The position numbers were made by a program, and so were the translations under genes. A stretch of DNA of 64,000 bases from Paenibacillus albidus (GTDB lineage: Bacteria > Bacillota > Bacilli > Paenibacillales > Paenibacillaceae): positions 1 through 64,000 of the forward strand of contig NZ_BMKR01000020.1 in assembly GCF_014644435.1 (NCBI RefSeq), read 5' to 3'. The notes below the pieces were generated by a model. The model ran no database searches. It saw only the letters and a list, made by a program, of their open reading frames with translations, and was not told the DNA's origin. This document shows, one piece after another, positions 1-64,000 of the stretch. Numbering within the stretch: the stretch's first letter is position 1; every line of letters starts with the position of its first letter.

Positions 1-171
1 GCTTTAATGCGATTTTGCAAGAATGAATGTGGTTGTGTCCAAATTTAGGGGGTTAATCCGGTTTTCCCTATAACAATCCGCCCCGAGTCAATCATTCACA
101 ATTAGTGGGTAGTATTCCCTATCACCGCATAACCTCGTCCACCTCATGTTTAACAAGGAGTGCCGGTTAGT

Positions 172-1194
172 CTATTCGATTACAGCCGGAAGAATATGTT
201 CCTTGATCAATGTCCACCGGTCACGGGGCTTTATGATGAATTCGGATGCAATGGCTACGACCAGGTCTTGTTCCGGAACACAACAAATGATATTGCCGCC
301 ATCGCCCAGGGCTAAGTATGCAACAACACCGTTCTCTTCGCCTAGCCACCATAGATAACCGTATTTATTGGGGTTCATAGTTGTCGATTCGTCAATCCAG
401 GCTTTGGGAACAATTTGATTATTGTCCCAAAGTCCACGGTTCAGATATAGAAAGCCAAAACGTGCCATATCACGGGGGCTGAGCGTAAGGCCCCATCCTC
501 CCGTGGAGTTACTGTGCGGGTCTTTAACCCAGCCCTTCACATGTTCCCCGAATAAGTCTTCAAACCCAAATGATTTCATTTCATGATCCGGAATGTCTTT
601 CATACCGATGGGTTTGAATAAACGTTCGTTGGCAAACTCCCGGGCACTTGTTCCTGTGCAGCGGGTGATGATGGCTGAAAGCAGGTGTGCCCCTGCGGTG
701 GAATACTTAAAGGTCCCCACACTCCCGTTTCGGCCTAGCATATCCAGAGTATATTTAACCCAGTCTGCTTGCATACACAGCTGGTCCAGCGGTTCGTGCC
801 AGTCCTCAAATGCATAGGGGGCTGTCATCGTAAGAAGATGGCGCAGGGTGATTTCCCGTTTCAACCTGTCAGCAGCATCCGGAACATATTCGGGGAAAAA
901 ATCCAGCACCTCCTGGTCTATGTTTGTAATATATCCTGCCTCTATGGCAATACCAACGAGAGCAGACAGGATGCTTTTTGTGACAGATGCCACATGATGC
1001 GGATCATCCGGGCCATACCCATTATAATACCTTTCGTAAGCAATAGATCCATTCCGCACAACAACGATACCGTTGATATTGCTATACTCGGATTGTATCA
1101 CAGGTTCTAGCTCCCGAAGCTTTTCAGCATCCATTCTCAAGGTAGCCGGGTCTGCGGCTTGCCATTCTGTAGTAGGCCAATAGTTTCTATGCAT
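172..1194 (-). CDS. Serine hydrolase, class C beta-lactamase-related family
   Basis: This is a 340-residue member of the beta-lactamase/penicillin-binding-protein-like serine hydrolase family. The SxxK nucleophile motif is SVTK at about residues 70-73, a tyrosine motif KYSTAG follows near residue 165, and a GDGG stretch near residue 300 stands where the KTG-like motif usually lies. I see no signal peptide, so it is probably cytoplasmic; the substrate (ester, amide or peptide) cannot be told. The ATG at 1194 is preferred to the TTG at 1212 because GGAGGAG lies 9 bases before it. A MerR-type regulator gene ends 32 bases upstream on the same strand, so the two are probably co-transcribed. Confidence 0.85.
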   Translation of the reverse strand: MHRNYWPTTEWQAADPATLRMDAEKLRELEPVIQSEYSNINGIVVVRNGSIAYERYYNGYGPDDPHHVASVTKSILSALVGIAIEAGYITNIDQEVLDFFPEYVPDAADRLKREITLRHLLTMTAPYAFEDWHEPLDQLCMQADWVKYTLDMLGRNGSVGTFKYSTAGAHLLSAIITRCTGTSAREFANERLFKPIGMKDIPDHEMKSFGFEDLFGEHVKGWVKDPHSNSTGGWGLTLSPRDMARFGFLYLNRGLWDNNQIVPKAWIDESTTMNPNKYGYLWWLGEENGVVAYLALGDGGNIICCVPEQDLVVAIASEFIIKPRDRWTLIKEHILPAVIE

Positions 1195-1226
1195 TATAGA
1201 GTTCTCCTCCAAAGACGTTTTTTGTA

Positions 1227-2051
1227 CTATTTTTTCTTTATGGGAAAATAAACCTCGGTAACCATATCCCCGGGGACGGCGGTTTGATAGGGATCGGTCA
1301 GATAGACTTCATAGGGTGATCTCACCAATTCATATTCTTCATGTTCCACCCATTCCCGCAGTTTGGCATATACTGACGTCAATTCCGGATAGGCCCCTTT
1401 TAGAACAGACTTCGCACAAAGGCCTCCAGGTATTTCTCTCGTCCCAGTTACAATCTCTTCTACCGGGATGGCAAACTCTATACTAATACTGGCAGGATTG
1501 TATTCAGGGCTGTGATAAATGGTCATGGGCGTACCCGTTAAGGTGAGCTTTTCGGTAGCCATTTTTTCATATAGTCTGCTGAAGTACTTTCCATATCCTA
1601 TAGCATATTCGTCACTGCTCATGGTCTGACGCGTATAAAGGATATTCATGGGCTCCGTTTCAACAAGTTGCACTTCGATATGGTCGAGGTAGGACATGAT
1701 TGGAACCCCTCTCTCTATACTGGAAATATCATTGCTCATTTGATTGAGGGTATATTGTAAAGCATTCAGGTTTTCTTGTATTTCCCTATGCTTGCGATTG
1801 AGGGCAGCATAAAGCTTTTCCTCTGATTGATCCTCTTCCCACTCCAGAAGGGCCTTGATTTCCTCAAGAGAAAAATCATAGGATTTCAAGCGGTTAATAA
1901 AGAGCAGCTTTTTGAATTGCCGGATGGAATAATACCTATAACCGTTCTCAGCATTAATGGCATCAGGAGTAATCAATCCAATTTCATCATAATATCGAAG
2001 CGTCTTTGTAGATACTTTGCAGATCTTCGAGAATTCTCCAATCGACAGCAA
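1227..2051 (-). CDS. MerR family regulator with GyrI-like effector domain
   Basis: A BmrR/BltR-type transcriptional activator. Residues 1-70 form the MerR winged helix (LSIGEFSKICKVSTKTLRYY), residues 75-115 a helical dimerisation segment, and residues 120-274 a GyrI-like ligand-binding domain ending in EVYFPIKK. Such proteins usually bind lipophilic cations or drugs and twist an over-spaced promoter. The TTG at 2051 is chosen because GGAGG sits 7 bases upstream; the ATG at 2069 would place the Shine-Dalgarno inside the coding sequence. It precedes the serine hydrolase gene and may control it; the inducer is unknown. Confidence 0.88.
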   Translation of the reverse strand: MLSIGEFSKICKVSTKTLRYYDEIGLITPDAINAENGYRYYSIRQFKKLLFINRLKSYDFSLEEIKALLEWEEDQSEEKLYAALNRKHREIQENLNALQYTLNQMSNDISSIERGVPIMSYLDHIEVQLVETEPMNILYTRQTMSSDEYAIGYGKYFSRLYEKMATEKLTLTGTPMTIYHSPEYNPASISIEFAIPVEEIVTGTREIPGGLCAKSVLKGAYPELTSVYAKLREWVEHEEYELVRSPYEVYLTDPYQTAVPGDMVTEVYFPIKKK

Positions 2052-2208
2052 AAGGTCACCTCCATTCATTGATCAATTCTACTGTACACCTTGCCCTAAG
2101 GGTAAAGTCCACTGCGAAAAAATCGGTGCTTCTTTAAGAACATTTCATGCCTGAGAAAAAAGTCTTGATTTATCAAAAGAGAACATCTAATAAATAACTT
2201 AAACCGAG

Positions 2209-2238
2209 GCCCAGGGTAATAATGCTCTGGGCTTTTTT
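2209..2238 (+). terminator. Rho-independent terminator with no obvious gene upstream
   Basis: GCCCAG (2209-2214) pairs with CTGGGC (2227-2232), followed by six T. It points rightward, but the genes to the left run leftward, so it has no visible client. It may end an antisense or small RNA that starts within 2070-2200. Confidence 0.6.
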
Positions 2239-2303
2239 GTAATGGATGAAGCTTTAGGCCTCCGGGCAAGTTAGGGGAAAGGACAGCAAAGGAGTGCATC
2301 AAG

Positions 2304-2591
2304 ATGGCCAGAAGAAGAAACAGGAAGTATGCGGTGCCGGGGGTAGCAGAGGGAATGCAGAACTTCAAAGCGGAAGTAATGAAGCGTGAAGGGTATACGG
2401 TTGATCCTAACCACCCGGATGACGTGAAATATGAAGTGGCCAAGGAGCTTGGTGTGCCTCTGCAGCCAGGCAACAATGGCGGTCTGACTACGGAGGCAGT
2501 AGGCCATGTCGGCGGCAAAATTGGCGGTTCCATGGTGCGGGAAATGGTCCGCCTCGCTCAGGAACAACTGGCAAACAGGGAGAAATCATAA
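2304..2591 (+). CDS. Small acid-soluble spore protein, alpha/beta type
   Basis: A 95-residue DNA-binding protein of the forespore that coats spore DNA and protects it from UV. The diagnostic central segment KYEVAKELGVPL contains the germination-protease (GPR) cleavage region, and the C-terminal block GGLTTEAVGHVGGKIGG is typical of the family. The N-terminal extension (MARRRNRKYAV, about 40 residues before the conserved core) is longer than in the shortest SspA/SspB types. AAAGGAG lies 9 bases before the ATG. Expression would be expected from a sigma-G promoter, but I could not identify one confidently. Confidence 0.93.
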   Translation: MARRRNRKYAVPGVAEGMQNFKAEVMKREGYTVDPNHPDDVKYEVAKELGVPLQPGNNGGLTTEAVGHVGGKIGGSMVREMVRLAQEQLANREKS

Positions 2592-2634
2592 AAAATACAC
2601 ATTCCAAGCAGGGATCTTTTTTCACCGTTCTTCC

Positions 2635-2671
2635 AAAAATGTCTCGGTCTCTATAGCCGGAGGCATTTTTT
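2635..2671 (+). terminator. Terminator of the spore protein gene
   Basis: AAAATGTCTC..GG pairs imperfectly with CCGGAGGCATTTT and runs into T residues, 44 bases after the spore protein stop codon. Confidence 0.65.
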
Positions 2672-2790
2672 ATTTGCATGGCGAGAACCGGACTTTATTG
2701 TACTTCCTCCGATAAATTAAGAGGGATTGCAGGTGTACCCTGCCCGGATTACGTCAAACAGAATATTAAAGGGAGAGCAGGAGGCCATCT

Positions 2791-3675
2791 ATGGAATTGG
2801 TTATTGAAGGTGTGAGCAAGAAATATAAGGGTGACTCCTATGGGCTCCGTGACTTATCTTTACAGATCGGCACAGGTGTACTAGGGCTGCTCGGCCCGAA
2901 TGGAGCCGGCAAATCAACACTGATGCGCATCTTATCTACCATTACCAAACCCACAGCAGGCAAGATAAGCTGGAATGGCGTCGATATTACCAAAGATCCC
3001 AATGCGATAAGAAGAATATTGGGTTATTTGCCGCAGGATTTTGGCGTATATCCTCATTTGAATGCCGTTGAATTCCTGGAATATTTAGCGTCGATAAGAG
3101 GACTTGAGCCTGCCATTGCAAGGAAGCGGATTGATGAGCTGCTTCATTTGGTGAATCTTTATGAGGTACGCAAGAAACCGCTGAATAGCCTTTCAGGCGG
3201 GATGAAGCAACGTGTAGGTATCGCTCAGGCGTTATTAAACGATCCCAAGCTGTTAATCGTCGACGAGCCGACGGTTGGACTTGACCCGGAAGAGCGGATT
3301 CGTTTCCGCAATCTTTTATCCGAATTGTCAGGTGAGCGAATTGTAATGTTATCCACTCATATTGTATCCGATGTCGAGTCGACCGCAACAGATATAGCGA
3401 TTGTCAATCAAGGGAAACTCGTGATCCAGGCAACTCCAAGCGAACTATTGGCAGCGGCGGTGGGGAAAGTGTGGGAGTGGGTCCTGCCGGGTCCTGCATG
3501 GATGGAAATACGTAATCAATTGTTAATAAGCAGCACCGTTCAAGGCAGTGACGGCGTGCGTATAAGGGTTATTGCGGATGCTCAGCCATCGGCAGAAAGC
3601 CGCTTGGTGAATCCGACTTTGGAAGATGCCTATTTGTATTTCATTTCCGCACATAAACAGTTGGCAACCGTATGA
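2791..3675 (+). CDS. ABC transporter ATP-binding protein
   Basis: A 294-residue ATPase subunit of an ABC-2 type exporter. Walker A is GPNGAGKST (residues 35-43), the signature is LSGGMKQRVGIAQ (near 134), Walker B is LLIVDEP (near 154), and the switch histidine follows in LSTHIVSD. The C-terminal 70 residues match the extension typical of BcrA/NatA-like ATPases. AGGAGG lies 6 bases before the ATG. Its stop overlaps the start of the permease gene by 4 bases (ATGA), indicating translational coupling. Substrate unknown. Confidence 0.93.
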   Translation: MELVIEGVSKKYKGDSYGLRDLSLQIGTGVLGLLGPNGAGKSTLMRILSTITKPTAGKISWNGVDITKDPNAIRRILGYLPQDFGVYPHLNAVEFLEYLASIRGLEPAIARKRIDELLHLVNLYEVRKKPLNSLSGGMKQRVGIAQALLNDPKLLIVDEPTVGLDPEERIRFRNLLSELSGERIVMLSTHIVSDVESTATDIAIVNQGKLVIQATPSELLAAAVGKVWEWVLPGPAWMEIRNQLLISSTVQGSDGVRIRVIADAQPSAESRLVNPTLEDAYLYFISAHKQLATV

Positions 3676-5267
3676 CATCGCTGCGGATTCTATTTCATAT
3701 GATGAAAGCCGATTATCTGGAGCGGGTTCGCCGATATAGCTTTTTTATAACCGTGCTTATCTCCATATTTATTGTGTTCAAATTCCTGCCTGCGAGCGAT
3801 GAGCGTTATTTAACCTTATCGTTAAACGGTATTCGTGGAATTTATAACTCCGCCTGGGTCGGCAGCGCCATTGCTACACTGGCCTCCATGCTGCTGAGCC
3901 TTCCCGCCTTTTTTCTCGTAAAAAATGCGATAGAGCGTGATGTTCAGACGGGGGTAGGACAAATTATTGCAACAACCCCGCTTACCCGCTGGATGTACAT
4001 TATGGGTAAAATGTGGAGTAACTTCGTATTGTTGATGTCTATGGTTGCTGTACTGATTGTATCTGCGCTGGCTATGCAATTGATTAGAGGGGAAGACTAT
4101 TCGGTTGATGTGGCGGACTTGGTGCTGCCCTTCTTATTCTCCACCTTGCCGACTATGGCACTGGTAGCTTCAGTAGCCATCTTGTTTGAATCCGTACCGT
4201 TCCTAAGCAGGGGTTTGGGGAATTTGGTGTACTTCATACTGTGGGGTTTTTCGATTAAATTATCGACTGCAGCGGCCCACCCCAGCGAGGACGTGCTCGG
4301 GCTTTCTCCGATTCTTAAACAGCTGTCGAGCCAGGCAGTTGAAAGGTCCCCCCAGCATCAAGGACATCATATTTCGGGGATAAGTCCGCTAAAAGGAGAG
4401 CTTGTAACCTACGATTGGAACGGCATACCCTGGACAATAGGGATGTTCCTGGAACGCTACAGTTGGTTGGCAGCAGCACTAGTCATTGCGGCGTTGGCCT
4501 CACTTTTCTTTCACCGGTTTGATCTAATGCGTGCGGCTCCCGCAAGCAAAAAGGCCAGAGCCAGGAAGGCTGCTAAAGAGGAACCGATGGCTCAGCCTGT
4601 AATTGTTGGGAATGAGGCCACAATCAAGCTGACCCCCTATACGCACAGCCCTGGTCGGTCCAGACCTGCCTTAACTTTACTTATGGAGCTGCGCCTTATG
4701 CTCAAAGGGCTGCCTTTGTGGTGGTATTTAATCGCATTGATCTTGATCATCCTGGGGCTTGTTTTGCCAGTGGGAATCGTAACAGAGGTTGTTCTGCCGT
4801 TCACCTGGTTGTGGCCTGTGCTCATTTGGTCGGCAATGGGCACGAATGAAACCTCTTACCGTACCCATCAACTGATTTTTACGGCCATGCACCCGGTTAG
4901 GAATCAATTTATTGTCTTGTGGCTGGGTGGCGTTATTGTTGCTTATTTGACGGGCAGCGGAGCCATGGTTCATTTTGCGGTCACGGGAGAAGGGGAGAGA
5001 TTGGCAGCCATGGCCGTAGGCGGATTATTCATTCCCACGCTGGCTGCAGCTTTAGGCATGTGGACTGGAAATGGCAAGCTGTTTCAATTGATCTACATGT
5101 TAATGTGGTATTTGGGCCCATTGAACAAATGGGGGGTTGTGGATTTTATGGGAGCCTCGACGCAATCGCTTGAGCAGGGGGTATTCCTTTATTATCTGCC
5201 AGTGACCATTATTCTGCTGATAATAGCTCTACTAGGAAGAGTGCATCAGATAAAAAGGTATCATTGA
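3672..5267 (+). CDS. ABC-2 type transporter permease
   Basis: A 531-residue integral membrane protein forming the channel for the ATPase encoded just upstream. Hydrophobic segments occur near residues 22-40, 62-84, 115-140, 155-175, 188-205 and 262-280, and again as a second cluster from about residue 352 to 527, with a charged cytoplasmic linker (residues 290-335, many K/R/A) between the two halves. The two-cluster layout fits a permease carrying two membrane blocks in one chain. The start overlaps the previous stop by 4 bases. The transported compound is unknown; antibiotic, peptide or lipid export are all possible. Confidence 0.88.
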   Translation: MTSLRILFHMMKADYLERVRRYSFFITVLISIFIVFKFLPASDERYLTLSLNGIRGIYNSAWVGSAIATLASMLLSLPAFFLVKNAIERDVQTGVGQIIATTPLTRWMYIMGKMWSNFVLLMSMVAVLIVSALAMQLIRGEDYSVDVADLVLPFLFSTLPTMALVASVAILFESVPFLSRGLGNLVYFILWGFSIKLSTAAAHPSEDVLGLSPILKQLSSQAVERSPQHQGHHISGISPLKGELVTYDWNGIPWTIGMFLERYSWLAAALVIAALASLFFHRFDLMRAAPASKKARARKAAKEEPMAQPVIVGNEATIKLTPYTHSPGRSRPALTLLMELRLMLKGLPLWWYLIALILIILGLVLPVGIVTEVVLPFTWLWPVLIWSAMGTNETSYRTHQLIFTAMHPVRNQFIVLWLGGVIVAYLTGSGAMVHFAVTGEGERLAAMAVGGLFIPTLAAALGMWTGNGKLFQLIYMLMWYLGPLNKWGVVDFMGASTQSLEQGVFLYYLPVTIILLIIALLGRVHQIKRYH

Positions 5268-5276
5268 CGTAAGCAA

Positions 5277-5338
5277 CCTCCCGCCATAATGGCCCTTCAG
5301 CAATTCAAGGCTTGGGGCTTATTTCGAATAGCGGGAGG
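5277..5338. terminator. Inverted repeat between convergent genes
   Basis: CCTCCCGC (5277-5284) and GCGGGAGG (5331-5338) form an 8-bp perfect stem around a 46-base loop between the convergent permease and acetyltransferase genes. No clear T tract follows on either strand, so terminator function is only likely. Confidence 0.45.
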
Positions 5339-5345
5339 GCGAAGT

Positions 5346-6218
5346 TTAGACTATGTCATCGATCTTCCTTACGTAATAATTCGACTCAGCAGTAACCTCA
5401 AATCCTACGGACTGGTACAGAGTCAACGCACGTCTATTTTTAGTGACCACACTTAAGCGAATCCTGGAATAGTCCCGGGTAAGCAGGGAATTAACTAAAC
5501 GAACAAGAATTTCACGGCCATATCCTCTACCTTGACAGGATGGAATCACACAAAAGTCATGAATAACCGCTGTGTCATCCTGGAGATGATTAACTCTAAT
5601 CATGCCTATGGGGCTCAAACCGTCCATAGCAATGTAAGTATGCCGCTCCGGTTCGTTTGTGTTCTTGAAGTAATTCCTCGTCCAAACCTCTGAATCTCCA
5701 AAAGCCTGGGATGAACATTTAACCATAAAGTCAAAATCATGAGCTTCTACGGGCCGTAAAACCAAGCCAGAGTTAGTCGCTTCGTGAGACGGAGGCAGAA
5801 CAAAATACATAGTAAATTGCGATGAGCTAAAGCTGGCCCCTATATGATTAAGATAATCCATCCCGGGCTTGGAGTTGGAGGGGACTCTAATACGACAAGT
5901 TGTAATACCCTTAATGTTCATCTCTACAACCGCATTGTTCAATAAATTCCGGAATATTCCTTGCCTCCGGTAAGCGGGATGAACCATGGCGTTGATATTA
6001 GCCTCTGTTCCATCCGATGTATACCAGCTAAGAAAACCAATTAATTGATCATCTAATGAACAAAGAAAGGCCTCGTCTCCCCCCTGTTCCTTAATACTTT
6101 CTACGCCAACTCTCAGACTGGATTCGTCGTAATCCTTGCATAATTGTTCCAACCTTCGGATTTGATCCATCTGATGAATTGAATAATCAGTCAGTTTAGT
6201 GAAATGATAATGTTTCAT
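5346..6218 (-). CDS. Double-domain GNAT acetyltransferase
   Basis: A 290-residue protein with two GCN5-related N-acetyltransferase folds in tandem. Acetyl-CoA binding motif A appears as VHPAYRRQGIFRNLL near residue 82 and again as VIPSCQGRGYGREIL near residue 227, followed by NRRALTLYQSVGF, the usual motif B region. The second copy keeps the canonical Q/RxxGxG/A loop; the first is less canonical. Substrate unknown. AAGGGG lies 7 bases before the ATG. It stands alone, convergent with the ABC permease. Confidence 0.9.
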   Translation of the reverse strand: MKHYHFTKLTDYSIHQMDQIRRLEQLCKDYDESSLRVGVESIKEQGGDEAFLCSLDDQLIGFLSWYTSDGTEANINAMVHPAYRRQGIFRNLLNNAVVEMNIKGITTCRIRVPSNSKPGMDYLNHIGASFSSSQFTMYFVLPPSHEATNSGLVLRPVEAHDFDFMVKCSSQAFGDSEVWTRNYFKNTNEPERHTYIAMDGLSPIGMIRVNHLQDDTAVIHDFCVIPSCQGRGYGREILVRLVNSLLTRDYSRIRLSVVTKNRRALTLYQSVGFEVTAESNYYVRKIDDIV

Positions 6219-6246
6219 TGAATGTCCCCTTATAAAAGAATCTTCG

Positions 6247-6825
6247 CTAGAAGGTATACACGTAGACCTTGGTCCGCAGATTATCCCTACAGGTTATGGT
6301 GCGGACAGGCAACCTGCCAGGAAGGGCAAAACAGATGCTGATCACCACTGCCCCGCGCGGCAGCTCCTGCTTGAATTTCTCCGCCAGCCGTTCCATCGCT
6401 CCAGGGAACAAATAACAAAGTACAATGTCGGCATCGCCGTAAAAGCTTTGGTAAATGTCTCCCCGCCTGAAACAAACCCTGTTACGCAGAGCCGCCCCTT
6501 TGCCGGGTGCTGGAAGGAAGCGGGTAAACAGTACCACAAGCAATTGCGAGAACCACAAGGGAAGGCTTGAGTTCTCAAGGCCAGTCAGCCTTTTGCCTGG
6601 ACAACGGCGAATCAGATCCAGCCCCAGTGTTCCCCAGCCCGAACCCGCCTCAATTATATTGCCGTATCCCGTAATCCGGTTTACCTCCCCGGCCACCGCC
6701 AGCCGTACAGCCTTGGAGGAGGGCATGGGCGATATTCCATTTTTCCAGCTGGTGACCACGATCCACATTACAGATAACAGCACTGCAAGTGCAGTAATCC
6801 ACGCAATCCTTTCTATGACGGGCAT
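6247..6825 (-). CDS. Membrane-anchored class I SAM-dependent methyltransferase
   Basis: A 192-residue protein with one N-terminal membrane segment (residues 8-27) followed by a compact Rossmann methyltransferase domain. Motif I is EAGSGWGTLG (near residue 60) and a RGD stretch follows near residue 124; the IVLCYLFPGAM segment fits motif IV, lacking the NPPY signature of N6-adenine enzymes. The architecture resembles the small FAM173-type lysine methyltransferases, but I cannot confirm this. AAGGAGG lies 5 bases before the ATG. It lies 28 bases downstream of the acetyltransferase start and may be transcribed with it. Confidence 0.7.
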   Translation of the reverse strand: MPVIERIAWITALAVLLSVMWIVVTSWKNGISPMPSSKAVRLAVAGEVNRITGYGNIIEAGSGWGTLGLDLIRRCPGKRLTGLENSSLPLWFSQLLVVLFTRFLPAPGKGAALRNRVCFRRGDIYQSFYGDADIVLCYLFPGAMERLAEKFKQELPRGAVVISICFALPGRLPVRTITCRDNLRTKVYVYTF

Positions 6826-7056
6826 ACCTACCTCCTTGTTAGCTTGCTGTTATTATATAGACCGTCTAAGAGAATTATATAGCATTATCCCGCAAAATAA
6901 ATTGTTGAGCAGACAGCCGATGTTTGATTCGGCCAAAGAACGAAAGCAACCTGTTGTTTGCAGGATTATTGCCGGGGATCGTTGAATATATCGGAAAGCA
7001 GATTACTGAACTATAGGCGTATTTTGCATATGCCCTAGCCGCAGGAGGAGAACAAC

Positions 7057-7974
7057 ATGAAATCCATCACCGTGCAAAGCCTTACGGAAACGTTCCATTT
7101 GGAAGTGCTGGCCGGAGCCAGCCGCATGGACCGTGCGATTACCCGCCCGCGGACACACAGACCGGGGCTGGAGTTTGTAGGTTATTTTGACTTTTTTCCA
7201 ATGGAACGGGTACAGGTACTTGGCCGTAAGGAGATCACCTATTTATTGACGCTAAGCGTAGAGGAACGCATGCTGCATATCGGGAATATCGTTAAATATC
7301 ATCCGCCGTGTTTTATTGTAACGACAGGCCAGCAAGAGATTCCTTATCTGACGCTGTTCTGTGATCAAGAGGGGATTCCGCTGCTGCGGACTGCAGATAC
7401 GACGACGGAGTTCATTGCCAAGCTGGATAGTTATCTGGTGAAGACGCTGGCGCCGGAGCTGTCGATTCATGGAGTATGCGTGAACGTATCAGGCATAGGC
7501 ATCCTGCTCAGGGGCAAGTCGGGGATTGGTAAAAGCGAGACGGCCCACACGCTCATCAGAAGAGGCCACCGGTTCGTGGCCGACGATATCGTGGTATTGA
7601 AAAAGCTGGGGCCGGCGACACTGCTCGGGACACATAACGAGACCACACGCGAGTTCCTGGCGCTGCGCAGCATCGGCCTGATCAATGTTGTACGCCAATA
7701 CGGGCGCAGGGCTTTTCAGGATGAGACACGAATTGTGCTCGATATCGAGCTGGCTCCATGGCAGGAAAATTCGCTGAACAATGAGCTGGAGGTGGTGCCC
7801 CAGTTCACGGACTATCTCGGCGTCCAAATTCCGCATATCGAGGTCCAGCTTCAGCCGGGACGTGATGTAGCCGGCCTGATCGAGGCAGCCGCCAATAATT
7901 GGTATCTCAAGCAGCTCGGCTACAGCGCCGCTGAAGAGTTCATGAAGCGGATAGAAGACGGAATGCAGTGCTGA
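7057..7974 (+). CDS. hprK: HPr kinase/phosphorylase paralogue, divergent signature
   Basis: A 305-residue protein matching HprK over its whole length. The N-terminal domain (RPGLEFVGYFDFFPMERVQVLG) and the kinase domain with Walker A GKSGIGKSE (near residues 151-159), SIHG (near 138) and GHRFVADD (near 168-175) are present, as is the late PGRDVAGLIE motif. HprK phosphorylates Ser46 of HPr/Crh and removes the phosphate, controlling carbon catabolite repression. The family signature LEIRG(L/I)GI reads LALRSIGLI here, losing the conserved acidic residue and glycine. It is not next to lgt, as hprK often is in Bacillales, so it is probably a second copy with altered activity. GCAGGAGGAG precedes the ATG by 6 bases. 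Confidence 0.85.
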   Translation: MKSITVQSLTETFHLEVLAGASRMDRAITRPRTHRPGLEFVGYFDFFPMERVQVLGRKEITYLLTLSVEERMLHIGNIVKYHPPCFIVTTGQQEIPYLTLFCDQEGIPLLRTADTTTEFIAKLDSYLVKTLAPELSIHGVCVNVSGIGILLRGKSGIGKSETAHTLIRRGHRFVADDIVVLKKLGPATLLGTHNETTREFLALRSIGLINVVRQYGRRAFQDETRIVLDIELAPWQENSLNNELEVVPQFTDYLGVQIPHIEVQLQPGRDVAGLIEAAANNWYLKQLGYSAAEEFMKRIEDGMQC

Positions 7975-8043
7975 ATTCAAAAGAAGTTATGATGTGCCTA
8001 GCAATTACAAAGATGCAACCCATATTTCCGCATGGGCGTCCTC

Positions 8044-8673
8044 TTACTTGCCGCTAAAGGCCACCTTTAAGCCGATAATGCCCAGAAGTGTGCCTTGAAT
8101 CAGATTGATTTTCCGGGATACACGTGGATTCTTCAGTAAGATCACGCGGACTTTACCCGAGAAAACACTGATCGCAAAGAAAATAACGAGAGCCTGAAGC
8201 AGGAAAACCACACCGAGCAGAAGCATTTGCAAGGAAACATGACCTGCGGATTGGTTGACGAACGGAGGCAGCAGGGCAAGAAAAAACAAGGACACCTTGG
8301 GGTTTAGAATATTCATCAGAATCCCTTTCCGGTATAGGGACAGGAGGTCAATGGATTGTGATTCCTGCCGGTCAACGGTCAGCTCCGAATCTTTTGCCTT
8401 AAAAGACTTGTAGGCCAGGAACAGCAAATAACAGGCTCCTGCATATTTAACAAGGGTAAAGGCCAAAGCGGACTGATAGATCAATGCCGAGATTCCCAGT
8501 GTCGCAGCCGTTATATGTACCAAAAGTCCGGTGCACAGCCCGAAGGTAGTGGCGATGCCGGCTTTTTTTCCTTGTGCGATGCTTTGTGCAAGCACGAACA
8601 GATTATCAGGCCCAGGCATTAAGGTGAGCAGTACAGCAGTGCCCAGAAAGGCCAGAATAGACATTATCTCCAT
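8044..8673 (-). CDS. LysE/RhtB family amino acid exporter
   Basis: A 209-residue membrane protein with about six hydrophobic segments and the family's N-terminal motif TLMPGPDNLFVLAQS plus GxxxG-rich helices. Members export amino acids such as lysine, threonine, homoserine or leucine; the substrate here is unknown. The ATG at 8673 gives the usual family length of about 210 residues, with AGGAG 11 bases upstream; the longer GTG start at 8718 would add 15 atypical residues. It is transcribed away from the AIM24 gene after a strong hairpin at 8760-8789. Confidence 0.85.
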   Translation of the reverse strand: MEIMSILAFLGTAVLLTLMPGPDNLFVLAQSIAQGKKAGIATTFGLCTGLLVHITAATLGISALIYQSALAFTLVKYAGACYLLFLAYKSFKAKDSELTVDRQESQSIDLLSLYRKGILMNILNPKVSLFFLALLPPFVNQSAGHVSLQMLLLGVVFLLQALVIFFAISVFSGKVRVILLKNPRVSRKINLIQGTLLGIIGLKVAFSGK

Positions 8674-8759
8674 TTCACTTTCAGCTCCTGTTATTTGATT
8701 TGCTTCCCAAACGTTCACGAAGGGGCAGGTTCTGCTAAGTAAGTGTCCTTCCTCACAGG

Positions 8760-8796
8760 AGGAGCAGACCGCCTGGGCGGCCTGCTCCTTGTTTTT
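8760..8796. terminator. Strong hairpin between AIM24 and LysE genes
   Basis: AGGAGCAG (8760-8767) pairs with CTGCTCCT (8782-8789), with an inner GCC/GGC stem; a T-rich run (TGTTTTT) follows on the plus strand. The neighbouring genes run leftward, so it may act as a barrier between AIM24 and lysE transcription despite the T tract being on the other side. Confidence 0.5.
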
Positions 8797-8823
8797 GCGG
8801 AAATGACAGTGGGTTGCGCTTGA

Positions 8824-9618
8824 TTATGCGTTCGTGGGTTGGAAAATGCTGTTTTTGTATGACATAAGCGGTGCCAGCCATACCATACCGGTTCCCCGGT
8901 AGACGTTAACCAGCCCTTCCCCCGAAGCCGCAGAGCCCATACGGGTTTTTCCGGACTTTTCGACAGTAAAGTCAAGCGAATTGGACCACATCAACGCAAA
9001 ATTCCCGTCGACCTTCAGCACATCATTCTGCAGTTCGATGACCACTGCTTCTTCGGAAGGAATCGGCGCTTCCAGGGCAAGGATGCCTTTCCCTTTGGCA
9101 CTCAGATTAAACAGTCCTTCTCCGCCCAATGCGGCAGAGGAAAGGTTCTTGCGCGCCGTGACTGCGACCTCAAGCGTGGACTCGCAGGCCAGGAACATGC
9201 CGTCATCAATAACAATATGGTCGTTGTCGACATCAATTAACCATAAATAATTATAGGTGGTTTCGAGGAGAATCGTTCCCGTGCCTTTGTAGAGTGGTTT
9301 GATGGCACTGGTCCCGGTGACTGCACTGGACATAATATTTCTCATCAACCCTCCAACCCCTTTAACCCCGGAGGTCATTTCAATATTGCCGATCATATAT
9401 TGCATTGCTCCGGCGCTCAGCATAACCTCACTGCTGTTCAGCTCGATCATAAGCTGCTTATTGCGCATGTTGCTCTTGCTCATGAAAAAGTTGGATTGGG
9501 CTTCAGCATAAGTGGTACAGCTCAAATCCTCTTTGTACTCAATGACCGAGAATCCGCCAAGCTGCTCTTTAACCACAACGTTGCTGTTATCCTTAAGATT
9601 ATTGATCGTGAAAGCCAT
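8824..9618 (-). CDS. AIM24 family protein
   Basis: A 264-residue protein of the AIM24/TIGR00266-like family, predicted to be an all-beta protein built of repeated strand pairs. Characteristic stretches are SAGAMQYMIGNIEMTSGVKG, YKGTGTILLE, DDGMFLACE and GEGLFNLSAKGKGILALE. The biochemical role in bacteria is unknown; the yeast namesake affects mitochondrial inner membrane organisation. AGGAGG lies 11 bases before the ATG. No signal peptide or membrane helix is visible. Confidence 0.85.
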   Translation of the reverse strand: MAFTINNLKDNSNVVVKEQLGGFSVIEYKEDLSCTTYAEAQSNFFMSKSNMRNKQLMIELNSSEVMLSAGAMQYMIGNIEMTSGVKGVGGLMRNIMSSAVTGTSAIKPLYKGTGTILLETTYNYLWLIDVDNDHIVIDDGMFLACESTLEVAVTARKNLSSAALGGEGLFNLSAKGKGILALEAPIPSEEAVVIELQNDVLKVDGNFALMWSNSLDFTVEKSGKTRMGSAASGEGLVNVYRGTGMVWLAPLMSYKNSIFQPTNA

Positions 9619-9741
9619 GATGTTTCATTCCTCCTGTGCCAGGTATTATTGTCGAGATGTACAGACATTCCTTCAAGGGATAGGTATTCGACAAAAAAAG
9701 GCAGATTCCTTGCTACTGCTGCCGTCTGGTCAGTTCCAAAG

Positions 9742-9990
9742 TTGCCGCTGCAAAGCCGTACATGGTAAAATAGGAGAATCTTACCTATTGGAAGGTTATG
9801 TGTGATAAACTTGTGCAGAGTAACCCCGGGATAAGTTTGCCTATTTCAAATCTAACCGCAACTAAAGTGTGACGCTCTCCGCTAAGAGAGTGGTCTTTCC
9901 TTATACCTCAAGGGATGAGTATTTTGCGGATATTCAGGCATTGCTTGATTCGATTATGGCTGCACAGACATTAGAATGTCTGTGTTTTTT
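9742..9990 (+). promoter_or_regulatory. Putative promoter plus attenuator leader
   Basis: TTGCCG (9742-9747) and TAAAAT (9766-9771) with 18-bp spacing form a possible sigma-A promoter. A 24-codon reading frame (9798-9872, ATG, weak GGAAGG close upstream) follows, then CAGGCATT (9935-9942), then a perfect 9-bp terminator hairpin with six T (9964-9990). CAGGCATT can pair with AATGTCTG of the terminator, giving a possible antiterminator. The stub gene at 10020 follows by 30 bases. The layout resembles ribosome-controlled attenuators of antibiotic resistance genes, which is inference. Apart from this I see nothing in 9619-10019. Confidence 0.4.
9964..9990 (+). terminator. Terminator hairpin in the leader of the gene stub at 10020
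   Basis: ACAGACATT (9964-9972) pairs perfectly with AATGTCTGT (9975-9983) and is followed by G and six T. Confidence 0.75.
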
Positions 9991-10019
9991 ATATTTTAGG
10001 CCGAAAAGGAGAATGTCAG

Positions 10020-10181
10020 ATGACAACACCAAAAGAATCGAGTGATGATCTGAATGTAAAATATGAACTGTTAGCCGCGGCGAAGCGGCAGGGTCTGCAC
10101 CTGAACCCGGAGCGGGTTGAAATGAACGAGTCGGGGATGGATGAATGCTGGCGGGTTGGGAAATGGATTAAAGCATTGTGA
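10020..10181 (+). pseudogene. Stub of a macrolide 2'-phosphotransferase-like gene
   Basis: A 53-codon frame starting at ATG 10020 with AAAGGAG 8 bases upstream. Residues 15-41, containing the AAAKRQGLHLNPE and NESGMD stretches, look like the extreme N-terminus of Mph-type macrolide phosphotransferases, where NESG(L/M)D is followed by the first strands of the kinase N-lobe. Here the similarity stops right after the D; the remaining tail (ECWRVGKWIKAL) fits nothing I recognise, and no kinase motifs follow. It therefore appears to be a remnant of a gene of about 300 codons, deleted internally or at its 3' end. The assignment rests on a short match, so a real small protein remains possible. Confidence 0.45.
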
Positions 10182-10247
10182 TCCTTCCGCCCGAAGTGAT
10201 AAAGTAATTCTAAGTGAGAATTGACCTATTAACCGGGAGGCAGAGTC

Positions 10248-10640
10248 ATGAGAGATGAGCTTATCGCCCAGCTGAATGCTTGGCATGAAGAAGATGAGTA
10301 CCAGCAAATCGTTGATCGGATTAAAGAAGTTCCTACAATATTGATCGATGATGAGCTTGCTGTACATTTGGGGAGAGCCCTAAATAATCTGGGACGTTAC
10401 GAAGAGGCGTTGAAGTGGTTCAAGAAGATAGCCGAACAGAGCAAAGAGGATCCGCTGTGGCATTTCCGTGTAGGGTATGCCTATTATTATCTGGACCGTC
10501 TGGACGAGGCGATCAAAGCGTTTGAAATGGCGCACAAACTGGATCCGGAGGATGAAGATACGCTAACCTTTCTGGAGTGGAGCCGGAATGAGGCGGCCAG
10601 CGCTCCTGCCGTAGCTTCTGCCGAAGATTCCGACAGCTAG
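10248..10640 (+). CDS. TPR repeat protein
   Basis: A 130-residue soluble protein with about two and a half tetratricopeptide repeats: ALNNLGRYEEALKWFKKIAE (near residues 44-63) and VGYAYYYLDRLDEAIKAFEM (near 76-95), preceded by a less regular helical pair and followed by an acidic tail rich in A, E, D and S. Such repeats mediate protein-protein contacts; the partner is unknown. GGGAGG lies 7 bases before the ATG. Followed by a good terminator. Confidence 0.85.
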   Translation: MRDELIAQLNAWHEEDEYQQIVDRIKEVPTILIDDELAVHLGRALNNLGRYEEALKWFKKIAEQSKEDPLWHFRVGYAYYYLDRLDEAIKAFEMAHKLDPEDEDTLTFLEWSRNEAASAPAVASAEDSDS

Positions 10641-10668
10641 TCCCCCTGTCGGGAATATCTATAGACAC

Positions 10669-10708
10669 AAGGCGGCCAAACTCCATTCGGAGCTGGCCGC
10701 CTTTCTTT
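10669..10708. terminator. Terminator between TPR gene and tlp
   Basis: AAGGCGGCCA (10669-10678) pairs with TGGCCGCCTT (10694-10703), with an inner CTCC/GGAG stem; TTTCTTTG follows. It lies between convergent genes and may serve both. Confidence 0.75.
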
Positions 10709-10713
10709 GTTAT

Positions 10714-10938
10714 CTATTCCTCGGCGTGAGCTGCTTCGTCTTTCACTTCTGCACGGAACCCTCTAATACTTTGTTTGCGGCGTTCATTTTTCTCTTCGAT
10801 CTGGTTGCGCTCCTCCGTGCTGATTTCAGAGGAGAATTCGTTCAAATAGTCTTCGGCTTCAAATAAATTTCGCTGAGTATTCTGAATGTTTTGCTGTAAA
10901 TGCTCAACATTATCGGCCCGGTTATCCGGTTTAGCCAT
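10714..10938 (-). CDS. tlp: Small acid-soluble spore protein Tlp
   Basis: A 74-residue hydrophilic, highly charged helical protein matching Tlp: N-terminal MAKPDNRADNVEHLQ, central NTQRNLFEAEDYL and C-terminal EEKNERRKQSIRGFRAEVKD. Tlp is a minor SASP found in spores of Bacillales, made in the forespore and degraded at germination. The ATG at 10938 has GGAGGTGA 7 bases upstream, so the longer frame to 10962 is not used. Together with the spore protein at 2304 it supports an endospore-forming host. Confidence 0.88.
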   Translation of the reverse strand: MAKPDNRADNVEHLQQNIQNTQRNLFEAEDYLNEFSSEISTEERNQIEEKNERRKQSIRGFRAEVKDEAAHAEE

Positions 10939-11101
10939 TGGTGTTTCACCTCCAGATGTCAAGTTCGCTCAGGAGAGCGCTGACTCTTAGCCTGAACGCT
11001 GCCGGGCGATTTTATGCATGAATAAATTCTGCCCCTCTTCTGCCGATATAGATAATACTGTTGCTGCATAGCAACAAGACAGATTCCGGAGGGTATGGGC
11101 G

Positions 11102-13219
11102 ATGCATAAATTAATTACACCAGTGACACACCTGATTTCCAGAATGAAGTACCGTCAGAAGTTTATCCTGCTCAGTATTTTGTTCTTGTTTCCGCTCGTT
11201 TTTCTATTAACAATCTGGCTGCGCAATTTAGGGGAGGAAATCCGGTTCGCCCAGAAGGAAACAGAAGGCGTGAAATACATTGAAGCCCTGATGCCCTATA
11301 TGTTGCAGCTACAGCAGCACCGTGGTCTGGCTAACAGCATTTTGAATGGGGAGACCGCCTCTGAGGCCCGGCTCAAGACCGTCAAACAGGAGCTTGCAGG
11401 AAGTATCGCTATGATCGACAAGATTCAAATAGAACATGGGGATGTGGTATCTGCCAATGAGACCTGGGAAGAACTGAAGAAGGATTGGAGTGTGCTGGAA
11501 AAAGAAACACTGACACTCACCCCTACTGACAGTTTTGAGAGACATACTGCATTAATAGAAAAAATGCTGGAGCTGCTCACCTTGGCAGCCGATAACTCGG
11601 GGCTGACTTTGGACCCTCAAATTGACACGTTTTACCTGAACGAGGTCATGTCTAAACAGCTTCCCGGTATAATGGAATACACTGCCCGGTCACGGGGCCA
11701 GGGAAACGGCATTCTGGCGCGGAAGCAATTAACCCGTGATGAGCAGGTCAACTTAATGCTCTATAAGGATAAGATCGAGAATAACATATTAAATTTAGAA
11801 AAGGCGTTATCCAAGGCGATTGGTTATAACTCATCCTTGGCAGAATCGGTTCAGGGTTTAGGGACAGATGCCACGGGTGCCATCAGGGATTATCTGAAGA
11901 TCATGGATGCACAGTTGATTCGGTCAACATCCTTAACCATGAAGCCGGAGGATTTTTTTGCCAAAGGAACCGCCACTCTGGAGAAGGCAAATGTTCTGTT
12001 CACCGGCACAGTGAAGGAGCTTGACCGGCTCTTAAATGAACGTGTGGATTCCCTTTCAACCGAACGGCTCACGATGCTCCTGATGCTTGCAGTGACCCTT
12101 CTGCTGGTAACGGCGGTATTCCTGGCCTTCTATTCCAATGTAATTATGACGATCAGGGAGTTGCAACGCGAAGCTGAACGGATTGCAGCGGGGGATCTGA
12201 GCCGCAGGGTAGCGCTTCAAACAAAAGATGAATTAAGCCTGGTAGGCGATTCCTTCAACGTGATTCTGCAATCCTTGAATGGGCTGTTGAAGAATAACCA
12301 GGAGATTTCCGAGCAAGTGGCCGCGTCGTCCCAACAGCTGAGTTCGGTCTCTAATGAGTCCTCGCAGGCGATGCAGCAGATTGCACTGGCAGTAGGCGGG
12401 ATTGCCGAGGGTGCAGAGCTCCAACAGGCCGGTGCAGCCGAGAACAATACCGCCCTGCAGGAAATGTCCGTGGGGATCAACCGGATTGCGGAAGCTTCTG
12501 CGGAAGTAGTAGAGGGAGCCGCAACAGCCGTCACCCGTGCCCTCTCGGGTGCCGGTAAACTCCGGATTGCGGTGGAACAGATGCAGCAGATTCAAAGTTC
12601 AGTTTCACATTCAAGTGATACCGTACGTTCCCTGGACGAACGTTCACAAAGAATTGATGAACTTACTACCATTATTATGGACATTTCTTCCCAGACTCAG
12701 TTGCTTTCCTTGAATGCCAACATTGAAGCTGCGCGGGCCGGAGAATATGGCAGGGGGTTTGCCGTAGTCGCTACTGAGGTGGCGAAACTGGCAGACCAGT
12801 CCAAACAATCGGTAGAGCATATCACGGGTGTGGTGGAAGAAATCCGCAGCCTAATCGCCCAGGTGCAGCAGGCGATGGGACAGACCAGCTCCGAAGCCAA
12901 GCAGGGGTTAATGATGATCAGACAAGCAGATGAAGAAATTCTGCTGATGAAAGAGGCTATCCAGCAGGTTACCGGCCAAATTGAAGAAGTCTCTGCGGCT
13001 GCCGAGCAATTATCGGCAGGGACCGAGCAGGTAGCGGCAGCATTCGCCGATTCGACCAATATCTCCCGGCAAGCGGCGGAGGAAGCCGTGTCCATGGCCG
13101 CAGCTACCGAACAACAGCTGGCATCGATGGAAGAAGTGCAGGCGTCCTCGGAGTCGCTCAGCAGCCATGCCATCAAGCTGCAGGAGGAATTAGCCAGGTT
13201 TACACTGGCTGTGGAATAA
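11102..13219 (+). CDS. Methyl-accepting chemotaxis protein
   Basis: A 705-residue transmembrane chemoreceptor. Membrane segments lie near residues 21-41 and 322-345, enclosing a long helical sensor region of about 280 residues that contains [15 protein letters not shown], reminiscent of helical NIT/HBM-type sensor domains. A HAMP domain follows (about 345-398, [11 protein letters not shown]), then the cytoplasmic signalling hairpin with the conserved tip in [15 protein letters not shown] (near 530-545) that contacts CheA/CheW. The ligand is unknown. GGAGGG lies 8 bases before the ATG. Monocistronic. Confidence 0.92.
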
Positions 13220-13261
13220 GGACAATCGGAGATTGCTATTGTATGTTCAGCACTAGTACAG

Positions 13262-13450
13262 TGTTCTAATGTATATAGTACCTCAGAATGGTTAAAACGA
13301 GGCCCAAACATCCATCATGATGTATTTTGTACATTCAAAGGATAGCCATAAGGCACTTTTCGGCTAATGCTGCGGTTCCTGCTGCACCAAATACACTAAA
13401 ATCCTAAAACGAGCCTTCTTTTGCCCATCCTGATGTATAAAGTGCACTCT
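13262..13450. repeat. Degenerate 51-bp-spaced palindrome array (family B, copy 1)
   Basis: Four related 16-20 bp imperfect palindromes of the type TGATGTATTTTGTACATT begin at 13267, 13318, 13380 and 13431, with intervals of 51, 62 and 51 bp. The core is two arms close to TGATGTA and TACAT(C/T)A around an A/T loop. The array fills most of the non-coding region 13220-13597 between the chemoreceptor and the MerR gene. The same family recurs at 34970-35152. Confidence 0.7.
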
Positions 13451-13597
13451 AGCGATCTCCGCCCTAGGCTTATAGCGTGTTGAACCCTGCCGCAGCTTCC
13501 TGGGGACTAACATTGTAACTGAATTTAAACGCTCATTGGGGATTTCGGTTGACTGTCCCCTTGGGGAGGGGTCCACAATGAAGCTGAGGTGATGGCA

Positions 13598-14506
13598 TTG
13601 CTTATACATGAGCTCTCGAAATGCTGTAAAACAACCAAAAAAGCCATAAGTTATTATGAACAGCAAGGGTTACTGGACGTTAAATACAACCAGAGCGGAT
13701 ACCGGGTATATAACGATAACGATGTGAAGAAGTTGAAGGAGATTACCATCCTGAGAAGGCTTTGTATAACTGTTGCTGAGATTAAGGATATTATGGCGAG
13801 TGAGGACAAACATCAAGCTTTGCAGAAGGTTCAGGTGAACAAGGAATTTCAGCTGCGGCAGATGAAAGCCCAGGTTGCTGGACTTGCGGTATTGCTGGCA
13901 AGCCATGAAGCGATTGAACAATCTTTTGATGAAATTGAACAACTGCTGGACGACAATATGCTGATCAAAGACAAGTTGTTGCAGTCCTTCCCAGGGAACT
14001 ATGGAAGATATTTGTATATCCATTTCGGAAAGTTTCTTGAGGATAAGATAGAGAGCCCGGAGCAGATTGCTGCCTTCAACCGGATCATGGAGTTTTTGGA
14101 TAATCTCCCGGCTCTGGAGTTTCCGGAGGAGCTGGAGAAGTATGTGAGCGCTGTATACGATTCATTGCAGGAGGCTGACGTACGGGAGATGGATGAACAT
14201 ATGGAGGCAATGCTGAGTGACTTTGACCGTTATCTGGAAGCTCAGCAGACCATGCTGGCGGATTATCTGGAATACCGCAGCTCCGAGGCCTTTCGCACAA
14301 GCCCTGCATACAGGATGCAGCAAATGATCATGGAGTTTCAAAAAAATAGCGGGTATTACGATATTTTTATCCCCAATCTAAAAATAGTAAGTTGCGCCTA
14401 CAGCCAGTACGAAGAAAAGCTGCGTACAGCCAATGAGAAGCTGCTGGCTGCCTATCCGCAAATGTCCGCCCTGTCTCCCGGCCGGCCTTCAACCGTTCAG
14501 GAATAA
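13598..14506 (+). CDS. MerR family transcriptional regulator
   Basis: A 302-residue regulator with a MerR winged helix in residues 1-70 (IHELSKCCKTTKKAISYYEQ, then SGYRVYNDNDVKKLKEI), a coiled-coil region and a helical C-terminal domain of about 180 residues rich in E, L and M, unlike the GyrI-type effector domain. The ligand is unknown. The TTG at 13598 is chosen because GAGGTGA lies 6 bases upstream and MerR proteins start just before this helix; GTG 13589 and ATG 13592 are in frame but overlap the Shine-Dalgarno. It could regulate chrA, 119 bases downstream, but nothing proves this. Confidence 0.83.
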   Translation: MLIHELSKCCKTTKKAISYYEQQGLLDVKYNQSGYRVYNDNDVKKLKEITILRRLCITVAEIKDIMASEDKHQALQKVQVNKEFQLRQMKAQVAGLAVLLASHEAIEQSFDEIEQLLDDNMLIKDKLLQSFPGNYGRYLYIHFGKFLEDKIESPEQIAAFNRIMEFLDNLPALEFPEELEKYVSAVYDSLQEADVREMDEHMEAMLSDFDRYLEAQQTMLADYLEYRSSEAFRTSPAYRMQQMIMEFQKNSGYYDIFIPNLKIVSCAYSQYEEKLRTANEKLLAAYPQMSALSPGRPSTVQE

Positions 14507-14610
14507 CTTTATTGAGGAGCCACAGTCTCCTGTTCTTGACTCCGAATTCATATAATCAGGTGATTGAGCTTACATAGTTCAGTTATATTGAGAAGAGAAG
14601 AATCAAGAAA

Positions 14611-14623
14611 AGGAGCTGCTCCT
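14611..14623 (+). promoter_or_regulatory. Ribosome binding site inside a small palindrome before chrA
   Basis: AGGAGC-T-GCTCCT is a perfect inverted repeat that includes the AAGGAG Shine-Dalgarno, ending 2 bases before the chrA ATG (14626). The hairpin could mask the site, although a one-base loop means that some inner pairs must open. Confidence 0.4.
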
Positions 14624-14625
14624 CT

Positions 14626-15837
14626 ATGGAACACAGCAAGCAAGAGACAGTGCAGGGAACGCCCAAAGGGCGGATAGCTGCTCTTCTGGAGGTACTGGGA
14701 GTTTCGACCAAGCTGGGACTCACCTCCTTTGGAGGGCCAGTGGCACATTTGGGATACTTCCATAATGAGTATGTCCGCCGCCGGAAATGGATGGATGAAC
14801 AAAGCTATGCCGACTTGGTAGCGCTCTGCCAGTTCCTTCCCGGACCGGCCAGCAGCCAGGTTGGCATTGGAATTGGGGCTGTAAGAGCAGGGCTGCTTGG
14901 AGGTCTGGTGGCCTGGATCGGCTTCACTTTGCCCTCTGTGATAGCTTTGGTGGCTTTTGCCTTCCTGCTTCAGGGGTATGATGTTGCGGGCGCAGGCTGG
15001 ATTCATGGACTGAAGATCGTCGCTGTAGCCATTGTGGCCCAGGCCATCCTGGGCATGGGCCAGAAGCTGGCTCCTGACCGGACCAGAGCAACTATCGCCG
15101 TTGCTGCCGCAGTGATATCGTTGACATGGCATACAGCCTACAGCCAAGTTCTGCTCATTATAGCTGCTGGTGCGGTAGGTTGGTGGTTATATCGGAAGAA
15201 AACGGCAGAACCCGGGCCGGCGCTCCACATTGCCATTAGCCGGACCTTTGCTGTCTGCTCGCTGATCCTGTTTGCCGTTCTGCTTATCGCCCTCCCGCTT
15301 CTCAGATCTGCGGGGGAGGCAGGCGGCGGGCTGGCGCTGTTTGACAGCTTTTACCGCTCGGGATCTTTGGTATTTGGCGGAGGGCATGTGGTCCTTCCGC
15401 TCCTGGAACGAGAGGTTGTTCCGGCAGGATGGGTTAGCGGGGAGGATTTCCTCGCAGGTTACGGGGCCACACAAGCTGTCCCGGGGCCATTGTTCACCTT
15501 TGCAGGGTACCTTGGAGCCATGGCTGGAGGATTGCCGGGAGCAGCCGTTGCTACACTGGCCATTTTCCTGCCGGCTTTTCTGCTGGTGGTCGGTGCCCTG
15601 CCATTCTGGAACGGATTAAGAAGCAGCCCGGCCGTTCAGGGGGCACTTATGGGGATCAATGCGGCGGTGGTCGGTATCCTGCTGGCGGCGCTTTATGATC
15701 CGCTGTGGACTACCGCTATTCTGGGCCCGCTGGATTTTTCGCTGGCGCTGATTTTGTTTGTGTTGCTGGTCTTTTGGAAGCTTCCGCCCTGGATGGTGGT
15801 ACTTGCCGGTGCTGCGGGAGGGATGCTCCTGGGGTAA
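14626..15837 (+). CDS. chrA: Chromate transporter, long-chain ChrA
   Basis: A 403-residue inner membrane protein of the CHR superfamily, which exports chromate in exchange for or driven by ion gradients. Two homologous CHR halves are present: the first begins with LGLTSFGGPVAHLGYF and has FLPGPASSQ, the second has GSLVFGGGHVVLPLLE and ATQAVPGPLFTF, the hallmark repeated FGG and PGP motifs. About ten hydrophobic helices are visible. Long-chain ChrA proteins are typically about 400 residues, as here. Two hairpins follow at 15915 and 15996. Confidence 0.9.
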   Translation: MEHSKQETVQGTPKGRIAALLEVLGVSTKLGLTSFGGPVAHLGYFHNEYVRRRKWMDEQSYADLVALCQFLPGPASSQVGIGIGAVRAGLLGGLVAWIGFTLPSVIALVAFAFLLQGYDVAGAGWIHGLKIVAVAIVAQAILGMGQKLAPDRTRATIAVAAAVISLTWHTAYSQVLLIIAAGAVGWWLYRKKTAEPGPALHIAISRTFAVCSLILFAVLLIALPLLRSAGEAGGGLALFDSFYRSGSLVFGGGHVVLPLLEREVVPAGWVSGEDFLAGYGATQAVPGPLFTFAGYLGAMAGGLPGAAVATLAIFLPAFLLVVGALPFWNGLRSSPAVQGALMGINAAVVGILLAALYDPLWTTAILGPLDFSLALILFVLLVFWKLPPWMVVLAGAAGGMLLG

Positions 15838-15914
15838 GTGGCTTTCTCATAAGTAACCTTTCTGTTCTACTGGATAAGACCGTCTTGTCCTGTTTAATCC
15901 CTGCCAAAAGCAGC

Positions 15915-15965
15915 AGAGCAGCGAAGCTCCCGTTACCCGGAGAATCGCTGCTCTTTCATTTTTGG
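15915..15965 (+). terminator. Terminator of chrA
   Basis: AGAGCAGCGA (15915-15924) pairs perfectly with TCGCTGCTCT (15945-15954), then a T-rich run. Confidence 0.8.
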
Positions 15966-15995
15966 TCATCGGCGGCTTGTTTCAGCCGATTATGG

Positions 15996-16027
15996 GCGAG
16001 GGTAAGCTGCTCGCCCTCGCAATTTTT
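15996..16027 (+). terminator. Second hairpin downstream of chrA
   Basis: GCGAGGG pairs with CCCTCGC (to 16020) and AATTTTT follows. It stands between the chrA terminator and the repeat array and may be a backup terminator. Confidence 0.5.
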
Positions 16028-16096
16028 CCAGCTCTCGAAGCTGGAATCTACGGGAGTCCCGGTTGTTCTACAGTTGGCCGGGAGGAAGAGATGCGT

Positions 16097-16388
16097 CCCA
16101 AATCCGCGCCGGGCGCCCCACGAGAGGCAAAAATGCCTCTCTTTCGGCCCAAATCCGCGCCGGTCACCCCACGAGAGGCAAAAATGCCTCTCTTTCGGCC
16201 CAAAGCCGCGCTGGGCGCCCCACGAGAGGCAAAAATGCCTCTCTTTCGGCCCAAAGCCGCGCTGGGCGCCCCACGAGAGGCAAAAATGCCTCTCTTTCGG
16301 CCTAAAGCCGCGCCGGGCGCCCCATGAGAGGCAAAAATGCCTCTCTTTCCGCCCAAAGCTGCGCCGGGCGGTCCATGAGAGGCATTTT
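16097..16388. repeat. 51-bp tandem repeat array, family A, copy 1
   Basis: Five full 51-bp units begin at 16121, 16172, 16223, 16274 and 16325, with a partial unit before and a truncated core at 16376. Each unit starts with the perfect palindrome GAGAGGCAAAAATGCCTCTC (8-bp arms, AAAA loop) followed by about 31 bp of GC-rich linker (TTTCGGCCCAAAGCCGCGCT...). Because 51 is a multiple of three and the unit lacks stops, several frames stay open through the array; these are not taken as genes. It lies between the convergent chrA and DUF2252 genes. Confidence 0.92.
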
Positions 16389-16425
16389 GATGTTGGTGTT
16401 TATTGTGGACACTCGGGGAATAAAG

Positions 16426-17775
16426 TTACTGCTGTTGCTGGACCCCGAAGCTCTCCTGGACCCATTCGCAGAACATGCTATAGTCTTTCTCCACCTGGCC
16501 GGCATAAGCATAGGCCCAGTGGGAGAGATGACGGGCGAAAGCATCCGGGTCCGGGCCCATGGCCTTGGCAATTTCCTTCTCGCTATGATAAGGCAGAAGT
16601 CCATTGTCTACATCCGCATCGGCCCGGGCATGCATTTTGGCTGTCAGGCTGCCCATGACCTCAAGCACCCGGAGCATGTCCTCTGCGGTTGCGATGTCCT
16701 TTGGCTTCAGCCTTTTTTTATAAGGAGAACGTTCTCTTACATAGAAATGCCGTCCTTCCATCGTCAGAAAGCCCAGATAAGGGTCCGCCTTATGATGCAT
16801 GGCCTGCTGTGTAGCGGTCACGCGTTTGCCTTGATGCCCGAAATAGTCCCAGAAGGACTCTGAATATGGCATGAAATAAGCCGGAACGGGAACGCGTACC
16901 TCTTTGACTTCAAGCACGGTGTCGTCATCCTCAGCTTGCTCCAGGCCCCCCTCAATCAGGATATAATAGCGGTCCAGCCCGATGGATGCCGTGCCAGAGC
17001 CGTGTTTGACGGCAATGTCTTTGATCCTGTAGTGCTCTTCATTTCGGCTCCCGGTAACGACGGTCTCTGTATAGAAACCCCAAGCCTTCTCCAGCAGATC
17101 CTGCTCGGATGAAGCGGGGACCGTCAGCTCGGAATTCTCCAGGAAGACCCGGCCATCCTGCATCTGGGCAGTCACCTTCTCCAGGAAATGAGCTTGTCTG
17201 CGCTTCTCCAGCTTACGAAGAAGTTTCTTCACCGGACCTTTGGCCGTACCCTCGTGGATCACAAAATCTGCAGGGTCATCTTTGCCTTGGCAGAAGCGGC
17301 GGATTTGCTTGGCGTACGAGTGAACGAAATGTTCGATTAAGCTGAGCTGCAGGTCTTTCCCGTGGCCGAACTGGCGGGCTACCAGCGCAATGCTCCCTGC
17401 CATCCGCAGCAAATCATACAAATAAGAGCCGACATATCCCTCGTCAAAATCATTGACGTCATAGACAATTTGACCGTCTTCACTGCGAAAAGCGCCGAAA
17501 TTCTCGAAATGCAGATCTCCCTGAATCCAGGTAGGCCGATCCTCTGGGGTGTGGTAAGGAAAATACTGTCTGGTAGCATCGAAATAAAACAGATACGCAT
17601 TGCCGCGATAAAATAAAAACGGACTCTGAGACATTTTAAGATACTTTTCGGCCCGCTTTTCCGGGCTCAGTCCCATGAGATTGCCGTCGAATTCATCGAA
17701 CATAGAGATCAGTAAATCTTTGCGGAGTTTGTTGCGTGTACGAATGACCCCGTCGGTTATGGATGGACTAATCAT
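16426..17775 (-). CDS. DUF2252 family protein
   Basis: A 449-residue protein of the DUF2252 family, related in fold to aminoglycoside-phosphotransferase-like kinases. The motif WIQGDLHFENFG (near residue 83) resembles the catalytic HGDxxxxN loop and VYDVNDFDEGYVG (near 104) resembles the metal-binding D segment. FYRGNAYLFY near residue 55 is also typical. The substrate is unknown. AAGGGAG lies 7 bases before the ATG. It is monocistronic and faces chrA across the repeat array. Confidence 0.87.
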   Translation of the reverse strand: MISPSITDGVIRTRNKLRKDLLISMFDEFDGNLMGLSPEKRAEKYLKMSQSPFLFYRGNAYLFYFDATRQYFPYHTPEDRPTWIQGDLHFENFGAFRSEDGQIVYDVNDFDEGYVGSYLYDLLRMAGSIALVARQFGHGKDLQLSLIEHFVHSYAKQIRRFCQGKDDPADFVIHEGTAKGPVKKLLRKLEKRRQAHFLEKVTAQMQDGRVFLENSELTVPASSEQDLLEKAWGFYTETVVTGSRNEEHYRIKDIAVKHGSGTASIGLDRYYILIEGGLEQAEDDDTVLEVKEVRVPVPAYFMPYSESFWDYFGHQGKRVTATQQAMHHKADPYLGFLTMEGRHFYVRERSPYKKRLKPKDIATAEDMLRVLEVMGSLTAKMHARADADVDNGLLPYHSEKEIAKAMGPDPDAFARHLSHWAYAYAGQVEKDYSMFCEWVQESFGVQQQQ

Positions 17776-17896
17776 GATAACGCTCCCTTTAACAAGAATT
17801 TAGCCTGGTATTCATGGTATAATTGCACCCGGTTTCGTTCATTTTACTGGATAAAACTGCATTGTACAATTTGCCGGGAAGTTAGGAGAGGGAAAA

Positions 17897-18448
17897 ATGA
17901 ATACGGAGTTTCCGGTTATGACCACCAGTCGTCTTGTATTGAGAAGAATGGTCGCGTCTGACAGTAAGGATATGATGGAATACTTTACAGATGAGCAAGT
18001 CTTAAAGTTCTACGGGCTTCAGCCGTTTGAATCTGAACAGGAGGCGCTGGAGGAAATCGGATGGTACGATCAGATCTTGGAGACAGGCGAGGGCATCCGC
18101 TGGGCGCTGCAAACGGAAGAAGGCCGGGTCATTGGCTCTTGCGGATTTCTTAACCGGAATCAGCGCCACCGGCGGGCTGAGATCGGCTTTGAATTGTCCA
18201 GAAGCCATTGGGGGCAAGGCTTGATGCTGGAGGCTATTGCAGCTGTGCTTGACTATGGATTCCGTACACTGGAGTTGAACCGTATTCAGGCGCTTGTAGA
18301 ACCGGGGAACGCCCAATGTCTGAGGCTGCTCGAAAAAGCGGGCTTCCGGAGAGAAGGGTTGTTGACCCAGTATGAATATACTGTCGGCAAATATGATGAC
18401 CTGTACATGTGTGCTGTGGTCAAATCGGAGTTGAGAAAATATGACTAA
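17897..18448 (+). CDS. GNAT acetyltransferase, RimJ/RimL type
   Basis: A 183-residue acetyltransferase with the opening TTSRLVLRRMVASD typical of RimJ/RimL-like enzymes, the acetyl-CoA loop SHWGQGLMLEAI (near residue 98) and the C-terminal NAQCLRLLEKAGFRREG. These enzymes acetylate N-termini of ribosomal proteins or small amines; the substrate here is not known. AGGAG lies 8 bases before the ATG. Its last 8 bases overlap the start of the next gene, so the pair is translationally coupled. TATAAT at 17818-17823 may be its -10 element. Confidence 0.9.
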   Translation: MNTEFPVMTTSRLVLRRMVASDSKDMMEYFTDEQVLKFYGLQPFESEQEALEEIGWYDQILETGEGIRWALQTEEGRVIGSCGFLNRNQRHRRAEIGFELSRSHWGQGLMLEAIAAVLDYGFRTLELNRIQALVEPGNAQCLRLLEKAGFRREGLLTQYEYTVGKYDDLYMCAVVKSELRKYD

Positions 18449-19112
18449 AACAATAATAGAGAAGCTGAACTTGCTGAAGTATAACAAAGTGGCCGTATTG
18501 GATGTACCTGAGGGCACACAGGAGCTGGAGGAATTGTCCGGCTATGACACCAGGCTCATCGAAGGAAATACGTATGATCTTATTTTTGCTTTTGTGCTGG
18601 ATATGGAGTCTTTAAAGGGACTTGTGCACCGGGTGATCCAAGAGCATAGGTTGAATAAGGATGCCTATATCTATCTTGCGTATCCCAAAAAAGGAAATAA
18701 AGTATACCCCGCCTTCATTCACCGCGATGACCTGCTGGGCGGACTGGGTGCGGATGAAGAGGGTTATATCGGAACCAGCGACATCAAATTTGCCCGTATG
18801 GTAGGTCTGAACGAGGTGTTTACTGTTGTGGGTCTAAAAGAGGATGCACGCAACAAAAACCGCATCTCTGCCAAAGCCAGTCAATGTGTTGACGACTATA
18901 TCGCGTTCATTCCGGAAGTGGAAAAGGATTTGCAGAACACCCCGGAGCTGTTGGCGTTCTACCAATCGCTGACTCCGGGGTACCGCAAAGATTGGGCCCG
19001 TTATATATACAGTGCCAGGCAGGAGGCGACCCGAGCCAAACGGCGCGAGGAGATGTTAAGAATCCTGGGTGAGGGCTACAAGAGCCGGGATCTCTACCTT
19101 AAAGACCGGTAA
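18441..19112 (+). CDS. YdeI/OmpD-associated family protein
   Basis: A 223-residue soluble protein. The C-terminal 60 residues (FYQSLTPGYRKDWARYIYSA followed by EEMLRILGEG) match the YdeI/OmpD-associated C-terminal region; residues 1-140 are a separate alpha/beta region (VAVLDVPEG, YDLIFAFVLDMESL) seen in Bacillales homologues. Function unknown; E. coli YdeI is linked to bacteriocin and stress resistance. The start ATG overlaps the end of the acetyltransferase gene by 8 bases. Confidence 0.82.
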   Translation: MTKTIIEKLNLLKYNKVAVLDVPEGTQELEELSGYDTRLIEGNTYDLIFAFVLDMESLKGLVHRVIQEHRLNKDAYIYLAYPKKGNKVYPAFIHRDDLLGGLGADEEGYIGTSDIKFARMVGLNEVFTVVGLKEDARNKNRISAKASQCVDDYIAFIPEVEKDLQNTPELLAFYQSLTPGYRKDWARYIYSARQEATRAKRREEMLRILGEGYKSRDLYLKDR

Positions 19113-19129
19113 TTCAATCCGGCGTACGG

Positions 19130-20044
19130 TCACATGAAATCGAAGAAATAACGTATCATATGAAAAAAAACCGGCGAAGTGTAGGCCAGGCTGTCGACCC
19201 GGCTCAAGTAGCTCTTTTTCAGCGTTTCGAATTTATCGTCATCCCCGATCAGCAAATCCCGTTTCAGCACGGATACCGTTAAGCTGCCGAAGTAACCGCT
19301 GAGGCTGATCAGCATGCCGGACACGACCCCGAACGCCGGGGTGAGGGGTGTCAAATAAGGGTAGATCAGGTAGGACACTCCTGTGGTGACGACGAACGCG
19401 CATACGAAACCTTCCCAGGTGAGAAAAGGGTTGGCGGTCGGCACGACTTTGTGTTTGCCAAAGTAGATCGAAGCCACATGATGAATAACATCATTAAGCT
19501 GGGTCAACACGACCAGGAACAGCACCAGTCCCGCCCCATAGGCCGGTGTAGCGAATTGAAAATAAGCCAGGTGGCTGAGTCCGAACACCATCAGCATAAG
19601 CCCCCACTGGGTCGAGCTGACGCTGCGGAGGAATCCGACCGTTCCCTTGTTGATCAGGCGCGGAATCGGGAGGAACAGGAATACGTACAGCGGAATGAAC
19701 ACAATAAACATGCCGTACCACTCGGTATATATCCAATAGAACTGAACAGGAATGGCCAGATAGGCCCACAAAAAGAGCCGGCGGTCCGCTTTTCTCGTCT
19801 TAATCATGGAGAAATATTCCTTCAGTGCAAAGAAAGTTAAGGCCATGAGAGACAGCAGGGAGACGACCGGATTGAATAGAGTGGCCAGCCCGAAGATGAA
19901 CAGCATGCCCCACCAGGTCTTGATGCGCACGCCGATAGCGGCATAATCTTTGTCCGGCTGTATCTTGCTTATGGCTAAATAAATGAACTGGATGATTAAT
20001 AATCCCGTGAAAATAAGGACCAAAGTAAACAGTGAGCTGCTCAT
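19130..20044 (-). CDS. CdsA-like phosphatidate cytidylyltransferase family protein
   Basis: A 304-residue membrane protein with about eight hydrophobic segments. The C-terminal part carries SVLKRDLLIGDDDKF and SRVDSLAY, which correspond to the SxxKRxxxxKD and DRxDS blocks of CDP-diglyceride synthases, but the usual HGGxxDR reads SYLSR, so glycines and the first aspartate are replaced. It resembles YnbB-type CdsA relatives rather than the essential CdsA, and may make another activated lipid. The ATG at 20044 has only a weak GGTGA upstream; a TTG at 20050 is possible. Divergent from the hydrolase at 20144. Confidence 0.78.
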   Translation of the reverse strand: MSSSLFTLVLIFTGLLIIQFIYLAISKIQPDKDYAAIGVRIKTWWGMLFIFGLATLFNPVVSLLSLMALTFFALKEYFSMIKTRKADRRLFLWAYLAIPVQFYWIYTEWYGMFIVFIPLYVFLFLPIPRLINKGTVGFLRSVSSTQWGLMLMVFGLSHLAYFQFATPAYGAGLVLFLVVLTQLNDVIHHVASIYFGKHKVVPTANPFLTWEGFVCAFVVTTGVSYLIYPYLTPLTPAFGVVSGMLISLSGYFGSLTVSVLKRDLLIGDDDKFETLKKSYLSRVDSLAYTSPVFFHMIRYFFDFM

Positions 20045-20143
20045 TGCCAATCACCAACTTATCGTGTGAGGTAGGATTCCATTAAAGGGATCATATGTTA
20101 TTATGAAGGAAACGTACACACTTGATAAGGGGAAATTTTGTAA

Positions 20144-20689
20144 ATGGAAGCTGATCACTCGGTCTTTATTATGCTTACGAACACGGGAACTCTTTTTACA
20201 AGAGTTATTCAGACCTATACCAAAGCGCCCTACAATCACGCCTCCATCTCCTTTGACCGGGAGCTTTCGGAGCTCTACAGCTTCGGCAGGAAACACCCGA
20301 ACAACCCGCTGAACGGGGGATTCGTCAAGGAGGATATTCAGACAGGCACATACAGCAAATATCCCAATACCACGTGCGTGATCTATGAGCTTTGGGTTAC
20401 GGAGCGCGAGGTTGAGAAGATGAAGCGGGTGCTCCAGGTATTCATTCAAAAGCATCAGAAGTATCTTTATAATATTCTGGGTGTGATCGGCATCGCGCTC
20501 AAAGAACCGGTCGAATTCAGCAACTCCTACTTCTGCTCGCAGTTCGTCGCCGAAATTCTGGAGCGGTCCGGCATTAAGATCTGGAACAAGCTGCCTGCCC
20601 TCGTGACCCCGGATGATTTCCGCAAAAGCGACCGGCTGCACCTGATCTATGAAGGCAGATTGAGGGAGTATAAACCGAAGGGAAACTAA
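20144..20689 (+). CDS. Permuted papain-like (YiiX/NlpC-P60 type) hydrolase
   Basis: A 181-residue soluble protein. PYNHASISFD (near residue 29) supplies the histidine and SYFCSQFVAEIL (near residue 127) the cysteine, in the reversed order seen in circularly permuted NlpC/P60-like enzymes such as YiiX/YebB. Such proteins are thought to cleave amide or thioester bonds, in some cases in lipids. There is no signal peptide, so a cytoplasmic role is likely. It is divergent from the CdsA-like gene, 99 bases away, which suggests a link to lipid metabolism. AAGGGGA lies about 11 bases before the ATG. Confidence 0.78.
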   Translation: MEADHSVFIMLTNTGTLFTRVIQTYTKAPYNHASISFDRELSELYSFGRKHPNNPLNGGFVKEDIQTGTYSKYPNTTCVIYELWVTEREVEKMKRVLQVFIQKHQKYLYNILGVIGIALKEPVEFSNSYFCSQFVAEILERSGIKIWNKLPALVTPDDFRKSDRLHLIYEGRLREYKPKGN

Positions 20690-20777
20690 CCGGTTCCTAA
20701 CTTTTGTTTTGGTATAGTGGGCACATAGAGGTTGCAACCCTATAACTAATCCAATCCAGGAACCGGAGGAATTCACA

Positions 20778-21080
20778 ATGATGTTAACTAAAAAAGTAAA
20801 AACTATCGGGGTTTCGGCGATAGCGGTATTGATCGTGGCATCCATGTCTACGGCGGCATTTGCAGCAAGCAATGAAAAGGACGGTACGGCCATAAAAGTA
20901 GCAGATAAAACAGCGGTGGGAGAAATCGAAGTATACGATCTGCAGAATAACGAAATCGTCAACACGGTGGAAACAGCTCCGGCAGTCGGACCAGCGGGAG
21001 TGGAGACAGGCCCGGATACACATCCCGGCGGCTCTGAAGACAGTGTTCCGGCAACCCCGGCAGTCAAACCCCTCAATTAG
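20778..21080 (+). CDS. Small secreted protein upstream of a two-component system
   Basis: A 100-residue protein with a clear Sec signal peptide (residues 1-29: KKVKT, hydrophobic core, cleavage after AFA) and a mature part of about 70 residues rich in E, V, T, P and G, ending in VPATPAVKPLN. It has no cysteine and no recognised domain. GGAGG lies 8 bases before the ATG; ATG at 20781 is also possible. A terminator separates it from the response regulator gene 62 bases on, so it may be a regulated target or a ligand of that system. Confidence 0.75.
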   Translation: MMLTKKVKTIGVSAIAVLIVASMSTAAFAASNEKDGTAIKVADKTAVGEIEVYDLQNNEIVNTVETAPAVGPAGVETGPDTHPGGSEDSVPATPAVKPLN

Positions 21081-21086
21081 TCCAAG

Positions 21087-21121
21087 GCAGCAGCTATAAG
21101 TATAGCTGCTGCTATTTTTTT
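21087..21121 (+). terminator. Terminator between secreted protein and response regulator
   Basis: GCAGCAGCTAT pairs perfectly with ATAGCTGCTGC around a short loop, followed by TATTTTTTT. Read-through would allow co-transcription with the two-component genes. Confidence 0.85.
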
Positions 21122-21141
21122 ACAAGGAGTTGTGCCGCAGG

Positions 21142-21834
21142 ATGAAGCTGCTTCTGGTTGAAGATGAGGAAGAGTTAGCCGCTATTATAGCCAAAGGCTT
21201 AAGGAAAAGCGGATATGCCATAGATCAGGCGTATGATGGTGAGCAAGCGATGTATCTCTATGAGGTGAATGAATACGATCTGATTATTCTGGATGTCAAC
21301 CTGCCGAAGCTGGACGGATTCGAGATCCTGAACACCATAAGGGACAAGGACAGCTCCGTCAAAGTTCTTATGCTGACTGCCCGCAGTGATGTGGAAGACC
21401 GGGTGACCGGTCTGGATTCCGGAGCAAATGACTATATGATCAAACCCTTTGATTTCAAAGAGCTGGAGGCGCGGATACGCATGCTGTTAAGAATATCTTT
21501 TTCGCAGACCAAGGCCGTGCTGGCATGTGGCGATCTTACCCTAAATACCTTATCCAAAACGGCATATTGCGGGGAGTCATTGCTGCCCCTGACCAAAAAA
21601 GAATTTGCCGTCCTTGAGTATCTATTCCTTCATAAAGACGCCGTTGTCAGCTCGGAGCAGCTTATAGAGCATGTCTGGGACAGTGAAGCTGACTTGTTCT
21701 CCAACGCTTTGAAATATCATATTCACTCTATAAAAAAGAAAATAAATGAATCCGGCCATAATGCCGAATACATCAAGAATATCCGGGGGCAGGGATATAT
21801 GTTATTGGAGGATCGTCATGGGACTGCTGAATAA
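21142..21834 (+). CDS. OmpR-family response regulator
   Basis: A 230-residue cytoplasmic DNA-binding regulator. The receiver domain (1-115) has the acidic pocket VEDEEE, phosphoacceptor DVNLPKLDG (D near 51), LTAR and KPF; the C-terminal winged helix (130-225) has LTKKEFAVLEYLFL and YIKNIRGQGYML. The ATG at 21142 fits homologues (MKLLLVEDEEEL); the TTG at 21130 overlaps the AGGAG. The sensor kinase gene starts 17 bases before its stop, so the two form an operon. Confidence 0.93.
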   Translation: MKLLLVEDEEELAAIIAKGLRKSGYAIDQAYDGEQAMYLYEVNEYDLIILDVNLPKLDGFEILNTIRDKDSSVKVLMLTARSDVEDRVTGLDSGANDYMIKPFDFKELEARIRMLLRISFSQTKAVLACGDLTLNTLSKTAYCGESLLPLTKKEFAVLEYLFLHKDAVVSSEQLIEHVWDSEADLFSNALKYHIHSIKKKINESGHNAEYIKNIRGQGYMLLEDRHGTAE

Positions 21835-23017
21835 GGTTTCGATCAGAATGAGAGTTACCCTGTTGGCAGGGGGAATCTTATTGACGGCCTCCATACTCTT
21901 AACATGGTCCAGCATATATAATGCGCAGGATAAATTTGTTGTACATCTGAACACGAATAAAGCGGCTGAGCGGCCATTGGTGCATGAAAGGGACATTGGC
22001 CGGGTACAACCGGAAGCCGGTGATTTGCCGGTGGAAGGACCTGTCTCTGTTCCGGCCGTTGCAGCAACCCAAGCCAAGAAGCAGTTTGATAACTGGAGTT
22101 ATATCTATTTGGCAGTGATTTCGGGAATCGGCATGATTCTTACTTATATCCTGGCAGGAAAAGCATTGAAACCTTTACAGGATTTAAATCAGTCGATTGT
22201 CAATATTACAGAGCATAATCTCAAAGAACGGATTCCCGCTTCGGGTGCAGATGACGAAATCGGAAGTTTGTCCAATTCTTTTAATGCGATGTTGGAAAGA
22301 CTGGATGAATCCTTCCTGCGGCAGAAACGTTTTTCCGCCAATGTATCCCATGAGCTTAAGACCCCGCTGTCCATTATGAATGCAGGCCTGCAGGTTTTGC
22401 GTCTCGATGAGGACCCTACAGTTGAAGACTATAAGGAAACCATTGATATGGCGGAGCGCAATACAAGGCGGCTGATGAATATTGTGGATGACCTGCTGGT
22501 CCTTACCAATGACAGTGACATGGAATATGCGGATGAAATCCATCTGGAGCCGTTGTTTTTACAGATAGAAGCGGAGCTGCAGTCGATATATCACGATAAA
22601 AATATTCATATCACCCATGTGTTTGAACTGAATACAATTCCGGGGCATGCCAGGATAGTGTACAGGGCATTTTTTAATTTGCTTGAGAATGCCATGAAAT
22701 ACAATATCGTGAACGGGTCCATTGAAATCAAGACATGGATCGAAGAAGATCATACGGGGAAAATCAGTATTGCGAACTCGGGGGCAGGGATTCCGCCAGA
22801 CGATCTCCAGAGAATATTCGAGCCTTTTTATCGGGTGGACTCCTCCAGATCCCGCAAGATCGGTGGAGCAGGCTTAGGGCTGTCCATTGTGAAAGCAAGT
22901 ATGGAGAGGCATGGCTGGCATATAAAAGGGGAAAGTACGGTAAACGCGGGTACATGTTTTGTAATTTCAGGAATTTGTCCATATACCAAAAAACAGCAGC
23001 AGGCGGGACCCGGGTAA
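21818..23017 (+). CDS. Membrane sensor histidine kinase
   Basis: A 399-residue partner of the preceding regulator. It has membrane segments near residues 13-35 and 93-115 that enclose a short extracytoplasmic region of about 55 residues, a HAMP domain (ALKPLQDLNQSI...ERIPASGADDEI), the H box NVSHELKTPLSIM (near 174), an N box NLLENAMKYN, and G boxes including GGAGLGLSIVKA. The short external loop suggests sensing at the membrane, as in VanS- or BceS-like kinases. GGAGG lies 6 bases before the ATG at 21818. Confidence 0.92.
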   Translation: MGLLNKVSIRMRVTLLAGGILLTASILLTWSSIYNAQDKFVVHLNTNKAAERPLVHERDIGRVQPEAGDLPVEGPVSVPAVAATQAKKQFDNWSYIYLAVISGIGMILTYILAGKALKPLQDLNQSIVNITEHNLKERIPASGADDEIGSLSNSFNAMLERLDESFLRQKRFSANVSHELKTPLSIMNAGLQVLRLDEDPTVEDYKETIDMAERNTRRLMNIVDDLLVLTNDSDMEYADEIHLEPLFLQIEAELQSIYHDKNIHITHVFELNTIPGHARIVYRAFFNLLENAMKYNIVNGSIEIKTWIEEDHTGKISIANSGAGIPPDDLQRIFEPFYRVDSSRSRKIGGAGLGLSIVKASMERHGWHIKGESTVNAGTCFVISGICPYTKKQQQAGPG

Positions 23018-23040
23018 GGTCCTGTCCTGCCGCCTTTTTG
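23001..23040 (+). terminator. Terminator after the histidine kinase
   Basis: GCAGGCGGGACC pairs imperfectly with GGTCCTGTCCTGC, overlapping the kinase stop codon; GCCTTTTTGGG follows. Confidence 0.6.
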
Positions 23041-23044
23041 GGTT

Positions 23045-26000
23045 CTAATAAATATCGCGCGCATACCGCTTGCTTAGCGACATTTCCTTTACATAATCCT
23101 TCGCTGCTTCTTCAGTCAGGCCGCCATGCTGCTGGATCACGGCCTTCAGCGCGGCATCCACCGCTTTGGCCATTTGCTGGGCATCTCCGCACACATAGAA
23201 GTGGGCGCCTTCCTGCAGCCAAGCCCAGAGCTCCGCGCCTTGTTCAAGCATACGGTGCTGTACATAGACCTTCTCGGCATGGTCCCGGGAAAAAGCTGTA
23301 TCCAGGCGATGCAGGAAACCTTCCTTCCGCAAGACTTCAAGCTCATCCCTGAAGTAGAAGTCGCTCTCTTCGCGTTGTTCACCGAAGATCAGCCAGTTTT
23401 TGCCCGAAGCACCGGTGGCCCGGCGCTCCTGCAGGAAGCCGCGGAAAGGCGCGATGCCGGTGCCTGGACCGACCATAATCATCGGCACCCCGGGATTGGC
23501 CGGTGGACGGAAATGGGCATTCCTGTGAATGAAGACCGGAATGTCGGTATCCGGTGTCGCCAGGTCGGCCAGGAAGGTGGAGCAGACGCCTTTTCGGCGG
23601 TTGCCGCCATATTCGTAACGCAAGGTGGACACAGTGATATGAACCTCTTGCGGATGAGCCTTTGGACTCGACGAAATGGAATACAGGCGGGGCTGCAAAG
23701 GCTTAAGCAACGCCGTAAAGTCGGCTGCACTTACGGAGACGGGGAATTCCTCCAGAACATCAATGAGCTGGCGTCCCCACAGCCACTGCTTCAGCCGGGC
23801 CTGATTACTGCTCTCAAGGAGCTCGCTTAACTGCTTATGCTGCGACTGATCCCGGATGAACCGGAGCATCTCGCCGGTTACGCGGGTGATCTCGAAATGG
23901 CGGAGCAGCGCCTCGCCAAGAGGCATTTCGCCCCGGCCCTTGACCCCTACCGGAATCGAAGGGTCCAGCTTGACAACGCTAAGAATATCACTTACCAGTT
24001 CGGGACAATTCGTCGGCCATACCCCGAGAGCGTCACCGGCTTCAAACTGCAGACCGGTATTGCCGAGATCAAAGGCATAGTGGCGGGTCTCCTTCTCGGA
24101 GCTTTCTGTATTCAGGCGCTTTTTGAAAAGAAGGCGCGAAGGCAGCGGGTGTGCCGGGCTGTAGCCCGGTTGTACCTTGGTCTGGGCCCCCGGACCAACC
24201 GGTGCCAGTGCTGGTGTGGCTTCAGCAGCCTCTCCAAATTTACCTATCAGTTCTATAGCCGTGTGTGTCCACGTGTCTACCTGCTCTTGAAAGTCCGTAT
24301 CGCAGGGAGTACAGTCCAGGAGTCGCCGGGCCCCCAGTTCTTCCAGCCGCAAATCCAGATTCCGGCCAAAGCCGCAGAACGGATCGTAATTGGAATCTCC
24401 AAAGGCAAGCACGGCATACTGCAGTTTCGGCAATGGAGGGGCCTGTTCTGCTTGCAGCGATTGAAAGAATACCTCCCCGTTATCGGGAGGATCGCCGGCT
24501 CCGAAGGTACTGGTGATGAACAGAACGAAACGTTCATGGGCCAGATCCGGCACGGAATATTGATTCATATTTATGAGTTTTACATTATAGCCGGCATCCT
24601 GCATCTTCTTCGCGCAGCCGATGGCCGCACCTTCCGCATTGCCGGTCTGTGAAGCCCAGAGAATCGTAACCGGCAGCTTCCCTTCGTTGCCGAGTGCCGG
24701 CGCTGTGTCAGCCGCGGCACCCGGGAGGGGACTGCGGGAGAACATCCCGGCCAACAGGCCGTCTACCCAGTATCGTTTATCCGCTTCAAGCGGCGCACTC
24801 GGCGGCAGAACTGGAACGCTGGAGGTTATCCGGCTATCCTCGCTGCGCAGACTTGCCAGGAAGCCTGACAGGTAGGCCTGCTCATGGCTATCCAGGGTCA
24901 TCACTTTGGGCGAGGGAATACCCAGCATGGTGGCCAGCGTATCAAGTTGCGCCATATACACGGTCTCCTTTGGATTAGTGTTCCCTGCGCTAACTGGCGC
25001 GGGGGATGGGTGTACCGCAGCCTTGACGAGCGACACGGAACAGAATTTCAATTCGGGCTGAAGGGACAGGGAATCAACGGCATCATTGGTGACTGCATTA
25101 ATAGCCAGATTGGCCCCGAATACATCATTCCAGTGGAAAGGGGCGAAGCAGTTGCCGGGGCGTACCCGGTCCGAGATGAGCGCCGGAAGGGTGGCCTGCC
25201 CCCGTTTGGAACGGATCTCCACGGGGTCGCGGTCCTTCATGCCGAGCATGGCGGCATCCTCCGGGTGAATCTCCAGAAAGGGCCCCGGATTCAGCTTGCT
25301 GAGTACGGGGATCTTTCCTGTTTTGGTCAAGGTATGCCATTGATGCTGCACCCGCCCGGTATTGAGCACAAAGGAATATTCGCGGTCCGGCATTTCTGCC
25401 GGCGGAAGATAGGGGCGCGCCCAGAAAATACCTTTCCCGCTTTCCGTCGGAAATACAATACGCGGACCCCGCCCGGACTGCTCGCGCAGATAACGGATGG
25501 GACTGCGATCGTCCATATGGTCCGGCGCACAAGGCCATTGCACCGGCTGATCGCGCAGCCATTCATACGTTGCCCCGCGGATGTCATAGCCGGTGTTCGG
25601 ATTGTAGGCCTGTTGAATTTCTTCATACACCTCCTCCGAGGAGGTGTAGGTGAACGCCGCCGAATAGCCCATTTCACAGGCCACCCGGGCGATAATCTGC
25701 CAGTCGGGGAGGGCCTCCCCCGGTGGATCGACGGCCTGCTGCATCAAGGTCAGATTGCGTTCGGAGTTAATCATCACCCCTTCGGCCTCAGCCCATAAGG
25801 CGCCGGGCAGCAAAACATCTGCATACCGGTTGGTCTCGGTATCCAGAAACGCATCCTGGGCAATCACCAGCTCTGCGGCCTCAAGGGCGGCGATGACGTT
25901 TCTGCGGTTGGGGACCGTGGCGACAGGATTGGTGCAAATAATCCAGCAGGCCTTGATGCTGCCGGAGGCCATGCCTTCGAACATGGAGACGGTCCCGCTG

Positions 26001-27139
26001 CCTGTTTCGGTCCGCAGAGTCCCCCGGGGCACCTTCCATAACGCTTCGGTGAAGCTGCGGTCAGCCTCAACCAGGACCGAACGTTGCCCCGGCAATCCCG
26101 GCCCCATGTACCCCATCTCCCGGCCGCCCATGGCGTTGGGCTGGCCGGTAAGGGAGAAGGGGCCGCTGCCCGGGCGGCATATTGCGCCTGTGGCGAGATG
26201 CAGATTGCAGATGGCATTGGTATGCCATGTGCCATGTGTACTCTGGTTAAGGCCCATGGTCCAGCAGGTCATCCAGTCGGGCGATTGGCCGATCCACGCC
26301 GCGGCCTTGCGGATATCCGCTTCGGGAATCCCGGTAATTTCCGCTACTTTGTCCGGGGAGTAGTCCTCCAGGAAACCGGGCATGTGCTCGAAGCCGGAGG
26401 TGAACTCGGCAATGAAGGCCGGATCAGTATGGCCGTCTGCGATCAGCAGATGCAGCAGGCCGTTAAGCAGGGCGAGATCCGTGCCCGGCCGGATTTGCAT
26501 ATACAGACCGGCTTTATCTGCAGTGGCTGTACGGCGGGGGTCAACGACGATCAGCTTGGCGCCTGCCTTCACCCGATCCATCATGCGCAGGAACAGAATG
26601 GGGTGACAGTCGGCCATATTGGCACCGATAACGAAGAATAAATCGGCCTGGTCCAGGTCCTGATAAGATCCCGGAGGGCCGTCGGCGCCAAGCGACAGCT
26701 TGTAGCCGCTGCCGGCACTGGCCATGCACAGGCGTGAATTGGACTCGATGTTATTCGTCCGGATGAAACCCTTGGCCAGCTTATTGATGAGGTACTGGGC
26801 TTCAAGTGACATTTGACCCGAGACATAAAAGGACAACGCATCGGGCCCGTGTTCCTCCAGAATAGAACGGAGCCGTCTGGCCGTGTTGCCGATGGCTTCG
26901 TCCATTGCAACTCTAACGGGCTCGGCTTTGCGGGCCGGACGTTGATAGGCATATTTCATGCGCCCGGATTCAGTAATGGCGGCCGCCGCCGTGTTGCCTT
27001 TGGTGCACAGCCGGCCGAAATTGGCCGGGTGCTCCGGATCTCCAGTGAGTTTGACCACGCGGTTGCCGGACACTTCGAGTACGATTCCGCAGCCAACCCC
27101 GCAGTATGGACACACGCTTTTTACTTTTTCGGTTGTCAT
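23045..27139 (-). CDS. Nitrate reductase fused to CysJ-like diflavin reductase
   Basis: A 1364-residue fusion. Residues 1-705 are an assimilatory (NasC/NarB-type) molybdopterin enzyme: cysteines 10, 13, 17 and 45 (CPYCGVGC...LC) bind a 4Fe-4S cluster, LCMAS near 138 lies at the cofactor site, and residues 590-700 form the dinucleotide-binding domain. A linker follows. Residues 823-965 are a flavodoxin domain (LWASQTGNAEG, FITSTFGAGDPP), 1000-1200 the FAD domain (RLYSISS at 1151, GVCSTFLADL) and 1215-1364 the NADPH domain (GPGTGIAPFRGFLQ, YVCGDAQQMA). It should reduce nitrate to nitrite with NADPH in one chain, replacing a separate NasB. AGGAGGTGA lies 7 bases before the ATG; the transporter gene is 40 bases upstream. 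Confidence 0.93.
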   Translation of the reverse strand: MTTEKVKSVCPYCGVGCGIVLEVSGNRVVKLTGDPEHPANFGRLCTKGNTAAAAITESGRMKYAYQRPARKAEPVRVAMDEAIGNTARRLRSILEEHGPDALSFYVSGQMSLEAQYLINKLAKGFIRTNNIESNSRLCMASAGSGYKLSLGADGPPGSYQDLDQADLFFVIGANMADCHPILFLRMMDRVKAGAKLIVVDPRRTATADKAGLYMQIRPGTDLALLNGLLHLLIADGHTDPAFIAEFTSGFEHMPGFLEDYSPDKVAEITGIPEADIRKAAAWIGQSPDWMTCWTMGLNQSTHGTWHTNAICNLHLATGAICRPGSGPFSLTGQPNAMGGREMGYMGPGLPGQRSVLVEADRSFTEALWKVPRGTLRTETGSGTVSMFEGMASGSIKACWIICTNPVATVPNRRNVIAALEAAELVIAQDAFLDTETNRYADVLLPGALWAEAEGVMINSERNLTLMQQAVDPPGEALPDWQIIARVACEMGYSAAFTYTSSEEVYEEIQQAYNPNTGYDIRGATYEWLRDQPVQWPCAPDHMDDRSPIRYLREQSGRGPRIVFPTESGKGIFWARPYLPPAEMPDREYSFVLNTGRVQHQWHTLTKTGKIPVLSKLNPGPFLEIHPEDAAMLGMKDRDPVEIRSKRGQATLPALISDRVRPGNCFAPFHWNDVFGANLAINAVTNDAVDSLSLQPELKFCSVSLVKAAVHPSPAPVSAGNTNPKETVYMAQLDTLATMLGIPSPKVMTLDSHEQAYLSGFLASLRSEDSRITSSVPVLPPSAPLEADKRYWVDGLLAGMFSRSPLPGAAADTAPALGNEGKLPVTILWASQTGNAEGAAIGCAKKMQDAGYNVKLINMNQYSVPDLAHERFVLFITSTFGAGDPPDNGEVFFQSLQAEQAPPLPKLQYAVLAFGDSNYDPFCGFGRNLDLRLEELGARRLLDCTPCDTDFQEQVDTWTHTAIELIGKFGEAAEATPALAPVGPGAQTKVQPGYSPAHPLPSRLLFKKRLNTESSEKETRHYAFDLGNTGLQFEAGDALGVWPTNCPELVSDILSVVKLDPSIPVGVKGRGEMPLGEALLRHFEITRVTGEMLRFIRDQSQHKQLSELLESSNQARLKQWLWGRQLIDVLEEFPVSVSAADFTALLKPLQPRLYSISSSPKAHPQEVHITVSTLRYEYGGNRRKGVCSTFLADLATPDTDIPVFIHRNAHFRPPANPGVPMIMVGPGTGIAPFRGFLQERRATGASGKNWLIFGEQREESDFYFRDELEVLRKEGFLHRLDTAFSRDHAEKVYVQHRMLEQGAELWAWLQEGAHFYVCGDAQQMAKAVDAALKAVIQQHGGLTEEAAKDYVKEMSLSKRYARDIY

Positions 27140-27179
27140 AGTGAGTTCACCTCCTGCTGTTCACATTTGTAGGGTCTAA

Positions 27180-28412
27180 TCAGAAATTGACTCCGGATTC
27201 TGTTTTAGCCCAGCTTTTTCTCCAGGAACGGGTGACCACGTAAAAAATAAGTGTAGTCACTAACACGATCGAGCCCACTACCAGGAATCCGGCCATCTGG
27301 GAACCTGTGGATTGCTTGAGAGGCCCAAGAATGTAGGTGGGCAGGATATATCCTCCCAGACCGCCGGCAGCTCCGACAATGCCTGTGATGACTCCGATCT
27401 CTCTGGAGAAACGCTGCGGGATGATCTGGAATACCGACCCGTTGCCCATCCCAAGGCAGGCCATCATCACACTGGTATAAATCAGCATGACGAGGAACGA
27501 ACTGGGCATGGAGGCAATAGCGAAGGCACAGAGGGAAACCACACTGTACAGAATGACCAGAAGGCGCATGCCGCCGATCTTGTCGGCGATCCATCCCCCG
27601 ATAGGGCGGAAGAAGCTGCCTGCAATGACTGTGATGGTGACCAGATAACCTACCTGAATTTTGGTAATGCCATCGGAACGAACACCGTCACCGTACACAT
27701 CGTAAAAGAAGATGCTTGCATAGTTGGCGAATCCGACAAAGCCGCCAAAGGTAATGGCATAGAATACGGAGAACCACCATGTATCCGGATGCTTGAAGAC
27801 GCTGAAGTAATCTTTTAGAGGTTTGGGGGCAGGTGCATTCGGGGCATCTTTGGCCAAAATGGCAAACACGATCATAACGATAACCAAAGGAATCAGTGCG
27901 ATGCCAAACACATTATGCCAACCGTAAGTCTGGGCAATTTGCGGTCCGAAAAAGGTGGCCAGTGCTGTTCCGCTGTTCCCGGCTCCGGCAATGCCCATGG
28001 CTAGCCCCTGATATTGCGGGGGATACCAGCGGCTGGCCAGGGACAAGGAGACGGCAAAGCTTGCGCCGGCGAAACCGAGCAGGAATCCGATCATCTGCAC
28101 TTCCAGCAGACTTGTTCCCCCGAGCCATCCCCAAAAAAGAGGAATAAGGGTAAGGGACATCCCGATCAGGCCTGCTTTTTTACTGCCGATGCGGTCTGCC
28201 AGGATTCCCATGGGAATCCGGAACACCGAGCCGCCCAGAATGGGGATAGCGACCATGGTAGCTTTTTGAGTATCCGTCAGACCGAAATCTTTGGTGATAA
28301 AAAGCGCCAAGGCCCCGCACAAGACCCAAATCATAAAGCTGATATCAAAGTATAAAAAAGCTGAGAACAAACTCGGGGAATGACCGGCCTTGCGAAAACC
28401 TTTTGCTTCCAT
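27180..28412 (-). CDS. nasA: NarK/NasA-type nitrate transporter (MFS)
   Basis: A 410-residue major facilitator protein with about 12 membrane helices. FDISFMIWVLCGALALFI near the start and ADRIGSKKAGL in the loop after helix 2, plus glycine-rich nitrate signature-like stretches (GIAGAGNSGTALATFFGPQI and GIVGAAGGLGGYILP), identify a nitrate/nitrite porter. It lies directly upstream of the nitrate reductase fusion on the same strand, so uptake and reduction are made together. The ATG at 28412 is chosen since AAAGGAGG lies 9 bases upstream; the ATG at 28421 abuts the Shine-Dalgarno. Confidence 0.92.
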   Translation of the reverse strand: MEAKGFRKAGHSPSLFSAFLYFDISFMIWVLCGALALFITKDFGLTDTQKATMVAIPILGGSVFRIPMGILADRIGSKKAGLIGMSLTLIPLFWGWLGGTSLLEVQMIGFLLGFAGASFAVSLSLASRWYPPQYQGLAMGIAGAGNSGTALATFFGPQIAQTYGWHNVFGIALIPLVIVMIVFAILAKDAPNAPAPKPLKDYFSVFKHPDTWWFSVFYAITFGGFVGFANYASIFFYDVYGDGVRSDGITKIQVGYLVTITVIAGSFFRPIGGWIADKIGGMRLLVILYSVVSLCAFAIASMPSSFLVMLIYTSVMMACLGMGNGSVFQIIPQRFSREIGVITGIVGAAGGLGGYILPTYILGPLKQSTGSQMAGFLVVGSIVLVTTLIFYVVTRSWRKSWAKTESGVNF

Positions 28413-28630
28413 ATCTAACATCCTCCTTTGGAATGGGCAAAAAAGGGCCGACTGACAGAACCCGCAAATCTGCGGATTTCGTTAATCGGCCCCGTTGCCT
28501 ATTGCAGTCACGCCATCGTGACTGACTTGTATAGTTGATGTAAGTGTAGCCGTGCAATCGTCCTCTCCGGCCACAACATTGTGCGGAAGGACTGGATTGC
28601 TTCCAAAGCTGACACACTATTGTGTCAATT
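28413..28630 (-). ncRNA. Structured attenuator leader of the nitrate operon
   Basis: About 218 bases lie between the inferred transcription start (near 28630) and the transporter ATG. Read leftward, the RNA can form: a 5' hairpin TTGACACA/TGTGTCAG; a long composite hairpin bounded by GCAATC/GATTGC with inner GTCCT/AGGAC, TCCG/CGGA and CACAA/TTGTG stems; a perfect CAGTCACG-ATGG-CGTGACTG hairpin; and a final terminator hairpin followed by six T (28439-28492). This is the layout of a transcription attenuator. The trigger (nitrate-dependent antiterminator protein, cofactor or other) cannot be told. Confidence 0.65.
28439..28492 (-). terminator. Leader terminator upstream of the nitrate transporter
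   Basis: On the minus strand GGGCCGA and TCGGCCC form the outer stem, an inner CCGCA/TGCGG hairpin fills the loop, and six T follow. It ends 27 bases before the transporter ATG, so it must be bypassed for expression. Confidence 0.8.
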
Positions 28631-28636
28631 GGAATC

Positions 28637-28687
28637 TGTATATTGTCAATATAGTGACCTTTTTAAATAATGTCAATAATAATAACA
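28637..28687 (-). promoter_or_regulatory. GlnR/TnrA box and activator-type promoter of the nitrate operon
   Basis: TGTCAATAATAATAACA (28671-28687) is a perfect match to the TGTNA-N7-TNACA consensus of GlnR/TnrA. On the minus strand a -10 element TATACA lies at 28642-28637 with no good -35. The box centre is about 49 bp upstream of the expected start (near 28630), the position from which TnrA activates promoters in Bacillus subtilis. Nitrogen limitation should therefore turn the operon on. Confidence 0.75.
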
Positions 28688-28896
28688 TAAAAATTTAAAA
28701 TAACTGGATTTTAACCAGTTTTAGCTCAAAAATCGCGTTTTTTATGTAAGATAATATAACATTAAATCACATATATTATCTGTTCGCAGGCAGAACCATC
28801 GGCAGGCCTATGATCCAGTCCAAACCGCAAGCGTCTGCGTATATTGTAATCAGAAGTAGAAGGAGATTTTACACCGGATGAAGGAAGGGGATCGGG

Positions 28897-29238
28897 GTGC
28901 CAGCCAAACGTCCTGTTAGAAGAACAGCCAAGCAGCAAGCAGCAGCCTTGCAGACGGAAATTAACAAGCAACTGGCCGCATACGCCTGGCTGCAGGCTTT
29001 GGGTACGAATATTACGGCTATCGGGCAGACCAAGCAGCTATCCAGGCGTAAAAGCATACAAGCCGAGGGGCAAAAGCTGATTGATATTGGGAATGCCCTG
29101 CAGGCGCTGGCCAATACTGCGCAGTCGGCGCTCACGCTGGAGCAGGGCAACACAGCTTCGAATAACCTGAATGCCTTGGGCAATCTGCTGCAGGCCATTG
29201 GCAACAGCATTCAGATCATTGCGAGCAACGAAAGTTAG
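28897..29238 (+). CDS. Small repetitive helical protein of unknown function
   Basis: A 113-residue protein with a basic N-terminus (PAKRPVRRTAKQQ) and a helical body with repeated LQALGTNI, IGNALQALAN, LNALGNLLQAIGNSIQII motifs that look like internal repeats. It has no cysteines, signal peptide or membrane segment. I do not recognise a characterised family, although similar repetitive small proteins occur in paenibacilli. The GTG start has GGAAGGGG upstream. Its 3' end overlaps the convergent histidine kinase gene by 4 bases. Confidence 0.65.
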   Translation: MPAKRPVRRTAKQQAAALQTEINKQLAAYAWLQALGTNITAIGQTKQLSRRKSIQAEGQKLIDIGNALQALANTAQSALTLEQGNTASNNLNALGNLLQAIGNSIQIIASNES

Positions 29239-30509
29239 AAGAGCTGCACATAGAATGTAGTGGATTGACCCGCCACACTTTTGGCATAAATCTTCCCTTT
29301 GTGCTGTTCGATAATGGACTTGGCAATGGCCAGGCCTAATCCATAACCGCCTTGGCGGCGGGCACGCGAAGTGTCGGTACGGTAGAACCGGTCAAAGATC
29401 CTGGACAGATGCTCAGGGGCGATGCCTTCACCGGTGTTGGAGACCGATAACACGGTTTCGTGATGCTGTTTTTTCAGGGAAAGGGTTACTTTACCCTTGG
29501 GATTCGTATATTTGACGGCATTGTCCAGGAGAATCATAACCACCTGTTTGATTTGTTCGCTGTTGCCCTGGACCATCAATTCCGGTTCAATGTCATACTC
29601 CAGGGCCACATCCTTCTCAAAGATGACAGCTTCCATGGTCAGCAGAATATTCTCAACCGCCTCGCTCATATTAAATTTAGCAAACATCATGCCGGCTCTG
29701 GCATCATCCATTTCGGTCAGATAGAGCAGATCGTTGGTCAGCCGGGTCATCCGCTCTGTCTCTGATTTGATGTAGTGGAGCCATTTTGACTGATTATGAA
29801 TGGTATCCTCGTGATTGGATAAAAGAACATCGGCATTGGTGTTAATGATGGTCAGTGGTGTTTTCAGCTCATGGGAGGCGTCGGCAATAAACTGCTTCTG
29901 TTTATCAAAAGCTTCCTTAACCGGCGCGATGGACCGGTTGGCGAAGAAACGGCTGGTGAAAAAGATGACTACCAGCATGACCGATCCCACTACAGTAAAG
30001 GTATAGATTAAGTTCGTCAGAATATTTTGCTGTGCGGTAATATCCAGGAATACAAGCATGTACCCTTCATTTGTGGGCTGGGCCTGGTAAATCCAGTGGC
30101 TCCCGTCCAGATTAAAACGGCCGCTGCTTGAATCGAGGGCCACCGCTTTTTGCAGAGCGTCAGCATAGAACTCGTCGTCCATCTCGAATGAAGAGGTAGG
30201 CACGGCATTGCTCCATTCCTTATCGGTCTCGATCATGAAGGAAACGGAGCGTTCGGGTGGCGGATTCCCGCCGGCCCTAGGCTGGTTGTCCCCCGGCGGC
30301 AGCAGGGAAGTGCCCTCGGCTGCGCCCGTCCGTCCGGATTTGCCCGGAGGTCTCTGATAGGACTCCGATATTTTGTGGAGCTCCATACGGATATCACGCT
30401 GCACATCCCGGTAGGTGATGATGTATATGGCGGCGAAAGCGACAAGCATAATAATGGAGATTGTGGCCAGGTTGACAATCAGGAACCGGTTTCTGAGCTT
30501 CTTGAACAT
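29235..30509 (-). CDS. Sensor histidine kinase
   Basis: A 424-residue membrane kinase. Membrane helices lie at about 10-33 and 165-186, with an external region of about 130 residues that contains a G/P/R-rich low-complexity stretch (52-86) and a small mixed fold. There is no obvious HAMP; the H box ASHELKTPLTI (His213) follows soon after the second helix. ATP-binding boxes LLDNAVKY, GEGIAPEH and GGYGLGLAIAKS are present. It overlaps the response regulator stop by one base and forms an operon with it, divergent from the VTC/DUF4956 cluster. Confidence 0.92.
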   Translation of the reverse strand: MFKKLRNRFLIVNLATISIIMLVAFAAIYIITYRDVQRDIRMELHKISESYQRPPGKSGRTGAAEGTSLLPPGDNQPRAGGNPPPERSVSFMIETDKEWSNAVPTSSFEMDDEFYADALQKAVALDSSSGRFNLDGSHWIYQAQPTNEGYMLVFLDITAQQNILTNLIYTFTVVGSVMLVVIFFTSRFFANRSIAPVKEAFDKQKQFIADASHELKTPLTIINTNADVLLSNHEDTIHNQSKWLHYIKSETERMTRLTNDLLYLTEMDDARAGMMFAKFNMSEAVENILLTMEAVIFEKDVALEYDIEPELMVQGNSEQIKQVVMILLDNAVKYTNPKGKVTLSLKKQHHETVLSVSNTGEGIAPEHLSRIFDRFYRTDTSRARRQGGYGLGLAIAKSIIEQHKGKIYAKSVAGQSTTFYVQLF

Positions 30510-31186
30510 CAGGAGTTCACCTCTAATACATAACCTACCCCTCTGATCGTGCTGATGCGTACATCCGAATTCAGAAAGGTGAATTTTTTCCGCAAAAAAG
30601 AAACGTATACCTCAACATTGTTGTGCTCCACCTCGGAATCGAATCCCCACAGCTTCTCGATAATTTGCTCCTTGGAGGTTACCCCTTGCTTTCTCAGGAT
30701 CAACAGCTCCAGTAATTCGCATTCCTTCAGGTTCAGCTTCATTTCCTTGCCTTTCACCGACAATCGCAGATTGGCTGTGTTCAGCTCAAGATCCCCGAAC
30801 TTCAATCCATCCTCCGGCAGAACCTCACCTTTGCGTCTTAAAGCGGCCCGGATTCTTGCCAATAACAGCTCCGAGGCAAAAGGTTTGGGAATATAGTCGT
30901 CGGCGCCATGGTCCAGCCCGGCCACCATATCCGGAATATCGCCTTTGGCGGTCAGGAGGATGACCGGGGTGGATATGCCTTCATTGCGTAATGCCCGAAG
31001 CACACTGATTCCGTCCATTTCAGGCATCATAATATCGAGCAGCAGCAGATCATAGATCCCGCTGAGCGCATAATCCAGCCCTGATCTGCCGTCATGGACC
31101 GCGTCTACGGAATAATGATGTTTTTTTAAAATTTGGGTCAGGGCCTCGGCAAGGTGCAGCTCGTCCTCAACAATTAAGATTCTCAT
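30509..31186 (-). CDS. OmpR-family response regulator
   Basis: A 225-residue regulator with receiver domain (VEDELHLAEAL, phosphoacceptor in LLLLDIMMPEMDG near 51, LTAKGD, KPFA) and C-terminal winged helix (LNLKECELLELL, STIRGVGYVLE). It is the first gene of a leftward operon with the kinase at 29235. Its promoter must lie in 31187-31417, which it shares with the divergent VTC-domain gene; direct repeats resembling ACCTTTA/ACCTTAA occur there and may be its own binding sites. It probably controls the divergent cluster. Confidence 0.92.
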   Translation of the reverse strand: MRILIVEDELHLAEALTQILKKHHYSVDAVHDGRSGLDYALSGIYDLLLLDIMMPEMDGISVLRALRNEGISTPVILLTAKGDIPDMVAGLDHGADDYIPKPFASELLLARIRAALRRKGEVLPEDGLKFGDLELNTANLRLSVKGKEMKLNLKECELLELLILRKQGVTSKEQIIEKLWGFDSEVEHNNVEVYVSFLRKKFTFLNSDVRISTIRGVGYVLEVNS

Positions 31187-31417
31187 GGGTTGTCATCCTC
31201 TGCGTAGGGTTTGTATTTATTTGCTTCCTATATAGTATCAAGATTACCTTTAGTCAACCTTAATTGGAAGGTGCCGAGGCCGGGTCTATAACGATTAAGG
31301 CTGTGTAAAAAAAGATTATGAGACTGTAAAATCATTTAAGATTCATTAAAGGTTGGGGGACTAAGATACAAACATAACAAGCGAGACAATCGTCAAACAG
31401 AAAGGATCTGAACCCCT

Positions 31418-32161
31418 ATGGCCATCGAGGTCTTTAACCGGTACGAGAACAAATATCTGCTGGATAGCAATGCCTACCGGACATTCTACCTTGCACTGCT
31501 GGAATATATGGAGTTGGACGATTACAACAAACAGCATGAGTTCTATTCCATTACCAATTTGTATTATGACACTGAACACAATGCTTTGATCCGCAACAGT
31601 CTGGCCAAGCCCAAATATAAGGAGAAGCTCCGTTTGAGAGCTTACGGCACACCGGGCCGGGAGGCAAAAGTCTACCTGGAGATTAAAAAGAAGGTGCTCG
31701 GCCTGGTCAACAAAAGAAGAACGGCGCTGAAGCTGCATGAGGCGTACGACTTTGTCCGTACCGGAGCAGAGCCGGTGTTCCAGGAATATATGAACCGGCA
31801 GGTCCTGCAGGAAATCACCTATTTCCTCCGGCAATATGAGCTTCAGCCCAAGCTCTATCTGGGTTATGACCGGAAAGCCCTCTTTTGTAAAAATAACCGT
31901 GATCTTAGAATCACCTTCGATACGAATATCCGGTGCAGGCGGCATGATCTGCTGCTGGAGCACGGTAATTATGGAGAAGCGCTGCTGGAACCCGGCCAAT
32001 GGCTGATGGAAGTGAAGGCCGAGAAGACGATCCCGATGTGGCTGTCGAGGTTGCTCTCCGAACACCAGATGTATCGCACCAGCTTCTCAAAGTACGGCAA
32101 TGAATACAAAAAGATGCTGAAAAATAGCAAAACAGAAAGGGAGAGTGCCCTTTATGCTTGA
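31418..32161 (+). CDS. VTC-domain protein (polyphosphate polymerase-like)
   Basis: A 247-residue soluble protein with the VTC fold of the triphosphate tunnel metalloenzyme superfamily. Basic and acidic residues in NRYENKYLLD, YYDTEHNAL, KEKLRLRAYG, YLEIKKK, NKRRTAL, DTNIRCRR and LMEVKAEK match the tunnel positions. The eukaryotic Vtc4 enzyme makes polyphosphate from ATP; activity of bacterial relatives is inferred only. The next gene, a DUF4956 membrane protein, overlaps it by 8 bases, paralleling a catalytic domain with a membrane channel. Confidence 0.87.
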   Translation: MAIEVFNRYENKYLLDSNAYRTFYLALLEYMELDDYNKQHEFYSITNLYYDTEHNALIRNSLAKPKYKEKLRLRAYGTPGREAKVYLEIKKKVLGLVNKRRTALKLHEAYDFVRTGAEPVFQEYMNRQVLQEITYFLRQYELQPKLYLGYDRKALFCKNNRDLRITFDTNIRCRRHDLLLEHGNYGEALLEPGQWLMEVKAEKTIPMWLSRLLSEHQMYRTSFSKYGNEYKKMLKNSKTERESALYA

Positions 32162-32837
32162 TTCTTTATTCTCCGCGGCGCTGACAAGTACAGAATTAAC
32201 GTTTACCAATGCGATTGTAACCATTCTTCTCTCCATTGCGCTCGGCGCAATCATTAGCTTCACCTATATGAAGACCAATCCGAATGCGTATTCCCAGAGC
32301 TTTACACTGACGATGGTCCTGCTTCCGGTGATTGTGGCGATTATCATTCTGCTCATCGGCAGCAATGTAGCCCGGGCTTTCAGCCTGGCAGGCGCATTCT
32401 CCATCATCCGGTTCAGAAGTGCGCCGGGTGACCCGAAGGATATCACCTTTGTCCTGTTCACCATGGCGTCCGGCCTGGCTTGCGGGGTAGGCGCATTTGG
32501 TTACGCCGTATTGTTCACTCTCATTTTATGCCTACTGATGTTTATCCTGAGCCGCACGAACTTTGGCGTACGACAAACACTGCAGAAGGTACTTAAGGTC
32601 ACCATCCCGGAAAATCTGGGGTACGAAGAAGCCTTCGCTGAAGTGTTCGGCCAGTATAAAGTCGGATTTGAGCTTAAAAAGATCAGAACGACCGAACTGG
32701 GCAGCTTGTATGAATTGGTCTATGCCGTAACCCTGGATGAAAGGACCAACCAGAAGGCGTTCCTCGATGCGATCCGGTGCAGAAACGGCAATCTGGATAT
32801 CTCCTTGACGATGAGTCCAACCCTGAATGACTACTAA
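32154..32837 (+). CDS. DUF4956 membrane protein
   Basis: A 227-residue protein with four hydrophobic helices in the first 130 residues (FTNAIVTILLSIALGAIISF; MVLLPVIVAIIILLIGS; and two more around residue 105-135), including the conserved GAFSIIRFRSAPGDPKDI loop, then a cytoplasmic alpha/beta C-terminus. DUF4956 proteins are regularly found beside VTC-domain proteins and are proposed to act as the membrane partner. ATG 32154 has AAAGGGAG 10 bases upstream and overlaps the preceding stop. Confidence 0.87.
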   Translation: MLDSLFSAALTSTELTFTNAIVTILLSIALGAIISFTYMKTNPNAYSQSFTLTMVLLPVIVAIIILLIGSNVARAFSLAGAFSIIRFRSAPGDPKDITFVLFTMASGLACGVGAFGYAVLFTLILCLLMFILSRTNFGVRQTLQKVLKVTIPENLGYEEAFAEVFGQYKVGFELKKIRTTELGSLYELVYAVTLDERTNQKAFLDAIRCRNGNLDISLTMSPTLNDY

Positions 32838-32859
32838 GCGAAACGAGAGGATGATTAAG

Positions 32860-34899
32860 ATGAAAAAATTAATGATAAGCAGTAAATTATGGCTCAGTCT
32901 GATGAGCGTGGCCGTAGTGTCGGCCTGCAGCAATACCTCTGCCTCACAAGCTGTTGTGGAGGCCACCGCCACTGTTCAAAGCGGAACGGCTCCGGCCGTA
33001 CAGGCCGTCAGCGCGAAATTGCCGGACCTTGTGACGTTTGACCAAAGTGATACAACTGCGGAATGGAGTGCGGATGAGTCCACAACCATAACGCTGAATG
33101 GCACGGCGGCCACAATCGTCGGTTCGGGAGCGGCGGCGGCAGACGGATCGGTACACATTACAGCCTCGGGAACCTATGTCCTCAAAGGTGCGCTAAGCGA
33201 CGGACAAATTGTGGTCGATGTTCAGGACGAAGGAACCGTAAGGCTGGTGCTGAACGGAGTGGATATTCAGGACAGCGACAGCGCGGCCATCTATATCAAA
33301 GAAGCCGGTAAAACCGTTATTACGCTGCAGGAAGGAACGGAGAATACCGTAGCCGATGGTGCAGTCTATGTTTACGCCGATGCCGCTACGGACGAGCCCA
33401 GCGCAACCATCTTCAGCAAATCGGATCTGGCCATTAATGGAACAGGCAGCCTGAAGGTTACCGCCAATTATAAGGACGGGATTACCAGCAAGGACGATCT
33501 GAAAATCGTATCAGGGCTGATCGGGATTCAGTCCGCCGATGACGGGCTTGTGGGCAAAGATATGGTGGCGGTGCAAGAGGGGAAGATCACTATCGTTGCC
33601 GGTGGGGATGGGATCAAATCTACCAATGATACCGAGGCGGACAAGGGATTCGTGGCTATAGCCGGAGGGACTTTTGACATCAAGGCTGTTAATGACGGTA
33701 TTCAAGCGGAAACAACGCTCGTCGCCGATGGCGGCACGTACAACCTGATTACGGGCGGCGGCAGTGTGAACGGTGAAGTGAAGGTGGAAGCGAGAGGTCC
33801 TGAAGCTCCTGAAGCTTCTGGCAGCGGAACTGCTTCAGCCACGGCCGGCTCTGCGGAGACAGAGACGGCAAGCATGAAGGGATTAAAAGCCGGCGGCGAC
33901 GTTGCGATTAACGGCGGAACCTGGACCATCGATGCTGCGGATGATGCCATCCACAGTAATGGCAATGTTGCTGTAGCGGGCGGAGGGTTCACCATCACAA
34001 CCGGCGACGACGGCATTCATGCGGATGTTTTGCTGACAATCGCTGACGGAAAGATCGACATTAAGAAGAGTTATGAAGGCCTGGAGGGAGCGAACATTAC
34101 AGTGCTGGGCGGTGAGACGCAAGTGGTGGCTTCCGATGATGGCGTGAATGTGGCGGGTGGCAATGATGCCTCGGCTGCCGGCGGATCGCAAGGACAGGAT
34201 CAGTTCACAGCTTCTGGCAGCAATCAGTTGACCCTCAGCGGAGGGATTCTAACTGTGGATGCTACTGGTGATGGGCTCGATTCCAATGGGTCCATCTACA
34301 TGACAGGCGGGACGGTTACTGTGAATGGCCCCACCAACAACGGCAACGGGCCGCTGGATTATGACGGCAGCTTTGTACAGAGCGGAGGAACTCTGGTGGC
34401 TGCGGGCAGCTCAGGCATGGCCCAGGCACCTTCCGGGGATTCCGCACAATTCTCGGTGGTCATGACATACCCGCAGGTCCAGCAGGCTGGAACCCTGGTT
34501 CATTTGCAAGACAACGAGAGCAACGCCATTTTGACCTTTGCCCCATCGAAGAACTATCAGTCTGTGGTGATCAGTTCGCCGGATTTGAAAGAGGGAGCTG
34601 CCTACACGCTCTACTCGGGAGGAACCTCGACCGGCAGCGAAGCAAACGGACTGTACACAGAGGGCGAATATACAGGAGGCACTGAGGTAGTCGGCTTTGA
34701 GATTTCCAGCAGTGTCACCTGGCTTAACGAATCGGGAGTAACCACCGGAAATACCGGCGGCCCAGGACCGGGCGGCGGCGGACGGGAAGGAATCAGACCC
34801 GAAGGCGGAAAATTACCTGAGGGTGGGGTAATACCTGAAGGTGGGATGGGGCCTGGAAGCGGGGACACACCCGTAGAGGGGGATGTATCTGGAAGCTGA
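32860..34899 (+). CDS. Large lipoprotein, carbohydrate-binding-like repeats (DUF4353)
   Basis: A 679-residue exported lipoprotein. The signal peptide ends in a lipobox (VVSAC, Cys near 23). From about residue 60 to 540 it is made of repeated short beta-turn units such as GTYVLKGALSDGQIVVDV, INGTGSLKV, DGIQAETTLVADGGTYN, DDAIHSNGNVAVAGG and DDGIHADVLLTIADGKID, suggesting a right-handed beta-helix of the DUF4353 type seen beside VTC/CotH genes. The C-terminus is glycine/proline-rich with PEGG repeats. It probably sits on the outer face of the membrane or in the wall. AGAGG lies 9 bases before the ATG at 32860. Confidence 0.85.
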   Translation: MKKLMISSKLWLSLMSVAVVSACSNTSASQAVVEATATVQSGTAPAVQAVSAKLPDLVTFDQSDTTAEWSADESTTITLNGTAATIVGSGAAAADGSVHITASGTYVLKGALSDGQIVVDVQDEGTVRLVLNGVDIQDSDSAAIYIKEAGKTVITLQEGTENTVADGAVYVYADAATDEPSATIFSKSDLAINGTGSLKVTANYKDGITSKDDLKIVSGLIGIQSADDGLVGKDMVAVQEGKITIVAGGDGIKSTNDTEADKGFVAIAGGTFDIKAVNDGIQAETTLVADGGTYNLITGGGSVNGEVKVEARGPEAPEASGSGTASATAGSAETETASMKGLKAGGDVAINGGTWTIDAADDAIHSNGNVAVAGGGFTITTGDDGIHADVLLTIADGKIDIKKSYEGLEGANITVLGGETQVVASDDGVNVAGGNDASAAGGSQGQDQFTASGSNQLTLSGGILTVDATGDGLDSNGSIYMTGGTVTVNGPTNNGNGPLDYDGSFVQSGGTLVAAGSSGMAQAPSGDSAQFSVVMTYPQVQQAGTLVHLQDNESNAILTFAPSKNYQSVVISSPDLKEGAAYTLYSGGTSTGSEANGLYTEGEYTGGTEVVGFEISSSVTWLNESGVTTGNTGGPGPGGGGREGIRPEGGKLPEGGVIPEGGMGPGSGDTPVEGDVSGS

Positions 34900-34969
34900 A
34901 ACACGATGTAAGTTTCATATGGAGATTTGCTTATACTCAAGGGGTGTTCTCCGGTGACGGGCGGCAGGC

Positions 34970-35152
34970 TGGACTGCATTTTGTGCATCAGAATCCGGGA
35001 AAACCAAGCGTATTTTTGATTAGACTGCATTTGATACATCAGAACAAACAGTCCAAGCCTGTTTTTTGACTTTCTGATGTACAAAATACATCCAAACGGA
35101 CTTTCGGGCGCTCCCGGAGCCATTCTGCTGCACGAAATACATCAGAACCGCT
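34970..35152. repeat. 51-bp-spaced palindrome array (family B, copy 2)
   Basis: Four related imperfect palindromes begin at 34973, 35024, 35073 and 35124 (intervals 51, 49 and 51 bp). The clearest has arms CTGATGTA and TACATCAG-like around CAAAA; others read ACTGCATTTTGTGCATCAG and ACTGCATTTGATACATCAG, and TCTGCTGCACGAAATACATC. Linkers differ more than cores. The array lies in the 379-base gap between the lipoprotein and lipid kinase genes and is related to the one at 13262-13450. Confidence 0.75.
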
Positions 35153-35230
35153 GACCTCCCTGACGGTATGGCACACCCGTTCCCTCCTTCACCCAGTCAG
35201 GATTCATGAGCAGACACCCAAAAAGCTCCC

Positions 35231-35268
35231 AACAACCCGTGGTTCTTGTGAACCACGGGTTGTTTCTT
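35231..35268. terminator. Perfect 15-bp bidirectional terminator hairpin
   Basis: AACAACCCGTGGTTC (35231-35245) pairs perfectly with GAACCACGGGTTGTT (35250-35264) around TTGT. It lies between convergent genes; the A-rich and T-rich ends allow action on both strands. Confidence 0.85.
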
Positions 35269-35278
35269 GAGCAGAACC

Positions 35279-36169
35279 TTATTCCTCTTCTGGCACAATG
35301 ACGTGAAGATGGCGGGGAATAGTACTGAGCTCAAGGGGTAAAGGCGGTCCCTCTTCGCCATCTACATTCGTCCGGACCGGGTCTGTTGAGCTTACACTGA
35401 CATTCCGGGCAGTGAAATAAATGACATCCTTGTGATTCTTCAGGCTGCCAAGCAGTAAAGAGAGGCTGACCGTCAGCGTATTGAGCAGATTAAGATCCTT
35501 GAAGATAAAGCAGTGCAGCAGACCGTCGTCAACCACCGCATCGGGAGCCAGCTTCTCAAAACCGCCTACTGAATTGGTTAACGCGGCGATAAAAAGCGGG
35601 GTTTCGCCTTTCCAGGTCTGTCCGTCATGGCGAATGGTCAGGGAATGGGCGGTCTTGCCCGCAAGCTCCTTAATCCCTTCTTTCAAATAGGCGAAAGCAC
35701 CCAGCCTGGATTTATCTTCTGAAGATACGGAGGATAGGGATTCGGCCAGCGAACCTGTGGCCACGACATTTGCGAAGAACCGGTCGTTCAGGCGGCCGAT
35801 ATCCACATTCTGTATTCTGGAGGAAGTAAGAGTACGAATGGCCTGGGCGGGGTTCAGCGGTATCTGTAGGGCGCGGGCGAAATCATTAACCGTCCCGAGT
35901 GGCACCACGGCCAGCTTTGGAAGGTGAGGCTGGTCCATGAAGCCATTAATTGTTTCATGAAGCGTACCATCGCCGCCGATAGACACGACCAGGTCATAAT
36001 GTTCCTCGCAGGCTCTGATGCAGAAATGAGTGGCATCCAGTTCTTTGGCCGTCTTCATTACCGTAACCGCGTACCCTTGGCCCTGCAGAATATCTTCTAC
36101 ATTCCTGACATATTCCAGCGCTTCTTCCTTGCCGGAGGAGGGGTTGATAATAATCATGGCCTGCTGCAT
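35279..36169 (-). CDS. Diacylglycerol kinase family lipid kinase (YegS/BmrU type)
   Basis: A 296-residue soluble lipid kinase. The N-terminal domain has IIINPSSGK and the catalytic GGDGTLHE loop; PLGTVNDFARAL is the second signature; the C-terminal beta-sandwich contains NVDIGRLNDRFFANV, VDDGLLHCFIF and TNVDGEEGPPLP. Members phosphorylate diacylglycerol, sphingoid bases or phosphatidylglycerol. The ATG at 36169 has AGGA 8 bases upstream and is preferred to the TTG at 36175. It is monocistronic. Confidence 0.92.
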   Translation of the reverse strand: MQQAMIIINPSSGKEEALEYVRNVEDILQGQGYAVTVMKTAKELDATHFCIRACEEHYDLVVSIGGDGTLHETINGFMDQPHLPKLAVVPLGTVNDFARALQIPLNPAQAIRTLTSSRIQNVDIGRLNDRFFANVVATGSLAESLSSVSSEDKSRLGAFAYLKEGIKELAGKTAHSLTIRHDGQTWKGETPLFIAALTNSVGGFEKLAPDAVVDDGLLHCFIFKDLNLLNTLTVSLSLLLGSLKNHKDVIYFTARNVSVSSTDPVRTNVDGEEGPPLPLELSTIPRHLHVIVPEEE

Positions 36170-36255
36170 ACACAAATTCCTCTCTGAATGAAATTATTCA
36201 CTGCGCCTCTTACCCAATTACCCGAAAAAAGGACCTTTGATATCGCAGGGAAGGC

Positions 36256-36307
36256 TTGACAAAAGCAGGGAATTCGCATATTTTGTTATTAACAATTAGA
36301 TAATAAC
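36256..36307 (+). promoter_or_regulatory. Sigma-A promoter and operator of the NADAR gene
   Basis: TTGACA (36256-36261), 17-bp spacer, TATTTT (36279-36284). Immediately after the -10, GTTATTA (36285-36291) and TAATAAC (36301-36307) form a perfect 7-bp inverted repeat with a 9-bp spacer, covering the expected start of transcription. This placement is typical of a repressor site. Confidence 0.65.
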
Positions 36308-36394
36308 TAAAGGTTTGGAACATATAAAGCTTTTTAATTGGAGTAAGCAGCTGAACGAAAAGAAATCATTTATAACGTAGGAGGTTTTTGGCTA

Positions 36395-36961
36395 ATGTAT
36401 CATTTAGAGGATTTGCAGCAAGCGTACCGGAAAGGACAGAAGTTCAAGTTCTTATTCTTCTGGGGGCATACGCCGCCTGCCGGCGGCAGTATCAATCAGA
36501 GCTGTTTCAGCCAATGGTTCACCAGCCCGTTTACCGTGGATCATGAACAATACTCCTGTACCGAACAGTATATGATGGCGGAGAAGGCACGGCTGTTCGG
36601 GGACAAGGAGATGCTGAAGAAGATTATGGAGGCTGGGCATCCCAAAGCAATGAAGGCATATGGCCGGGCGGTTACCCCGTTTGACGCGAAGTTGTGGGAC
36701 CAAACCTGCTATGATATCGTCAAACGTGGAAATTTTGCCAAATTCACGCAGAACCCGGAACTCGGCAGCTTTCTGAAAGCAACCCAAAACCGTATTTTGG
36801 TCGAGGCCAGCCCGGCAGACCGTATCTGGGGAATCGGCATGGCCAAGGACCACCCCGAAGTGGAGAACCCCATGAAATGGAGAGGGAACAACCTGCTGGG
36901 CTTTGCTTTGGCCGAGGTGAGAGATCTTATGCTTGCAGAGGCAGAGGAGAGAGCTAAATAG
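36395..36961 (+). CDS. NADAR domain protein (YbiA-like)
   Basis: A 188-residue protein covering one NADAR domain. Diagnostic stretches are FFWGHTP, SCFSQWFTSPFTVDHEQYSCTEQYMM split over residues 38-62, EAGHPKAMKAYGRAV, TQNRILVEASPADRIWGIG and KWRGNNLLGFALAEVRDLM. NADAR enzymes are N-glycosidases linked to NAD, riboflavin intermediates and ADP-ribose; some remove ADP-ribose from guanine. GTAGGAGG precedes the ATG. A 150-base leader contains a strong promoter with an operator-like repeat. It overlaps the convergent hydrolase gene by 8 bases. Confidence 0.9.
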   Translation: MYHLEDLQQAYRKGQKFKFLFFWGHTPPAGGSINQSCFSQWFTSPFTVDHEQYSCTEQYMMAEKARLFGDKEMLKKIMEAGHPKAMKAYGRAVTPFDAKLWDQTCYDIVKRGNFAKFTQNPELGSFLKATQNRILVEASPADRIWGIGMAKDHPEVENPMKWRGNNLLGFALAEVRDLMLAEAEERAK

Positions 36962-37811
36962 AGAGCAGTTTGGAGTCGAGCCAAGGGCGAAGGAGCGGCA
37001 GAACTTTAGCTGCCTGCATAGCTCCGGTATGATCGAGCCCCTCAAGCACCGACACTTTCCATCCTAACGCCTCCAGCTCATGGCGATGATTGAGCAGAGG
37101 GCCGGCGATATTCACGGTAACATTGCCCCAGCGCTCGCCATATTCGATCCTGTCGGCAGAACCGGCAAAGCAGAGACGGGGGCAAGAAATGGAAGATTGT
37201 ACTGCCCGATCCTCAAAGTCTTGCAGCGACTGATATAAGGTAACGAACTGCTTAGTTTGTGCTTCGCTCATCGTCACTTCAACGGTGGACCAGTCGAACG
37301 TTGTACCGCCCCAGGCATCCCCGATGCCGGGGGAACTTGCAGCCGGGGAGGCAGCCATTTCATAAGTGGCGGCGGTAACCCGCAACATCTCCTTGTAGGG
37401 ACCTTCGATAGGCGGAAATCCGCCCATAATTAACGCCGACAGCCGGTTCGTCCGAAGGGCCAGCTGCATGCCGCTAAGTGCGAGCCAGGAATAACCGTAA
37501 TAGGCAAAGTGCGGCGCCCCTGCCGCATCGGCAATCGCCAGAAAGTCGCTGGAGATGTTAGCCGGTGTCAGAGTTTCCGGTTTGGGTGTTTGTTGGATAT
37601 GACCCTCATAGTCAAAAGCAATGACACGATAATGGCTGCTGAGCCCTTCGATAAGTGAACGTCCGAGTGCCGGATCTGCTCCCCATTTCAGCATTTCTTC
37701 GGCCTGCGGCCCTGTTGCCGGATGTGGATTGACCGGCAGCAGCAAGTCCGGCCCTGTGCCCTGCACCTCCGCTTCAATTACAGCCACGTCATGCATGGTT
37801 ACTTCAATCAT
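36954..37811 (-). CDS. Alpha/beta hydrolase
   Basis: A 285-residue alpha/beta-hydrolase-fold protein. The nucleophile elbow reads GYSWLALSG (near residue 104), so the last glycine of GxSxG is replaced by leucine. SCPRLCFAGSADRIEYGERW supplies the acid strand and LEGLDHTGAM the catalytic histidine near residue 264. Substrate unknown; no signal peptide. The ATG at 37811 has GGGAGG 9 bases upstream and is chosen over the 21-codon extension. It is divergent from the tandem-MerR gene, a possible regulator. Confidence 0.82.
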   Translation of the reverse strand: MIEVTMHDVAVIEAEVQGTGPDLLLPVNPHPATGPQAEEMLKWGADPALGRSLIEGLSSHYRVIAFDYEGHIQQTPKPETLTPANISSDFLAIADAAGAPHFAYYGYSWLALSGMQLALRTNRLSALIMGGFPPIEGPYKEMLRVTAATYEMAASPAASSPGIGDAWGGTTFDWSTVEVTMSEAQTKQFVTLYQSLQDFEDRAVQSSISCPRLCFAGSADRIEYGERWGNVTVNIAGPLLNHRHELEALGWKVSVLEGLDHTGAMQAAKVLPLLRPWLDSKLLSI

Positions 37812-37999
37812 GTACAGCTTCCTCCCCTTCATTCTATAAGTTGAAATCGTCCTACATAAACGAATATACAACATTGATGCAAGTGAGAAAGTAAGGTGAT
37901 GGAAGGGCTTGTTTTTTAATATTGTTATTCAAAAAAGATTGTCAAAGCACTTTAAGCTTTTAATTTAAGGTTTGCGTTGGAGGGTGATTTTTGGTAGCT

Positions 38000-38015
38000 T
38001 AGGAGACAACTCCTA
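38000..38015. promoter_or_regulatory. Inverted repeat before the tandem-MerR gene
   Basis: TAGGAG-ACAA-CTCCTA is a perfect palindrome 19 bases before the ATG at 38035, in the region shared with the divergent hydrolase. It could be an operator or an RNA hairpin at the translation start region. Confidence 0.4.
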
Positions 38016-38034
38016 CCTGTCATGAGGTGACGAA

Positions 38035-38739
38035 ATGACCTATTACCGACCCAAAGATATCGCCAAGGAGCTGAATATCAGCACCAGTGCGCTGAGACAT
38101 TATGAAGCTTGGGGTGTTGTACCGGCACCTGAGCGGTCAGAGAACGGCTATCGTCTGTACACCGGCCTGCATCTGGCCTATTTCCGCTGTCTGCGGGCGA
38201 TGACTCCCGGCTTCGGCTACAAAGTAACCTATGAGGTGCTTCGTTATATTCAGCAAGGAGAACTGGATCAAGCCTTATGGTTGGTGAGTGCTGAGCAGGC
38301 CGGTCTGCAGGAAGAGAAAAAAATGGCTGACCAGACGTTGGCCTTGCTGCAAGCTCCCGACTTAACGCTGTTCAAAGGCAAAACGATCCCGGCTAAAATG
38401 ACTATCGGCGAAGTGGCGGCTCTAACCCATGTGGAGACTTCGGCCATCCGCCACTGGGAGCGTGAAGGGCTCCTGCTGCCGCAAAGAGATCCCGACAATG
38501 GATATCGTATGTATACTCCTGTGCATGTTCGGCAAATTCTGCTCATCCGCACCTTGCGGAGAACCGTGTATTATTTGGAGCGGATGAGAGACATTGTGGA
38601 GGCCGTCCAGCATTACAACATTGAACAAGCGAAGCAAGTCACCGAGAATGCGCTGATAAGCATACATCTCCGCAACCGCCAGCAGTACAGTGGTGTACAT
38701 GAGCTTATGGAGCTGTGCGGCGTAGTAGGATTACTTTAA
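38035..38739 (+). CDS. Tandem MerR-domain regulator
   Basis: A 234-residue protein with two complete MerR-type winged-helix domains in one chain: residues 3-70 (YRPKDIAKELNISTSALRHY, NGYRLYT) and residues 122-190 (MTIGEVAALTHVETSAIRHW, NGYRMYT). A helical linker joins them, and the second is followed by a short helical tail without a recognisable ligand domain. MerR proteins normally dimerise, so this protein may bind as a pseudodimer. GAGGTGA lies 4 bases before the ATG. It is divergent from the alpha/beta hydrolase gene. Confidence 0.88.
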   Translation: MTYYRPKDIAKELNISTSALRHYEAWGVVPAPERSENGYRLYTGLHLAYFRCLRAMTPGFGYKVTYEVLRYIQQGELDQALWLVSAEQAGLQEEKKMADQTLALLQAPDLTLFKGKTIPAKMTIGEVAALTHVETSAIRHWEREGLLLPQRDPDNGYRMYTPVHVRQILLIRTLRRTVYYLERMRDIVEAVQHYNIEQAKQVTENALISIHLRNRQQYSGVHELMELCGVVGLL

Positions 38740-38803
38740 GTGTTCTGACTGACAACGTTATAGAAGAATGCTGGCCCGTAAGACGGACGCCGCTCTATGG
38801 TCC

Positions 38804-39655
38804 TTATCTATAAACAATACATCCTCTTTGTTCCAATTGCTCCAGGTTCTCGTTTGCTTGCAAATGGTGATTCCATCTTAGATCAAGCTTCTCCAGACGT
38901 TCAAGCCTTAGGATGGAGTCCGGCAGATCCCGCAGAAGGTTGTCTCTCAAATCCAGCTCTATAAGGTTGTCCAATGCACCGATCTCTTCGGGAAGCTGGT
39001 TGATTTTGTTTTTTCTAAAGCTTAGCCGCCTTAATTTGCCAAGCCTGCCGAGGGACGGGGGGGGTTCGGTTAACCGGTTATCATTGGCATCCAGTACACG
39101 CAGTTCTTCCAGTGCCCCCAAATGTTCCGGCAGGCTCATTAAATGGTTGCCATAGACATGAAGCTCTCTTAAACTGCTGATTTGGGTGATGGAGTCGGGC
39201 AGACTAACCAGCTGATTATTGTATACCCGCAGCTCGATCAGACTCTTTAGATCACCTATGTTGCGGGGCAGTTTTTTCAGCAGATTATCCGTCACATTTA
39301 GATACTTAAGTTGCCCAAGAGCACAGAGCTGTTCGGGCAGCTGCTCGAACTGATTATTGCTGAGGTATAAAAAAGAATCCAATCCTTGCAGCTTGCCAAT
39401 CCCCCCAGGCAGAACCTTCATGCGATTATGACCCAGATCCAGCATCCGTAAATGAACCAAACGCCCGACCTCCTCGGACAGCATTTCAATATTGTTGTCT
39501 GCATAATTTAACACTTCCAATGTATCATGAATAAAAAGCCGCTCAGGGATCTCCGAAATCTGATTGTTATAAAGACTTAGCTCCGTGAGGTTTTGGGTTT
39601 CGAAGACGATAGCCGGCGTTTCAGTCAGTCCTTTTCCATCAAAATTATATTTCAT
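38804..39655 (-). CDS. Leucine-rich repeat protein
   Basis: A 283-residue protein made almost entirely of about ten 23-residue leucine-rich repeats of the bacterial type (for example LKYLNVTDNLLKKLPRNIGD, LRELHVYGNHLMSLPEHLG, LIELDLRDNLLRDLPDSILR). No signal peptide, membrane anchor or cell-wall sorting signal is present, so it should be cytoplasmic and act as a protein-binding scaffold. The ATG at 39655 has GGAGAG 6 bases upstream; the longer frame to 39730 lacks one. It is divergent from a Crp/Fnr-type regulator gene. Confidence 0.9.
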   Translation of the reverse strand: MKYNFDGKGLTETPAIVFETQNLTELSLYNNQISEIPERLFIHDTLEVLNYADNNIEMLSEEVGRLVHLRMLDLGHNRMKVLPGGIGKLQGLDSFLYLSNNQFEQLPEQLCALGQLKYLNVTDNLLKKLPRNIGDLKSLIELRVYNNQLVSLPDSITQISSLRELHVYGNHLMSLPEHLGALEELRVLDANDNRLTEPPPSLGRLGKLRRLSFRKNKINQLPEEIGALDNLIELDLRDNLLRDLPDSILRLERLEKLDLRWNHHLQANENLEQLEQRGCIVYR

Positions 39656-39762
39656 GAATATCTCTCCTTTTGCAGCGCTACGATAGAATATAGCAGGACT
39701 TTGATCTATTATCTGTATGATGGCATACAAATCTAATTTGTTATGCAGAAGGGGATTTTGAT

Positions 39763-40446
39763 ATGGAAGACTCGTTTTGGGCGGAGATTCCGCTCTTCCA
39801 GGGATTAAGCCCGGAGGAGATCGGGACAGTCTGCGGATTATTCACCCGTAAAGCGTATTCTAAGGGGAAGCTGATTTTTGCAGAATCAGATCCGGGGGCT
39901 AATGCATACGTCATCCATACGGGAATTCTAAGAGTGTTTGCTACGACAAAAGGAAGAGAGCATACGGTGGACCTTTTCGGAAAAGGGGACTTCTTCGGAG
40001 ATTTGGAAGTTATTCATCCATCGAATATAAGATTACTATCGGCCGTTGCCATGAGTGATATGGTGGTGTTTGAGATCAGGCGGGAACCGTTTGAACGTCT
40101 GCTTGCCGATTACCCGGCGGTGAACAACCGTTTTCTGCTGCTTCAGATGGACCGCCTAATCCTCTCCAACCGGATGCTTCACGAAATGAAGATTTATGAT
40201 GCCAGGGCGCGCACGATTTTTACCTTGGGCAGGCTCTATCAGAGGTTCGGCGCACAAGAGCAAGGTAGGCATTATATTGATCTTAGACTGACCCATCAGC
40301 AAGTTGCCGATATGATTGGAACCTTGCGTGAGACTACTACCCTTGTATTGAAGGATTTGCAGGATCACCGGATCATCGACATCCGTCAGCAACAGATTAC
40401 CGTACTGGACCCAGGGTATTTGCTTGAGTATAGACAAGGGGATTAG
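39763..40446 (+). CDS. Crp/Fnr family transcriptional regulator
   Basis: A 227-residue regulator. Residues 8-125 are a cyclic-nucleotide-binding-like beta barrel (KGKLIFAESDPGANAYVIHTG, FGKGDFFGDLEVIHPS), followed by the dimerisation helix and a C-terminal winged helix with LTHQQVADMIGTLRETTTLV near residue 178. No cysteine cluster for an Fe-S centre is visible, so it is Crp-like rather than Fnr-like. The effector is unknown. AAGGGG lies about 9 bases before the ATG. Confidence 0.92.
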   Translation: MEDSFWAEIPLFQGLSPEEIGTVCGLFTRKAYSKGKLIFAESDPGANAYVIHTGILRVFATTKGREHTVDLFGKGDFFGDLEVIHPSNIRLLSAVAMSDMVVFEIRREPFERLLADYPAVNNRFLLLQMDRLILSNRMLHEMKIYDARARTIFTLGRLYQRFGAQEQGRHYIDLRLTHQQVADMIGTLRETTTLVLKDLQDHRIIDIRQQQITVLDPGYLLEYRQGD

Positions 40447-40572
40447 AGAAAGGACTATTTGAAAACAGAAACAATAGTTCTAATGGCCTACCATAATTTT
40501 CTTGAATTAATTTATAAATTACCATACAATTAATAACAAATTATAAATATAAATGATATAAGGTGGGTACTT

Positions 40573-41337
40573 ATGAAGAAGCTAGTTTTGTTAGTGATGT
40601 CCATGGTATTGCTTTTTCCAATCAGCGCTTTTGCAGCAAGCAGAGATTTGCTGGATTATGTGGCTGTATATGTGGAGAGAGAGGACCTGTATGCAGGTGA
40701 AACTGTCGAAATGGCGGTCGATCCCAAAGGTTCTGAAACTTATGATTCGATACCGGCAATTGTTGTAAAGTCTTCGGACGAATCGGTTCTTAAGGTTTCA
40801 GGAGATCTTACAAGCCTAGAAGTAACGGGGGTCTCGGAAGGAGTCGCAGATGTAATTGTCTCCTCTACAAGTGACTACGATGAGCTCAGATTTACGTTTT
40901 ATGTGACGGAAGATACACAGCTGCCTCAGCAACTGCTGGATCTTCAGCAATATTATGATGATTTGACGTATGCCGCAGAATTAGAAGAGAAAGCTACCAC
41001 TGAATACAACAAACATAATATCGTGGACAGCAGCAACAGGAAGCAGGCTTACATCTCATTTAACACGATAATTGTTCCGAGCTATACAAAGTTTAGAATT
41101 GAACTCAAGAAAGTGACTCCTGCCAACCCTGAGCTGGTCAAGATTCACAAGTTGTCTTTGGAGGGTACCCGGCTCCAACTGGAGGGGTTTACTATGATGC
41201 AGAAGGTTCTTTATAATCCGAATGTCAAGTTTGGAATGTTCTCTGCAGCCAATAAAAAAATCGCTGCGGGCGAGAAATACCTGGATGCTTTTACGAAATC
41301 TTTAGATCAATACCAGGACAAGTACTCTAACTACTAA
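40573..41337 (+). CDS. Secreted protein with Ig-like domain, unknown function
   Basis: A 254-residue exported protein. The signal peptide (residues 1-21) ends in SAFA-A. Residues 25-115 resemble a bacterial Ig-like (Big2-type) beta domain with a VSEGVADVIVSST stretch, and residues 115-254 are mainly helical with Y, K and E. There is no LPXTG or other anchor. AAGGTGG lies 6 bases before the ATG. The upstream region 40447-40572 is very AT-rich. Confidence 0.78.
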   Translation: MKKLVLLVMSMVLLFPISAFAASRDLLDYVAVYVEREDLYAGETVEMAVDPKGSETYDSIPAIVVKSSDESVLKVSGDLTSLEVTGVSEGVADVIVSSTSDYDELRFTFYVTEDTQLPQQLLDLQQYYDDLTYAAELEEKATTEYNKHNIVDSSNRKQAYISFNTIIVPSYTKFRIELKKVTPANPELVKIHKLSLEGTRLQLEGFTMMQKVLYNPNVKFGMFSAANKKIAAGEKYLDAFTKSLDQYQDKYSNY

Positions 41338-41393
41338 AGTTGCTGTGAGGCGCCTGACCAGGCCCTCCACAGATAGAAATGGAGCCTAGCGAA

Positions 41394-41729
41394 ATGTCTA
41401 ATCTGCCCAATTGTCCGGAGTGCAATTCCGAATACACCTACGAAGACGGAAGCCTGCTGGTTTGTCCGGAATGTGCGCATGAGTGGACGCTGGAAGCGGA
41501 GAACCATGAGGGAAACAAAATTGTGAAGGATGCCAACGGCAACGTCTTGCACGATGGCGATTCAGTAAGTGTGATCAAAGACCTGAAGGTCAAAGGAAGC
41601 TCATCGGTCTTAAAGATTGGTACCAAAGTGAAAAACATCCGTCTGGTGGACGGAGACCATGATATTGATTGCAAAATTGACGGCTTCGGAGCCATGAAAC
41701 TGAAATCCGAGTTTGTCAAAAAGATCTAA
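41394..41729 (+). CDS. phnA: PhnA/YjdM zinc-ribbon protein
   Basis: A 111-residue protein with an N-terminal zinc ribbon (CPEC near residue 7 and CPEC near residue 24) and a C-terminal domain with [20 protein letters not shown] and [18 protein letters not shown], diagnostic of the PhnA/YjdM family. The name derives from proximity to phosphonate genes in E. coli, but the protein is not needed for phosphonate use and its function is unclear. The ATG at 41394 has GGAG 9 bases upstream; the ATG at 41379 has no such site. Confidence 0.9.
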
Positions 41730-41743
41730 TGAGCAGTCAGCAA

Positions 41744-41775
41744 AAGAGCCAGCCCTCAGGGGTTGGCTCTTTTTG
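41744..41775. terminator. Terminator after phnA
   Basis: AGAGCCAGCCC pairs with GGGGTTGGCTCT (one G-U), then five T. TTTT follows on the minus strand too, so it may also end the UvrC-like gene. Confidence 0.85.
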
Positions 41776-41797
41776 TTGCGTGTAAGTCATCTGTTTA

Positions 41798-42877
41798 TCA
41801 GGCTTCGATCAGTTCGGCAACCGCTGCATTTAATGCGGGCGTGTCTCCTCCGGCAAGCCATTCCCCGGGAATGCTGATATAACGGCAGGAATTGCCCTGC
41901 AGATGGCTATAAATGATCTGGGCCTCGTCAATGTCATCCCGGCTGAGGGGGAGGGAGGGGTGAGCAGAAGGCAGCTTGAAATGCTCCATTATTGCGGATT
42001 GTACAACAGAATGGAGCTGTTCTGTACCAAGGTGCCCGGTGGCGATTCTGGCCGCCCCAATCATTCGATGGCCCTTAATCAGCATAAGCTTGGAGTGGTG
42101 CTCATCCATCGGTTCAAAGACAGCAAGGTTCTGATTCTCTTGGGCGAACCGGGTGATTTTTTCCTTATGAAGTAGGGAGCTGACCGCTGCGATAGAGTCG
42201 CGGGTTTTGGCTGCCGTCTCAAAATCAAATCGTTCCGCTGCCCCGGCCATCCGCTGCTCCATCTCCTTCAGAATTCCCGTGTCAGTTCCATTCAATAAGG
42301 CAATAATACGATCTAGAATGTCCTCATATCGCTTTACGGCGTCCGCTGTTCCGGTACACACACCAAGGCACAGGCCGAGCGAATGATTGAGACAAGGAGA
42401 ATTCCTGATATGAGGACTGCTGCACAGAATGTGCAAGCTTTCTTTCAGTCCCAGCACCGCTCTTTCCACAGTACCTCTGCTGGTATAAGGGCCAAAACAA
42501 AGATTGCCGCCCGGTTCACCGGGGTCATAGGAAAGCTCAATCTGCCGGCAGGGACGGGCTGTCCGTATGATAATATAGGTATAGGCTAAGGGGTTTTTCA
42601 TTTTTTTATTATACATCGGTTTGATTTGCTTGATCAGGCTGCATTCCAGCAGGAAGGCTTCGAACTCGGTATCCGTCAGGATAACCTCCAGATCTCTGAT
42701 ATGCTGGACAAGCCGCTTTACTTTGGGAGAGTGTGATTTGGCATTATGAAAATAAGACTGGACTCTTTTTTTGAGAGACTTGGCTTTGCCGACATAAATA
42801 ATATGGCCCAGACTGTCCTTCATCAGATACACGCCGGGTGATAAGGGGAGGCTGGTGACTTTTTCAGCTAGATTCAT
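41798..42877 (-). CDS. Short UvrC-like GIY-YIG protein
   Basis: A 359-residue relative of the N-terminal half of UvrC. Residues 10-90 are a GIY-YIG nuclease domain (SPGVYLMKDSLGHIIYVGKA, KSYF-type segment, FEAFLLECSLIKQ), and residues 205-235 a UVR motif (EQRMAGAAERFDFETAAKTR) used to bind UvrB. The RNase H-like nuclease and helix-hairpin-helix domains of full UvrC (about 600 residues) are missing. It would make only the 3' incision, as E. coli Cho does, or act in regulation. A cysteine-rich stretch (CSSPHIRNSPCLNHSLGLCL) may bind metal, as in UvrC. GGAGG lies 7 bases before the ATG. Confidence 0.88.
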   Translation of the reverse strand: MNLAEKVTSLPLSPGVYLMKDSLGHIIYVGKAKSLKKRVQSYFHNAKSHSPKVKRLVQHIRDLEVILTDTEFEAFLLECSLIKQIKPMYNKKMKNPLAYTYIIIRTARPCRQIELSYDPGEPGGNLCFGPYTSRGTVERAVLGLKESLHILCSSPHIRNSPCLNHSLGLCLGVCTGTADAVKRYEDILDRIIALLNGTDTGILKEMEQRMAGAAERFDFETAAKTRDSIAAVSSLLHKEKITRFAQENQNLAVFEPMDEHHSKLMLIKGHRMIGAARIATGHLGTEQLHSVVQSAIMEHFKLPSAHPSLPLSRDDIDEAQIIYSHLQGNSCRYISIPGEWLAGGDTPALNAAVAELIEA

Positions 42878-43107
42878 ACGAATTCCTCCGTCGCCATCAT
42901 GTGGTTAAACCTGTGTCTTCATTATAGTCTATGAATTCATGCCGGTGAATTAAATCTATTATGGAGGATAGGAGAGCAGGGCCCGGGAATTCGGGTATAC
43001 AAATAGGAGAAGAATCAGCCTGAAAAAATATTATGCACCGTGATACAGGGAACGTTCGTAGTGATTCTAAACAATAGATGACCAATCTGCCAAAAGGGGA
43101 TGACGAC

Positions 43108-43947
43108 ATGACCGACAATCAACCAACCGCAACACATCTGGAGACGCCGGAACAACTGCACTCCGCGCTGTCTGAAATCGTCAAATGGGAAAAGGAACAG
43201 AATAAGCTGATGATCTGGGACCGCATCACCCGTCTGCCGTTCAAGCTGCTGGATAAGGTAACGCCGAAATTTATTCATGAGAAGGTGGGCCAGCTTCTGG
43301 ACGAGCTTGGCGGATACATCCAGAATGGCGGAAACTATCTGGTGGCCGGACGAAAAGTGGGCTCACTGGTCTCCAAGGCCAGCCTGGCAACGGGAGGACC
43401 GGATGACGGTCCGTACTCTCTCGCTGCAATGGATGCAGCTGCACTTCAGCTGTCGGAGAGCGGGCAGAATGCCGCGACTGCGCAAGGGGCAACAACAGGC
43501 TTCGGCGGGGTATTTACCTTGGCAGCCGACATCCCGGCTATACTGGGGTTGTCCTTGAAGGTGATCCAGGAGATTGCCCTTTGTTATGGGTATGATCCTA
43601 CAGACAAGGCGGAACGGATCTTTACGGTTAAAGTGATGCAGTTCGCCTCCTCGGATGTAGTGGGCAAGCGGACTATTTTAGAAGAATTGAATTTGCAGGC
43701 AGGCGGGGACGGTGACATCCGGGCTGCTACAACAGCTGCGGTCTCGAAGATTCAAGGCTGGAAAGAGGTAATCACCGTCTACCGCGACAACTGGGGCTGG
43801 AAAAAGCTGCTGCAAACCATCCCGGTAGCCGGGATGTTCTTTGGCGCGTATACGAACCGGAAAGCACTGGGTGAGGTGGCGGAAGCCGCCAGGATGCTGT
43901 ACCGGAAGAGACGGATTCTGGAGCGGCTGAAGGAGAGCGGGGTATAG
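43108..43947 (+). CDS. EcsC family protein
   Basis: A 279-residue protein of the EcsC family. Conserved features are the PEQLHSALSEIVKWEKEQNK start, a central glycine/alanine-rich amphipathic region (TTGFGGVFTLAADIPAILGL), ALCYGYDP and IPVAGMFFGAYTNRKALGEV near the C-terminus. In B. subtilis EcsC is encoded with the EcsAB transporter, but its function is unknown; here it stands alone. The ATG at 43108 has AAAGGGG 8 bases upstream and is preferred to the frame start at 43078. Confidence 0.88.
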   Translation: MTDNQPTATHLETPEQLHSALSEIVKWEKEQNKLMIWDRITRLPFKLLDKVTPKFIHEKVGQLLDELGGYIQNGGNYLVAGRKVGSLVSKASLATGGPDDGPYSLAAMDAAALQLSESGQNAATAQGATTGFGGVFTLAADIPAILGLSLKVIQEIALCYGYDPTDKAERIFTVKVMQFASSDVVGKRTILEELNLQAGGDGDIRAATTAAVSKIQGWKEVITVYRDNWGWKKLLQTIPVAGMFFGAYTNRKALGEVAEAARMLYRKRRILERLKESGV

Positions 43948-43992
43948 CATCAGGACAAGGGTAAACATGATAAAGATGTGGAGGCTGCATTC

Positions 43993-44808
43993 ATGCAAAT
44001 TTCAGTGTTTTACAGCCATGTTCTCGCAGCAAGCGGGCAGAGGGGATTAACGGTGGCGGAGGTGCTCAAGCGAATCAAAGGGTTCGGCATTGATGCGGTA
44101 GAGCTCGATCTGGCCGAGGTCAAGCCGGGACGCGGGGAACTGAGGGAGCAGCTGGCGCAAGCTGGGCTGGCTGTGGCTTCCATGTACGCCTTTTTTGATT
44201 ACGGGAATGACCCGGATGTAGAGTCCGGCCTGAGATTTATTGATGCTGCTGAATTTTTCGGTGCACCAAAAGTGCTGGCCATCCCCGGTTTTATCGATGA
44301 ATCGGCCAGCCCGGGAACCCGGGATCGGGCCCTTCTGAGGATGGCAGCGGCTTTGCAGGAGATGTGCAGCTATGCGGAACAAAAGAACATCGTGGTTACA
44401 ATGGAGGACTTCGACGATGTCCGGGCCCCGTTCGCTACTGCGGATCAATTGTTGTGGTTCCTGGACCGGGTTCCGCAGCTGGGCTGCACCTTTGATACGG
44501 GGAACTTTATTTACAGCGCTGAAGATGAGCTGGAGGCCTATGCGAAGCTGGAGGTGAGAATCGTCCATGTACATTGTAAAGACCATGCGCTGGATGAACG
44601 GAATGGCGGAAAGCCCAAAATCACCCTTAACGGCACAGCTCTCTATCCGTCCCCGGTCGGGTCTGGCATCATCGCCATTGAAGAAATTCTGAAGCGTCTG
44701 AAAGCGTACGGTTATGTGGATACGCTGGCCATCGAGCATTTTGATGCGCTGGACCAGCTTGCCTATATGGAGCAATCTGCAGCATGGCTCCGTGCCCGAT
44801 TTAGCTAA
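43993..44808 (+). CDS. Sugar phosphate isomerase/epimerase family TIM barrel
   Basis: A 271-residue xylose-isomerase-like TIM barrel (AP endonuclease 2 superfamily). Metal-binding positions are seen in TMEDFDD (E near 136), CTFDTGNFIY (D near 166), VRIVHVHCKDH (H near 192-195) and LAIEHFDALD (E near 250). Members act on sugars, inositols or hydroxypyruvate; the exact substrate is unknown. GGAGG lies 8 bases before ATG 43993. The gene starts 45 bases after EcsC and its stop codon is also the first part of the repeat array at 44807. Confidence 0.87.
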   Translation: MQISVFYSHVLAASGQRGLTVAEVLKRIKGFGIDAVELDLAEVKPGRGELREQLAQAGLAVASMYAFFDYGNDPDVESGLRFIDAAEFFGAPKVLAIPGFIDESASPGTRDRALLRMAAALQEMCSYAEQKNIVVTMEDFDDVRAPFATADQLLWFLDRVPQLGCTFDTGNFIYSAEDELEAYAKLEVRIVHVHCKDHALDERNGGKPKITLNGTALYPSPVGSGIIAIEEILKRLKAYGYVDTLAIEHFDALDQLAYMEQSAAWLRARFS

Positions 44809-45193
44809 CGGGCCTGTGGCGCGAAACGAGAGGCAAAACTGCCTTTGGTTTGAGCGAAACGGGCCTGTGGCCCAGAATGAGAGGCAAAAATGCCTTTGGT
44901 TTGAGAGAAACTGGCCTGTGGCGCGGAACGAAAGGCAAAAATGCCTTTGGTTTGAGCGAAACGGGCCTGTGGCGCGGAATGAGAGGCAAAAATGCCTTTG
45001 GTTTGAGCGAAACGGGCCTGCGGCGCGGAATGAGAGGCAAAAATGCCTTTGGTTTGAGCGAAACGGGCCTGTGGCGCGGAATGAGAGGCAAAACTGCCTT
45101 TGGTTTGAGCGAAACGGGCCTGTGGCCCAGAATGAGAGGCAAAAATGCCTTTGGTTTGAAAGAAACGGGCCTGTGGCACGAAACGAGAGGCAG
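44807..45193. repeat. 51-bp tandem repeat array, family A, copy 2
   Basis: Cores GAGAGGCAAAAATGCCT (or close variants) begin at 44828, 44879, 44930, 44981, 45032, 45083, 45134 and 45185, each exactly 51 bp apart: seven full units plus partial ends. The linker (TTGGTTTGAGCGAAACGGGC CTGTGGCGCGGAAT in two pieces) differs from the array at 16097, but core and period are the same. The array starts within the stop codon of the isomerase gene and fills most of the 572-base gap to 45380. All frames are open because 51 is divisible by three; no gene is called. Between 45194 and 45380 I see no feature. Confidence 0.93.
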
Positions 45194-45380
45194 AGCAGCT
45201 CCCCTGCTCTCCGAGGCCAACAGTGTACAGCTACAGCTCCGGCTGCTTCCGGATGTCCAGTTGGGAATACCCGGAACAATGAAGCGTTACCATTCGGTAA
45301 ATTGGAATTTTTCTCTACATTTCACCCCTGAAGCTGTCGATAAAATGGGCATACCATAACTTCAGGGAGATGAATAACAG

Positions 45381-46202
45381 ATGAATATTATTGATGCGTT
45401 GGTTGCAGCTGCCCCTTATTTTAAATTAATTCATGCACAGGATATTATGATTGGCATCACGGACCGGGAAATTTTTCATTATTATGCACCGAGCAAAAAT
45501 ATTGATCTGGCCCTGGAAAAAGGGAGCCCTGTCTCCAGTGAAGATCCAACACTGACGAATGCGCTGCAGGGGCGGGCGAGTGTCAACCGTATCCCGGCAG
45601 AAGTCTATGGGCATACCGTTATTTCTTCCGGGGTGCCGCTGTATGGGCCGGATGAGACGGTGATTGGTGTATTGGCCATTGCCTATACGCTGGAGAATGA
45701 GGCGCAAATGGAGCGGCTTACGGATGAGATCCAGGCGATTAGCGGGCGTCTGGTCGATATGGTTCAGAACGTTGCCGCTCAATCTCAGCAGTTGTCCGCG
45801 ACCTCTACGCAGATTCTGGACAATACACGCAAGGCGGTAGCCGATTCCCGGGAGGTCAATAAGGTTGCCGGCTTCATTCGCGAGATTTCCGAGCAGACGA
45901 ATCTGCTGGGCTTGAACGCTGCTATAGAGGCTGCCCGGGTAGGAGAGCTGGGGGCAGGTTTTGGAGTCGTAGCTACGGAGGTGCGCAAGCTGTCCGTACA
46001 TACGAAGGATGCCACGCAGAATATTGAACAATCCCTCAGCGGTGTCCAGCAGTCCATCAAGCAAATGGAGCAGGAGCTGGAGGCTGTGGCCGCTGCGTCC
46101 AATACGCAGGCTGAACTTGTCACTGAATTCGGTGAGGTAATCGAGCGGCTGAACAACACAAGCAATGAGATGACTGCTTTTATCGAATCGATCATGCAAT
46201 AA
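45381..46202 (+). CDS. Soluble methyl-accepting chemotaxis-type signalling protein
   Basis: A 273-residue cytoplasmic chemoreceptor-like protein without membrane helices or HAMP. Residues 1-105 form a PAS/Cache-like sensor ([40 protein letters not shown]), and residues 120-273 a short MCP signalling coiled coil with the tip [20 protein letters not shown]. The short coiled coil would make a small cytoplasmic array member or a dedicated signalling partner. The ligand is unknown. GGGAG lies about 11 bases before the ATG. Confidence 0.9.
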
Positions 46203-46303
46203 GTGAATACTGGCATGAACTTCTTCATGACATGCATAAGAACCTTTCTTCCTATCCATGCTACAAGAGAACAGGTGCACTCTAGAAAGCGAGGTTCTCA
46301 CGC

Positions 46304-46573
46304 ATGAAACATTACGATTCCAGCTTGCAGGACAACAACACCGCAGCCCAAGTGAAGAATTCCGTGAGTAGGCTGCATGGTGCCGTATCCCAGGCCCTGA
46401 GCCATCCGAATGAGCAGACAACAGCGCAGGCCGCGAACAGTCTGGAACATGCGGAAGAAGCAATTCGGCAGGCGGAGCAGACTCTGGATGACCAGGGAGT
46501 GCAATATTTAGAAGGAATTCTGGAAGACGAGAAGAGCCGGATGTCGCCGGTTAATCAGGGCGACAATCAATAA
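46304..46573 (+). CDS. Small helical protein of unknown function
   Basis: An 89-residue hydrophilic protein predicted to be helical (NSVSRLHGAVSQALSH, SLEHAEEAIRQAEQTL), rich in Q, N, A and E, without cysteine, signal peptide or membrane segment. I do not recognise a family; size and composition resemble small spore- or stress-associated proteins of Bacillales. GCGAGG lies 9 bases before the ATG. It is monocistronic, with a hairpin downstream. Confidence 0.65.
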   Translation: MKHYDSSLQDNNTAAQVKNSVSRLHGAVSQALSHPNEQTTAQAANSLEHAEEAIRQAEQTLDDQGVQYLEGILEDEKSRMSPVNQGDNQ

Positions 46574-46591
46574 GACCCGCCATCCCGTGCA

Positions 46592-46622
46592 GCCTGCCAA
46601 GCCACTTAAGCTTGGCGGGCTG
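46592..46622 (+). terminator. Hairpin after the small protein gene
   Basis: GCCTGCCAAGC (46592-46602) pairs with GCTTGGCGGGC (46610-46620), one G-U; only a weak T run (TGTTCT) follows. Confidence 0.6.
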
Positions 46623-46727
46623 TTCTGGTGTGCATCACCGGACTAGGAGCCTAATCCCAAACAGGATGGGCTTCTTTTAAATTTGTAAAATTCCTAATTC
46701 TCATACAGGACAGCACATGCATTAATC

Positions 46728-46742
46728 TGTATACTGTATACA
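46728..46742. promoter_or_regulatory. Palindrome in the promoter of the methionine operon
   Basis: TGTATACTGTATACA is a perfect 15-bp palindrome, followed at once by ATATAC. It contains a -10-like TATACT. It lies 42 bases before the first gene and is a good candidate operator. Confidence 0.5.
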
Positions 46743-46783
46743 ATATACAAAAACACACCCAGAGAACGAAAGGCGGTACAAAA

Positions 46784-47998
46784 ATGGGCAAGGAAATGGA
46801 CAACGCACGCATGGGTACCCGGGCGGTCTGGGCAGGGGAGAAGGAATTCAGAGCCTTCGGGTCCACACAAATCCCTGTCATGCTTGGCGTTGCCTACGAC
46901 TACGAGGATGTGGATGTCTGGTACGAAGCCGCAATGGGCGAGCGGCCGGGATACATTTATAACCGTATGGACAATCCTACCGTTCAATCTCTGGAAGAGA
47001 AAATACGTATGCTGGAGGGTGCAGAAGCGGCAGTTGCTTTCTCGTCGGGAATGGCAGCTATCAGCAGTACGCTGTACACGTTTCTTAAGCCCGGGGACCG
47101 GGTGGTTTCGCTGAAGGATACGTATGGCGGGACGAATAAGGTCTTTACCGAATTTCTGCCGAATATTCAGGTCGGCGTTGAGCTGTGTACGACGGAAGAT
47201 CAGGAACAGATTGAGCGGGAGATTGCCAAGGGCTGCACGCTGCTGTATCTGGAGACCCCGACCAATCCGACCCTCAAAATCACGGATATCCGGCGTCTGG
47301 CTCAAGCGGCACACGCCGCAGGAGCACTGGTTCTCGTGGACAATACATTTGCCACACCCATTCAGCAGAACCCGCTGGCTCTGGGGGCGGATATTGTAAT
47401 TCACAGTGCTACCAAATTTATAAGCGGTCACGCGGACGCCATGGGGGGCGTAGTCTGCGGCTCCGTGGAGCTGATGAAGGCAGTTTATCATTACCGTGAG
47501 ATCAACGGGGCGAACATGGACCCATGGTCAGCCTATCTCATCCTGAGAGGGGCCAAAACCCTAAAACTGCGTGTACAGCAGCAAGTGAAAAGTGCCATGG
47601 AAATTGCCCAATACCTGCAGACGGAACCACTTGTCGAAGCTGTCTATTATCCGGGCCTTTCCACACATCCCGGCCATGACATAGCCAAGGAACAAATGCG
47701 GGGTTACGGCAGCATTGTTAGCATTGTCCTTAAAGACGAAATGAAAGGCATCAAATGTCTGCTCTCCCGGCTGCAATATGCCAACAGAGCCGGAAATTTG
47801 GGTGCTGTAGAAACGATATACGGCCCGGCCCGCACCACAAGCCATGTGGAGTGTACCCCCGAAGAACGGAAGGCGCTGGGTATTTCCGAAGGACTGTTGC
47901 GGATCTCCGTCGGCATCGAGGATACGGAGGATCTGATCGAGGATCTCCGCCAGGCATTTGCTTACCTGCAGTCGGAGCGTCTTCATTACACAACCTAA
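46784..47998 (+). CDS. PLP-dependent Cys/Met metabolism enzyme
   Basis: A 404-residue enzyme of the cystathionine gamma-synthase/methionine gamma-lyase family. YIYNRMDNPTVQSLEEKI, AFSSGMAAI, YLETPTNPT, VDNTFATP and the PLP-lysine motif HSATKFISGHAD (Lys211) are visible. The family includes methionine gamma-lyase, which splits methionine to methanethiol, ammonia and 2-oxobutyrate. Downstream come a homocysteine S-methyltransferase and a permease, so it probably handles methionine or homocysteine from S-methylmethionine; the exact reaction is inference. AAAGGCGG lies 7 bases before the ATG. Confidence 0.85.
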   Translation: MGKEMDNARMGTRAVWAGEKEFRAFGSTQIPVMLGVAYDYEDVDVWYEAAMGERPGYIYNRMDNPTVQSLEEKIRMLEGAEAAVAFSSGMAAISSTLYTFLKPGDRVVSLKDTYGGTNKVFTEFLPNIQVGVELCTTEDQEQIEREIAKGCTLLYLETPTNPTLKITDIRRLAQAAHAAGALVLVDNTFATPIQQNPLALGADIVIHSATKFISGHADAMGGVVCGSVELMKAVYHYREINGANMDPWSAYLILRGAKTLKLRVQQQVKSAMEIAQYLQTEPLVEAVYYPGLSTHPGHDIAKEQMRGYGSIVSIVLKDEMKGIKCLLSRLQYANRAGNLGAVETIYGPARTTSHVECTPEERKALGISEGLLRISVGIEDTEDLIEDLRQAFAYLQSERLHYTT

Positions 47999-48020
47999 TT
48001 TATTGAACGAGGAGCGTTGC

Positions 48021-48962
48021 ATGGTGAATCCTATCGAACATATTCTAGCTGAGTTTCCGGTGCTTATTCTGGACGGCGCCCTGTCAACCGAACTGGAGCA
48101 CCGGGGGTGCAATATTAATGATCCGCTATGGTCGGCCAAAATCCTGCTGGAGAACCCGGACCTGATTGGACAAGTGCATACGGATTATTTTGCAGCCGGT
48201 GCTGACTGTGCCATTACAGCCAGCTATCAGGCGACTATTGACGGATTTGTGCGGCAAGGTCTATCCGGGCAAGCAGCTGCGGAGCTGATCCGGAAGTCGG
48301 TAGAGCTTGCTGTACAGGCCAGAGAGGGATTCTGGGCAGGCTTGCCGGAAGAACGCCAACGTCTCCGTCCCCGTCCGCTGGTTGCTGCGTCTATAGGGCC
48401 TTATGGCGCTTTTCTGGCAGACGGATCGGAATACCGGGGGGACTATAAGCTTACGGAGGAAGAACTGATGGACTTTCACCGGCCGCGCATGAAGCTGCTG
48501 CTGGAAGCTGGAGCCGACATCCTCGCTTGCGAAACCCTACCCTGTCTGCTGGAGGCGCAAGCGATTGTGAAATTACTGGAGGAATTCCCAGGAGCTTATG
48601 CCTGGATCAGCTTCAGCGCCAAAGACGGCCTGCATACCAGCAATGGGGAGCTTATAGCCGACTGCGCAACGTGGCTTGACAAGCATGAACAAGTAGCTGC
48701 GCTTGGCGTGAACTGTACCTCACCCCAATACATCGGTTCGTTGATTGGCCAGATAAGCCTGCATACGAAAAAGCCGGTCCTTGTCTATCCCAACTCAGGT
48801 GAACAATATGATGCGGGCACGCGCAACTGGCAAGGCGCTTCCTGTCAGGAAGGGTTCGGAGAGCGTGCAAAAAGCTGGTATCACGAAGGCGCCCGGCTGC
48901 TTGGCGGCTGCTGCCGCACCACACCTGAAGATATTCGGACAATAGCCAAGTGGGCCAGATAA
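48021..48962 (+). CDS. mmuM: Homocysteine S-methyltransferase
   Basis: A 313-residue zinc-dependent methyltransferase. ILDGALSTELEHRGCN opens the barrel, ACETLPCLLEA follows, and the zinc ligands are the cysteine in GVNCTSP (near residue 233) and the pair in LLGGCCRTTP (near 298). It transfers a methyl group from S-methylmethionine (or S-adenosylmethionine) to homocysteine, making methionine. The ATG at 48021 has AGGAG about 7 bases upstream. It lies 22 bases after the PLP enzyme and 18 bases before the permease, which indicates one operon. Confidence 0.92.
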   Translation: MVNPIEHILAEFPVLILDGALSTELEHRGCNINDPLWSAKILLENPDLIGQVHTDYFAAGADCAITASYQATIDGFVRQGLSGQAAAELIRKSVELAVQAREGFWAGLPEERQRLRPRPLVAASIGPYGAFLADGSEYRGDYKLTEEELMDFHRPRMKLLLEAGADILACETLPCLLEAQAIVKLLEEFPGAYAWISFSAKDGLHTSNGELIADCATWLDKHEQVAALGVNCTSPQYIGSLIGQISLHTKKPVLVYPNSGEQYDAGTRNWQGASCQEGFGERAKSWYHEGARLLGGCCRTTPEDIRTIAKWAR

Positions 48963-48980
48963 ATTTAAGGCGGAGGATGG

Positions 48981-50390
48981 ATGGGAATGGGTAGCACTAA
49001 CAAAGAACAGCCCGAATTGGTCCGGAAAATGAAGAGCAGACATTTATTTATGATTTCCCTTGGCGGTGTGATTGGCACCGGACTTTTCTTAAGCTCCGGC
49101 TATACGATTAATCAGGCGGGCCCGGGTGGAGCCGTTTTAGCCTATTTAATCGGGGGACTGATTATGTATCTGGTCATGCTGTGCCTGGGTGAACTCAGCG
49201 TAGCGATGCCAGTCACGGGTTCTTTCCAATCCTATGCCACCAAGTATCTGGGGCCGGCGACAGGGTTTACGGTGGGCTGGTTGTACTGGCTCACCTGGGT
49301 AGTGACGGTAGGCTCGGAATTTACGGCTTCCGGCATTCTGATGCAGCGGTGGTTCCCCGATGTGTCGGTGTGGATCTGGAGCGCATTTTTTGCTGCGCTG
49401 CTGTTTATCTTTAATGCGGTGTCTGTCCGCTTTTTTGCGGAGTCGGAGTTCTGGTTCGCAGGGGTCAAAATTATTGTAATCATCCTGTTCATCCTTATTG
49501 GCGGCGGAGTTATCCTGGGTCTGATTCCGATGGAAGGCCGGGAGAACGCCGCTGTCCTGTCTAATTTCACCGGGGAGGGAGGATTGTTCCCGAACGGAAT
49601 GCTTCCGGTCTTATTCGTGATGATTTCAGTGAACTTTGCCTTCTCCGGGACAGAGCTGATCGGCATTACGGCCGGGGAGAGCGAGAATCCGGACAAGGAT
49701 ATCCCCAAATCGATCAAAAATGTAGTTTGGCGCACCCTGCTGTTTTTTGTCGGAGCCATCTTTGTGCTGGCAGCACTTATTCCCTGGCAGAAAGCCGGTG
49801 TGATCGAGAGTCCGTTTGTGCATATTTTTGACCGGATCGGGATTCCTTACGCCGCAGACATCATGAATTTTGTCATTCTTACCGCACTGCTGTCGGTAGG
49901 CAATTCCGGTCTGTATGCTTCTACCCGTATGTTATGGTCACTTTCCAAGGAGAATATGATCAGTCCGGCACTCGGCAGAATTACAGCCCGGGGTGTACCG
50001 CTTAATGCGTTGATTGTCAGTATGCTGGTAGCTTGTCTGTCGCTGCTTTCCAGCGTAGTTGCGGCCGATACCGTATACATTGTGCTCATTGGCATCTCCG
50101 GGTTCGCCGTAGTCGCTGTGTGGATGTCGATTGCAGCTTCCCAGTTCATGTTCAGAAGGCATTATCTCAGAGCAAATGGCCGCCTTGAAGATTTGAAGTA
50201 CAGGACGCCGCTGTATCCGTTTGTGCCCATCGCCGCGTTTATCTTATGTCTGATCTCTTGCATTGGACTCTATTTTGATCCCGCCCAACGTGTGGCGCTC
50301 TATTACGGAGTTCCTTTTGTCGCTGTCTGCTATGTGTATTATTATGTGAAAAATAGAAGGAAACGTCCGGTTCCAGGCGCTCAGCCTTAA
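48981..50390 (+). CDS. mmuP: Amino acid permease, probable S-methylmethionine transporter
   Basis: A 469-residue APC-superfamily transporter with about 12 helices. It has the N-terminal signature [20 protein letters not shown], then [16 protein letters not shown] and [16 protein letters not shown], and [20 protein letters not shown], all typical of the amino acid transporter family that includes MmuP. The substrate is inferred from the preceding mmuM-type gene. GGAGG lies 4 bases before ATG 48981; the ATG at 48987 has better spacing and is possible. Followed by a strong hairpin. Confidence 0.85.
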
Positions 50391-50461
50391 CCCTCTTCGG
50401 TTTTGGAGCAGGATACATGTTAGCGCCCAGTTACGGTTCCCCCGCGCCACACAACAAAAAA

Positions 50462-50502
50462 GATGCTCCAAAGTCGCTTACTTGACTTTGGAGCATCCTT
50501 TT
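50462..50502. terminator. Bidirectional terminator between permease and udk
   Basis: GATGCTCCAAAGTC (50462-50475) pairs perfectly with GACTTTGGAGCATC (50484-50497). CTTTT follows on the plus strand and TTTTTTGTTG on the minus strand, so it serves both convergent genes, best for udk. Confidence 0.9.
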
Positions 50503-50536
50503 CTGGTCCTTGCACAAGGGCTTGTCCCGCTTGTGG

Positions 50537-51172
50537 TTAAGCCCCGTTCCATTTCTGGTCACCCGTCAGGTATTTCTCGGTGAGAATGGAGAGGAGCTGG
50601 ATGCCCACTTCATTCTCACCGCCTTCAGGGATGATCAAATCGGCGTATTTCTTGGAAGGCTCGATAAAGGCCTCATGCATCGGCTTGACCGTGGTTAAAT
50701 ATTGGTGGTGGATCGATTGGATCGTGCGCCCGCGTTCCTCAATATCCCGCAGGACCCGGCGGAGAATCCGCACATCGGGATCGGTGTCGACAAAAACTTT
50801 AATGTCGAGGATTTCCCGGAGCTTCTCATCGGACAGCACATGCAGGCCTTCCAGAATGACAATATTGTTCGGTACCAGCTCTTCTGTCAGGACAGTGGAA
50901 CGGGCATGAACTGTGAAATCATAGACTGGAGCTTGTGCAGGCAAGCCCTGCTTCAGTTCCTTGAGGTGCTGAATTAACAGTTCATTGTCAAAAGCGAACG
51001 GATGATCATAATTAATCAACCCGCGTTCGGTAAAACTAAGATGAGAATGGTCTTTATAGTAGTTATCCTGGGATATGAAAGTCACTTTACCTGATCCAAG
51101 CCGGTCAATGACAGAGCGTGCTACCGTAGTCTTACCTGAACCGGTGCCGCCGGCGATACCAATAATGAGCAT
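50537..51172 (-). CDS. udk: Uridine kinase
   Basis: A 211-residue nucleoside kinase that phosphorylates uridine and cytidine with ATP or GTP in pyrimidine salvage. Walker A is GIAGGTGSGKTTVA (residues 5-18); FISQDNYYKDH, NYDHPFAFD, PVYDFTVHAR, VILEGLHVLSD and RRVLRDIEERGR are characteristic. Length is normal. The ATG at 51172 has its AGGAGG about 15 bases upstream, unusually far. TGCTACAAT on the minus strand (51225-51217) may be an extended -10 element. Confidence 0.95.
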   Translation of the reverse strand: MLIIGIAGGTGSGKTTVARSVIDRLGSGKVTFISQDNYYKDHSHLSFTERGLINYDHPFAFDNELLIQHLKELKQGLPAQAPVYDFTVHARSTVLTEELVPNNIVILEGLHVLSDEKLREILDIKVFVDTDPDVRILRRVLRDIEERGRTIQSIHHQYLTTVKPMHEAFIEPSKKYADLIIPEGGENEVGIQLLSILTEKYLTGDQKWNGA

Positions 51173-51281
51173 GGCGTTTCAATAAACCTCCTAAACGTTG
51201 CCGTTGCAATTCCAATATTGTAGCACAGCGCAGGTTTTTTTTCATCCCGCAACGGGTGTTCAAAGTTGGCAATTTTAGAAA

Positions 51282-51977
51282 TTAATCTTGGATGACCTTG
51301 CCCTGTACTTCGCCGACACGAATCTCACCGTTCCCAGACTGGGAAATCTGCACATCCCCGGTGATATGATCGATGTCCAGTGTCCCGTCTCCAACTGCAA
51401 TTACAGCCGAGCCGTTAACCTTGTCCACTGTGATTCCTCCGTTAAGATTATGGATGTTGAGGTCGGCCGTGAGGTTTCGCACCAGGATATCTCCATCCCT
51501 GTTATGGATCGTCAGTGGCCCTTTGGAGTCTATAATTTCCATATGCCCGTTCACATTGTTGATCTTGATGGAGGAATCCAGATCAGAGATCCGCAGCTTC
51601 CCGTCCTTGTGGGATTTCAGCTCCAGTCCCAGATGCCGGGGAATCTTGATCTCCATATCGACGGCAGCTACCCCCATGGCCCCGAACTGGGCTTGGAACG
51701 AGGCATCCAAATAAGCGGTTTGCTCCTCTTTCCGCAGCTCAAGCTTCGGCTCCTTCATCCGGAATCCCTGGGTCCGCACCGTGGCCGCAACTTCAATCCG
51801 CTCCGAATCGGTATATCCTGTAACTTCAATCTCTCCATTTTTGTTCTCAATCGTAAGCTGGGTCAGTCCACCCGCGTCCAATTCAAGGGATTGGGTTGCT
51901 GTTTTTTCTTCGCCCCCCGAACATGCAGTTACAAGCAGTACTATTGACACAATCAATGCATATTTGATGAATTTCAT
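51282..51977 (-). CDS. Lipoprotein with DUF4097-like beta repeats
   Basis: A 231-residue exported lipoprotein. The signal peptide ends in lipobox LVTAC (Cys19). The mature part is a run of beta-strand repeats such as IENKNGEIEVTGY, KINNVNGHMEIIDS, IHNRDGDILVRNL, IHNLNGGITVDKV and DGTLDIDHITGDVQI, the pattern of DUF4097/adhesin-type beta-solenoids. It is the last gene of a leftward cluster after the ABC transporter, 25 bases after the permease, so it may be part of the same envelope-stress response unit. Confidence 0.83.
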   Translation of the reverse strand: MKFIKYALIVSIVLLVTACSGGEEKTATQSLELDAGGLTQLTIENKNGEIEVTGYTDSERIEVAATVRTQGFRMKEPKLELRKEEQTAYLDASFQAQFGAMGVAAVDMEIKIPRHLGLELKSHKDGKLRISDLDSSIKINNVNGHMEIIDSKGPLTIHNRDGDILVRNLTADLNIHNLNGGITVDKVNGSAVIAVGDGTLDIDHITGDVQISQSGNGEIRVGEVQGKVIQD

Positions 51978-52002
51978 GAGGATACTCCTTTAAAATTATT
52001 AT

Positions 52003-52938
52003 TTAAGTTACATCGCGTTTGACAAAGGCCGTGTAGGAGACCAAATGCATGACGGCGAGATGAATCAGGACAAAGACGAGCGCATAAGCCAGACTCACCT
52101 CTCCGACAGGCGGATCACCCCAAATGTAGGGGGTAAGGTCGGTGTGGGAAAAAACAAAATACCTGGTCCAGTCCCAGCCATTCATAGCTATAGCGATAAC
52201 AAATCCGGCTACTGAAGCGAGCAGGGAAATGACAATGGAAAAGGTCGTGCTGCGAAAAGCGGCTGATATCATAAAAGCCAGGGTGACAGTCAGCACCATA
52301 AACGGCAGGTGGAACAGATAACTGCCAAGTAATGCCTGCAGCAGGGGGATCTCTCCTACGGCAGAATCACTTACATACAGATAGGAATGATCCAAACCGC
52401 CGAAGCCAAAGATCAGGCTGCCAAACAAAATGGATAACAGCAGACCAAGCAAGGCTAAAGCGAGTCCAAACAGGATGGAGGCGATATATTTGGCACAATA
52501 AATCTTGGTCCGGCTAGCCGACCGGGTCAATAACAGCTTGATGGTTCCCGATGCAAACTCGGCAGCGACAATTTCACCGGCAATGATGATGGCGATCAGT
52601 GAGATGGCGAAGACTACATTGCCCACCTGATCGACCGCAAAATTCCAGGCACTCTGCTGCGGGGGGATTCCATGGTCAAGATGATACTGGTTCAGCAAAA
52701 GTTGCTTCTCTGCTTGTCTAATCTCAATGTTCAGCGCATCGGGAGCGGATGTTTCCTCTGTAAGCCAACTGTTCTCCTGTTCCAACTGCGCCCGCCAATC
52801 CTCAGAGGCGGCAGGGCTGCCGGAGGTATGCAGGTTAATGATCTGGAGCAGGACGAACAAGGCCACTATGGCAATGAGAATCCAGGTACGTTTTCTTTTG
52901 TATATTTTCAGATTTTCATTTTGAATTAACAGATTCAA
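52003..52938 (-). CDS. ABC-2 type permease (BcrB-like)
   Basis: A 311-residue membrane protein with a short cytoplasmic N-terminus, a first helix (about 19-38), an external loop of about 65 residues and five further helices (from about 105 to 305), the usual arrangement for BcrB/NatB-type ABC-2 permeases. LIAIIIAGEIVAAEFASGTI followed by KLLLTRSASRTKIYCAKYI is the typical cytoplasmic coupling region. Its start overlaps the ATPase stop by 4 bases. It probably exports antimicrobial peptides or another envelope-active compound. Confidence 0.9.
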   Translation of the reverse strand: MNLLIQNENLKIYKRKRTWILIAIVALFVLLQIINLHTSGSPAASEDWRAQLEQENSWLTEETSAPDALNIEIRQAEKQLLLNQYHLDHGIPPQQSAWNFAVDQVGNVVFAISLIAIIIAGEIVAAEFASGTIKLLLTRSASRTKIYCAKYIASILFGLALALLGLLLSILFGSLIFGFGGLDHSYLYVSDSAVGEIPLLQALLGSYLFHLPFMVLTVTLAFMISAAFRSTTFSIVISLLASVAGFVIAIAMNGWDWTRYFVFSHTDLTPYIWGDPPVGEVSLAYALVFVLIHLAVMHLVSYTAFVKRDVT

Positions 52939-53846
52939 TGAGGCTCCCCTCCCGTGATCTCGATGTACTTGTCTTCCAGCGTTCTTTTGATGGTAGTTAC
53001 CCCATAGACACTAATGCCTGCATCCAGCAGCTTTTGACTGATTTCAGGAATCCGGTTCTTGGGAATTCGGACACGCAGCTGCTCCTGTTCTACATCAATT
53101 TGCTCGCCGGATAATAAGGACTGAAGCAGCTGAACCGCCAGATCGGGACGGTCAACTTCAAACCGCACCTGGGCATGCTCATCCTGAACCATATCGGAGA
53201 CACGTTGGACGCCAACCAGCTTTCCTTTCTGCAGAATCGCTACCCGGTCACACATCATTTCCATTTCCGACATCAGGTGGCTGGAGATCACGATTCCCAC
53301 ATCCTGCTGCCGGGCCAGAAGCTTCAGATGTTCTCTAAGCTCGCGGATGCCTGCGGGGTCCAGGCCGTTGGTCGGTTCATCCAGCAGCAGCAGCAGCGGC
53401 TTATGCATTAGGGCAACAGCCAGGCCCAGGCGCTGCCGCATGCCCAGCGAGTAGGAGCTGACCTTGTCTCGGATGCTGTGCGCAAGCCCTACCCACTGCA
53501 CGATTTCGTCGATTCTTTGCCGGGTCACTCCTTTGGACATTCTGGAGAACAGGATGAGATTGTCATAGCCGGAGAGATATTTGTATAAATCGGGCTGTTC
53601 CACAATTACCCCTACCTGGGCCATCGCCTGTTCAAAATGCTGGCTGGTATCCAAGCCATTGATCAGCACCTGCCCTTCCGATTTCGAGATTAGCCCGACC
53701 AGCATGCGGATGGTGGTGGTTTTTCCAGCTCCGTTTGGGCCCAGCAGGCCCAGAATCTCCCCTTTATCCATCTCCAGCGTTAAATGGTCTACCAGTATTT
53801 TTTTGCCGATCTTTTTGGTAAGATCCTGAATTTGCAGCAGCGGCAA
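52935..53846 (-). CDS. ABC transporter ATP-binding protein (BcrA-like)
   Basis: A 303-residue ATPase. Walker A GLLGPNGAGKTTTIRMLVGL (near residue 35), signature YSLGMRQRLGLAVALM (LGMRQ in place of SGGQ, as in BcrA-type proteins, near 137), Walker B LLLLDEPTNGLDPAG and switch SSHLMSEMEMM. BcrA-type ATPases with a BcrB permease give bacitracin or lantibiotic resistance or self-protection. It is the first gene of the cluster and is divergent from the sensor/regulator at 54046. Confidence 0.92.
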   Translation of the reverse strand: MPLLQIQDLTKKIGKKILVDHLTLEMDKGEILGLLGPNGAGKTTTIRMLVGLISKSEGQVLINGLDTSQHFEQAMAQVGVIVEQPDLYKYLSGYDNLILFSRMSKGVTRQRIDEIVQWVGLAHSIRDKVSSYSLGMRQRLGLAVALMHKPLLLLLDEPTNGLDPAGIRELREHLKLLARQQDVGIVISSHLMSEMEMMCDRVAILQKGKLVGVQRVSDMVQDEHAQVRFEVDRPDLAVQLLQSLLSGEQIDVEQEQLRVRIPKNRIPEISQKLLDAGISVYGVTTIKRTLEDKYIEITGGEPH

Positions 53847-53954
53847 TGAGTAGCCCTCCCTTTTCCGATTGTGGTTTGTAAGATATAATTTTCCATATCT
53901 ATCAGGTTCATTACATCCGCCACCAATGTAGCAGCGGTGCAGTCATAATGAACA

Positions 53955-53969
53955 GTGACACACTGTCAC
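53955..53969. promoter_or_regulatory. Palindrome between the ABC transporter and the sensor-regulator gene
   Basis: GTGACA-CAC-TGTCAC is a perfect inverted repeat; a third GTGACA lies at 53979-53984. The site lies between the divergent genes and is a candidate binding site for the LuxR-type regulator domain. Confidence 0.45.
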
Positions 53970-54045
53970 AAGCTTGATGTGACAAGGAATTCTGAGGGTC
54001 ATACCGGGCACAGGTCCGGTCATATAGGGGAGTGGGGTTGCAGGA

Positions 54046-55830
54046 ATGAAGGTCTTGAAGCAGCAATGGTCGTGGCAGGATTGGACAATACTCACCACAC
54101 GAATCCTGTGGAGTGCATCGGTGCTCCTGTTGATGTACCGGGATCAACCGGATTTTCCTTTTTCGGTCGTGCTGGTGGTTCTTCTGCTTTGCAGTGGAGT
54201 TTCTTATGTATTGGTGCCCGGCCCTTACCCGCGGTATCTGGCTGTTGAAGTCTTGCTTACCGGAGGGCTGTGTCTTCTGTTTGTCCATCAGTATGGGTTG
54301 ACCCGGTTGTTCCTTCCGGCTGTGTTTACGATTGCATTCTATAGCCGGGGGAAAGCCCATTATATTGCGCTGCCGCTCACCATGGCTGCGTATATGGTAA
54401 GCGCGGCAGATTCGGTAATGTTATCCTTATCGCACCCGCTTATTTGGCAAATAACGACAGACGCTCTGTTTGTATATGGAGTGGGGTTTGCGCTGCAAAA
54501 GGGAGCGGGAGCGATCAATGCAATCCGGCAAAAGCTTGCTTTGACGAAAGAACAATATGTTATTTTGCAACAGTATTCTTCCCAGATCGAACGCATGACT
54601 TTGCTGGAGGAGCGGTACCGTATGGCCCGGGAGATGCATGATACCATCGGGCATAGCTTCACTTCGATAATTCTGGGAATGGAGACTATGAAGCCGTACC
54701 TGAATTCCCAGCAAGGCGAGGTCAAGCTTCAGGGGATTCTGGAGCTGGCAAGAACAGGCCTGGAGGATATCCGCCGGCAAATTCATCAAATGGACCCGCT
54801 TGAGGAGGAATTGCCGCTGGACCGCGCTCTGATTCAGATTGTGGAGCAATTCCAGTCCAATACGGGGATTCGCGTTTTTTTTCGTACGATGGGGGAGCCT
54901 TACTCCGTGATGAAGCAGGCCAAGCATACCTTATACCGTTGTTTGCAGGAGGCTTTGACCAATGCCAGCCGGCACGGACAGGCCAGCTCCATCCAGGTCG
55001 TTCTGCAGTATGATCCGGTGCAGGTCATGCTGCAAATACAGGATAATGGAAGAGGCAGGGCGCAGTTTCAATATGGATTCGGCCTTACAGGCATGCAGGA
55101 GCGGCTGGCTTCACTGCAAGGAAAGCTCTACCTGGATTCACAGGAGGAGGACGGCACCCTGGTAACCTGCATCCTTCCAAATCAGGCCCATGAAGGCAGC
55201 CAGCAGATTCACATTCTGCTCGTGGATGATCAGCCCTTGATCCGTGAGAGTCTAAGGCTGCTGCTGGGGGAGGAGAAAGATTTCCACATTCGTGCCGCCG
55301 GAGACGGCCAACAAGCCCTGGAGATCTGCCGGGCCGATCCGCCCGATCTGATTCTAATGGATATTCATATGCCGGTGCTGGATGGGATGAGCGCCACCAA
55401 ATTGATTAAGGAGTCCTGGCCGGAGATCCGTGTCATTATGATTACCACGATTGAGGACGTATCCTACGCTGCCGAGGCGCTTAGGCTGGGGGCGGAGGGC
55501 TACCTGCTCAAATCGATTCATCCGAAGGAGCTGGCGGCTACAATCCGTCTGGTCAACGGGGGCGGGACCATGATTTCCCAAGATGTGGCCGGGCATCTGT
55601 TCCATGATCAAAAGCTGAACGTGCCGCATAATCCTTATGATCTTACAGAGCGGGAGCTGGATGTTCTTCAAGGGCTGTCCCAAGGACATCGCAATAAGAC
55701 GATTGCCCAGAATCTGCATCTTTCGGAAGGAACCATTAGAAATTATATTTCTTCGATTTATTTAAAGCTGCAGGTCGGAAGCCGCGAGGAAGCGGTGGAG
55801 AAGATCATAGAGGAGCGGTTAATCCCGTAA
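54046..55830 (+). CDS. Histidine kinase fused to NarL-type response regulator
   Basis: A 594-residue protein that combines a complete two-component pair in one chain. Residues 10-155 hold about five membrane helices with very short loops; residues 190-380 are a HisKA_3/HATPase kinase (EMHDTIGHSFTSI, His198; CLQEALTNASRHG; GFGLTGMQERL); residues 386-500 a receiver (HILLVDDQPLIRESL, Asp near 438 in LILMDIHMPVLDG); residues 533-594 a LuxR-type HTH (LTERELDVLQGL, NLHLSEGTIRNYISSI). Usually the two halves are separate genes. The junction (378-388) has no stop. It faces the BcrAB-like transporter, its likely target. Confidence 0.88.
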   Translation: MKVLKQQWSWQDWTILTTRILWSASVLLLMYRDQPDFPFSVVLVVLLLCSGVSYVLVPGPYPRYLAVEVLLTGGLCLLFVHQYGLTRLFLPAVFTIAFYSRGKAHYIALPLTMAAYMVSAADSVMLSLSHPLIWQITTDALFVYGVGFALQKGAGAINAIRQKLALTKEQYVILQQYSSQIERMTLLEERYRMAREMHDTIGHSFTSIILGMETMKPYLNSQQGEVKLQGILELARTGLEDIRRQIHQMDPLEEELPLDRALIQIVEQFQSNTGIRVFFRTMGEPYSVMKQAKHTLYRCLQEALTNASRHGQASSIQVVLQYDPVQVMLQIQDNGRGRAQFQYGFGLTGMQERLASLQGKLYLDSQEEDGTLVTCILPNQAHEGSQQIHILLVDDQPLIRESLRLLLGEEKDFHIRAAGDGQQALEICRADPPDLILMDIHMPVLDGMSATKLIKESWPEIRVIMITTIEDVSYAAEALRLGAEGYLLKSIHPKELAATIRLVNGGGTMISQDVAGHLFHDQKLNVPHNPYDLTERELDVLQGLSQGHRNKTIAQNLHLSEGTIRNYISSIYLKLQVGSREEAVEKIIEERLIP

Positions 55831-55843
55831 CATCCGAGTGTGG

Positions 55844-55887
55844 GCAACTCCTAATTGTAATGAGCTGCAATTAGGAGTTGCATTTCT
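55844..55887 (+). terminator. Terminator after the kinase-regulator fusion
   Basis: GCAACTCCTAATTG (55844-55857) pairs perfectly with CAATTAGGAGTTGC (55868-55881); ATTTCT follows. Confidence 0.75.
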
Positions 55888-55915
55888 GAGTAGAGAGGTT
55901 TATACTCCATTTATA

Positions 55916-55936
55916 TAGTGATTGACCAATAACCAA
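55916..55936. promoter_or_regulatory. Putative TetR operator, copy 1
   Basis: A 21-bp site of the form TAGTGATTGA-CCAATAACCAA, 29 bases before the TetR gene start. It is identical at 17 of 21 positions to the site at 56562. Confidence 0.55.
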
Positions 55937-55964
55937 CTGAAATTTGTTGGATAAGGAGGCTGCC

Positions 55965-56522
55965 ATGGCCAGACCGTCAAGTCCCAACCGGGGCAAAGGA
56001 GAAGAAGCAACCGCTGTGAACCGCCGGGAGCAGATTTTGGAGGCAGCTGTTGCTGTTTTTGCGGAACATGGGTATTACCGGGCAACCACCGCACAGGTGG
56101 CTGAACAGGTTGGAATCTCCCAGCCTTATGTGTTCAAGATTTTTAAGAATAAAGAAGAGTTATTTGTGGCTGCTCTTGGGCGGGCCTTTGACCGGATCGT
56201 CCGTGCGTTTGAAGGGCTTGAGACGGCAGGGGATCAGGTACTCAGGGAGGCCATCCAGGTGTACGAGCAATTGATGGAGACGCACCCGAATGAGATTATA
56301 TTGCAGGTGCAGGCCTTAGGGATTCGGGATGAAGCCATTCGCGGAGCTATGCAGGATGGAATGCGCAAGGTCACGGGTCTTGTCGAAGGCAAGTTCACTG
56401 CTGCCGGACTGGATCATCCGGAAGTGCTGGTCAGCACATTTATGGCGAACGGCATGCTTTGCAACATTGCGATGTCACTTGAAATGCCTGAGCTGAAGCC
56501 GAAACATTTGGAACAAGAGTAG
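55965..56522 (+). CDS. TetR family regulator
   Basis: A 185-residue repressor. The N-terminal HTH is at about residues 20-65 (REQILEAAVAVFAEHGYYRA, VAEQVGISQPYVFKIFKNKE), followed by a helical ligand-binding domain with no recognisable motif. The ATG at 55965 has AAGGAGG 5 bases upstream. It lies 76 bases before an oxidoreductase gene; similar 21-bp sites precede both, so it probably represses both. Confidence 0.92.
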   Translation: MARPSSPNRGKGEEATAVNRREQILEAAVAVFAEHGYYRATTAQVAEQVGISQPYVFKIFKNKEELFVAALGRAFDRIVRAFEGLETAGDQVLREAIQVYEQLMETHPNEIILQVQALGIRDEAIRGAMQDGMRKVTGLVEGKFTAAGLDHPEVLVSTFMANGMLCNIAMSLEMPELKPKHLEQE

Positions 56523-56561
56523 ATCTGGGGGCTATGCCCTTGGATTATTCCGATTCATAAG

Positions 56562-56582
56562 TAGTGACTAATCAATAACTAA
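56562..56582. promoter_or_regulatory. Putative TetR operator, copy 2
   Basis: A 21-bp site of the form TAGTGACTAA-TCAATAACTAA, 16 bases before the oxidoreductase ATG, closely matching the site at 55916 in the same orientation. Confidence 0.55.
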
Positions 56583-56598
56583 ATCCGAGGAGGAATAA

Positions 56599-57561
56599 AT
56601 GATGTTAAACAAAGCGTTGGTACTTGGTGCAACGGGCGGTACAGGAACGGTCATTATTGCGGAGCTTTTAAAAAGAGGCGTTGAAACGGTAGCCTTTGGG
56701 CGGTCTATGAACAAGCTGGAACAGCTGGCAGGAGTACTCGGCAACCCAACGGGCTTGCAACTCCGGACTGGTGATGTGTTCAATTCAAATGATGTTTATG
56801 AAGCGGCGCAGGGGGTGGACGTTATTTTTCATAGTGCTTCCATTCCTTATCATGAAATGAGTACGAAGCTGCTGCCCATGGGAGAGGCGGTAATGCAGGC
56901 GGCGAACAAACGCGGGGTGAAGGTTGTTGCTGTGGATGGCATTTATCCTTATGGGAAAAGAACGGATGAGCAGCCGATTGACGAGAATTATCCGAAACAT
57001 CCGCATACCCGTAAGGGAAAAGTGAAGCTGGAGTTTGAGCGCATGTTCTTCAGTCCAGGCCCGAACCAGGTTAAAGGTATGATCGTACGGCTGCCTGATT
57101 ATTATGGGCCTACAGCAAATGAAGCCTCTTACCTAGGCTCCACCCTGGCTTCGATTGCCTCCGGCAAACCGGGTATGTTCATCGGCAACATGACGGTTCC
57201 GCGCGAATATGTCTATCTTCCGGATGCGGCGGTAATGATGGTTGAGCTCGCGGGCAGGGAAGAAGCTTACGGGCAGAACTGGAACATTCCGGGTGCAGGT
57301 GTGATCTCGGGCCGGGACATTGTGCGAATCGCCCGCAAGGCCAGCGGAACCTCCAAAGCAGTGCTCCCAGTCGGTGCCGTCGGATTATCCATCCTGGGGG
57401 TGTTTATTCCGGTGATGAAAGAAATCGTTGAAATGCTCTATTTAACCAAGGAACCGCTTAGATTAAGCGGCAGGAAGTATGAACGTCTGATCGGGCCCAT
57501 CCCGTCCACTTCGTTTGAGGAAGGGATCACAGCCACAATTCATTCGCTGATGAGCCGATAA
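56599..57561 (+). CDS. NAD-dependent epimerase/dehydratase family protein
   Basis: A 320-residue atypical short-chain dehydrogenase. ALVLGATGGTGTVIIAELLK forms the nucleotide-binding GxxGxxG region; GVDVIFHSASIPYHEM and VVAVDGIYPYGKRT follow, with a YxxxK-like GIYPYGK region in place of the classic motif. REYVYLPDAAVMMVELAG and GQNWNIPGAG belong to the substrate side. Substrate unknown; similar TetR-oxidoreductase pairs respond to small electrophiles or aldehydes. GGAGGAATAA precedes the ATG; ATG 56602 is an alternative. Confidence 0.85.
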   Translation: MMLNKALVLGATGGTGTVIIAELLKRGVETVAFGRSMNKLEQLAGVLGNPTGLQLRTGDVFNSNDVYEAAQGVDVIFHSASIPYHEMSTKLLPMGEAVMQAANKRGVKVVAVDGIYPYGKRTDEQPIDENYPKHPHTRKGKVKLEFERMFFSPGPNQVKGMIVRLPDYYGPTANEASYLGSTLASIASGKPGMFIGNMTVPREYVYLPDAAVMMVELAGREEAYGQNWNIPGAGVISGRDIVRIARKASGTSKAVLPVGAVGLSILGVFIPVMKEIVEMLYLTKEPLRLSGRKYERLIGPIPSTSFEEGITATIHSLMSR

Positions 57562-57632
57562 CGGGCAGTTTGGTGTTGTCTCTGGAATTATGATACTATT
57601 TAGTCCTATATAGAATGAGGAAGTGAACTTTA

Positions 57633-57989
57633 ATGATCAGCATTACCATTCCAACACCGGATGTTACGATTACCAAGCAGGACAATCCTGTGCTCAGCAA
57701 TATTTATGGATTTACGGACTTCCACCTGATTACCCGGGACAAGGGCGGAATCTTTATGTTCTACAATGACAAGGATGAGCTTTTGTTCGTGGGTAAAGCA
57801 CGCAAGCTGCGACCGCGCATCAAGAAACACTTCGAAGATACCGTCTCTGTTATCAAGGATCACCGTGATGAAGTCACCAAGATCGAGGTGTGCATCGTGG
57901 ATGATGCGGTCGACAGAGAAATATATGAGACGTATATTGTGAATACGCTCAGAGCCAAATACAACGTAGACAAAGTACTCTACAAATAA
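57633..57989 (+). CDS. Stand-alone GIY-YIG nuclease-like protein
   Basis: A 118-residue protein made of a single GIY-YIG-type domain like the N-terminus of UvrC: GGIFMFYNDKDELLFVGKAR (variant of the GIY..YIG pair), LRPRIKKHF, and VDDAVDREIYETYIVNTL with the catalytic glutamate. It lacks the UvrB-binding and second nuclease parts. Annotated relatives are called nucleotide excision repair endonuclease; activity is not established. GAGGAAG lies 10 bases before the ATG. It is followed by a strong terminator. Confidence 0.83.
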   Translation: MISITIPTPDVTITKQDNPVLSNIYGFTDFHLITRDKGGIFMFYNDKDELLFVGKARKLRPRIKKHFEDTVSVIKDHRDEVTKIEVCIVDDAVDREIYETYIVNTLRAKYNVDKVLYK

Positions 57990-58002
57990 TTTGGATGAAT
58001 TG

Positions 58003-58033
58003 AACCGCCCCCAACCCGGGGGCGGTTTTTTGT
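58003..58033 (+). terminator. Terminator after the small GIY-YIG gene
   Basis: AACCGCCCCC pairs with GGGGGCGGTT around a short loop, followed by TTTTG. Confidence 0.9.
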
Positions 58034-58133
58034 GTGCTGTGCATGATTGACACAAAGATTAAAGTGGAATAATATATCAAATGAAACTATATATCATAAT
58101 TTACGTTACTATGCGATTACGGGAGTGAAAAAG

Positions 58134-60494
58134 ATGGCAGAAATGATTAAGGGGTTCGCCGAGCTGGAGCCTGAGCTTTGGGTAGGGGCAGGGGGGAAGG
58201 GGATGATGTTGTCCCGGATGTTTCAAGCAGGTTACCCTGTACCTGATGGGTTTATTGTCATGCCTTCCTCGTTTGAAGGAGATCAATTAAGGAAAGCGGC
58301 CTGGGAGCAGTGCGTGGAGCGATTGAACCGGCTCCGAGAGCTCCGGCCGGATGCGTCCTTTGCCGTCCGGTCCTCCGCCTTGAGCGAAGACTCGGCGGCA
58401 GCTTCTTTTGCCGGGGAGTTTGATACGGTGCTGAATGTGCGGACAGATGAAGAGATTCGGGAGGCTTTATTTACAGTTCTTCATTCCAAATATGCCAAAA
58501 GAGTGCAGGTATACAGCGCTGTTCAAGGCGTGGATTCAGCGCATCAGCTTGCAGTTGTCGTCCAATTGATGGTGCCATCCGAGATTTCAGGCGTGCTGTT
58601 TACAGCTGATCCCATTACGGGAAGCCGTATGGCGATGCCCGGAAATTATGTCCATGGATTGGGCGAACAGCTCGTCTCGGGTGAGAGTAACGCCTATTCG
58701 TTCACCCTCTCCAGAAAGGGGAGGGAATATGAGGGACCACGTGAATTTAAGCGGTATGCGGGCCGGTTGGCATTGTATGGGGCCAGACTTGAGCGGGAGC
58801 TGGGCGTTCCCCAGGATATCGAATGGGCTGTTGCCGCGGGCAAGATTTATCTTTTGCAGACCAGGCCCATTACAACCTTAACTCCGGGCAATCGCGATAC
58901 CTTTGCCATAAACGACTCCTTGACCGGGGATTATCTCTGGACCAATAATAATGTAGGCGAATCGATATCCGATGTATTCACCCCTTTGAGCTGGTCCGTT
59001 CTCCGGGCTTTGGATGAAGAGCATAACGTCATACCGGGGCAGTATATTTTTTCCGGAAATATTTGTGGAAGAGTGTATGCTAATGTTAGTCTGTCGGTAT
59101 CCCTGTTCTCGTCATTGGGGCTGAACATAAAGCCTATATTGCGAAAAATGAGCCGTGTGTTTGGAGAAATACCGGAAGGGATGAGTGTGCCTGTGCATCC
59201 GTTCTCCAAGCGTGAACTGGTCAAGACAGTTCTGCCCAAAATCATATACAGCATGAAGCGGGTCAATGAGGCGGTCCGGAATTCTCCTCGGCATTTGAAG
59301 GAGTCACCACAGTGGTGCAGAGAAATGACGGCTATGCTGCAGGAAGCCCAGACCAGGGATGAATTGCTGCGTTTGTGGAACAGTGAACTGTGGCCGCATA
59401 ATGTAAAGGCCATGTGGTCCGGGCTTGAAGCCCATGCCGCCAAGATGCAGAAAATGGAGAAACTGCTCGGCAAGCTGACCCTCTTGGTTGGAGAGGAGGA
59501 TGCGAATATACTCCTTTCGAGCGCCGGGAACGGTTCAAAGCTGGCGAGCTTGGGGCCGCTGACGGGAATCTCAAGGGTGGTCAAGGGAGAACTTAGCCGC
59601 AAGGAGTATACTGAGAAGTACGGACACCGCGGCCCGCATGAGTTCGAGTTATCCATTCCCGATCCGGGAGAAGACGAGGCATGGCTGGAGCAGCATATCG
59701 CCGAATATCACAAGGCACCGCTGGATGTGGAAGAGCTATTGCGACAACAACGGATACGGGCCGAAGAGGCCTCGGCCAGACTGGAACGCAATTACCCGCA
59801 AAAAGTGAAACGGCTATCCAGGCAAATCGCAGCATGTACGGAAGGCCCGCGTCTGCGGGAGGCGGTTCGTTCAGAATGGACAAGAACTTTTCGGGTAAAC
59901 CGTGTGTTTGCATTAAAGGCCGGTGAACTTGCGGGTATCGGTGATGATATATTTTTTCTGTACCTTGATGAAATTCTGGATTGGCTTGCCGGAGGCGAAT
60001 TGTCTGCTGTAAGATTTATTTCGGAGCGAAAAGAAATGTATCTCAAATATCAATCCCTGCCGCCGTTGCCCTCGATGATCCGCGGCCGGTTCGATCCATG
60101 GATCTGGCAGAAGGATCCCCACCGGAGACTGGATTATTATGATGCCTCCATACCCATTGAACGCCCGGACACCGAAAGCCTGAGAGGTTTTGCCGGAGCT
60201 GCCGGGCGTATTGAAGGGCAGGTACGCGTTCTGAGCCGTCCAGAGGATGGTGATCAGCTGTTGGCCGGTGAAATTCTGGTGGCTGCGACGACCAATGTGG
60301 GCTGGACTCCGCTTTTTCCAAGGGCTGCAGCTATTATTACTGATATTGGTGCTCCACTCTCACATGCTGCCATTGTCGCCCGGGAATTGGGGATTCCGGC
60401 TGTTGTCGGGTGCGGCACCGCAACCACAAGGCTGAAGACTGGAGACCGCGTGGTCGTGGACGGTGGGCAAGGCCTTATACAAATCATTAGTTAA
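58134..60494 (+). CDS. PEP-utilising enzyme, rifampin phosphotransferase-like
   Basis: A 786-residue protein with an ATP-grasp PEP/pyruvate-binding domain (residues 1-290: GGKGMMLSRMFQAGYPVPDG, FAVRSSALSEDS, FAGEFDTVL, LQTRPITTL), a large middle domain without PEP-synthase signatures, and a C-terminal swivelling phosphohistidine domain (GAPLSHAAIVARELGIPAVV, catalytic His near 744, about 42 residues from the end). This order fits rifampin phosphotransferase (RPH), which transfers the ATP beta-phosphate to rifampin, rather than PEP synthase, which has a TIM barrel. The substrate is unproven. ATG 58134 has GGGAG 8 bases upstream. A TetR gene follows by 48 bases. Confidence 0.8.
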   Translation: MAEMIKGFAELEPELWVGAGGKGMMLSRMFQAGYPVPDGFIVMPSSFEGDQLRKAAWEQCVERLNRLRELRPDASFAVRSSALSEDSAAASFAGEFDTVLNVRTDEEIREALFTVLHSKYAKRVQVYSAVQGVDSAHQLAVVVQLMVPSEISGVLFTADPITGSRMAMPGNYVHGLGEQLVSGESNAYSFTLSRKGREYEGPREFKRYAGRLALYGARLERELGVPQDIEWAVAAGKIYLLQTRPITTLTPGNRDTFAINDSLTGDYLWTNNNVGESISDVFTPLSWSVLRALDEEHNVIPGQYIFSGNICGRVYANVSLSVSLFSSLGLNIKPILRKMSRVFGEIPEGMSVPVHPFSKRELVKTVLPKIIYSMKRVNEAVRNSPRHLKESPQWCREMTAMLQEAQTRDELLRLWNSELWPHNVKAMWSGLEAHAAKMQKMEKLLGKLTLLVGEEDANILLSSAGNGSKLASLGPLTGISRVVKGELSRKEYTEKYGHRGPHEFELSIPDPGEDEAWLEQHIAEYHKAPLDVEELLRQQRIRAEEASARLERNYPQKVKRLSRQIAACTEGPRLREAVRSEWTRTFRVNRVFALKAGELAGIGDDIFFLYLDEILDWLAGGELSAVRFISERKEMYLKYQSLPPLPSMIRGRFDPWIWQKDPHRRLDYYDASIPIERPDTESLRGFAGAAGRIEGQVRVLSRPEDGDQLLAGEILVAATTNVGWTPLFPRAAAIITDIGAPLSHAAIVARELGIPAVVGCGTATTRLKTGDRVVVDGGQGLIQIIS

Positions 60495-60542
60495 ATTCAC
60501 AGGATGGGAAGTGGCTGAATGTTTTCGGGAGATACACGGAAG

Positions 60543-61118
60543 ATGGGGCTTCGGGAACGTAAAAAGGCCAAGACTATGGCGTTGGTTCAAAAACACGCCC
60601 TGCGCCTCTTTCGCGAACAGGGTTATAAAGCGACTACCGTGGAGCAGATCGCCGAGGCTGCGGAAATTTCCTACAGTACCTTTTTTCGCTATTTTGCCGG
60701 CAAGGAAGAAGTTTTGATCCGCGATAACTATGATCCGCTGCTGATCAGCACGTTCGAGGCGGAGCCGCTTGGCTTAAGCCCGCTTCAGGCGCTGAAGGAT
60801 GCCATGCTGTCCGAAATCACCAAACTGTCGGATGAAGAGCTGGAAACGATGCGTGAACGCAATCAATTAATCTATTCGATTCCGGAATTGAGATCGGCAA
60901 TGTTAAAGAATATGACCGGAATGACGCAGCTGCTTGCGGAGCTGTTAGCCTCTCGTACCGGCCGGGAAAAGAATGATTTCGTTGTGCAGACGCTGGCAGG
61001 TGCGGTCGTAGGTGTGAATATCTCGGTTATGCTTCATTATGCAGAGCACCTGGACGCTGATTTTGGCACATTGCTGGGTGAGGCGCTGGACATGCTGGAA
61101 CAAGGGTTTCCTCTTTAG
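60543..61118 (+). CDS. TetR family regulator
   Basis: A 191-residue repressor with the N-terminal HTH at about residues 5-55 (LRERKKAKTMALVQKHALRL, TVEQIAEAAEISYSTFFRYF) and a helical effector domain. The ATG at 60543 matches the usual short arm before helix 1, with GGGAG about 11 bases upstream; the ATG at 60519 would add 8 residues and is possible. It follows the RPH-like gene closely on the same strand, so it probably autoregulates that unit. Confidence 0.9.
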   Translation: MGLRERKKAKTMALVQKHALRLFREQGYKATTVEQIAEAAEISYSTFFRYFAGKEEVLIRDNYDPLLISTFEAEPLGLSPLQALKDAMLSEITKLSDEELETMRERNQLIYSIPELRSAMLKNMTGMTQLLAELLASRTGREKNDFVVQTLAGAVVGVNISVMLHYAEHLDADFGTLLGEALDMLEQGFPL

Positions 61119-61126
61119 CTGGCGGT

Positions 61127-61420
61127 TTAGAACCGGGTATGGACACTCTTTTCCAGATTGCGGATGACTTGGTCACTGATAAGGTGGCCCGGGACGCGGC
61201 TGATAGCGTACAGAACAGAACCTGCAGCCGGAGAGAAGCGGGGCGTCGCCAATTTGAAGCTTTTGTGATTGCCGGAGGCCAGCAGCTCAACGCCTCCACC
61301 TGATCCTCTTCCGAGTCAGCAATCCCGGCAGCTACTCCCCGAACCTGATCCGCAGATTCCTTCAAGATCACTAACCATCACCCGGGTGTGGGTGCCTCCG
61401 CCATCAATGCCGGGTGACAA
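61127..61420 (-). pseudogene. Broken BadF/BadG-type ATPase (N-acetylglucosamine kinase-like) gene
   Basis: Read leftward from a TTG at 61420, the first 18 codons give PGIDGGGTHTRVMVSDLEG, the ATP-binding start of BadF/BadG/BcrA-type ATPases and GlcNAc kinases. The frame stops near 61318. In another frame, down to TAA at 61127, the sequence contains SFKLATPRFSPAAGSVLYAI, matching the C-terminal PRxxPAxGAxxLA region of the same family. About 300 bases remain of a gene usually about 950 bases long, so the middle is deleted and the frame shifted. No intact copy is nearby. This explains the otherwise empty 61119-61480 interval. Confidence 0.7.
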
Positions 61421-61480
61421 TGTCCTGATTGTTGCCCACTTGTTCCTAGGTTACATAGTTTTGTGAGTACAAGTTATGAC

Positions 61481-62062
61481 TTAAGCTCCGCGTCTCCCCA
61501 TGGCTTCGATTTTGCTCAACCACTTTTCGCGCACCTCGGGCTTTGAGGTCTTTACTGTGCCGATCTGGGTTATGCGTACTGGCTTGATTCCGCAGAAATT
61601 CAGAATGGCCTGCTTCATAATCCGGTGGCCTGCACCGCGAAGCACCAGCCGGTAGTACCAGCCCGGAGCATCCATCGTAACGAGCAGTCGAGCGGTTTTC
61701 CCGGTTAACAACTTCTCGGTCATGACGGAGTTTGGCTTGGTTTTATAAGCGAACCCCGGAAGAAGCACCCGGTCAAAGAAGCCCTTTAGAATGGCGGGCA
61801 TCGTTCCCCACCAGGTAGGATAGACAAAGACCAGATGATCTGCCCAGCGGATGGTTTCTTGTGCGGCCAGCAAGTCCGGCTCAAGCTCGGTACGTTTGGT
61901 ATATCCATATTTAAGATTGGGCTCGAAACTAATCTCGCTAAGGTCAATGGTGCGGACGGTGGCACCGCTGGCGACGGCCCCTTTCGTGTAGGCTGCGGCT
62001 AAGGAGTTACAATAACTTTTGGCATAGGGGTGACCGATGATGACAGCAATATTCTTCTTCAT
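61481..62062 (-). CDS. NAD(P)H-dependent flavodoxin-fold oxidoreductase
   Basis: A 193-residue quinone reductase-like protein (KefF/MdaB/YwrO family). IIGHPYAKSYCNSLAAAYTK is the FMN phosphate-binding start, FVYPTWWGTMPAILKGFFDR the central signature, and MDAPGWYYR follows. It would reduce quinones or other electrophiles with NAD(P)H. TGGAGG lies 7 bases before the ATG. It is divergent from an AraC regulator gene 115 bases away, which may control it. Confidence 0.92.
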   Translation of the reverse strand: MKKNIAVIIGHPYAKSYCNSLAAAYTKGAVASGATVRTIDLSEISFEPNLKYGYTKRTELEPDLLAAQETIRWADHLVFVYPTWWGTMPAILKGFFDRVLLPGFAYKTKPNSVMTEKLLTGKTARLLVTMDAPGWYYRLVLRGAGHRIMKQAILNFCGIKPVRITQIGTVKTSKPEVREKWLSKIEAMGRRGA

Positions 62063-62177
62063 TTCTTATCCTCCAGTGGTAAAATAGGTATACTGTAATT
62101 CTATAGTTAAGAGCGGGTTCTACCTATGATGGAAGACGCAAAAAACATGTTCATTTATGCAAAGGAGGGAGTCGGCC

Positions 62178-63197
62178 ATGGATAGACAGGGAGTATCAGT
62201 GTCTCTGCTGTTTCCCGTAATGAAGACGATAGGGCGGCTTGGTTATGACTGGGATGCCTTCTGCCGGTACGCCGGAATCGATCCCGACCTGTTCCATAAT
62301 GCTGAAGCCCGAATTGCAGAGCCGGAATTTGAACGTATGACAAAGGCGGCTGCATTGTACACAGGTGACGAGCTGTTTGGATTGCATCAAGGACAGCATA
62401 TGAGCATTTCGGATTTGGGTGTGCTGGGTTATGTGATGCTGCATTCGCAGACACTTGGGCAGGCGTTAGCCGCTTATCAGAAATACAATTTTATTGTCTG
62501 CAGCGGCTTCAACGCCAAGCTGGAGATACAGGGAGAAGACGCAGTGATTTCCCTGTTCATCAATGATTCGCCTGCCCTTCCAAGCAGGCACTGCATGGAG
62601 GATATGACGGCTTCATTTTACCAGATGCTGCTAGGGTTGAGCCGCCGCTCCATCCCCCTTAAGGCGGTGCAATTCATGCATGACCAGCCGCCCGGGATAG
62701 CGGAGGAGTATGTGAGAGGTTTTGGCGTCACACCGCAGTTCAACCAAAAGGCCAACACGTTAACGGTTGCTAAAGAGGTTATGGAGTATCCGGTGCTGGG
62801 TGCAGACCGGCGGCTGCTGGGGATATTCGAAGGGATTGCCGAAGAGGTAAGGATGAAGCTTACCCAAGGTTCGGTGTTAACGGGTGAATTGTACAAGTGG
62901 ATTATTGACTGCATGCCGACCTATTTTCCGGCGTTGCAGGATGCCGCGCGGCATATGCATCTCAGTGTGCGAACGCTGCAGGCCCGGCTGAAGGCGGAGA
63001 ATACCTCGTACAACCGTTTGGCGAATGAAGTCCGCAAGGAGCTGGCCATTCATTACTTGGCGAAGCCGGAGTATACCATCGCCGAGATTGCCTATCTGTT
63101 GCATTTCTCGGAGCCAAGCGCTTTCCAGTCCGCATTCCGCAAATGGACAGGAGCCGCCCCCGGTGAGTACAGGCATCGTATAGAAGTGCTGAAGTGA
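62178..63197 (+). CDS. AraC family regulator with Arabinose_bd-type N-domain
   Basis: A 339-residue regulator. Residues 10-190 resemble the PF12625 arabinose-binding-like domain of OruR/AraC-type proteins (AGIDPDLFHNAEARI, HMSISDLGVLGYVMLHSQTL); the C-terminal 100 residues are a double HTH (ARHMHLSVRTLQARLKAENT, IAEIAYLLHFSEPSAFQSAF, FRKWTGAAPGEYR). The ATG at 62178 has AAAGGAGG 9 bases upstream; the frame start at 62157 is not used. It is divergent from the oxidoreductase. Confidence 0.92.
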   Translation: MDRQGVSVSLLFPVMKTIGRLGYDWDAFCRYAGIDPDLFHNAEARIAEPEFERMTKAAALYTGDELFGLHQGQHMSISDLGVLGYVMLHSQTLGQALAAYQKYNFIVCSGFNAKLEIQGEDAVISLFINDSPALPSRHCMEDMTASFYQMLLGLSRRSIPLKAVQFMHDQPPGIAEEYVRGFGVTPQFNQKANTLTVAKEVMEYPVLGADRRLLGIFEGIAEEVRMKLTQGSVLTGELYKWIIDCMPTYFPALQDAARHMHLSVRTLQARLKAENTSYNRLANEVRKELAIHYLAKPEYTIAEIAYLLHFSEPSAFQSAFRKWTGAAPGEYRHRIEVLK

Positions 63198-63291
63198 GCA
63201 GGGGCTTAATTTTCCTATGGATGCATGAATTGGGCTGAATCGTCCACAATAACACAGGATGAACAATTCATGCTTGAAGGAGAATGTATGT

Positions 63292-63943
63292 ATGGCAAGA
63301 TTCGTAAAAATAATGTTGATCTGCATGTTCCTCACCTCAGGGTTGACGCCGGTCCGTGCTGAGGCCGCAGTAGACAAACAGGTAAAGATGCAGAAAAAAT
63401 GCCTAAGCCCGGCTATGGCCCAGCTTCAAGCCGACTTAAAGAAAGCTCTGGATTGACCATGTATTCTGGACGAGAGGTTACATCGTAAGTGCGGTAGCAG
63501 GTCTGGAGGACCAGGAGGAAGTGCTGGCCAGGCTGCTGAAGAATCAGCAGGATATCGGCGATGCCATTAAGCCTTATTATGGTGAAGCGGCAGGCAATAA
63601 GCTGACCGAGCTGCTGCGTGAGCATATCCTGATTGCCGGAAAAGTGGTTGAAGCTGCGAAGGCCGGCAATTCACTTGAGCTGGACAAAGCCAACAAAGCA
63701 TGGCACCGCAATGCCGATGATATTGCGTTATTCCTCAGCAAAGCCAATCCGAACTGGCCCAATCAGGCGCTGAAGGACTTGCTGTACACCCATCTGCAAG
63801 TGCTCACTGAGGCAGCCACGGCCCGGATCGCAAAGAACTGGGAAGCGGAAATCGCCGCCACCGATAAAGGGGAAGACCATATCATCAAGCTTGCGGATAC
63901 CCTAAGCACAGGGATTATCAAGCAATTCCCTGATAAATTCTAA
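63292..63943 (+). pseudogene. Secreted protein gene with a one-base frameshift
   Basis: The N-terminal frame (ATG 63292, AAGGAG 9 bases upstream) encodes a signal peptide (KIMLICMFLTS, cleavage near AEA-A) and then stops at 63456. Skipping one base near 63445 continues without a break as LWIDHVFWTRGYIVSAVAGL and onward to the TAA at 63943, giving a 216-residue exported helical protein of a kind seen in Paenibacillus; its function is unknown. The second part has ATRIAKNWEAE-like helices and ends IIKQFPDKF. The extra base could be a true mutation or a sequencing error. A strong terminator follows. Confidence 0.75.
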
Positions 63944-63957
63944 AGACCGCAATACAA

Positions 63958-64000
63958 ACGGGGGTGTCCCAAACGCCATGTGCGCTAGGGACACCCCCGT
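63958..64000 (+). terminator. Terminator at the right end of the window
   Basis: ACGGGGGTGTCCC (63958-63970) pairs perfectly with GGGACACCCCCGT (63988-64000); any T tract lies outside the window. Confidence 0.75.

Follow-up and report, generated by a model that had tools for sequence, protein, structure and literature searches.

The tandem repeats described here belong to a family of dozens of related 51-bp hairpin repeat arrays that are intergenic, apparently non-coding and present in many Paenibacillus genomes. In the complete genomes that were checked their orientation follows the replication fork almost without exception. As far as can be told, the family is real, widespread, strikingly oriented and REP-like, and we lean towards reading it as a REP-like, replication-coupled hairpin satellite that is kept without a RAYT transposase.

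Two arrays of a dispersed family

Within the window (the whole stretch of DNA that was analysed, 64,000 nucleotides), TRF reports two tandem repeats of period 51, array 2 with 7.6 copies and its sister, array 1 (Table 1). A first-pass annotation had already read from the letters the period common to both, a distance of about 28.7 kb between them and a start of array 2 within the stop codon of the isomerase gene. All three were borne out: the first cores lie 28,706 bp apart, and the periodic match of array 2 starts inside the TAA (44806–44808) of an isomerase-like gene. The annotation also counted eight cores at 51-bp intervals, each with the 17-bp core of array 1. The spacing is indeed exact, but only seven cores are complete, the last in the row being a terminal half core, GAGAGGCA, with which array 1 terminates too. 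Four of the seven match the 17-mer exactly and three carry one change. The core is a palindrome, GGCA-NNNN-TGCC, extended by arms. Allowing up to three mismatches, the 17-mer has 13 matches in the window against 0.34 expected, a number that no shuffle gets to, and 12 of the 13 are inside the two arrays. Array 1 is located between two convergent genes, one for a chromate transporter and one for a DUF2252 protein. Elsewhere in the window, a 217-bp segment between called genes (13262–13478) is 94% identical to L053:1739-1955 of the same genome; that copy is close to an array, and the segment is a separate dispersed repeat.

Table 1. Positions in the window of the two arrays, the cores of array 2 and its neighbouring genes
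Feature	Position	Strand	Basis
Array 2, 51-bp tandem repeat; seven full cores and a half core in exact 51-bp steps (44828–45192)	44807..45192	+	TRF, sequence, core search
Core 1, one change	44828..44844	+	core search
Core 2, exact	44879..44895	+	core search
Core 3, one change	44930..44946	+	core search
Core 4, exact	44981..44997	+	core search
Core 5, exact	45032..45048	+	core search
Core 6, one change	45083..45099	+	core search
Core 7, exact	45134..45150	+	core search
Terminal half core of array 2	45185..45192	+	sequence
Array 1, sister; five exact cores (16122–16342) and a terminal half core (16377–16384)	16097..16384	+	
5' gene, xylose-isomerase-like TIM barrel (PF01261), co-directional, outside the element	43978..44808	+	
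3' gene, methyl-accepting chemotaxis signalling domain (PF00015), outside the element	45381..46202	+	

The view of two arrays needs widening, since they are members of a family found throughout the genome. In G000, the genome from which the window comes (7.67 Mb, 120 contigs), the core occurs 226 times at up to two mismatches, against a single occurrence of a reversed control pattern, and about 44 arrays of this family are carried. Arrays or single cores are found within a few hundred bases of contig ends (the end of C2 and the starts of C9, C26 and C70), suggesting that arrays break the assembly. The stretches that flanks of G000 loci share are short (35–217 bp), several of them being degenerate array edges or contig ends, so that no larger mobile element is seen at these loci.

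Fetched stretches of four genomes yielded 92 array entries (45 from G000, 40 from G021, six from G031 and one from G022), locus L040 accounting for two of the 45, one per strand. A further 31 entries come from named genomes, which are partly the same as the numbered ones: G031 and PastM-3, G022 and UBA10396, and G064 and P. camerounensis are the same genomes and hence not independent. The named carriers are Paenibacillus sp. DMB5, P. camerounensis, P. typhae, sp. VTT E-133291, sp. PastM-3 and isolate UBA10396. The modal spacing is 51 in 115 of the 123 entries, several of the searches behind them having required 51-bp spacing, so that other periods may be missed. Across 100 genomes of the genus, G000 included, at least one pair of the first core type at 51 bp is present in 32; such pairs of a second core type, GGTANAAATCCC, are present in 17, seven of which are without the first type. 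One or both types are thus carried by 39 genomes, some with a single pair only, and 61 have neither at this spacing. A family-wide sample gave matches in 24 of 295 genomes, six of them outside the genus, where only G293 has many core pairs (21 at 51 bp) and some of the other five have linkers that look unrelated. With one mismatch allowed, the 17-mer matches in 10 of 60 genomes, G000 among them, and in 0 of 23 outside the genus. In another genus of the family, three GGCAAAAGTGCC cores follow one another at 51 bp in G313:C6:167377-167490, and their linker differs from all the others.

Other kinds of element were considered and set aside. A coding repeat was conceivable, 51 bp being 17 codons and some frames being open in most consensuses, but among the pooled 918 within-array variants synonymous changes are not in excess, whichever of the six frames is taken (z −1.8 to 1.4); taken separately, G000 reaches z 2.0 in one of the six, and G021 exceeds 0.4 in none. 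CRISPR arrays do not fit because the linkers are near-copies, units being on average 0.81–1.00 identical to their array consensus, nor do MITEs, since the arrays begin and finish in many phases with no common end. For array 2, the sole array searched, no match indicated phage or plasmid carriage, and one viral-contig match was discarded as it looks like an unrelated coding-type repeat. By eye, transposase genes are found inside or beside some arrays, IS256-like at L070 and IS3/IS150-like at L075 and L088; L116 matches the latter two at 80% DNA identity.

Constraint on the core and descent of the linkers

Scoring arrays with three or more usable units, we count 51 departures from the array consensus among 3864 core positions (0.013) and 1230 among 14973 linker positions (0.082), i.e. 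the core changes some six times more slowly, with a detection bias that is limited but not nil, as unit finding allowed two mismatches in ten core letters. The first-pass annotation had named equal divergence of core and linker as what would argue against selection on the palindrome, and the constraint on the core passes that test. Corresponding rates are 0.050 for the loop and 0.054 for the flank of the core. Between arrays of G000 core identity is 1.00 and linker identity 0.44, the former somewhat inflated because the units were found by their cores.

The core is a stem-loop, and between species its stem has undergone compensatory changes. The alignment comprises 33 consensus stems of 28 letters from 17 genomes, namely 11 chosen of the 77 in G000 and G021 and, for 15 other genomes, every one of the 22 arrays that were read, and 81.5% of its stem cells are paired. 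Changes on both sides of a pair affect 36 cells, compared to a mean of 13.2 in shuffles (none of 500 as high) and to 3–13 cells when the partner is slid, relatedness of the sequences inflating such counts; the number of stem pairs with a both-side change is unremarkable (6 against 4.6). The strongest pair adjoins GGCA and is A-T in 17 stems, C-G in seven, G-C in seven, G-T in one and unpaired in one (n = 33), and in G109 the core itself reads GGTA-TACC. Within G021 alone the covariation is weak. At its two most variable stem pairs, arrays with G-T and with A-C mismatches number 16 and 16, and 11 and 14, respectively, and at the variable pair of G000 eight and five; such similar counts lend little support to selection on one folded strand. 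The loop of the unit is conserved, polar and A-rich, GG-(CANAANTG or TANAAATC)-CC, and the second core type has an asymmetric inner 8 nt that is unlike that of the first. A second hairpin within the linker (columns i+j=54) is not claimed: pair 22/32 exceeds expectation in all three sets, and apart from this single pair the signal is weak.

The first-pass annotation took the linkers of the two window arrays to be unrelated, which they are not. They agree at 15 of 31 inner positions (shuffle mean 8.0; 15 reached by 5 of 2000 shuffles), and the arrays in general sort into linker families. The linker of array 1 matches the reverse complement of a large G000 linker family (0.89 to L045), with the A-rich loop on the usual strand. 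Against a cross-species profile built from 53 arrays of G021, G031, P. camerounensis and P. typhae (consensus TTTGATTCCGCCGAAAGCGGGCAAATGGGCGAAATGAAA), the array 2 linker scores 26.4 bits forward and 9.4 reversed, the array 1 linker only 1.2 forward and −3.8 reversed, and the big family of array 1 in G000 mostly low either way. Given the linker families and the agreement within the window, descent from a shared ancestor, with later divergence and homogenisation within arrays, is enough to account for the linkers. Selection on core and spacing, which had been deduced from linkers thought to be unrelated, loses that premise but keeps the constraint on the core and the modal spacing of 51 in its favour.

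The annotation's other proposal, separate expansion from a common seed, is supported by orthologous loci of two species, where linkers are related and unit numbers differ. All seven G031 loci that were fetched match a G021 array or single-core locus in their flanks, which are 83–89% identical over nearly all of the aligned length (L126 matched on one side only). By the array criterion used here, arrays are present in both genomes at five of the seven, with linker identities of 0.74–0.91, and unit numbers at orthologous loci differ, for instance about ten against two, or one against two.

Orientation relative to replication

The G021 contig begins at dnaA (by eye), and the sign of its GC skew switches between 3.37 and 3.85 Mb. 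The A-rich loop is on the leading strand in 39 of the 40 G021 arrays fetched among the matches listed. A full scan of 5.675–6.98 Mb for pairs at 51 bp added seven arrays, five leading and two lagging, giving 44 of 47 that point with the fork, a count that takes in part of the two- and three-core arrays from 2.4 to 5.675 Mb. Near-complete fork orientation is also seen in the other complete genomes checked. All 44 pairs with NAAG loops in G063 split by arm, forward at 0.53–3.30 Mb and reverse at 5.04–7.83 Mb. Four-core matches in G096 are forward at or below 3.52 Mb (71 of 71) and reverse above 4.59 Mb (29 listed of 45). The second core type, among the matches listed, divides without exception in G083 (14/14), G093 (31/31) and G096 (7/7). 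The contigs of these four genomes start at a dnaA-like frame (by eye); the terminus was measured in G021. By local GC skew, a noisier measure, the arrays look leading in 35 of 43 cases in G000 (L040 omitted), 36 of 40 in G021, 10 of 12 in DMB5 and 10 of 11 in P. camerounensis.

Neighbouring genes were taken from crude longest-ORF calls, in which the 5' neighbour of array 2 was taken as a spurious overlapping frame. On these calls, all 11 G021 arrays whose 5' neighbour reads in the opposite direction still point with the fork, which fits replication better than transcription, and 17 of the 18 between convergent genes do likewise.

The loop is not the sole polar part of the unit. Linkers score higher forward than reversed in 36 of 36 leave-one-out tests in G021 and, less cleanly, in 30 of 40 arrays of G000 and 17 of 22 arrays from 15 other genomes. 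Hairpin stability was also considered as the cause of the polarity. For 38 of 40 G000 and 31 of 37 G021 arrays, the array strand is predicted to form the stabler core hairpin in DNA, a consistent difference; its mean is only about 0.4–0.5 kcal/mol, however, so stability alone hardly explains the polarity.

In three G021 arrays the loop is on the lagging strand; the linker runs with the fork in two of them (L077 and the array at 6605004) and is undecided in the third (at 6212887). The G021 array at 5683887 has a leading loop and a lagging linker, and in DMB5 the linker of L137 is reversed relative to the loop, with negative skew on the loop strand. The G021 cases hint that loops return to the leading strand where the linker has been inverted (Fisher p 0.07, G021 alone). 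One G021 array, at about 6.213 Mb, is followed at its end by some 20 consecutive C (L205:18389-18409). Mixed loops occur in G000: L040 has four TAAA and three TTTA loops in units otherwise alike, and L060 has one TTTA loop among thirteen, suggesting that single hairpin loops inverted on their own. The linker of L040 matches, at 0.83, the reverse complement of that of L041, 13 kb away, and the plus strand of contig C4 around L040 has positive GC skew in all five stretches measured (0.050–0.113). Overall, 676 of 698 array loops are A-rich on the array strand, 18 neutral and four T-rich; since arrays were oriented by their A-rich majority, this count measures consistency within arrays.

Possible origins and known systems

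If the arrays are a replication-coupled hairpin satellite, the hairpin would fold in single-stranded DNA at the replication fork, and slippage, template switching or a hairpin-recognising factor would then duplicate or delete whole units. Owing to the asymmetry between the fork's two arms, units could spread or survive mainly in one orientation. What we infer from these patterns is that folding of the single strand is the step that matters; the same holds for the machinery at work and for any gain to the host.

REPs are the best-studied bacterial palindromic repeats and are tied to RAYT transposases. The present family resembles REP, BIME and REPIN elements in being composed of short, high-copy extragenic palindromes (226 cores in G000) that are partly tandem. 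It differs from them in that its units are direct rather than alternating, that the 33 consensus stems have no GTAG or CGTC tag by eye and that arrays also occur in genomes without a Y1 transposase match. Among the 18 array-rich genomes (17 or more core pairs), six have no match to the Y1 transposase domain PF01797, namely G063, G096 and G111, which are single contigs, and the drafts G064, G099 and G036; the other 12 do have such matches. We therefore reject a RAYT-dependent REP. The nearest precedent found for the polarity, on a small scale, is in P. fluorescens SBW25, for which PMC3116915 describes some tandem REP arrays as forward around 2 Mb and reverse around 4 Mb.

AIMS/KOPS sequences, in the pertinent passage of PMC5993296, have a leading-strand polarity on both arms. 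The arrays share this bias but are clustered at 51 bp whereas those sequences are scattered octamers, and along the right arm of G021 the arrays do not become denser towards the terminus. The 147 forward pairs of that genome comprise 100 up to 2.4 Mb, 14 on the left arm and at most 33 from 2.4 Mb to the terminus. Tandem repeats of about 40–100 bp also make up sopC centromere arrays, whose units contain an inverted repeat, and MIRU minisatellites; sopC is one plasmid locus and MIRU belongs to a different lineage. No earlier description of these repeats was found in the open-access literature that was searched.

A more far-reaching account, which we regard as possible and hold to only tentatively, is a transposase-independent system in which the polar-loop hairpin, recognised on one fork arm by a putative factor, amplifies itself into 51-bp arrays, spreads and stays oriented with the fork. 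If true, this would be a replication-templated selfish bacterial satellite with a loop re-inverted unit by unit, as L040 suggests.

Alternatively, the arrays may be binding platforms for a chromosomal DNA-binding protein involved in segregation, nucleoid organisation or polar fork control, the core being its operator and the 51-bp period reflecting protein packing. We consider this unlikely. The constraint on the core, a period near five helical turns and the presence of arrays over both replichores would all agree with such a role, but the compensatory stem changes are not those of a fixed half-site, and the two core types have different inner 8 nt, asymmetric in the second. Moreover, the 61 genus genomes without either type at 51 bp, and unit numbers down to one or two at some orthologous loci, are hard to reconcile with it.

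Still less probable are neutral minisatellites, in which slippage or unequal crossing-over acts on old repeats and core conservation is an artefact of detection. The ragged edges with their many start and end phases, visible multi-unit repeated blocks and, at the five orthologous pairs, linker identities near or below those of the flanks are what one would expect from such a process. The roughly six-fold lower rate of the core persists despite the mismatches that were allowed, however, and neither the compensatory stem changes nor a near-complete polarity in several species, with two core types at one period, would follow from it.

The least probable reading, structured RNA in the form of tandem 3' UTR hairpins that stabilise or terminate transcripts, draws on a co-directional 5' neighbour in 32 of 45 G000 and 29 of 40 G021 entries (crude ORF calls), 19 and 18 of which, respectively, lie between convergent genes, but is countered by array direction following replication against the 5' neighbour in G021, by the similar G-T and A-C mismatch counts in its arrays, by Rfam, which has no match above gathering score in the window and otherwise only two weak ones (E 0.31 and 0.38), and by RNA fold predictions, which favour the array strand in just 62 of 105 arrays.

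Read as a replication-coupled hairpin satellite, the arrays represent a large palindromic family that has expanded in many species, some of them without a detectable Y1 transposase, and offer a testable case for the fork-driven birth and upkeep of tandem repeats. They are in addition a natural mark of replichore direction, and strain typing and genome assembly in Paenibacillus may face dozens of similar, variable arrays.
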